From positions 1 through 29,544 of IMG/VR virus record IMGVR_UViG_3300020214_002530: DNA of 29,544 nucleotides, one strand, 5' to 3'. The translations under genes and the position numbers were made by a program. Every line of letters begins with the position of its first letter. The first letter of the stretch is position 1. The notes below the pieces were generated by a model, which was given only the letters and a program-made list of their open reading frames with translations, was not told the DNA's origin and searched no databases. Positions 1 through 29,544 of the stretch are shown here, piece after piece. This DNA is from a virus.

Positions 1-248
1 AAAATATTTGGATCTAATTCTTGGTTTCCATTTATCGTTACTGCATCATAATACATTTGAGCTATGAAATTTACTGATTCATTTGTCAAAGGAACTGAAG
101 ACTCTTTGACAATTTCAGACAGAGAAAAGAAGATGTCCTGATAAATTTCTGAACATACTTGTGATGTTAACTTTTCTCCTTTTCTTCTTGCAAGTCTTTC
201 TGATAAAAGCTTAGAAATTGACTCATTAAGAGCTTCACCTTGCATCAT
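1..248 (-). CDS. Hypothetical protein, N-terminal part only (runs off left edge)
   Basis: About 82 codons are visible, starting at an ATGATG pair (248-243) and open to the left edge. The visible protein is polar and probably helical, with a basic LARRKGEK patch near residue 20; I recognise no family. The first ATG overlaps the TGA of the upstream glycosyltransferase gene as ATGA. An AGAGGA Shine-Dalgarno-like sequence lies about 8 bases upstream of it, inside that gene's tail, which supports this start and translational coupling. It is the fourth gene of the minus-strand sugar operon. Its role cannot be inferred from sequence. That it is a real gene is supported by the open frame, the ribosome binding site and the coupling. 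Confidence 0.7.
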   Translation of the reverse strand, partial: MMQGEALNESISKLLSERLARRKGEKLTSQVCSEIYQDIFFSLSEIVKESSVPLTNESVNFIAQMYYDAVTINGNQELDPNI

Positions 249-979
249 TTTACATATCCTCTATTTCTTAAAAAGACAGCTTCGTCTCTTTGAAATATAG
301 CATCATTTGTCTGGTATGTTTCAGGTACATCATTAATTGTATAGTGATACATTACTCTAGGTAAGAATATTCTTTTCTTTGAGTTGTGCAAAGCAGGTAG
401 ATATACAGCTTGATCACCCGCTCGGCGAATGTAATTTCCATCTTCTCCACGATAGTTTTCATCTTTTACATCATTTAAAAGTTTTTTTCTAAAAGTTTTT
501 AGATGACTTGAGACCCACGGATGTTTATATGGATTTGCATCCTGAGACATAGGACCGCTTATGTTTTTATCACTGAATCCCCATCTATGCGTTGTCCATA
601 AAATGTCGCATCCTGTTTGCTGATATGCTGAGTCTATGATCGCTAAAGAGTCTGTGTCTGTAAGCCAATCATCCGCATCTATTCTACAGACGATATCATT
701 TTCGTTACAAAATGAAAGTCCATGTAGAACATTTGCAACTTCCCATTTCTTTTCCACATTCCATACATTGATAATGTTATCAGAATATTTTTTATTTAAC
801 AGTAACTTAAATTCATTACAAATTTTCTCTGATTTTTCTCGATGATCTTGAGATGAAACATCATCAATTAATATTAACTTCCAATGATTATAAGATTGAC
901 CACATAAAGAGTGAAGCATCATTGGTAATGTATTAGATGCATTGTACATTGGAGCTATAAAAACAAACTGATTATTCAT
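245..979 (-). CDS. Family 2 glycosyltransferase (GT-A fold)
   Basis: A 244-residue protein that should transfer a sugar from a nucleotide-sugar donor to an unknown acceptor in the cytoplasm. The N-terminus (FVFIAPMYNASNTLPMMLHS) is the classic GT2 opening strand and helix. LILIDDVSSQD (about 35-45) matches the nucleotide-binding DD region, and DADD at residues 101-104 is the metal-binding DxD motif. Length is normal for a single GT-A catalytic domain with no membrane anchor. Its ATG (979-977) overlaps the TGA of the nucleotidyltransferase gene, so it is translationally coupled, and its own stop overlaps the next gene. With that enzyme beside it, the operon probably makes and transfers a sugar. 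Donor and acceptor (virion protein, host surface or DNA) are not predictable. Confidence 0.88.
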   Translation of the reverse strand: MNNQFVFIAPMYNASNTLPMMLHSLCGQSYNHWKLILIDDVSSQDHREKSEKICNEFKLLLNKKYSDNIINVWNVEKKWEVANVLHGLSFCNENDIVCRIDADDWLTDTDSLAIIDSAYQQTGCDILWTTHRWGFSDKNISGPMSQDANPYKHPWVSSHLKTFRKKLLNDVKDENYRGEDGNYIRRAGDQAVYLPALHNSKKRIFLPRVMYHYTINDVPETYQTNDAIFQRDEAVFLRNRGYVK

Positions 980-1689
980 CTCATCATCTCATTTGCTTTT
1001 CTATACGATTCATGAGTACCTGCATCAACCCATCCTGTTTCAACATTAGTAAAAGTTCCAATTTTATTCTTTACCATAAAAGAGTTAATATTACTCACTT
1101 CATATTCTCCTCTTGATGATGGCTTAAGATTTTTAATAACATTAAAAACATTTGATGTGTAACAGTACACTCCTACTATTGCATCGTTACAAGAGGGTTT
1201 TTTTGGTTTTTCAACAACATCAACTATTTTTCCATTTTGATAAACTGGAATTCCAAATCTTTCTGGATCTTCGACTTTTTTTGTAAATAAAGCATAATCA
1301 TCATTTGATGATTCAAACTTTTTTATTGAATTGACTATTTTTGTATTAGTTTCAAAAATATTGTCACCTAAAATAGTTACAAATTTTTCTTTACCAACAA
1401 ATCCTTCGCAAAGTTTGATTGCTGCAGCTATGCCATTAGCTATTTCTTGTATACAATAATAAATTGAACACCCATATTCATTACCAGAACCTAGTAAAGT
1501 TGCAAACTGTCCGATGTGTTCTTGTCTGGTTATAATACAAATTTCTTTAACACCAGATTCTACTAAAAGATTTATAGAATGAATTATCATAGGCTTTTCG
1601 CCTACTGGCAATAGACACTTGCTAGTGAATTTAGTCAAAGGTTGCAATCTACTGCTAATTCCTCCTGTTAAAATGATTCCTTTCATCAT
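976..1689 (-). CDS. Sugar-1-phosphate nucleotidyltransferase (RmlA-like NTP transferase)
   Basis: A 237-residue member of the nucleotidyl transferase family (RmlA/GalU/RfbF type), which joins a sugar-1-phosphate to an NTP to give an NDP-sugar. The signature GIILTGGISSRLQPLT (4-19) followed by KCLLPVGEKPMI (24-35) is the nucleotide-binding loop and its lysine. LGDNIF (107-112) is the metal-binding segment, and VVEKPKKP near residue 160 is the usual sugar-binding EKP motif. At 237 residues it is shorter than RmlA (about 290), so it probably lacks the C-terminal extension of that subfamily; the exact sugar and base are unknown. The start is an ATGATG whose first ATG overlaps the stop of the gene before it, and the stop overlaps the next start. 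It likely feeds the neighbouring glycosyltransferases. Confidence 0.88.
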   Translation of the reverse strand: MMKGIILTGGISSRLQPLTKFTSKCLLPVGEKPMIIHSINLLVESGVKEICIITRQEHIGQFATLLGSGNEYGCSIYYCIQEIANGIAAAIKLCEGFVGKEKFVTILGDNIFETNTKIVNSIKKFESSNDDYALFTKKVEDPERFGIPVYQNGKIVDVVEKPKKPSCNDAIVGVYCYTSNVFNVIKNLKPSSRGEYEVSNINSFMVKNKIGTFTNVETGWVDAGTHESYRKANEMMR

Positions 1690-3614
1690 TGATCTTTTAA
1701 CATTATTTTTGGTTGCGTTTTTTCTACAGTTAAGTGAGGAGTTGTTGTCTTACCATCCCATTTTTGGTGCCAAATCCATCCTCCTAATTTTTCTTTGAAT
1801 TCTTTTGCTCTTTTTTCAATCATTTCATCTGTAACTTTTGACCAAGGATGATCAAACATCATGTTTGAAGCTGCAGTGTCTTCATATTTTTTACCAGATA
1901 AAGATTCCCAGTGCTTTGTCCAATAGTCCTTATAAAGTTTAATCTTTCTCTCAAGATTAAACCAGCTATAATGAAATACTCCTGGTAAGTTGTTTATAAC
2001 GTTATTAAACCAAATGTTATAATCTTTTAGTGCCTGTTGGTTTCCAACAAGAGCAGATCTTCTTACTTGATCTGCTTCTGAAGTATAGAAAGTCACGTGA
2101 GGAATTCTAGATCCAGTCTGAGAATCAATCATGTCACATCCGTCTGTACCTTCAGCTGCGTATAAATCTCCATTAGAGTCATGCCTTCTAAGATCAGAAG
2201 GAATACCATGAGTGATGTTTTTCTTATTTCTGCTTAGTCTCCACTTCCAAGGCATTATATCTAAACGCACTTTTTCCGGACCGCCCCAATACTCTATAAC
2301 TGGTAATGATATCAAATCAACGTTGGGAGGAAATTTAGAACATAAATCAATTATTTTTTTCGAATCAAATTCATGAACAATTTCATCTGAATCCATCTGC
2401 CAGCAGAATGTCGACTTGCACATTGATCTTGCTTCTGCTTTTTGCATTCCATCAAATACTGCAAATCTTAGATGATTCCAATCTCTATGAACTTGTTTGA
2501 TGACTATATTGCTATTTTTTTCCGATAAATCTTTTAACTTTTCCCAAGTTCCGTCTGTTGATCCACCGTCGACAACGCATACTTCTTCACAAAATTGAAG
2601 CATAGATTCAATACATTCTACGAACGGATAATCTTGTTTGACACAATTGTATACTGTAGTGTATCCGCTTATAGATGGCTTATAATCCATCATTTTTTTT
2701 ATTCCATTCCAAAAAACTGTTGGTGCTGTAAAAAGATACTCTTCAATTTCTTTTAAGTTTTCAGTATTAAACCATTCTTCATCTTTATGCTGTACATTAT
2801 CATTAAGATGAAGCTTACATCCTAACAATTTTGCTTCTATAACCATTCGAGGACATGTATCTTTACCATCAGGAAGGTAAACAAATCCTTCTGCTTTTGA
2901 AAACTTTTCTAACATTACATCATATGAAACATTCCAAACAACTTCATGCTCTTTATGATTTTCTTCGCACCAAAGTTTTGCGTTTTTTGCTCCTTTTACC
3001 CAAGAATCAGAACCAAGAACTATCCATGACTTTCTGGATAAAGAGTCAGACCTATCTCTAAGAAGCTTGATCATTCCTAGAGTATTCTTTGAAAAGACGC
3101 TAGATAAAACTATGTTGTTTTTTTCTAATAAAAATGGGAATAAATTTAGGTACCACTCTTTTTGAGCTTCTGACATCCACCAAAGACCTCGAGAACCATA
3201 ATAGAAAGCTGATATTAATTTTCCATTCAATTGTTCTTGGCAGTCGCAATCTTTTCCTGATGCAGATTTATGTTTTTCTGGAGATCTATAACGACAGTAC
3301 TTATAGTCGTATTCTAGAATGCTGTACTTTAGATTTCCTATGATTGTAGGAATTAATTCTGGATCTAGTTGGGAAAAATTCCCAAAGATCCAGAACTTAT
3401 CTACTCCTTGTTTCAAAAGATCAACGTCAACATCTTTAGATAAGATCTTTGTGTAAGGAAGCGGGCATTCATCAATTAATGCTTCTGTAGTTAGTTCAGC
3501 TCCCCCCACATAATGTTCTGCAAATAGATCTGCTACAAAAACTATCTTAGCATCACTAGGGATAGAAGTTTTCTGTTTTTTTGTACTAAAAATACTTTCA
3601 CTAAAGTTAGTCAA
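1686..3614 (-). CDS. Two-domain glycosyltransferase (GT-B-like plus GT2)
   Basis: A protein of about 642 residues with two sugar-transferase-like halves. Residues about 20-300 look like a GT-B (GT4-like) domain: AKIVFVADLF with a GGAE loop, then WIVLGSDSWVKG and a late donor-site-like stretch (KAEGFVYLP, RMVIEAKLLGC). From about 314 a GT2 domain follows, with VVDGGSTDGT (347-356) and metal-binding DSDE (408-411). Three cysteines (about 107, 123, 125) lie in an insert in the first half and could bind metal. I place the start at TTG 3614, because GAGGG (3624-3620) sits five bases upstream; a TTG at 3626 would overlap that site. It is the first gene of the minus-strand operon and overlaps the next by four bases. 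It could add two successive sugars; substrates are unknown. Confidence 0.82.
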   Translation of the reverse strand: MTNFSESIFSTKKQKTSIPSDAKIVFVADLFAEHYVGGAELTTEALIDECPLPYTKILSKDVDVDLLKQGVDKFWIFGNFSQLDPELIPTIIGNLKYSILEYDYKYCRYRSPEKHKSASGKDCDCQEQLNGKLISAFYYGSRGLWWMSEAQKEWYLNLFPFLLEKNNIVLSSVFSKNTLGMIKLLRDRSDSLSRKSWIVLGSDSWVKGAKNAKLWCEENHKEHEVVWNVSYDVMLEKFSKAEGFVYLPDGKDTCPRMVIEAKLLGCKLHLNDNVQHKDEEWFNTENLKEIEEYLFTAPTVFWNGIKKMMDYKPSISGYTTVYNCVKQDYPFVECIESMLQFCEEVCVVDGGSTDGTWEKLKDLSEKNSNIVIKQVHRDWNHLRFAVFDGMQKAEARSMCKSTFCWQMDSDEIVHEFDSKKIIDLCSKFPPNVDLISLPVIEYWGGPEKVRLDIMPWKWRLSRNKKNITHGIPSDLRRHDSNGDLYAAEGTDGCDMIDSQTGSRIPHVTFYTSEADQVRRSALVGNQQALKDYNIWFNNVINNLPGVFHYSWFNLERKIKLYKDYWTKHWESLSGKKYEDTAASNMMFDHPWSKVTDEMIEKRAKEFKEKLGGWIWHQKWDGKTTTPHLTVEKTQPKIMLKDQ

Positions 3615-3619
3615 TTTTT

Positions 3620-3624
3620 CCCTC
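3620..3624 (-). promoter_or_regulatory. Shine-Dalgarno GAGGG selecting a TTG start
   Basis: On the minus strand GAGGG is followed by five A residues and then TTG (3614-3612). No in-frame ATG lies near the expected N-terminus of the GT-B domain. This site therefore decides a rare TTG start for the first gene of the glycosyltransferase operon. Confidence 0.6.
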
Positions 3625-3626
3625 AA

Positions 3627-3741
3627 ATCTATTGTTAAAGAATATTTAAATAAGATCTAATTCTACTATAGATCCAGATTAAGAATTATCTTAGTTATAG
3701 ATCTATTGTCTTTATAGATTATTTATAATAGCTAAATAAGC
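3627..3741. promoter_or_regulatory. Divergent intergenic promoter region
   Basis: This is the only head-to-head gap between the minus-strand sugar operon and the long plus-strand series, so promoters for both directions should lie here. It holds a TATAAT (3724-3729) upstream of the plus-strand gene and three TATAGAT[C/T] copies (3667, 3696, 3713). The 9-mer ATCTATTGT is repeated directly (3627-3635 and 3701-3709), and TAAATAAG occurs at 3647 and 3733. No convincing -35 box pairs with the TATAAT. Which elements act as promoters is inference. Confidence 0.45.
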
Positions 3742-3745
3742 GAGG
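3742..3745 (+). promoter_or_regulatory. Shine-Dalgarno GAGG deciding the start at 3752
   Basis: GAGG lies six bases before ATG 3752. An in-frame TTG at 3746 abuts the site directly and is too close to be used, so ATG 3752 is preferred. Confidence 0.6.
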
Positions 3746-3751
3746 TTGTAT

Positions 3752-4372
3752 ATGCCCAGAAAGCAAAATGATGAAAAAAATATTTCTGTAGCAAAAAAAG
3801 CTGGGCGCCCACGCAAAAATTTAAAGACAATTGCTTCTGAAAAAGAATTTCAAGAAAATTCAAAAAATGTTATTGAGAACATTGAAAGCGGATATCGGCA
3901 CATCATTGAAATGCAAGACAAAATCTTGTCTGCTCCTGCTATGAATGGTGGATTTACAACCTTAATGTGCAAAGTTGAAAACATAGAAAAATCTCAAAGT
4001 CAATTGGTTCAAAAAGTTGATCAAATTCATGGAGTTTTGTATGAACCTGATACTGGGCTTTATGCAAGATTAAAAAAAGTTGAGAATGATTGCGCTCCTA
4101 GTGAGTCGATAGATGATCTAGAAAAAGACGTTCAAGAAATTAAAATTTGGAAAAATTCAGAAGAAAAACAGTCTGAAAAAGAAGAAGTTAAAGAAGTAGA
4201 AAAAGAAAAGATTTTATCAGAACATGAAATTACCTTGAAAGAAATTCAAAGAAGCATTAGCAAGTATAATGCTGCAATGAAATGGATTGCAGTGTCTTTA
4301 GGCGGCGGTACTATAAGCATGTTGATTAAACTCATTTATGAATATGTTACTGGACATGTAAAGATTGTTTGA
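3752..4372 (+). CDS. Coiled-coil protein with C-terminal membrane helix and AT-hook-like N-terminus
   Basis: A 206-residue protein of unknown function. The N-terminus is basic with an AT-hook-like core, GRPRK, at residues 18-22. Residues about 30-170 are highly charged and probably helical or coiled-coil, including a run of Glu and Lys (137-155). A single hydrophobic segment (about 176-198, MKWIAVSLGGGTISMLIKLI) could span the membrane and leaves a short tail. That order (cytoplasmic coil, then C-terminal membrane helix) recalls XhlA-type phage membrane proteins, but no specific match is seen. ATG 3752 is chosen because of the GAGG six bases upstream. It is the first plus-strand gene after the divergent promoter. 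Possible roles are a lysis accessory, a superinfection factor or a DNA-membrane tether; all are speculative. Confidence 0.7.
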   Translation: MPRKQNDEKNISVAKKAGRPRKNLKTIASEKEFQENSKNVIENIESGYRHIIEMQDKILSAPAMNGGFTTLMCKVENIEKSQSQLVQKVDQIHGVLYEPDTGLYARLKKVENDCAPSESIDDLEKDVQEIKIWKNSEEKQSEKEEVKEVEKEKILSEHEITLKEIQRSISKYNAAMKWIAVSLGGGTISMLIKLIYEYVTGHVKIV

Positions 4373-4404
4373 ACATTGTGATCTAAAAAATTCATAATAA
4401 GTTC

Positions 4405-5604
4405 ATGTCTGTTTTTCTAAACGAAGAAGTGTCTTCAAAAGTATCTTACGTTTTAAGAAAACTAAAAAACGTTATTAATAATTCAACGTTATCACTTTCT
4501 TTAAACAAAGAAAAAGTTTCTTTAAAAACAGATATTCAAGCTTGTATAAATCAAAAATTTTCTGACTCTTTAGAGGATTCTATTAAAAAAGTGATAGTTG
4601 ACCATGCATACAGAGCAGAACAATTATCACCTGGATCGTTTAAACAAACGATATTATTTTCTAATGATTTGATCGATCAAATTAATGATGAGTCTAAAGT
4701 AGATATATCTTTTCATCCAAAAATAGATGATTTAAAAGATTTAATCAATCTGTTTTCAACAGATGAAATGGTGTCTAGACTTTGTTTTGAATCGATATGT
4801 TTATCTGGATTTGGTGGAAAAATTTCTATAGAAAAAAGCCTTAACTCAGAGACGTCGATAGAATTAATCGACGGATATACATTTAAACATGATAATCTAG
4901 GGCTTCAACCATTAAAAATAAAAAAACCAAGAATACTTTGCATAGATGGATATATTGAATCTGTGTCTGAGGCAAATCTTCTTTTTGAAGGAGCAGCACA
5001 ATTAAAACATCCTCTAATACTCATTTCTAGAGGGATGAGTCCGGAGGTATTACAAACTATAAAAGTTAACAAGGATAGAAAAACTATGTTTATTTATCCC
5101 GTTAAAATTCCTTTTGATTTGCAAGGAATTAACACTATAACTGACATTTGTGTTGTATCTAACTGTACGCCAGTTTCTTGCAATTTAGGTCAACTTATAT
5201 CTTCTATAAAAATTGAAGATTCTATAGAAGTTGATGAAGTTTTCATTACAGGTAATTCTTTGATAATCAAGAATTCAAAAACAAGAAGTAATGTAAATTC
5301 TCACGTAAAATACTTGATGGAAAAAACAAATTCTTGTAATTCTGATATTGAAGAGCTGCTATCAACTAGAATAAAATCATTATCAAATAATTGTGTTGTT
5401 ATAAGATTACCTAATGATTCAAAATATATACCTACTTCGCAATCGATAGATTATATTCTTAGATCAGTAAAATCTATGTTAGATTATGGGATCTACTTTG
5501 ATGATATTAAAAATATTAATCTTTACGGAAGTTATAAATTTTCTAAAGACATGTCAAAAAAGTTGTATTCAATCATAAAGAATGTGTATGCTTACGTAGA
5601 ATAA
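4405..5604 (+). CDS. Divergent GroEL-like chaperonin with degenerate ATPase motifs
   Basis: A 399-residue protein that aligns by eye along much of GroEL (about 545 residues). FLNEEVSSKVSYVLRKLKN (4-22) matches the GroEL N-terminal helix. STDEMVSRLC through GGKISIEKS (118-145) matches the intermediate domain leading into GVITVEDG. ELIDGYTF (153-160) matches the DVVEGMQFDRGY region. Residues about 165-262 (ILCIDGYIESVSEANLLFEG, then HPLILISRGMSPEVLQTIKV) fit the apical domain, and DEVFITGNSLIIKN onward fits RVVINKDTTTII. The GDGTTT nucleotide loop is LSPGSF (74-79), and catalytic Asp398 of GroEL appears as Tyr350 in SIDYILRSVKSMLDYG. The C-terminal equatorial part is about 100 residues short. 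It is probably a chaperonin-derived protein without normal ATP-driven cycling. Homology is inferred by pattern matching, not by a search. Confidence 0.75.
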   Translation: MSVFLNEEVSSKVSYVLRKLKNVINNSTLSLSLNKEKVSLKTDIQACINQKFSDSLEDSIKKVIVDHAYRAEQLSPGSFKQTILFSNDLIDQINDESKVDISFHPKIDDLKDLINLFSTDEMVSRLCFESICLSGFGGKISIEKSLNSETSIELIDGYTFKHDNLGLQPLKIKKPRILCIDGYIESVSEANLLFEGAAQLKHPLILISRGMSPEVLQTIKVNKDRKTMFIYPVKIPFDLQGINTITDICVVSNCTPVSCNLGQLISSIKIEDSIEVDEVFITGNSLIIKNSKTRSNVNSHVKYLMEKTNSCNSDIEELLSTRIKSLSNNCVVIRLPNDSKYIPTSQSIDYILRSVKSMLDYGIYFDDIKNINLYGSYKFSKDMSKKLYSIIKNVYAYVE

Positions 5605-5661
5605 AGATTTTTCATAATGATATTTTGTTTACTTTTTTTCAATAATGCATAACATATAAAC

Positions 5662-5922
5662 ATGTCGAACTTAAATTTAGATAAAACTTCTTGGGAACTA
5701 GTCGAAGTACTAAAAGACACAGCTAAGAAAAATCTTTTGAATGCTGTGAAAAATAACCAACTTAAAGTTGATGAAGAAGTTTTGCCAAAGCTTTTTTCTC
5801 TAATAGATTCTTCTATGTCAGAAGGGTATAATAAGAGTTATAAAACATTTTCAAACAAATTTTTAAAAGTAAGTAAAGATTTAGCTACAACAGAAAAAGA
5901 TTCTTTAAAAAAAAGAAAGTGA
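5662..5922 (+). CDS. Small hypothetical protein
   Basis: An 86-residue, lysine-rich, mostly helical protein with a basic C-terminal tail (SLKKRK). No family is recognised. It has no Shine-Dalgarno sequence; the ATG is preceded by an A/T-rich leader (CATATAAAC), a pattern shared by several genes here. It sits between the chaperonin-like gene and the zinc-ribbon gene in the same orientation. Coding is supported by its place in a tightly packed same-strand series and by amino-acid composition like its neighbours. It could be a small accessory or virion protein. Confidence 0.6.
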   Translation: MSNLNLDKTSWELVEVLKDTAKKNLLNAVKNNQLKVDEEVLPKLFSLIDSSMSEGYNKSYKTFSNKFLKVSKDLATTEKDSLKKRK

Positions 5923-5938
5923 ATTTCTTTAAAAGAAT

Positions 5939-6415
5939 ATGGCTATCTTTGGTCAAAAACATTTAGTAAAATGTAGATGCGTTTTACCTCAATTTAAAAA
6001 TTCTTCAGACCCAGAAAAAAAGCAACACAGATTTACTGTGTTTTCTGAAGTTAATGATGACGTAGTTAAGCAAAAATTTGCGCAATGTAATAACTGCGGA
6101 TTAATTCATAAAATTACAGATGTGTGTACTTCTGAAATAATGCCTGGAAAAGAAGCAATGTCATCAATTCTAACAATTGATGACATTAAACCAGGTCTTC
6201 ACCCTTCTTTGGTTTCAATCCTCGAAAGATATCAATGCGACTTACCAACTTGGGAACAAGCAAAATTTATTTTTGAAAATAAACGTTGGGGTGAAATATT
6301 AATTTTGACTAGTGACCTCGAAGAAGATACAAAAGTAATTAAATATCTTAGGATATTAGGAGAAACTTTATTTAAAGTTGATTCACATTCTAGAAAAGAA
6401 ATAATAGGTAACTAA
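5939..6415 (+). CDS. Hypothetical protein with a four-cysteine zinc-binding site
   Basis: A 158-residue protein. Two cysteine pairs, CRC (12, 14) and CNNC (50, 53), are spaced so that one zinc ion could be bound in a zinc-ribbon-like N-terminal domain of about 60 residues. The rest (SILTIDDIKPGLHPSLVSILERY onward) is mixed helix and strand, with a conserved-looking LPTWEQAKFIFENKRWGEILIL segment. No enzyme motif is visible. It begins 16 bases after the previous stop and ends one base before the next ATG, so it is in a compact operon leading to ClpP. It may be a regulator or adaptor, but no function can be assigned. Confidence 0.7.
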   Translation: MAIFGQKHLVKCRCVLPQFKNSSDPEKKQHRFTVFSEVNDDVVKQKFAQCNNCGLIHKITDVCTSEIMPGKEAMSSILTIDDIKPGLHPSLVSILERYQCDLPTWEQAKFIFENKRWGEILILTSDLEEDTKVIKYLRILGETLFKVDSHSRKEIIGN

Positions 6416-6416
6416 C

Positions 6417-6656
6417 ATGCATTACGGGCAATTGTCTTCAGAAAAATTAGCAAAAGAAAATGAAGATTGTCGAAAAATTGTAAAAGAAATCCTAAATGTA
6501 GGATTGACACAACGTCAACATATGTTTCTTATTTATTTACTTTCTTTAGAGTTAGAAAACATTGAATACGTACAAGCATTAGCTGATGTTATAAAAGAAA
6601 TTTCCGGAGATCAAATCTTCATTTCAAAGAGAGAAGAAAATGGGACGATCAGTTGA
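6417..6656 (+). CDS. Small hypothetical helical protein upstream of ClpP
   Basis: A 79-residue, probably all-helical acidic protein (ENEDCRKIVKEILNVG, then LIYLLSLELENIEYVQALADVIKEI). No family is recognised. The ATG follows the preceding stop by one base, with no Shine-Dalgarno. Its last 17 bases overlap the start of the ClpP-like gene, so the two are likely translationally coupled and could act together, for example as a small partner of the protease. That partnership is inferred from gene order only. Confidence 0.65.
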   Translation: MHYGQLSSEKLAKENEDCRKIVKEILNVGLTQRQHMFLIYLLSLELENIEYVQALADVIKEISGDQIFISKREENGTIS

Positions 6657-7245
6657 ACCTCAAAACTTGCACGGTGCTCCTTCTAGAAAAACAAATTCAG
6701 ATGATCCTAGTTCAGCGATATTAATGTCGCCTAGTGAAGATTCAAGAATCGTTGTTCTTTACGGAGGGGTTAGCGAGCAATCAATCGCAGCAACGATAGT
6801 TCAACTCTTGTATTTGGCAAACCAAAATCACAAACCAATTCATCTTGTTGTTTCCACTTATGGTGGATCAGTAGATGAGATGTTTTCTTTGTATGATACG
6901 ATTAAGTTTTTACCATGTCCAGTTCATACAATTGCTTTAGGGAAAGTTATGTCAGCTGGAGTTTTGCTTTTAGCTTCTGGTGTTAAAGGTAAAAGAATGA
7001 TTGGTTCATCCGCACGTTTAATGATGCATCCAATTTCAGGCGGATTTTACGGAAATGTTTTTGAGTCAGTTAACGAAACGAATGAGCATAAAAGACTTCA
7101 TCATTTGATGACAACAGCGTTGCAAGATGAGACAAAAATGTCTGTCGAACAAATTGAATCAATTATGAAATCAGGCCATGACTACTATCTTACTCCTGAA
7201 GATGCAATAAAGTTAGGAATCGTAGATAAAATCATTGGAAAATGA
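6640..7245 (+). CDS. clpP: ClpP-like serine protease
   Basis: A 201-residue ClpP-family (S14) protease; ClpP forms a cytoplasmic barrel that degrades proteins or processes virion proteins. IVVLYGGVSEQSIAATIVQLLYL and IHLVVSTYGGSVDEMFSLYD (67-86) are the ClpP core strands. GKVMSAGVLLLASG carries the nucleophile Ser105, and MMHPISGG the catalytic His130. In E. coli ClpP the acid is Asp171; the aligned stretch here (IESIMKSGHDYYLTPEDA) has Lys or Ser at that point, with Asp181 nearby, so the third residue is shifted or lost. A leader of about 26 residues precedes the core. The gene overlaps the previous one by 17 bases. No ClpX or ClpA partner is seen in the window. It might alternatively be a prohead protease. 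Confidence 0.9.
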   Translation: MGRSVEPQNLHGAPSRKTNSDDPSSAILMSPSEDSRIVVLYGGVSEQSIAATIVQLLYLANQNHKPIHLVVSTYGGSVDEMFSLYDTIKFLPCPVHTIALGKVMSAGVLLLASGVKGKRMIGSSARLMMHPISGGFYGNVFESVNETNEHKRLHHLMTTALQDETKMSVEQIESIMKSGHDYYLTPEDAIKLGIVDKIIGK

Positions 7246-7268
7246 TTGTGTAATGTATACAAGTTTGG

Positions 7269-8930
7269 ATGTATCTTGTATGCATGCCTTCTCATGACTA
7301 TTTAAGATACTTTCCTTTTCAAAAAATCAGAAAAGAACAATCAAAAGCTATTGAATTTACACTAGATGCTTATGAGTCTGGCAAAAGATTTGTTATCCTT
7401 GAACTAGGAACAGGGGTTGGAAAGTCTGCAATAGGAATTACTATCTCTAGATACATGGAAGCCCACGCTTCAAAGACTAGAGATGAAAAGGGTGATGTAA
7501 TGACAGGATCATACGTCATTACAACACAAAAAATTCTTCAAGAACAATATTTGAGAGATTTTGGAGGAAGTTCTACAAAAACGACTTTAGTTAGATCGAT
7601 CAAATCTAGTTCAAATTATCAATGCTCGTTTTATCCAGATCAATCTTGTGCAGAATCTAGAAGATTGCTTAGCAGCTTAGCTAAGCAATTAAATGGAACT
7701 GAATTTCAAAAGCAATGTAAAAATCAATGTCCATATGCATTAGAAAAGCAAGAGTTCATTGATTCTCCTATTTCAGTAACAAATTTTTCATACTTTCTTG
7801 CTGAAACTATGTATGCAGGAAAGCTTGAACCTCGTGGGCTGTTGGTGGTTGATGAAGCTCATAACACAGAGACAGAATTGGGAAAGTTTATTGAAGTAAC
7901 TTTTTCAGAAAAGTTTGCTAGAGATGTTTTAAAATGTAAGTTGCCAAAAAGTTTAGATCAAGAATCTGTTTTTGAATGGGTAAGTAAGACATATAAAAAA
8001 TCAGCTTCAAAATATTCTAAAGAGCTAGAAAAGAACTTAGCTAAGCTTAGCGGAGACATTGAGGGATATGGATCTTTTTCTAAGCAATACGAAATGTTAG
8101 ATAAACATGTTTGCAAAGTGAATCGATTCTTAGAAGTATATAAATCAAATAATTGGGTGATGAATGTTTTTTACCCCTCTCCTGATAACAAGAAGGCCGG
8201 AAAAAAATTCGAATTTAAACCAATTGATGTTTCACCATATAGTCATGATGTTTTTTTTAAGCATGGAGGAAGAGTATTATTGATGTCTGCAACGATTGTT
8301 AACAAAGACATATTTTGCGAATCGTTGGGAATAAATGATGGTGATGTTGCATTTTTAAACATTCCTTCTCCATTTCCTATTGAAAACAGACCAATTCATT
8401 TTATTCCCGTAGGATCAATGTCAAAGAGTAGTATTGATCAAACGCTTCCTAAAATGGCAGAAGCAGTAAAAATGCTTTTACAAAAACATTCTAAAGACAA
8501 AGGAATAATTCATTGTTCAAATTATAAAGTTGCAAAGTTTATTAATGATTCTTTGTGTTCATCAAGAATATTGATGCATGACTCTTCAAATCGTGATCAA
8601 GTTTTAAAAATTCATTTAGAGTCTAATGAACCTACAGTCTTATTAAGCCCTTCGATGATGGAAGGAGTAGATCTATTTGATAATCATAGTAGGTTTCAAA
8701 TAATTTGTAAGGTTCCATTTCCTTATTTAGGAGACTTGGTGGTAAAGAAAAGGATGGAAAAAAACAAGTTTTGGTATCCTTATATGACTGCAAAATCTGT
8801 GATTCAATCATTAGGAAGATCTATTAGAAATGAAAATGATCATGCAATTTCTTATGTGCTAGACGGAGATTGGGATAGGTTTTACAAGATAAATAAAACT
8901 ATGTTTCCTACCGATTTTATCGTAACATAA
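7269..8930 (+). CDS. DinG/XPD-like iron-sulfur superfamily 2 DNA helicase
   Basis: A 553-residue helicase of the DinG/XPD (Rad3) type, which unwinds DNA 5' to 3' and can resolve R-loops or unusual structures. Motif I is LGTGVGKS (46-53). Four cysteines (119, 127, 150, 154) between motifs I and II are placed like the 4Fe-4S ligands of this family. Motif II is DEAH (195-198). The second RecA-like domain has the helix and strands of VLLSPSMMEGVDL, and the end carries motif VI, QSLGRSIRNENDHA. Length is somewhat short of E. coli DinG (about 716) but typical for phage forms. ATG 7269 has no Shine-Dalgarno; ATG 7284 (five residues later) is an equally good candidate. It lies after ClpP and before the histone-like gene. 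Confidence 0.9.
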   Translation: MYLVCMPSHDYLRYFPFQKIRKEQSKAIEFTLDAYESGKRFVILELGTGVGKSAIGITISRYMEAHASKTRDEKGDVMTGSYVITTQKILQEQYLRDFGGSSTKTTLVRSIKSSSNYQCSFYPDQSCAESRRLLSSLAKQLNGTEFQKQCKNQCPYALEKQEFIDSPISVTNFSYFLAETMYAGKLEPRGLLVVDEAHNTETELGKFIEVTFSEKFARDVLKCKLPKSLDQESVFEWVSKTYKKSASKYSKELEKNLAKLSGDIEGYGSFSKQYEMLDKHVCKVNRFLEVYKSNNWVMNVFYPSPDNKKAGKKFEFKPIDVSPYSHDVFFKHGGRVLLMSATIVNKDIFCESLGINDGDVAFLNIPSPFPIENRPIHFIPVGSMSKSSIDQTLPKMAEAVKMLLQKHSKDKGIIHCSNYKVAKFINDSLCSSRILMHDSSNRDQVLKIHLESNEPTVLLSPSMMEGVDLFDNHSRFQIICKVPFPYLGDLVVKKRMEKNKFWYPYMTAKSVIQSLGRSIRNENDHAISYVLDGDWDRFYKINKTMFPTDFIVT

Positions 8931-8967
8931 ATTTTACTCTTGATTCATGATGCCTATATTTTTCGTC

Positions 8968-8973
8968 AGGAGG
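8968..8973 (+). promoter_or_regulatory. Strong Shine-Dalgarno AGGAGG
   Basis: A full AGGAGG sits ten bases upstream of ATG 8984. It is the best match to the consensus in the window and suggests high translation of the small histone-like protein. Confidence 0.75.
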
Positions 8974-8983
8974 ATAATCCAAA

Positions 8984-9184
8984 ATGTCAAAAAATGAAGT
9001 TTTAGCTAAGTGGGCAGACTTAAAGTCTTTAGTAGAAGCATTAGAGCATGATATTGCAAAAAATGCAAAAGGTACAGCAGCAGCAGGAGTTAGAGTTAGA
9101 AAAGGCCTAAGAGATCTAAAGGTAAAAGCAGGAGATCTTGTGAAGTTAACTCTTACTCTTGATAAGACCAAGAAAAAGGACTGA
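8984..9184 (+). CDS. Histone H1-like (Hc1-type) DNA-binding protein
   Basis: A 66-residue basic protein. The N-terminal half (LAKWADLKSLVEALEHDIAK) is a helix and the second half, GTAAAGVRVRKGLRDLKVKA, matches the small histone H1-like Hc1 family of bacteria, where the AAGxRxRKGxxDLK pattern is typical. These proteins bind DNA without strict sequence specificity and may package or organise the genome. It has the strongest ribosome binding site in the window and is followed within 25 bases by a strong intrinsic terminator, so it is likely an abundant product ending its transcript. Family assignment rests on motif recognition. Confidence 0.72.
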   Translation: MSKNEVLAKWADLKSLVEALEHDIAKNAKGTAAAGVRVRKGLRDLKVKAGDLVKLTLTLDKTKKKD

Positions 9185-9206
9185 ACTTAAATTTGGTCAA
9201 TATTTG

Positions 9207-9244
9207 AAATGGGGTGCATATATGTTTGTACCCCATTTTTATTT
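9207..9244 (+). terminator. Rho-independent terminator
   Basis: Bases 9207-9218 pair with 9227-9238 (AAATGGGGTGCA with TGTACCCCATTT, one G-U pair), leaving an eight-base loop. The T-rich tail TTTTTATTTT follows directly. It lies just past the histone-like gene and before the next gene, and is the clearest terminator in the window. Confidence 0.85.
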
Positions 9245-9271
9245 TAACAAATATTTAACTGTGAGGTTTAA

Positions 9272-9652
9272 ATGCCAGCACCACGTAGAGCAATTTTAAC
9301 AAATATACACGAACAAAACTTAGATCCAAAAAAAGCTTATTCAAAAACGAATAAAACTGGAAAGCTTTTTGAAGAAAATTCTTTACAAACTGATAAAGTT
9401 GAAAAAGAAAATAAATCTACTGTCTTTGCTTCGTTAAACATTCATGATAAAGTTTTAAAAATTGATAAACCAAAAGATGAAACTTTGCTTGTTGAAAAGC
9501 AAAATGAAGAGCTTCATACATCTAAAGTTGTTGAAGAGTTGGTTGAATTAACTTCTGAAATAAAAGAAGTTCAGCAAGAAAAAACTGAAATTACTCAATC
9601 ATTCAACATAAAGAAAAAACAAAAAAAGAAAGAACAACTAAATCAAAATTGA
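9272..9652 (+). CDS. Charged low-complexity hypothetical protein
   Basis: A 126-residue protein rich in Lys, Glu, Asn and Thr and low in hydrophobic residues, ending in a basic run (KKKQKKKEQLNQN), so largely disordered or coiled. GAGG (9263-9266) five bases before ATG 9272 supports the start. It begins just after the terminator of the histone-like gene, and its final 15 bases overlap the tail of the minus-strand sigma-like gene, so the two end tail to tail. The composition would fit a scaffold-like or DNA-associated protein, but nothing identifies a function. Confidence 0.65.
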   Translation: MPAPRRAILTNIHEQNLDPKKAYSKTNKTGKLFEENSLQTDKVEKENKSTVFASLNIHDKVLKIDKPKDETLLVEKQNEELHTSKVVEELVELTSEIKEVQQEKTEITQSFNIKKKQKKKEQLNQN

Positions 9653-9886
9653 ATTTTTAATTTTTTGAATTATCGTTTTTTCTATTTGGCAAATTCTCAT
9701 TCTTGTTAACCCATATATCTTCCCAATCTTTTGAAGAGTATATGGACCATTTTGAGAAGCAATTATGACACAGTTAAAGCTGTCAGAATTATTGATATAG
9801 TGCATGCAGCTTTTCTTTTGGCAATTTACTTTATTAGTTGAATGAGCTTCAAAACATTTTGTGTTGTTAATAACCGGTAATTTCAT
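9638..9886 (-). CDS. Mini sigma-factor region 4-like protein with conserved cysteines
   Basis: An 82-residue protein on the opposite strand to its neighbours. Residues about 47-78 (GPYTLQKIGKIYGLTRMRIC, then QIEKTIIQKIKNS) match sigma-70 region 4.2, the helix-turn-helix that recognises the -35 box; the typical sequence is TLEEIGxxxGVTRERIRQIE. The N-terminal half has Cys 11, 22, 27 and 39, and NCQKKSC could bind zinc. There is no region 2 or 3, so it cannot be a full sigma factor; it may act as an anti-sigma-like, appropriator or middle/late promoter-directing factor. ATG 9886 is used; a TTG (9901) would add five residues. It sits convergent to the upstream gene and divergent from PhoH. Confidence 0.75.
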   Translation of the reverse strand: MKLPVINNTKCFEAHSTNKVNCQKKSCMHYINNSDSFNCVIIASQNGPYTLQKIGKIYGLTRMRICQIEKTIIQKIKNSILI

Positions 9887-9948
9887 TTTTTCTTCTATCA
9901 ATAGTTTATAATCTAAATGTTAAATTTACATTGTTCATATAGAATAAC

Positions 9949-11313
9949 ATGACAAAAACATATGTTTTAGACACTAACGTCTTATTAAGTGATCCAGATA
10001 GCATCCACAGCTTTGAGGACAACAATTTGTTGATTCCGATTCTAGTTTTAGAAGAGTTAGATAAACACAAAACTAGAAATGATGATGTAGGTAGAAACGC
10101 TAGGCAAGTAAGTAGAATGCTAGATTCTATGAGAAATGAATCTAGCTTTCATGATGGTGTAAAAACTAGAGGAGGAGGAACTATAAAGATAGTTTCTTCT
10201 GTTGATGATCCACATTCTCTTTTACCAAAAGAATTATTAAAAAGTTCTAGTTTAGATAACATGATTATTGGATTCATGTTAACTCAAAAGGACAAGAATT
10301 TAGTTCTTGTTTCTAAAGACATAAACATAAGAGTTAAATGTGACGCTTTAGGATTAAAGTGCCAAGATTATTTGAACATGAGAGTTTCTTCTGATATTGA
10401 TGAATTATACAGGGGAGTTAAACTAATTCATGTCAAAGAAGATGTTGTCGACACATTTTATAGAGAAGGAAAAATTCAAAAAAGTGATGCTACTGATGAG
10501 CAAACTTATCCTAACCAAATCGTGATTTTAAAAACAGTCGACGATCGTGGAAACACAGTCAAATCAGCAATGTCACGCTTTCATGATGATGGTACTTTAA
10601 GATCGTTGGCAAAAATAGAAACTGTATTTGGTCTTCGTCCAAGAAACAAGGAACAACTTTTTTCATTAGATTTGTTATTAGATGAAAACGTAAAACTTTT
10701 GTCCATGGTTGGAAAAGCTGGATGCGGAAAAACTCTTCTTGCTATAGCCGCTGGCCTTGAACAGCTAAACTCGATAGGATCTCAATCGAAGTATCAAAAA
10801 CTCATAGTGTCTCGCCCAGTTCAACCTGTAGGAAAGGACATCGGATATCTTCCAGGTACTCTTGAAGAGAAGATGGAGCCATGGATAGCGCCTGTCAAAG
10901 ACAATCTAGATTTTCTTTTAGGTATCAATGGTAAGAAATCAGGCAGAAAATCAAAAGATAATCTAATGTCATCTGATCCTTATCTAGAGTTGATGCAGCA
11001 ACGAGGATTAATAGAGATTGAAGCAATATCATTTATCAGAGGCAGATCTATACCAAATGCGTTTATTATCATAGATGAAGCTCAAAATTTATCTATGCAT
11101 GAATTGAAAACTATTGTTACTCGTGTTGGCGAAGGAACAAAGATTGTTCTTACAGGAGATATTGAACAAATTGATAACGTCGATGTTGACGTTTATACAA
11201 ATGGGCTAACGTATGCAATTGAAAAGTTTAAAGAGCATTCAATTGCAGCACACGTGACTCTATTGAAAGGAGAAAGAAGCCCGCTGGCTACATTAGCTTC
11301 GAAGATTTTGTAA
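9949..11313 (+). CDS. phoH: PIN-PhoH fusion protein (PhoH2/YlaK type)
   Basis: A 454-residue protein with two domains. The N-terminal PIN nuclease domain has VLDTNVLLSDP (Asp8), LEELDKHK (35-41) and VLVSKDINIRVKCDALG, placing its acidic metal ligands. The C-terminal PhoH P-loop domain has Walker A GKAGCGKT (255-262), VSRPVQPVGKDIGYLPG, and Walker B IIDEAQ (374-379) followed by VLTGDIEQID. PhoH2 proteins of bacteria are ATP-driven RNA helicase-RNases. Many phage PhoH proteins carry the ATPase alone, so the PIN fusion is notable. It has no Shine-Dalgarno (ATAACATG start). It is divergent from the sigma-like gene and precedes the virion genes. Confidence 0.92.
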   Translation: MTKTYVLDTNVLLSDPDSIHSFEDNNLLIPILVLEELDKHKTRNDDVGRNARQVSRMLDSMRNESSFHDGVKTRGGGTIKIVSSVDDPHSLLPKELLKSSSLDNMIIGFMLTQKDKNLVLVSKDINIRVKCDALGLKCQDYLNMRVSSDIDELYRGVKLIHVKEDVVDTFYREGKIQKSDATDEQTYPNQIVILKTVDDRGNTVKSAMSRFHDDGTLRSLAKIETVFGLRPRNKEQLFSLDLLLDENVKLLSMVGKAGCGKTLLAIAAGLEQLNSIGSQSKYQKLIVSRPVQPVGKDIGYLPGTLEEKMEPWIAPVKDNLDFLLGINGKKSGRKSKDNLMSSDPYLELMQQRGLIEIEAISFIRGRSIPNAFIIIDEAQNLSMHELKTIVTRVGEGTKIVLTGDIEQIDNVDVDVYTNGLTYAIEKFKEHSIAAHVTLLKGERSPLATLASKIL

Positions 11314-11350
11314 GGTATCTTGAGTAATCAAATAAATAATTGATATCGAC

Positions 11351-12337
11351 ATGAGTGGAATTTTAGACAACAGAACAAGAATAATGGATACCATCGTTAC
11401 CTTAGAAGGTCGACGACAAATGGCCGATGGCAAACTTAGAATTGAATATGTAAGTTTTACCGATAATTCTACTTTCTATGATCCAGATGTTGTGAGCGGT
11501 TCTGCTGATGCAACAAACAGACTTTATTTTGAACAGTGCCATTTGCCTCAGGATCAAATAACTTTTGAATCAGATGATTCTGGAAAATTAAAACCTTTTA
11601 AAAATTCTAAAAATGTTAATGTTTCTAGCTCAGGGAAAATTTATGTTTCTTCTTCTACAAACATAAAATTTTTGACAGGAACAGAATTTACTTCTACTGC
11701 AGAAGGATTAGTTGTTTCATCAATTAGTAACTTTAATAACTTACAAGTTATTGGAACAAAAGATTATGTTTTTGAAAATGAAGGGTTTGAATTAGGCCCT
11801 TCAGACATAAATTATATTGTAAATTATAGCATAGAAAATAATCAAGAAAAATTAAAAACAGAATTTGACAAAAACTTTGTTGAAAATAGAAGTTTAGAAG
11901 AATTTCCTAGTTTGTTCAATTCTAAATGGTTAGAAAATGTTATAAACTTTAAGTATTTACCGCCTATAAATAAGTCTAATCAAAGCGTTGATAAGTCTAA
12001 TCCGTCATTCTTAGATTCTAATAAGATTGGTAATTACCAAAATTTAAAATCAAATAGTAAAAAATACGATCATGTTTTAATTGAAAAAGACTTAGAAAAT
12101 CTTGAAAAGAAAGGATATAAAAAATCTATAATATTTGATCCTACTTCTATGAACAATAATCTTGTTTCACAATTTCTTGAAATAAGCAATGTAGAAATGC
12201 ATAAATTAGATGTTATTGATTATGGAACATATATTAATAACGGAAAATCAAGACATATGTTTTTTGTTGGAAAAATAAAAACTGATGCCGATGATTCTCA
12301 ATGTTTTATCAATTTATTTACAATAGTGTTTGAATGA
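11351..12337 (+). CDS. Virion structural protein with shared N-terminal module
   Basis: A 328-residue protein, probably part of the virion because it begins the run of large structural genes. Residues about 4-45 (ILDNRTRIMDTIVTLEGRRQ, then GKLRIEYVSFTDN) form a module that reappears in the protein at 20834: I/L-D-x-I/V-V/L-T-x-x-G-R-x-x, then G-x-L/F-x-I/L and an aromatic strand. The later part has Ser/Thr/Asn-rich strands and a hydrophobic-acidic C-terminal domain (FFVGKIKTDADDSQCFINLF). The next gene starts in its tail, with the ribosome site overlapping its stop. Position in the tail or neck is unknown. Confidence 0.75.
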   Translation: MSGILDNRTRIMDTIVTLEGRRQMADGKLRIEYVSFTDNSTFYDPDVVSGSADATNRLYFEQCHLPQDQITFESDDSGKLKPFKNSKNVNVSSSGKIYVSSSTNIKFLTGTEFTSTAEGLVVSSISNFNNLQVIGTKDYVFENEGFELGPSDINYIVNYSIENNQEKLKTEFDKNFVENRSLEEFPSLFNSKWLENVINFKYLPPINKSNQSVDKSNPSFLDSNKIGNYQNLKSNSKKYDHVLIEKDLENLEKKGYKKSIIFDPTSMNNNLVSQFLEISNVEMHKLDVIDYGTYINNGKSRHMFFVGKIKTDADDSQCFINLFTIVFE

Positions 12338-12340
12338 GGA
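12336..12340 (+). promoter_or_regulatory. Shine-Dalgarno GAGGA deciding start at 12345
   Basis: GAGGA overlaps the stop codon of the previous gene and lies four bases before ATG 12345. A TTG at 12330 is in frame but upstream of the site, so ATG 12345 is preferred. The arrangement suggests translational coupling. Confidence 0.6.
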
Positions 12341-12344
12341 TCAA

Positions 12345-14819
12345 ATGTACATAGACGGTATAGAACAAAAAAGAAATATTTTATTTGTAGAGGATAACTT
12401 TGCATCATTAGAGAAAGTTGATCCTTTGAATGATTCTATAACAAACATTAACAAAGACCTTCATTTTAAGTTTTATTTCAAAGTTTCTCAAATAAAAGCG
12501 ATTCAAGAAGGATGTTTTTCTGTATCTGTCGCAGTTAGAAATCAAAACAAGCAAATACCTGTAATAGTTCCGAACACTAGAGGCGGAGAAATTAATACTG
12601 AAAATTTGGTTGATAATATTTTAACAAATAAAACAAAAATAAAAAGCCAAGACATGAAAGAAGAATCTTTCATAGTTGCAGAAAAAACAGCTGATATTAG
12701 CTCTAAAATAGACAATAGGTTTTTAACATTATTAAGGTCAAATTCAATAGATGAGTCGCAGTTTGTTAAAACAAAAGTTTTAGTAAGAAAAAAGATAGAT
12801 GAACAAAACATAGACGTTACATACAATCAAAATGATTTAAATAAAAAAGTTTTAACAAGAACTGGGTTTGCTGATTTAACTATTCTTAAATCTTCTATAA
12901 AAGAAGAATCAGAAATTATAAAAAATAGATTTAAGTTACTAAACTCTTTAATACCTCCCTCTTCAGTTACGTCAGTTTCAAATAAAACTATAACTCCTTA
13001 TTTGTCTTTAACTGGGTGTATAAATCCTTTATCAAAAAAGAATTTTAGAAATTCAGATTTAAATTCTTTATCATATTTTCATCATAACAATGAAATTCAA
13101 GATGAAAAAAGACAAAAAAGTAAAAATGAGTATGAAACAATAATTGATCAAAAATTTGATGATCTTATAAAAGTTAATGTTGATGTTGTTTTAAAACAAT
13201 CTCACATGTATCAGCCTTTTCTTATTGTAGAGTTTAAACTAATAAAAACTGTAATCGATTCAAACAAACAAACACAAAAAGTAGTAATAGAAACAATAGA
13301 AAAAAAATTAGATATTAAATCTTATTATGATAATTTTTTATTTGAAGATTATCAACCTTTGTCAGTAGGAGTTTCTAGAAAAAACCAAGAAGTTTTTTTG
13401 CAAATAAGCAATCCGAATGAAGGTGTTTGTTCTGTTCAAATATACGGTAAACACATAAAAAACTTTAATGAATCTTCTTTTTATAAAGTAGGTTCTTTGG
13501 TACTAAATGCAAAAAACGAAATAGGATTTAAGAAATTAATTGATAATGATATAGATTCTATTTATAGAGTCGTTGCTTCGAATATAAGAAACGGTAATTT
13601 ATCTAACGATTTTACGGATGTTGTTGTAAAAGATTTAAGAAGAATATCAAACAATGAAGTCATTGTAATTCCGCAATTAAACGCTGGAAAAATCAATATT
13701 ACTGTAATAAATAACTCTTATAATTTTGGAATAGTAGCTTGCAAAATTTTATATAGAAATGTTACAAAAAAAGAGTCTAGCTATTCAATATCAACAATTA
13801 TAGATTTATCAAATCAAAAACAATACTTTACTACTATTACAGCGAGGTTAATACCTTATAATGATTATGAAATTACTACTAAACTTATTTATCAAAATGG
13901 AATAGAAGTATTTTCTCAAAATTCTAATTTAATTAAATACATCCCTTATATTGGAGGTTTTTCAAATATAAGTGTAAGAAATATTGTTTCTTCCGTAGGA
14001 AATAATGTGACTTTCGATATAAATTCTGAACTACAACAAAGTGAACTTTCTATAATAAGAGATTTGATGGGGACAATTTCTACTGTTTTTGATACAACAT
14101 ACTACGATTCAAAAACTTCCGAATATGAAAAATTTGTTGCATACCAAATCTATCGTTACAATAAATCAGATGGTAGTTGCGATGATTTAGGGATCATAAA
14201 AAATAATTCTTCATTTTCTGATGTAGATCAATCTAAAATAAAAGGTACAAGTCCTGCAATAAATGGTGGAAGATATAGGTACGTAATCTACCCATTATTA
14301 AGAGATCCAGAAACTATTTTTGAAACTAAAAAAGAGTTTACTGATCATGAGACAAAAAAAAAGTATACTGTAAACGTTAGAAAAAGTAGACATCCTTTAA
14401 CTTTGATGAGAGGAAGTGTGGTGTCAAAATCAATAGTTGATAATGATTCCACTCCTGATATGTTATATGGAATGGTAGGAAACTGTGTACATGTTGATGT
14501 CGACGTTGGAACAAATCAGTTTCCATCAATAAAAAACTTTTCTGTAAACCAAGTTAGTAATAAAAAAATTATTTTAACTTGGAATGTTGAAGGAAACATA
14601 AAGAAGTTTGATCATATTTTAGTTTTTAAAGATGAAGGCGGAATTAGAACGTTAATAGGAAAAACACATTGTTTGCAACAAGAGTTCAAATTTGGTTATA
14701 ATTTATCCAGCAATGATATAGGTAACATTAGATTTGTTTTGACACCAATATTACAAGATTATTCGACTGGAAGATCTATAATGTCTTCAGATTATGTTTT
14801 GGTTAATGATGTGGAATGA
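12345..14819 (+). CDS. Large virion protein with fibronectin III-like domains
   Basis: An 824-residue protein with mostly beta-strand character. The C-terminal part (about 726-824, IKNFSVNQVSNKKIILTWNV through VLTPILQDYS) looks like a fibronectin type III-type sandwich, with the SxKKIxLTW strand and a closing YVL strand. The preceding 250 residues contain two more stretches of similar strand pattern (KINITVINNSYNFGIVACKI and FVAYQIYRYN), so two or three tandem domains are likely. No enzyme motif is seen. The next gene starts inside its stop (ATGA). Such domains are common in tail, baseplate and decoration proteins, and I infer a virion surface or tail role. Confidence 0.72.
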   Translation: MYIDGIEQKRNILFVEDNFASLEKVDPLNDSITNINKDLHFKFYFKVSQIKAIQEGCFSVSVAVRNQNKQIPVIVPNTRGGEINTENLVDNILTNKTKIKSQDMKEESFIVAEKTADISSKIDNRFLTLLRSNSIDESQFVKTKVLVRKKIDEQNIDVTYNQNDLNKKVLTRTGFADLTILKSSIKEESEIIKNRFKLLNSLIPPSSVTSVSNKTITPYLSLTGCINPLSKKNFRNSDLNSLSYFHHNNEIQDEKRQKSKNEYETIIDQKFDDLIKVNVDVVLKQSHMYQPFLIVEFKLIKTVIDSNKQTQKVVIETIEKKLDIKSYYDNFLFEDYQPLSVGVSRKNQEVFLQISNPNEGVCSVQIYGKHIKNFNESSFYKVGSLVLNAKNEIGFKKLIDNDIDSIYRVVASNIRNGNLSNDFTDVVVKDLRRISNNEVIVIPQLNAGKINITVINNSYNFGIVACKILYRNVTKKESSYSISTIIDLSNQKQYFTTITARLIPYNDYEITTKLIYQNGIEVFSQNSNLIKYIPYIGGFSNISVRNIVSSVGNNVTFDINSELQQSELSIIRDLMGTISTVFDTTYYDSKTSEYEKFVAYQIYRYNKSDGSCDDLGIIKNNSSFSDVDQSKIKGTSPAINGGRYRYVIYPLLRDPETIFETKKEFTDHETKKKYTVNVRKSRHPLTLMRGSVVSKSIVDNDSTPDMLYGMVGNCVHVDVDVGTNQFPSIKNFSVNQVSNKKIILTWNVEGNIKKFDHILVFKDEGGIRTLIGKTHCLQQEFKFGYNLSSNDIGNIRFVLTPILQDYSTGRSIMSSDYVLVNDVE

Positions 14820-17800
14820 AAATGATTAAAGTTCCAAAAATAAAAAAAGATTTTTTCGCAAAATTAGGAACGCCGACATCTCAAGCAGTTCCATCCAAAA
14901 TTGTCCCCATCAAATCTCTAAAAAACATAACACAAACATCTCTTTTACAAAATGTAGCAGCAATTTCTTCAGAAGCTGCAAGAAATGTCTTGAAAAATGT
15001 TCAACAACAAAATGATGGAAAAAAAACAGTAAAAGGTAAAATACAAAAAAATGCTGGAGAAATGATGTCTGCACTGGGAGTAGTTCCTCTTGCAGAAAAT
15101 TTGAAACTAGCATTGCAACTAGGTATATTATTAGAACCAGAAAAACCTGATTATAATTCAGAAGAGTATAAATCTTCAATCACGTTATATCGTCCTGAAA
15201 TAATAGCATTGACAAAGTTTAATCCGTTATATGATGACAACTTAATTAAAACAGAATACGGAAATTTATTTGAAGCATTGATAGAAACTTTAAGAAAAGT
15301 TGATGTTGATGAAAGAAATAAAGTAAATGAATCACCATCTCAACAAGATGCTATTTTAAAAAATAATCAAAAATTAAAAGAAGAATTAAATGCATTAAAT
15401 TCCAAAATAAAAGAATTGGCTTTTTTTATTCAAACATTTGTTACGTTGCAAAACTCTATAGATTTATCCAAGTTCAATTTTTCTCCTCAAGAATTTTTAT
15501 CTTTTGAATTTCAAAATTCTCAAGCTTTTTCAACATATGATTCGTTAAAAAACTATGTTTCTAAAATGGAAAAAAGCTTAAACTTGAATAAGTCTTTGCA
15601 CTATAGCTTATCATACAAAAACAAAAACAAAGATAAAAAAGGAGACTACTTTGGTTCTCCCCCTACAAGATCTTGGGTTGTAGCTTTAGAAGAAATGAAA
15701 CAAATGATTCATTCTCATTCTAGAAAAAAAATGAATTTAAAAATGAATGATGATGGTCCTGGATATTTAGGATTTGGATTTTTAGGACTTCCTGATATCA
15801 TTTCTAATGATAGAATTACAGCTAAAAAAATTATTGATTTAGGAAATGAATTCATAGGAGAAACTGAAGATATCCTTGATGGATCAAACAGATTTTATAC
15901 ATTACAAGAATATATTTCAAGGTTTAATGAGCAAGTTGATGGTGTTTCTACTGTTTTATATGTTATGCTAAAAGAAATAAGACAAAGAGCATGTTTAAAA
16001 GCGTTAAACCAAGACATCTCATTGCAATCTAGAAATCAAAAAATAAATTCATTAATTTTGAATTCATATTCTACAAACGGGCTAGTTTATAAGCGACAAG
16101 ATCCATTCACTAGCGTTAAATTGTATGATATAGGTTATTTTGGAGAATTAGGTAATAGAAATAACACGATTTTTGCTTTAGAAAAGCAAAAGTTACCTGG
16201 TGTCACAAATGGCAACGATTACTTTTTTAAAGATTTTGGTGCTGAGTCTTTTTTTACTCAAATTCTTTCTCAAGAAGGAACGACTGATAAAGCTAGAATA
16301 GATGATTTTACGTTGACTTTAGGGGCTGTAGATAAACTATTTTCAGAATATTTACTAAATTCTGGAATATTGCCTATAGATGACGCTAAGATACATGATG
16401 TTAAGTTTTCCACAAATCCTGTTACGTTTTTGGAAGATATTTGTTCAAAGCTTTTAGATACACAAGGCAGATTTTTGTTGACAAAAAAAATTGGAGAATC
16501 GCCAAGTGGAAAAGGATATGTAGGAGCAGGAAATCATGATCTAGATGTATTAATGCTATTTGGACTAGCGTCTGGAAATTCTATTTCTAAATCAAAGATG
16601 AAATCTAGGGATCTTATTTTAAAAACATTGTCTTGGAATGCAGGAACATATAGACTGCAAATAGAGGATAGAACTCCAGAAAAGAATATATCAATATTAA
16701 AAAATGCTTTATACTCTTATGTACTAAAAAGGTTGTCCGGACAAAAGGGAGCTGATGAAGCAATAAAATCTATAGCTTTTAGAATATATTTTGTTCTCAC
16801 CAACATTGCTGATGTTGTTGGTGCTGGGTTGATAACAAATGACGATTATGTCAGCGGCGCAGCAGCTATACTTGTTAGCGCTTTGGAAGGTCTTATAGGA
16901 GGACCGCTCGGCTCGATCGCCGCCGCCGTTTACACCGCAGTACAGAACGCAGATCCCGCTTCTTTACATTTTGGCGTTCCATTACAAGAAGGAGAGCAAC
17001 AAAGCGTTCTGATATCTTCAGATCCAGACAATGGATTCTCAGATAATGAGAGACAAATCATAGGACCTACAACAACTGGAGCACCTGAACCAAGAAATGT
17101 AGCTGCTTCAGATGAGTATATAAAATGGGGTATGTGGAGTATACAATCTCAACCAGATTCTGCTGAGGATCCTTCATCAACAGCTGAACCATTTGCAATT
17201 CAAGATATCATTACAACTTTGCAAAGTTCTACATTTATTGATGAAATTGTAGAGTTAATGAGACCTGTTGTCGAGTCAGACTTAGGAGAAGATTTTTCTT
17301 TAGCTTATTTTGACATAATTTGTAATTTAATCGGAGGTCTTGCTCCAATTAAAGATATAAGAGTATATATCGACGATTATCATATGGAAGACGACGCCGG
17401 CCACGCGGGAGGAGCATTTAAGACAGATAATGAAATTAGAAGTGCATTAGTATTTTTTACTCATTTTTACAGACATGAATCTGTAGCTCAAGAAGTAGCC
17501 GCTACATACAAACAGCAAATTTCTAATAACTTAATAGAAGAGACAAATTCTTTAATTTCTTTGTCTTTTTCAACTCTTAATGTTGTTAGCAGTTTTTTAA
17601 ATACTTTTAAAGAAATCAATAATAAACTTCATACTTTTAAAAAAGATATAGCTCAATATTTTGCAGCTTATTTAAATAATGATCCGAAAAAGTTTGCTTT
17701 GATGTTTACTGAACAGCAACTTTCGTTAATAATCAATTCTTTTCAAGACTTTTTTAATTCATACAATGTTTTTACAGAGCAAAATGAAAATGATACTCCG

Positions 17801-18886
17801 ACAGATCAATTGTTTAGTAATAGATTAGACAGCCTTCCATATTCTACAAAGATTGTTCAAGCGACTAGAAGGTTTTTTAAAGATAAAGACTATACGCTAT
17901 CGAAGGGGTATAATAAGCAAATCTTAACAGTAGGAATACCTCAAGGATTATTGAAAGATTTATTTAATAAATCTGTTGCAAAATCAATTAACACAGGAGA
18001 AATAAATTTATCAAAAGTTAATGATATTTTTAAAATTCTTGTCTATAAAATAGACTTATTAAATGATGACTTAGTTTATCTTCCTCAAGAATTTTTGTTT
18101 GAAATGTCAAGATTTGTTATAAAAGATTATTCTAAAATAAACCCAACCGCAAGATTATCTTCTGATTTTGAAGATTCACTATTTAGATTTTTTTCAACAA
18201 GAAATTTTTCAATTTATGGATCTAAGTCAAATAGTCTTTTTGAAGAAATCAAGCCAAAATCAAAAGTAAATGAAGTTTTTTCTTCAGCGGAATATTCTAA
18301 ATTTCTTAATAAAGATGAAATGTCTTCTATACTAAAAAATCATATAACTAGTTTTATTTTAGAAAATTATTTACAGATTTTGTCTGGAATGAAATTAAAC
18401 GAAAATTCTTTTATATTATCTGAAGCTAATGAAGTGGAATCTTTATATCAAGATCTCGTTGGTGCGAAGGTAGGAAATAAAGGAGAAATAAGCTTTGGAG
18501 AAAAGCTTTCAAATAATTTGCTAGCTTCTCCAAGTATACAATTAAAAAAGTTATTACATCCTAAAGTTTTTGATAGAGTTTTTAATATAATTTTTGATCC
18601 GGATTCTTTTATTGTAGACGAAAATAAAACTTATCCATCTATAATAAATAAAATGGAACAAAAAAGAATTATAAAAAAAGTTACGTATCAAGGAAAAACG
18701 TATTATGTTGATAATGACAGATCTTTCAAAGATCCAGCATTAAATTCATATTTTGTTAATATAGAAACTTTTAACACACCGGTTGATATAGTTGATTCAA
18801 ACACGACAAAACCAATATCAAACGTTGGTGGAGTTAAAGGAGACAAAAATGGAAGTGCAAAAGGACCAACTTGGCTTAAGAAATAA
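14816..18886 (+). CDS. Very large virion protein (1356 residues), tail or baseplate candidate
   Basis: The longest gene in the window. The N-terminus is basic and Ala/Ser/Gln-rich. A coiled segment lies near 177-212 (ILKNNQKLKEELNALNSKIK). A hydrophobic, Gly/Ala-rich stretch (about 669-712, including ILVSALEGLIGGPLGSIAAA) could be a membrane-interacting helix, but no signal peptide is present. The rest is mixed helical and strand, and the C-terminus ends in GDKNGSAKGPTWLKK. No known family is recognised. Length is compatible with a tape measure or a central baseplate component; evidence does not decide. It starts at ATG 14816 overlapping the previous stop; an in-frame ATG at 14822 is an alternative. 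It holds two short GC-rich codon islands (see findings). Confidence 0.7.
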   Translation: MKMIKVPKIKKDFFAKLGTPTSQAVPSKIVPIKSLKNITQTSLLQNVAAISSEAARNVLKNVQQQNDGKKTVKGKIQKNAGEMMSALGVVPLAENLKLALQLGILLEPEKPDYNSEEYKSSITLYRPEIIALTKFNPLYDDNLIKTEYGNLFEALIETLRKVDVDERNKVNESPSQQDAILKNNQKLKEELNALNSKIKELAFFIQTFVTLQNSIDLSKFNFSPQEFLSFEFQNSQAFSTYDSLKNYVSKMEKSLNLNKSLHYSLSYKNKNKDKKGDYFGSPPTRSWVVALEEMKQMIHSHSRKKMNLKMNDDGPGYLGFGFLGLPDIISNDRITAKKIIDLGNEFIGETEDILDGSNRFYTLQEYISRFNEQVDGVSTVLYVMLKEIRQRACLKALNQDISLQSRNQKINSLILNSYSTNGLVYKRQDPFTSVKLYDIGYFGELGNRNNTIFALEKQKLPGVTNGNDYFFKDFGAESFFTQILSQEGTTDKARIDDFTLTLGAVDKLFSEYLLNSGILPIDDAKIHDVKFSTNPVTFLEDICSKLLDTQGRFLLTKKIGESPSGKGYVGAGNHDLDVLMLFGLASGNSISKSKMKSRDLILKTLSWNAGTYRLQIEDRTPEKNISILKNALYSYVLKRLSGQKGADEAIKSIAFRIYFVLTNIADVVGAGLITNDDYVSGAAAILVSALEGLIGGPLGSIAAAVYTAVQNADPASLHFGVPLQEGEQQSVLISSDPDNGFSDNERQIIGPTTTGAPEPRNVAASDEYIKWGMWSIQSQPDSAEDPSSTAEPFAIQDIITTLQSSTFIDEIVELMRPVVESDLGEDFSLAYFDIICNLIGGLAPIKDIRVYIDDYHMEDDAGHAGGAFKTDNEIRSALVFFTHFYRHESVAQEVAATYKQQISNNLIEETNSLISLSFSTLNVVSSFLNTFKEINNKLHTFKKDIAQYFAAYLNNDPKKFALMFTEQQLSLIINSFQDFFNSYNVFTEQNENDTPTDQLFSNRLDSLPYSTKIVQATRRFFKDKDYTLSKGYNKQILTVGIPQGLLKDLFNKSVAKSINTGEINLSKVNDIFKILVYKIDLLNDDLVYLPQEFLFEMSRFVIKDYSKINPTARLSSDFEDSLFRFFSTRNFSIYGSKSNSLFEEIKPKSKVNEVFSSAEYSKFLNKDEMSSILKNHITSFILENYLQILSGMKLNENSFILSEANEVESLYQDLVGAKVGNKGEISFGEKLSNNLLASPSIQLKKLLHPKVFDRVFNIIFDPDSFIVDENKTYPSIINKMEQKRIIKKVTYQGKTYYVDNDRSFKDPALNSYFVNIETFNTPVDIVDSNTTKPISNVGGVKGDKNGSAKGPTWLKK

Positions 18887-18892
18887 AAGCAT

Positions 18893-20770
18893 ATGCCAAA
18901 AATATCATCTATACCATCTAAATTGATATATTCAGTTGACGTTCCTGAAGTAGAAAATTTTCAGTCACAGTTTGTATACAATTACTATGTTCCTAACGAA
19001 TCTGTTCAAGATTATAGAGGAGACAAAAATGGAGATTCACTTTTGTTAGACAAGATGAATCTTTCTCAAGATGTTTTAAAAAAGCCTGGATATGAAATTG
19101 AAGGATATTTGAATAGTTTATCTAGAATTTCAGATTTAAAAAAGCTTCCTAGATACGTTAAACTTTCTTGGTCAACGAATAAGTCATTGACCAAAAGTAA
19201 AGATGGTTTATTAGTAACAGATTCTGATGTAGCAAAAATCGTAAGAGAAGATCAATTTGCTAGTAGTTATTACACTTCATTAGAGACTAGTAATCGAACG
19301 CTAGTCGGAGGAATTTCTTCTGCGTTTGATTCAATCCTCGTCAAGGCGGGCGTAGAACACATTGATTTAAGAAATAATTTTCCTAAATCAGTAAAAGCAG
19401 TTAATAAGACGTTTAAAGATTCTGATTCAGATAAAAGAATTCAATCTTCGATGTCTGCTATTGCATATCAAAAGGGTGGATTAGAACTAAAAAAGAAAAC
19501 TGCGGATCTATATCTAGAAAAATTGTCTTCAACAAAGTTTTATTCACAGATTAATAATAACTTTTTGCATAATATAATTGTTGAAGGACTAAGCTCTCAA
19601 CATCCGAATGATGCAACGTTACAAAGCTTTATAGATTATTCAAAAAAAGTTAACAAGCTAAATGTAAATCGTAAACTTTCTGATGCTGAATATAAATCTT
19701 CAATACCTTATCACAAAACATACCAATGGGATGCTAAATCAAACTTAGATGATGATTCAACTTTTAATATAAACGGATATTTGATAGAAAAAACTGAAAT
19801 TTTCCCTGATGGAACAGTTAATCGATTTGACCCTTTTGTCGTAAGAGGAGGAGAAAAAAATAGCTTTATAGATTTTCAAATTAGATATGGGGCAATGTAT
19901 TTCTATAGCATTAGAACAATCATGGACGTTACTTACAATGCTATCGACAATAAATCTTACAAGTTTATAAGAGTAGGTTCTTATATCGCGTCTAAAGACA
20001 CGACAATAGACGTACAGACAATAGAAAATGTTGCTCCTCCTCCGCCACAAGATTTAATGTTTACTTGGGATTATGACAGAGTTAATTCAAACACAGTAAT
20101 ATTTGATCACCAAAACGACAAATCATTTCCCAATACTGGAAAACCTGGATCGTTAATGATATCTTGGTGCATGCCGGTTAATTCTCAAATGGATATAAAA
20201 AAGTTTCAAGTTTTTAGAAGAAAATCTATCGATGATCCATTCGAATTAATAAAAATGTATGATTTTGATGATTCTGTTTCAAAATTTGAAACGCTAGAAG
20301 ACAAAATTAGTCAGTCACTTATCTCTAAAGAAGTTGAACCAATCTTGTATTATTTTGATGATGATTTCTATATAAACTCAGAATACATTTATTCAGTTGC
20401 GTCTATAGATGCTCATGGATTAACATCAAATTATTCTGAACAGTTCAAACTAAAGTTTAATATATTTTCAAATAAACTAGAAAAAACTTTGGTTTCTATT
20501 GCTGGAGCTCCAAAGCAATACCCGAACATGTATTTAGAAAAAGATTTATTCGTTGATACTATTAAAACTTCAAATAAAAATTCTATACATGTTTATTTAA
20601 ATCCTGATTGCATTAAGATTAGTAGTGGTGACAATGTTAAAGATTTTGTGTTACAAATGAAAAACTCATCCAACAAGAAGGATAATTCAAAATACTGTAT
20701 CAACATCATCAATACTGATGTTCAAAAAAGTAGACAATTAAACATAAATGTAATAAAAAAGGTATCGTAG
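18893..20770 (+). CDS. Virion protein with fibronectin III-like domain
   Basis: A 625-residue protein in the virion block. After about 375 residues of mixed structure there is a proline run (VAPPPPQ, 380-386) typical of a linker, then a fibronectin III-like domain (about 386-522): GSLMISWCMPVNSQMDIKKF through YIYSVASIDAHGLTSNYSEQ. The tail is about 100 residues with strand character. The ATG lies six bases after the previous stop, with no Shine-Dalgarno sequence, suggesting coupling. No enzyme motifs are visible. Its placement and domain type suggest a tail or baseplate protein. Confidence 0.72.
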   Translation: MPKISSIPSKLIYSVDVPEVENFQSQFVYNYYVPNESVQDYRGDKNGDSLLLDKMNLSQDVLKKPGYEIEGYLNSLSRISDLKKLPRYVKLSWSTNKSLTKSKDGLLVTDSDVAKIVREDQFASSYYTSLETSNRTLVGGISSAFDSILVKAGVEHIDLRNNFPKSVKAVNKTFKDSDSDKRIQSSMSAIAYQKGGLELKKKTADLYLEKLSSTKFYSQINNNFLHNIIVEGLSSQHPNDATLQSFIDYSKKVNKLNVNRKLSDAEYKSSIPYHKTYQWDAKSNLDDDSTFNINGYLIEKTEIFPDGTVNRFDPFVVRGGEKNSFIDFQIRYGAMYFYSIRTIMDVTYNAIDNKSYKFIRVGSYIASKDTTIDVQTIENVAPPPPQDLMFTWDYDRVNSNTVIFDHQNDKSFPNTGKPGSLMISWCMPVNSQMDIKKFQVFRRKSIDDPFELIKMYDFDDSVSKFETLEDKISQSLISKEVEPILYYFDDDFYINSEYIYSVASIDAHGLTSNYSEQFKLKFNIFSNKLEKTLVSIAGAPKQYPNMYLEKDLFVDTIKTSNKNSIHVYLNPDCIKISSGDNVKDFVLQMKNSSNKKDNSKYCINIINTDVQKSRQLNINVIKKVS

Positions 20771-20833
20771 TCATTCATAGACAGTTAAAAAAATTTACTT
20801 CGATTATAGTTACTGTAGATTTATTGAGGAAAT

Positions 20834-21565
20834 ATGGGATTTCTTGACCACAGCACAAACAACATAATTTTAGACGCGGTGCTTACCGATACAGGTAGAC
20901 AATTTTTGTCTAAAAATGATGGATCATTCAGCCTTTTTAAGTTCGCTCTTGGAGATGATGAAGTAAATTATGGAACTGTAACAAAATATGGAAGAAGTGT
21001 TGGAAGAGAAAAAATAGAAAAAAACACTCCTATATTTGAAGGATTAACGAATCAAGCGCACGCTCAAAAATATAAGTTAATAAGCGTTTCAAATCCAAAC
21101 TTAATTAGATTACCAAGTTTTTCATTTTCTGGAGATTCTTCCGTTAGCGGAGATATTATTACCGTATACAATACAGGTGGTAGTAGGGGATTGAAAACAG
21201 GTGCCGCGGTAACTATAGAACAGACTATTTTGAATGAAAACTTAATTGATGTTGAGTTAAGAGATCAAGTCTTTTTAGTTGATGTCCCTAATTTGTTCTT
21301 AAGACTTAACGATGGTAAAGTTACTCCAAACAATATCGATAATCAACAAAGAGCATATTACGTATTAACAAGAACATCAAGCTCTTCTACTTCAGGGGGG
21401 GCAATATTAACTTTTACAGTAAGCGTAAAGTCTTTGACGCAAACGATGTATGATGTTTATGGAACTGGTACATCTAAGAACATAATAAAAACGTATCTTA
21501 GAGTAACAGGAATGCAATCAGGAACAGTAAAAGACATTGCGGTTAACATTAACCAAACAACATAA
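20834..21565 (+). CDS. Virion structural protein, paralogue of the 11351 protein at its N-terminus
   Basis: A 243-residue protein. Residues about 2-45 (GFLDHSTNNIILDAVLTDTG, RQFLSKNDGSFSLFKFALGD) share a pattern with the N-terminus of the 11351 gene product: a helix ending D-A/I-V-L-T, then T-G-R, then a G-x-F-x-L strand and an acidic turn. The remainder is Gly/Ser/Thr-rich beta structure and probably a virion surface or joining part. GAGGA (20826-20830) just upstream of ATG 20834 is a good ribosome site, and a 63-base gap precedes it, so it may start its own unit. A seven-G run at 21395-21401 lies inside the gene. Confidence 0.75.
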   Translation: MGFLDHSTNNIILDAVLTDTGRQFLSKNDGSFSLFKFALGDDEVNYGTVTKYGRSVGREKIEKNTPIFEGLTNQAHAQKYKLISVSNPNLIRLPSFSFSGDSSVSGDIITVYNTGGSRGLKTGAAVTIEQTILNENLIDVELRDQVFLVDVPNLFLRLNDGKVTPNNIDNQQRAYYVLTRTSSSSTSGGAILTFTVSVKSLTQTMYDVYGTGTSKNIIKTYLRVTGMQSGTVKDIAVNINQTT

Positions 21566-21579
21566 GAACGAATTAAAAA

Positions 21580-22788
21580 ATGGCAACGTATAAGAATTTA
21601 GAACCTTCAGACGTAAAAACAGCTAGATCTTTTTTAAGCCAGTTAATAGATGTTATTCAAGAAGATGTTAGCGGATCAACATCAAGAAGAAAATATCAAG
21701 TTTTCGTAACTGGAGGTATAGGCCCTGGGATTACTTCATCTTTATTTCAAACTGTTTATGACCAGGATTTTAGCTTACAAACTGCTAACCAAGTATTTGA
21801 TTGTACGATTGGATTGTTTCAAAATTCTGATATAGTTTCTTCTTCATTAGCTGGAGTTGACTCTGTAGGAAAAGAATTGTTTCCATCTTCATCATTAATG
21901 ATGAGAGAAAAGATGGATAACTATAGACAATTTGCACAATTGCTTTTAGGAGATTCTGATTCTCGATTTGTAGCTCCTTATGATTCAAACAGTGCAAATG
22001 ATAAAATAGATGCAGCATTTTTCATTGCATTTAAGAGGTTATTTGCAAGAGATCAAATTAAGAGAGAATCTTTCGCAATGAGATTTTATCAATCTGCGTC
22101 TCTTTGTAGGTATGACGGTGCTCCCAATATTCCGAACATTTATTCTACTTCAGAATTAGGCGTATCTGTTTATACAGATATAGGATCTTCTAACGAAAAA
22201 TTTAATGTGTTCGGAGGTCAGTTAGGGAATATAGTAGATGCTGCTGATACTACAAGAACAGTAGGACTAATGTTCTATGATAGAGGAATAGCGATATTAG
22301 ATTTAGAAAAAGTTGTTTCTGCATCTCAATTTATGTCTGGAACCATTGACGCAATGACACCAACTGGATATACTATATTAGGACACGCAGGTACTGCAAC
22401 TGCTGGAATTTCTAAGTTTATACCTGATTTTATAGTTTCAGCATCTATAGACAACGTCGTAGATCATATTTGCGCTACAAGATTTAGTTCAGGATCTCAA
22501 ACTGCAATAACGTTTCAAAATACTACAAACATCAATAGCACGTTGATATTCTGTCGTGCAGGAGCTGATGAATTTAATTACTCTTCGAATCCTACATTCA
22601 CAGATTCTAACAATAGAATAGTCGTAATAGATCCAGGACAAGAAGATACTCAACAAACTTTTACGTTTATTACATCTGTAGGTTTATATGATGCAAATGA
22701 CAATCTTCTTGCCACTGCTAAGATGAGTCGACCTGTAGAAAAGAGTCCTGAAAGAGATTTGACTTTTAGAGTTAGATTAGACTTTTAA
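21580..22788 (+). CDS. Virion structural protein, with C-terminal module shared with the next gene
   Basis: A 402-residue protein. The N-terminal part is helical (LEPSDVKTARSFLSQLIDVI), the middle mixed, and the C-terminal 50 residues carry FITSVGLYDANDNLLATAKM and PVEKSPERDLTFRVRLDF. The same pattern closes the protein of the next gene, so both probably share a binding or assembly module. No enzyme or signal motif is visible. It follows the previous stop by 14 bases, with no ribosome site. Location in the virion block argues for a structural role, probably tail or baseplate. Confidence 0.75.
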   Translation: MATYKNLEPSDVKTARSFLSQLIDVIQEDVSGSTSRRKYQVFVTGGIGPGITSSLFQTVYDQDFSLQTANQVFDCTIGLFQNSDIVSSSLAGVDSVGKELFPSSSLMMREKMDNYRQFAQLLLGDSDSRFVAPYDSNSANDKIDAAFFIAFKRLFARDQIKRESFAMRFYQSASLCRYDGAPNIPNIYSTSELGVSVYTDIGSSNEKFNVFGGQLGNIVDAADTTRTVGLMFYDRGIAILDLEKVVSASQFMSGTIDAMTPTGYTILGHAGTATAGISKFIPDFIVSASIDNVVDHICATRFSSGSQTAITFQNTTNINSTLIFCRAGADEFNYSSNPTFTDSNNRIVVIDPGQEDTQQTFTFITSVGLYDANDNLLATAKMSRPVEKSPERDLTFRVRLDF

Positions 22789-22800
22789 TTTTTTAACGTC

Positions 22801-22850
22801 ATTTTTATTAATGATGTCATATGTCATCATATTTTTAATGATGTATAATT
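22801..22850. promoter_or_regulatory. Intergenic palindrome and direct repeats (candidate operator, promoter or terminator)
   Basis: The 75-base gap holds a near-perfect 20-base palindrome, ATGATGTCATATGTCATCAT (22811-22830), with two T-T mismatches. TTAATGATGT is repeated directly at 22808 and 22835. A TATAAT (22844-22849) lies 14 bases before ATG 22864, with no recognisable -35 box. The palindrome is followed by ATTTTT, so an AT-rich terminator for the previous gene is also possible. Which function applies is not decided. Confidence 0.4.
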
Positions 22851-22863
22851 AGCAACATTATAG

Positions 22864-25377
22864 ATGTCTATCTTCAAGATTAATCCTACAGATTTTCAAA
22901 GCATAACTGTTACTACTAATCCTGCTAGAAATTATTTTTCAAGCTCAAATGGAACGACTGGTTCAGTTAGAATTTTTGCAAGAAAATCTTTTGTTGAAAA
23001 AGACATTGAATCAGAAGATGATCCATCTACGGTTTTTAATGAATCTTCTCTTTTTAATTCTTGGAATTCATTAAAAACAAATAGTAATAAAAAAAATATT
23101 TTTAATAATGTTAATTTGTTTTTGAGTGATGTTAACGCAACTAGTATTTCATTAAAAAAACAAAAATCTTTAGATATTGTAAGGTTTACTCCTACGAACA
23201 TTCCTTCCACGGGAACATTTAAAAAGTTAGCAATAAAAAATAATTTGTCTACTTATTATAGAACTGCATACCCATCCGCTAATTGGGGATATTGCAACTA
23301 TCATAGTTTAAACTTTTTTTCTTCTTCTACTGTTCCAACTTCTTCTGTACTGCTATATCCTAACAGCGGAAAAAACGATACTAGGTACCTTTTAACAGGA
23401 GCTTTTAGTTTAGATTTTCATATTAATCCCAGATATAATTCTTTAGATTCTTCTGGTCATTTTAAAGCAGGCACTATTTTTCATTTATCCTCCAGTTATG
23501 CTTTGTCTTTAGTGACTGGATCTTTAAAAGATGAGAACGGCCTGCCTTCTGGATTTAGGTTACAATTACAACTTGAGAGAGATGCAAATTTTTCGCCTTC
23601 AACGGTTAAAAAAGAAAATGTATTTTTATCTAATGACAATTGTTTAAGTTTTAATCATTGGCATCATGTTGTTGTGAGGTGGGGTACTAATAAAATTAAT
23701 CATGGAACTGGTTCATTTGTCATTGACGGAGTTGAGCAAGGAACTTTTAACGTTTTTTCAAGCTCTTTGTTGAAACCCGTATATAGCCCTGGTGGATCAA
23801 GCAATATTTTGTGTATTGGAAATTATTATGAAGGAACAAATTCAGGCGCGGACAAAGTTAGCATATTTTTTAATTATAGCGCAGCTAGTAAGGAAGGACT
23901 AGAATATCGATTCACAAGTAATCATCCTTTGGGATATCCCGAGGAGGGCTTCGAGACGAGCACGACGGACCACTTCGATCCTGTTAATTTTACGTTTAAT
24001 CATCCTTTGCAGGCTGAAGTACATAATCTTACAATAAAAAAGTTTTATGTTACTGATAAGGATATAGCAGCTTCTGGATCAGTCGGACTTACAGATTTAA
24101 AAAATGTAGCATTCTATCTTCCGCCTTTTTTTACGTTTGATTCACCACCTAGATATGATTCGTTCAACTCATACTCAAAAACTCAAGGAGTTTTATATTC
24201 TCCATCTATTAAAATACAAGGAATAACAACAACTCCTTTTAGCGTTCCTATGGCGTTTGGAGCTGATGGACATTATATTAATACGGAAAATTTTTTAAAA
24301 GATTTTGCTAATGGCATACTTCCAAAGCAGCTGTTTCTTTCAGCTTCCTTAGTTCCAGCAGGAACTCCTGGAACTGCAAATCAAATTTTATATAAGCAAC
24401 CCCAAGTAAGAAAAAGAAACTTAACGATACTTCCATGTGATGATGGAACTTTTTATCCAAATTATGATATTTTTCAAGTAGCTGGATCTAATGTTTCTAT
24501 TAAAGATTGCTCATCTCTGCTCACCACCACGTACGTTTTAGAACAAGATCCAAAAAAAGTTTCATATGTAGATGATTTAGGAAACTATCTTGAAGGTTTT
24601 ATAAGCCTAAATAACATGGCCTTTACAGGTTCATGGAACAAAAATAATAATGAAGCTCATTACATCGATCGAAATATTGCTCCAACGACCAAAGATCCTA
24701 CTAAAAATTTAGAAGGGTTAAGCAAGTCGAAGGCGCAGGAATCTGGAACGCCTTTACCTTTATTAGGTTTAGATAAACTTTACAAAATACAACGTGAAGA
24801 AACTCCTTATGAAATTTCTTATAAACAACAAGACGGATCTTCTAACCAAGTAACGTTTTTTGATATCAGCAATTTATTTTACGGACTGAGGATATTACCT
24901 GGAAGCTTTACGATAACAGATTCAAATATGAAAGGGAGTGGTGGCGCGGTAAAAATTACTATAAAAGATGATGGCCTTGGAACGTTATATAGAGCAAATT
25001 CTTTTACTCCTCATTGCTCTTGGAATTCAGTTGGAACAATTTTTTATAATGAAGGTATCGTTGTTATTAAGAATCCTCACTTATATTTCTTTGGCGAAAA
25101 TCAGTATGAAATGTCATTTAAAGGTGAACAAAATATTCACGTTTTAAGAACTGAAGTTTTAGCCCCTCAAAACTATTTGAATTCTTCTTCAAACCCTTCG
25201 TATATTCAAGTTCCTTCGTCGAACAGACCTAATGAACCTGATCCTAATTTCGTTTATATAACAGGAATCAATTTTCATGATGACAATTTGAATGTCATCA
25301 TGAAGACTCAACTTGCACAGCCCATTACAAAAAGGAATTCTGAAAAAATTCTATTCCGTGTAAAATATGACTTCTAA
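22864..25377 (+). CDS. Virion protein with LamG-like lectin domain
   Basis: An 837-residue protein. Residues about 175-400 form a LamG/concanavalin-like domain: FSLDFHINPRYNS strand, then HWHHVVVRWG (about 265-273) and GSFVIDGVEQGTF, the classic strand pair of this fold. Such domains in phage often bind glycans on the host surface, so this is a candidate receptor-binding or tail-fibre protein. The last 45 residues (FVYITGINFHDDNLNVIMKT, then RVKYDF) repeat the C-terminal module of the previous gene. No Shine-Dalgarno precedes it, but a candidate -10 does. It contains a GC-rich codon island at 23938. Its last 11 bases overlap the head-completion nuclease gene. Confidence 0.78.
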   Translation: MSIFKINPTDFQSITVTTNPARNYFSSSNGTTGSVRIFARKSFVEKDIESEDDPSTVFNESSLFNSWNSLKTNSNKKNIFNNVNLFLSDVNATSISLKKQKSLDIVRFTPTNIPSTGTFKKLAIKNNLSTYYRTAYPSANWGYCNYHSLNFFSSSTVPTSSVLLYPNSGKNDTRYLLTGAFSLDFHINPRYNSLDSSGHFKAGTIFHLSSSYALSLVTGSLKDENGLPSGFRLQLQLERDANFSPSTVKKENVFLSNDNCLSFNHWHHVVVRWGTNKINHGTGSFVIDGVEQGTFNVFSSSLLKPVYSPGGSSNILCIGNYYEGTNSGADKVSIFFNYSAASKEGLEYRFTSNHPLGYPEEGFETSTTDHFDPVNFTFNHPLQAEVHNLTIKKFYVTDKDIAASGSVGLTDLKNVAFYLPPFFTFDSPPRYDSFNSYSKTQGVLYSPSIKIQGITTTPFSVPMAFGADGHYINTENFLKDFANGILPKQLFLSASLVPAGTPGTANQILYKQPQVRKRNLTILPCDDGTFYPNYDIFQVAGSNVSIKDCSSLLTTTYVLEQDPKKVSYVDDLGNYLEGFISLNNMAFTGSWNKNNNEAHYIDRNIAPTTKDPTKNLEGLSKSKAQESGTPLPLLGLDKLYKIQREETPYEISYKQQDGSSNQVTFFDISNLFYGLRILPGSFTITDSNMKGSGGAVKITIKDDGLGTLYRANSFTPHCSWNSVGTIFYNEGIVVIKNPHLYFFGENQYEMSFKGEQNIHVLRTEVLAPQNYLNSSSNPSYIQVPSSNRPNEPDPNFVYITGINFHDDNLNVIMKTQLAQPITKRNSEKILFRVKYDF

Positions 25378-25768
25378 AACAAAGAAGCGAAGAAAGAAAA
25401 AAAGCAGATATCATAGAGGGGTTCACACTTCTCCTATTGCAGGAGAATGTAAGTATCGTTCAGGATGGGAGCAAAAGTATATGGAACATCTAGATGCAGA
25501 TCCTGACGTCATAGTATGGTCCTATGAAAAATTAGTGATAGAATACATTTCTAACCAACGAATAAAAAAAGTCCGCAAGTATTATCCAGACTTTCAAATT
25601 GTATACAAAGATGGTCATAAAGTCGTCGTTGAAATAAAGCCTTCTAGAAAACTGCAACAAGCTTCAGTTGTGAAAAAAGTTAGAGCAGCCAAAGAATGGT
25701 GCACGAATCATGACGTGACCTACAAAGTATTGACAGAATTTGAATTAAAAGACCTAGGACTAATTTAA
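25367..25768 (+). CDS. TnsA-fold nuclease, T4 gp4-like head completion protein
   Basis: A 133-residue protein of the PD-(D/E)xK nuclease fold related to TnsA and to the T4 head-completion protein gp4. GWEQKYMEHLDADPDVIVWS (Glu35) leads into the fold. YYPDFQIVY (Asp75) and VVVEIKP (Glu89, Lys91) carry the catalytic acids and lysine. The N-terminus (TSKTKKRRKKKSRYHRG) is strongly basic and would bind DNA. In T4 gp4 acts on packaged DNA ends before tail joining. It overlaps the LamG virion gene by 11 bases, which suits a capsid-maturation role at the end of the virion block. It could alternatively be a repair or defence nuclease. Confidence 0.85.
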   Translation: MTSKTKKRRKKKSRYHRGVHTSPIAGECKYRSGWEQKYMEHLDADPDVIVWSYEKLVIEYISNQRIKKVRKYYPDFQIVYKDGHKVVVEIKPSRKLQQASVVKKVRAAKEWCTNHDVTYKVLTEFELKDLGLI

Positions 25769-25809
25769 ATTAATTTTACTGAATGCATCTGGAGTTAAAA
25801 TAAGATGAT

Positions 25810-26403
25810 ATGGCATATCACGGATACATACCTTTTATAAAAGAGTCTTTGTTTAAATTAGACAATCCAAAAGTATTAGAAGTTGGACTCGACAAAGGTG
25901 TAACTACGATTCCTACAATCGTTTTTTTAGCAAGAGCAAAAAAGAAATTTGAGTTTGTAGGCGTGGATGTTTTGATTCAAGAACCGCTGCTTATTACTTT
26001 AAGAAACATAGACGTTTCAAAAGAACAAAAGATATCTTTGTTCCAAGACAATAGTTTGAATATTTTACCAAAGTTTGTAGAAAATTCTTTTAAGTTTGAT
26101 GTTGTATTATTGGACGGAGATCATAACTACTTCACGGTTTCTAAAGAGTTGGAACACCTTAATGATTTAGTTTCTGATGGAGGATTAGTCATAATAGACG
26201 ATTATCACGGTCGTTGGGCGGAAAAAGATTTATGGTATGCTGAACGTGATGGTTATGAAAAAGTAGAAACTGCGACCAAGAAAGTTGAAACTCAAAAGCA
26301 CGGAGTGAAACCTGCTGTTGATGAATTTTTGCTTTCAAACTCTCATTGGGAAACTTTTACATTAATGAATGGAGAACCCATCGTTTTGCGAAAAAGAAAT
26401 TGA
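25810..26403 (+). CDS. Class I SAM-dependent methyltransferase (Methyltransf_24-like)
   Basis: A 197-residue protein with Rossmann-fold methyltransferase motifs. VLEVGLDKG (22-30) is motif I, FVGVDV (49-54) has the acidic ribose-binding residue, and DVVLLDGDHNY (97-107) is motif IV. VIIDDYHGRWAEKDLWYAER then follows. This layout resembles the Methyltransf_24 family, often seen near sugar and polysaccharide genes. The substrate is unknown: it could be a sugar, a protein or a small molecule. It precedes the resolvase and primase genes in the same direction. The best candidate ribosome site (GGAG, 25791) is 15 bases away, longer than usual. Confidence 0.8.
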   Translation: MAYHGYIPFIKESLFKLDNPKVLEVGLDKGVTTIPTIVFLARAKKKFEFVGVDVLIQEPLLITLRNIDVSKEQKISLFQDNSLNILPKFVENSFKFDVVLLDGDHNYFTVSKELEHLNDLVSDGGLVIIDDYHGRWAEKDLWYAERDGYEKVETATKKVETQKHGVKPAVDEFLLSNSHWETFTLMNGEPIVLRKRN

Positions 26404-26412
26404 GAAATTTAA

Positions 26413-26976
26413 ATGAATTTAATTTTAGGGTTAGACGTTTCAACAACAGTGACGGGAATATGCATTTTAAATTCTAAAATTTCTCCTGATGATAAAGGTT
26501 CTCATATAATTTATTTGGACAAAGTAGATTTTAAGAAATGCAAGACATTGTGGGAGAAAGCAGACGTTATTGCAAATGAATTTTCAGATTTGCTATCAAA
26601 ATATCCTGGAGAGTATTCCGTTTCGCTTGAAGAACCCCTAATGGGATTCAGAACAGGAATGTCTTCTGCTGCAACAATAACGACATTGATGAGATTCAAC
26701 GGAATAGTTTCATACATCTCAAGAGAAATATTTAAGGTTGATCCTGCTTACATTGCATCATCTTCAGCAAGAAAACTTTGCGGCATAAAAATGCAAAAGA
26801 CGTCTATTGCAGGAATGAGCGGAAAAGAACAAGTCTTTAAATACATGTCTGAAAATGATTTGAAGCACATCACTTGGCCCACAAAAAAGAATGGTGATGC
26901 CGTTGATTGGAGCCGTGATGCGACCGACGCTTATGTCGTCGCAAGAGGATACTCTTTATTGTCTTCGAAATCATGA
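26413..26976 (+). CDS. RuvC-like Holliday junction resolvase
   Basis: A 187-residue RNase H-fold nuclease of the RuvC type, expected to cut four-way junctions during recombination, replication or packaging. LILGLDVSTTVTGICIL carries Asp8, SLEEPLMG has Glu73/Glu74, and SRDATDAYVVARGY supplies the C-terminal Asp169 and Asp172, so the four-acid site is present. The insertion SSARKLCGIKMQKTSIAGMS lies between them. Length matches RuvC (about 170). It lies nine bases after the methyltransferase and before the primase, in the replication group. The order with SbcCD suggests a recombination-dependent replication module. Confidence 0.85.
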   Translation: MNLILGLDVSTTVTGICILNSKISPDDKGSHIIYLDKVDFKKCKTLWEKADVIANEFSDLLSKYPGEYSVSLEEPLMGFRTGMSSAATITTLMRFNGIVSYISREIFKVDPAYIASSSARKLCGIKMQKTSIAGMSGKEQVFKYMSENDLKHITWPTKKNGDAVDWSRDATDAYVVARGYSLLSSKS

Positions 26977-27016
26977 ATTGAAAAAGTTCCATAACATGAG
27001 ATAAGTTAGTCTTATT

Positions 27017-27991
27017 GTGCATTCTTTGTCTGATAAGATAAAGTTTTATGAGTCTATCTTTGGTCGCGGAAGAATTTCTAGCAACGGAAAGAACTTCGAC
27101 GTTAGGTGCCCAATATGCGCACCTCTAGACCCAACTAAAAAGAAACTTGCGATTAGAACTACTGATGATGCAAATCATTGTTGGGTATGCGGATTCAAAT
27201 CAAGAAGTCTTATTCCTTTATTAAAGAAGTATGGCACGCAGGAACATTTAAATGCATATAGAGCGCTAATCGGTATCGACGGAAAATCGACTCTACTAAC
27301 TGCGCAAGTCGATAAAGTTGAAAAGATAGAATTACCAAAAGATTTTCAACTTTTGACGCTAGCAAACTATGATGATCCTGACGTTAAAGCTGCATGGAGA
27401 TATGTTTATTCAAGAGGATTATCGGATAGAGATGCATGGTATTTTAAGTTTGGATTATCTAATGAAGCAAAATGGCACAGAAGAGTTATCATGCCATCAT
27501 TTGATGACAGAGGAGAACTAAACTATTTTGTTGCAAGAGCGATTGATAAAGATAAAAAGCCTAAGTATGACAATCCTGATGTTGATAAAAACCCGATTGT
27601 TTTCAACGAAATAAACATAGACTGGTCAAAAAGACTGGTCTTGGTAGAAGGACCTTTTGATTTAGTTAAATGTCCTGAAAATTCTACTGCGTTATTAGGG
27701 TCAGATCTTGATGAACGTCATGAAGTTCTTAATAAAATTTTATTAAATAACACACCGGTTGCTTTAGCGCTTGATGGAGACATGTGGAGTAAAAAAACTC
27801 CTAAAATAGTAAAAAAGTTACAAGAGTATGATGTTGATGTTGTAGTCGTCGACGTCAGACCGTGGGAAGATCCAGGTAGTATGTCAAAGGCTGAATTTGA
27901 AGATGCTCTTTGTTCTGCAAAACCTTTGCTTTGGCAAGACAGGTTTTTGACAAAATTAGATAAATTTGTTTCTTCAAGTTTCAGATTTTAA
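27017..27991 (+). CDS. DnaG-type DNA primase (zinc ribbon plus TOPRIM)
   Basis: A 324-residue primase that would make RNA primers at the fork. The N-terminus has a CPIC...CWVC zinc site (Cys 31, 34, 55, 58, with His54 beside it). The TOPRIM domain follows: LVLVEGPFD (Glu211), ALDGDMW (Asp253, Asp255) and PWEDPGSM (283-289). It has no helicase domain, so it resembles stand-alone phage primases of the T4 gp61 kind and would need a separate replicative helicase, not found in this window. The start is GTG 27017; an in-frame TTG at 27026 is possible and there is no strong ribosome site. It is 45 bases upstream of the SbcD-SbcC gene. Confidence 0.9.
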   Translation: MHSLSDKIKFYESIFGRGRISSNGKNFDVRCPICAPLDPTKKKLAIRTTDDANHCWVCGFKSRSLIPLLKKYGTQEHLNAYRALIGIDGKSTLLTAQVDKVEKIELPKDFQLLTLANYDDPDVKAAWRYVYSRGLSDRDAWYFKFGLSNEAKWHRRVIMPSFDDRGELNYFVARAIDKDKKPKYDNPDVDKNPIVFNEINIDWSKRLVLVEGPFDLVKCPENSTALLGSDLDERHEVLNKILLNNTPVALALDGDMWSKKTPKIVKKLQEYDVDVVVVDVRPWEDPGSMSKAEFEDALCSAKPLLWQDRFLTKLDKFVSSSFRF

Positions 27992-28036
27992 ACAGTTATT
28001 GAACACTACTTTCACATAGTGTATTGTAATTAACTA

Positions 28037-29544
28037 ATGGCTATTATAGCTCACATTGCCGATGTTCATTGGCGCGGATTGAGTCGCCACGATGAATATC
28101 GTGAAGTATTTTCGTCTTTTATCAAAGATTGCAAGAAAAATCGTGTCGACCACATTTTTGTTGGTGGAGACATTTTTCATACAAAAACTTCTGGAATTTC
28201 TCCTGAATACATCGATCAGTTGACATGGTGGCTTGAATCCATGTCAGAAGTTGCGCAGGTTCATTTAACGCTTGGAAATCATGATGGAAACTTGACAAAT
28301 CTTACTAGACAAGATGCTGTTTCCCCTATCGTTCAAGCTCTTAATAATCCTAAAGTTCATCTTTACAAAAAGAGTGGAGTATACGAGTTTGTTCCTGGGT
28401 TTAATTGGTGCGTTTATAGTCTTTTTGATGAAGAAAATTGGGACAAAGTAAAGCCTGAATCTGGAAAAATCAATATTGCATGTTATCACGGAGCAGTTTT
28501 AGGATGTCTTACCGAATCTGGATGGGAGATCGATGAATCACACATCAAGGTAGAATTTTTTAAAGATTATCCTTTTACTTTTCTTGGTGACATTCATCAA
28601 ATGCAGTATTTGGGATATAGAGAAGACTATAACGGAAATAAAAAACCATGGATTGCTTATCCAGGAACGCCTCTTCAGCAAAACTATGCCGAAGAGCTTG
28701 ATCACGGATATTTGTTATGGGATATTAAATCTCAAGATGATTGGGAAGTAAGCTTCAAAAAGCTTCCTAATCCAAAACCTTATGTTACCATTCAATGGGC
28801 AGGTTCAAAAAAAGATTTTTTAAAAGAAGCTTCAAAATATCCAAAACAAACTCGTTTTCGTATTAAATCTGCGATCGATCTTTCACAAGATGATGTTTCA
28901 TTTTTAACTGAAACCTTGAAGTCAAATTACTCAGCGACTGAAGTAACTTTTAAATCTGAGTATAGAGCAGAAAGCGAAACGATCAAGGCTGGATCATCTA
29001 CAATTGCAAAGTCTGACTTGACGTCATCTGATGTAATTTTAGGATTAATTCAAACTTATTGTAAAGAGAATGGTGGGTCAGACGCCGACTGGGATAGCAT
29101 ATCTTCTCAAATAAAAAAGTATATGTCGACAGTTGCATCATCTGATGATTATGTCAAAGGATCAAAATGGTCATTGAGACATCTGAAATGGGACAATACA
29201 TTTGGATATGGAGAAGAAAACGAAATTGATTTTTCAAAATTAAATGGAATCGTAGGAATATTTGGATCCAACAGAATTGGTAAATCTTCCATCGTCGGAA
29301 CGATGATGTATTCTTTGTTTAATTCTACTGATAGAGGATCTATAAAGAATCTTCATGTTTGTAACATTAGAAAAAATTATTGTTCTGCTAGAGCAATCTT
29401 TGAGCATAACGGAAAGCTGTATATTACCGAACGCCAAACGACTAAATCAATTACGAAAAAAGGCATTGTTAATGCTTCAACATCATTAAACTTTTTTAGG
29501 ATGAGAGATGATGGTGATGTTGATGATTTATGCGATGATATCAG
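28037..29544 (+). CDS. SbcD-SbcC (Mre11-Rad50) fusion nuclease, partial at right edge
   Basis: One frame runs from ATG 28037 to the window end (502 codons, no stop). Residues about 1-330 are an SbcD/Mre11 calcineurin-type nuclease: IAHIADVHW (Asp9, His11), GGDIFH (43-48), GNHDG (80-84), CYHGA (His151) and GDIHQ (His187). From about residue 375 the SbcC/Rad50 ATPase begins: WSLRHLKWDN, then Walker A GSNRIGKSS (410-418) and KLYITERQT. In T4, gp47 and gp46 are separate genes; here both are in a single polypeptide. An internal ATG (29123) could start a separate SbcC but has no ribosome site. The coiled coil and C-terminal ATPase half are beyond the window. Together with RuvC and primase it forms a recombination-replication group. 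Confidence 0.9.
   Translation, partial: MAIIAHIADVHWRGLSRHDEYREVFSSFIKDCKKNRVDHIFVGGDIFHTKTSGISPEYIDQLTWWLESMSEVAQVHLTLGNHDGNLTNLTRQDAVSPIVQALNNPKVHLYKKSGVYEFVPGFNWCVYSLFDEENWDKVKPESGKINIACYHGAVLGCLTESGWEIDESHIKVEFFKDYPFTFLGDIHQMQYLGYREDYNGNKKPWIAYPGTPLQQNYAEELDHGYLLWDIKSQDDWEVSFKKLPNPKPYVTIQWAGSKKDFLKEASKYPKQTRFRIKSAIDLSQDDVSFLTETLKSNYSATEVTFKSEYRAESETIKAGSSTIAKSDLTSSDVILGLIQTYCKENGGSDADWDSISSQIKKYMSTVASSDDYVKGSKWSLRHLKWDNTFGYGEENEIDFSKLNGIVGIFGSNRIGKSSIVGTMMYSLFNSTDRGSIKNLHVCNIRKNYCSARAIFEHNGKLYITERQTTKSITKKGIVNASTSLNFFRMRDDGDVDDLCDDI

Follow-up and report, generated by a model that had tools for sequence, protein, structure and literature searches.

A nuclease and an ATPase in one frame

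Is the DNA-end-processing enzyme that phage T4 makes from gp47 and gp46, and bacteria from SbcD and SbcC, encoded as one chain at this locus, and what has become of that chain in related phages? The window, which is the whole of virus record IMGVR_UViG_3300020214_002530 (29,544 bp), carries an open reading frame on the plus strand (28037..>29542) that begins with ATG at 28037 and runs for 502 codons, stop-free up to the contig end. Pfam searches of this frame matched Metallophos at residues 4-187 (E 4e-10) and AAA_23 at residues 387-475 (E 4e-6), and PHROGs searches matched the SbcD-like phrog_100 (E 1e-27) and the SbcC-like phrog_77 (E 4e-11). The nuclease motifs DVH, GGDIFH, GNHD, YHG and GDIH start at residues 9, 43, 80, 150 and 184, respectively. 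A first-pass annotation had placed the nuclease motifs and the Walker A in a single frame, with the Walker A at residue 410. Both domains were found in the one frame, and GSNRIGKS starts exactly at that residue. These results show that the window ORF is an Mre11/SbcD nuclease joined to the first half of a Rad50/SbcC ATPase in one protein. The separate proteins of T4 and bacteria are homologous to its two parts.

The coordinates of the gene and its neighbours are listed in Table 1. The primase gene also adjoins the fused gene in L017, L042, L063, L072, L159 and Microcystis phage Mel-JY01. Two further ORFs of the window, 14816-18886 (1,356 aa) and 21580-22788 (402 aa), gave no Pfam match and by position are likely virion proteins.

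Table 1. Features of the window and of the split relatives (L numbers denote related loci)
Feature	Position	Strand	Evidence
RuvC-like Holliday-junction resolvase gene, neighbouring recombination gene	26413..26976	+	phrog_159 (E 1e-6), phrog_827
DNA primase gene, directly upstream of fused gene	27017..27991	+	phrog_47, E 1e-39
5' part of fused SbcD-SbcC gene, 502 codons	28037..29542	+	Pfam, PHROGs; completed by L002
Mre11/SbcD-like metallophosphoesterase domain, residues 1-232, boundary approximate	28037..28732	+	Pfam; boundary from L002 model
Beta-hairpin, residues 190-208, between GDIHxxQ and YPGxxxQQN	28604..28660	+	L002 model
Capping region, residues 233-310, boundary approximate	28733..28966	+	L002 model; analogy with Mre11
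Two helices, residues 331-345 and 352-367	29027..29137	+	L002 model
Linker of about 9 residues (368-376), nuclease to ATPase	29138..29164	+	L002 model
Rad50/SbcC ATPase lobe start, from residue 377, cut by contig end	29165..29542	+	AAA_23 387-475; L002 model
Walker A GSNRIGKS, residues 410-417	29264..29287	+	motif position
Split gene regions	L042 4393-8550; L017 1846-5121		
Further split relatives	L041, L065, L064, L030, L069, L120, L147, L051, L159, L072		

Integrity and completion of the frame

The window gene stops before the coiled coil, and the remaining Rad50 part was read from relatives. Sixty related loci were found in IMG/VR, and those that were long enough mostly consisted of a single frame of 1,050-1,070 aa, with the Walker A near residue 410 and the Walker B near residue 990. 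One of them, L002, is 95% identical to the window over the shared part and continues through the coiled coil in one frame of 1,052 aa, with the signature CSGMEK and the Walker B FVIDEGFG in the Rad50 C half. In a wider search, the related stretches numbered at least 570. Both halves were present in 101 distinct genes, 89 of them unbroken and 12 split; these figures depend on search queries that were all unbroken genes.

We compared the window with L002 codon by codon. The 223 differences fell 21/12/190 by codon position, with no frameshift and no indel. Between 28991 and 29260, where a missed frameshift had been suspected, there were 34 differences (3/2/29 by codon position) and 0 indels. The first-pass annotation had proposed to follow the frame into the coiled coil, signature and Walker B, to check 28990-29260 for a missed frameshift, and to look for the same fusion in related genomes; run on L002 and the other relatives, all three checks spoke for the fusion. 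Neither a frameshift or stop nor the loss of the Rad50 C half, which it had named as grounds for doubt, was seen in the L002 comparison and the relatives.

The fusion could instead be an assembly or sequencing artefact, in which a missed stop or frameshift merged two adjacent genes. The window does terminate inside the gene, and the one frame of Listeria phage LMTA-57 against the two genes of the related LP-125 indicates that apparent fusions can come from small changes or errors. However, independent contigs carry the identical single-frame arrangement, and substitutions respect the reading frame throughout, including the suspected region. The frameshift artefact was rejected because of this codon-position bias and the conserved frames, and we regard it as scarcely credible.

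The Listeria pair was also inspected. LMTA-57 (L074 3917-6946) has the nuclease and the ATPase in one 1,009-aa frame, and LP-125, of the same genus (L076 3417-6447), has two annotated genes; the difference is either a recent fusion or a sequencing error. Fused genes were also present in bacterial and archaeal metagenome-assembled genomes (L077-L083), several on short contigs, and these are possibly misbinned phage contigs.

Predicted domain anatomy

A full-length model was obtained for L002 (pLDDT 81.5; pTM 0.49, which leaves the relative placement of the domains unsure). The predicted metal ligands D9, H11, D45, N81, H82, H151, D185 and H187 are invariant in 14 full-length relatives. The motif GDIH replaces the usual GHxH, so that one metal ligand is changed and the nuclease activity of the predicted enzyme may differ from the usual one. 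In the model, the hairpin that follows has strands at 190-196 and 202-208. It is unbroken in the window and is the break site of the split relatives described below.

The two-helix segment is probably the Rad50-binding helix-loop-helix, as judged from the model and by analogy with the description in PMC3175470. Beyond the window, the model has coiled-coil arms at 553-724 and 738-902, followed by the second ATPase lobe. Cys727 and Cys734 (L002 numbering) lie at the coiled-coil turn and are invariant in the 14 full-length proteins. The turn cysteines are spaced C-x6-C in nearly all relatives, compared with CxxC in the usual Rad50 zinc hook. A profile search of the PDB matched both SbcC and SbcD chains, and Foldseek matched Mre11-Rad50 structures. 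The best viral structural matches were giant-virus fusions, which aligned over nearly the full length.

The fusion belongs to the R555 type

The first-pass annotation had presented the fusion as a departure from the norm. The fusion and the complete Rad50 half of close relatives are real, but the arrangement has a precedent. Yoshida, Claverie and Ogata described Mimivirus R555 and twelve other Mre11/Rad50 fusions in 2011, from plasmids, bacteria, eukaryotes and one phage, Bacillus phage 0305phi8-36 (PMC3175470). The same account argued that environmental R555 homologues are mostly viral, many of them from phages, on scaffolds that also carry phage primases. It calculated that a linker of 9-12 residues is enough, and listed two active-site changes of the type, His for the third Asp of GDxxD and Asp for His206 of Pyrococcus Mre11. 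Mimivirus and the Bacillus phage were described there as having no separate SbcD/SbcC genes in the same genome.

We found the following features of this type at our locus. An N-terminal Mre11-like part and a C-terminal Rad50-like part share one frame, the Rad50 C half being seen in the relatives only. The motif is GDIFH or GDIVH, with D45 and H48 invariant in 14 relatives, and Asp185 of GDIH, likewise invariant in 14, occupies the position of Pyrococcus Mre11 His206. The capping region, the helix-loop-helix and the linker length before Rad50 also agree, in the predicted model only. Thus the window fusion is of the known R555-type kind described in 2011, sharing with it the single chain, the domain order, GDxxH, the His206-to-Asp change, a similar linker and the primase neighbour. 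It differs from R555 in length, about 1,050 aa compared with 1,351, and in its setting, since it occurs on large contigs that also carry genes of tailed phages. In six large contigs AAA_23 matched once each, although the completeness of these records is uncertain and some have other metallophosphoesterases. Fusions also occur in the cultured Microcystis phage Mel-JY01 and Tenacibaculum phage PTm1.

The single conserved frame, the conserved motifs, the domain order and the structural kinship were observed directly, and from them we infer how the enzyme would work. The chain would dimerise through its nuclease and ATPase heads, and ATP binding and hydrolysis would open and close the path by which DNA ends reach the nuclease. 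The helix-loop-helix would dock on the base of the coiled coil, as in separate Mre11-Rad50, and the linker of about 9 residues would keep nuclease and ATPase at 1:1. The first proposal, that the fusion would fix stoichiometry and tether the nuclease to the ATPase, is a reasonable one. The enzyme likely serves DNA-end processing for recombination-dependent replication and repair.

Relatives split at one hairpin

Split fused genes were found in the 12 relatives counted above and in one found later. Their first frame ends after about 215-245 codons, and coding resumes downstream. In every case the break falls between GDIHxxQ and the strand that runs towards QQN, which is the tip of hairpin 190-208, inside the nuclease domain. 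The N piece ends in an acidic tail, e.g. EVEIEIDEDDLFKYPGCTIIE, and the C piece starts with a basic strand, MGKKIKIKVKKPW.

What lies between the pieces varied. L041 and L042 have a 300-aa ORF there that matches homing-endonuclease families and Vsr, and the start codon of the C piece overlaps the last endonuclease codons. L065 has kept both ends of the endonuclease and has lost the middle, and L064, L017 and L030 have shorter remnants. No endonuclease is present in L069 and L120, where the gaps are 24 and 15 nt, or in L147 and L051, where stop and start overlap as ATGA and GTGA. At this position the deep relative L159 has an endonuclease 39% identical, and its tail and tag read NYEEIEIDEKEIEIYLKNGWEIV and MSKKIKIFRKTPEVRW, respectively. 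L072 (4662-5579; LR756508, a 484-kb phage record) has a different, TnsA-like endonuclease at the same break site, an indication that the hairpin has been targeted repeatedly. An endonuclease gene between two pieces of a gene, the arrangement known as genes in pieces, was therefore present in L041/L042, L159 and L072.

The ends of the N tails were also compared. KYPGATV and KYPGCTI (e.g. L147, L064, L069) resemble AYPGSTV and AYPGTPI of the native post-break strand, perhaps through duplication of the target. In L159 and L072, YLxxGW takes the place of the KYPG-type end, and the N tail of L072, a distant relative, ends in EDELEKYLNSGWKLDENLDDY. Endonuclease relatives lie between what were judged by eye to be halves of a tRNA nucleotidyltransferase-like gene (L163, L164, L176, L178), a possible further case of genes in pieces, and beside what were likewise judged to be the two parts of a split intein (L160 2380-3429).

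Spread of the cassette and constraint on the tails

On a tree of the post-break part, 10 split rows need 9 changes (shuffled mean 9.7), a count that does not distinguish gains from losses. A single origin of the split followed by plain descent was rejected on this count. L042 and L064 come from different clades. Their DNA identity is 48-64% beyond 120 nt after the break, but 93% over the 45 nt before it and 90% over the 60 nt that immediately follow it. The own-clade L006 reaches 69% and 73% in the same two flanks. This co-conversion around the break is the pattern left by homing, and the cassette, judged by this sequence pattern, has passed from one clade to another together with about 100 bp of flanking DNA.

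The 22-codon N tail was then examined for constraint. The nonsynonymous difference rate was below the synonymous rate in 28 of 28 pairs, including endonuclease-free copies; these are raw proportions over a short stretch in non-independent pairs, and they indicate constraint but not its strength. Conservation of the tails after endonuclease loss gives indirect support to the idea that the two pieces would assemble into an active enzyme. Degenerate DNA patterns of the C tag and the N tail gave 11 and 6 stretches, respectively, all in known split-gene records. Re-use of the tails elsewhere was rejected for these exact degenerate patterns, which would miss diverged tails.

Proposed reassembly of the enzyme from two pieces

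The tails have alternating E/I and K/I residues, so that one face would carry the opposite charges and the other would be hydrophobic. We modelled L120 from read-through rows, with the stop read as serine and five artificial residues linking the pieces. In this model the hairpin strands are longer, at 188-200 and 221-235, and are separated by a helix and an extra strand; block pLDDT is 85-93 over most of the lengthened-hairpin stretch; the artificial link may favour the pairing that the model shows. From the tail sequences and this model, we infer beta-strand pairing between the acidic N tail and the basic C tag, which would restore the nuclease domain from two separate chains with no splicing step.

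The split genes might instead be decaying pseudogenes, freshly broken by the endonuclease and carrying functionless tails. Their scatter, mostly near the tips of the tree, would agree with this. Against it, both frames remain full length, the protein sequence of the tail is kept after endonuclease loss (pN < pS in every pair above), L051 and L147 have neat stop/start overlaps, and L159, though a deep relative, still has recognisable tails. Decay is thus an unlikely account. A full-length protein might also still be made from the split gene through an intron, an intein or translational bypass, since homing endonucleases often ride in introns and inteins and the pieces share a frame in L017, L030, L069 and L120. 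An intron was rejected because the gaps, down to 15 nt or replaced by overlaps, leave no room for one, and because L042 4300-6700 gave no Rfam match to a group I or II intron. The tails, about 22 and 9 aa and read by eye, have neither the junction residues of an intein (Cys, Ser or Thr at the N junction, His-Asn before the C extein) nor its length of about 130 aa, and an intein was rejected for the absent junction residues. Read-through or bypassing was rejected because the frame relation between the pieces differs in L064, L065, L051, L147 and L072. We consider this whole group of explanations very unlikely.

Reassembly from two chains is the reading we prefer, and a fuller account of it can be given with moderate confidence. 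A homing-endonuclease cassette would have repeatedly cut the fused gene at one hairpin, and its tails would act as a charge-complementary beta-zipper, restoring the nuclease as an assembly of two chains. The cassette would bring its own repair, spread between phage clades at little cost, and stay as a fixed two-gene enzyme after endonuclease loss.

Two known kinds of broken gene resemble this one. The ribonucleotide reductase gene of Aeromonas phage Aeh1, NrdA, is split by the endonuclease gene mobE (PMC2988022). There, as here, a free-standing homing-endonuclease gene interrupts the gene of a phage enzyme, and two coding pieces result, with no intron or intein. The enzyme and the endonuclease are different in the present case, and the split recurs across clades with the endonuclease, its remnants or neither. 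A 2011 paper is said to have shown that the Aeh1 NrdA tails mediate assembly of the pieces. Dassa et al. reportedly described, in 2009, fractured genes with split inteins and Vsr-like endonucleases. Those genes, too, are reported to be broken into two pieces that flank a Vsr-like endonuclease gene; unlike them, the present genes have no intein sequence, and the pieces would remain separate chains. A search of the open-licence literature returned no report of a split SbcD-SbcC fusion, which does not prove that none exists, and the re-split state is absent from the available part of the R555 account (PMC3175470). The re-split relatives look new, although the kind of fission is known from Aeh1 NrdA.

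Implications

Taken as a whole, the locus is very probably an R555-type phage SbcD-SbcC fusion, the equivalent of T4 gp47/gp46, with relatives that were re-split by a homing endonuclease and whose pieces would be rejoined by tails. In some relatives, an endonuclease gene has inserted at the tip of hairpin 190-208, and the broken gene persists as two pieces, each with a tail brought by the element. Since these relatives are split within the nuclease domain, the enzyme need not strictly be a single chain, provided that both pieces still work.

The phage fusions bear out what was predicted in 2011, namely that R555 homologues from the environment would mostly prove to be phage genes (PMC3175470), and structural studies gain in the fusion a compact Mre11-Rad50 of one chain. 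Of greater importance are the re-split relatives. In these existing sequences a selfish endonuclease can be followed as it breaks an important enzyme, supplies tails that appear to rejoin the pieces, passes between clades and vanishes. Fission of the Aeh1 NrdA type is thus seen in a different enzyme, with spread, decay and retained tails all visible. The tails may serve as short natural protein-joining tags. The endpoint after endonuclease loss would be a permanently two-part enzyme, which bears on the origin of multi-subunit enzymes.
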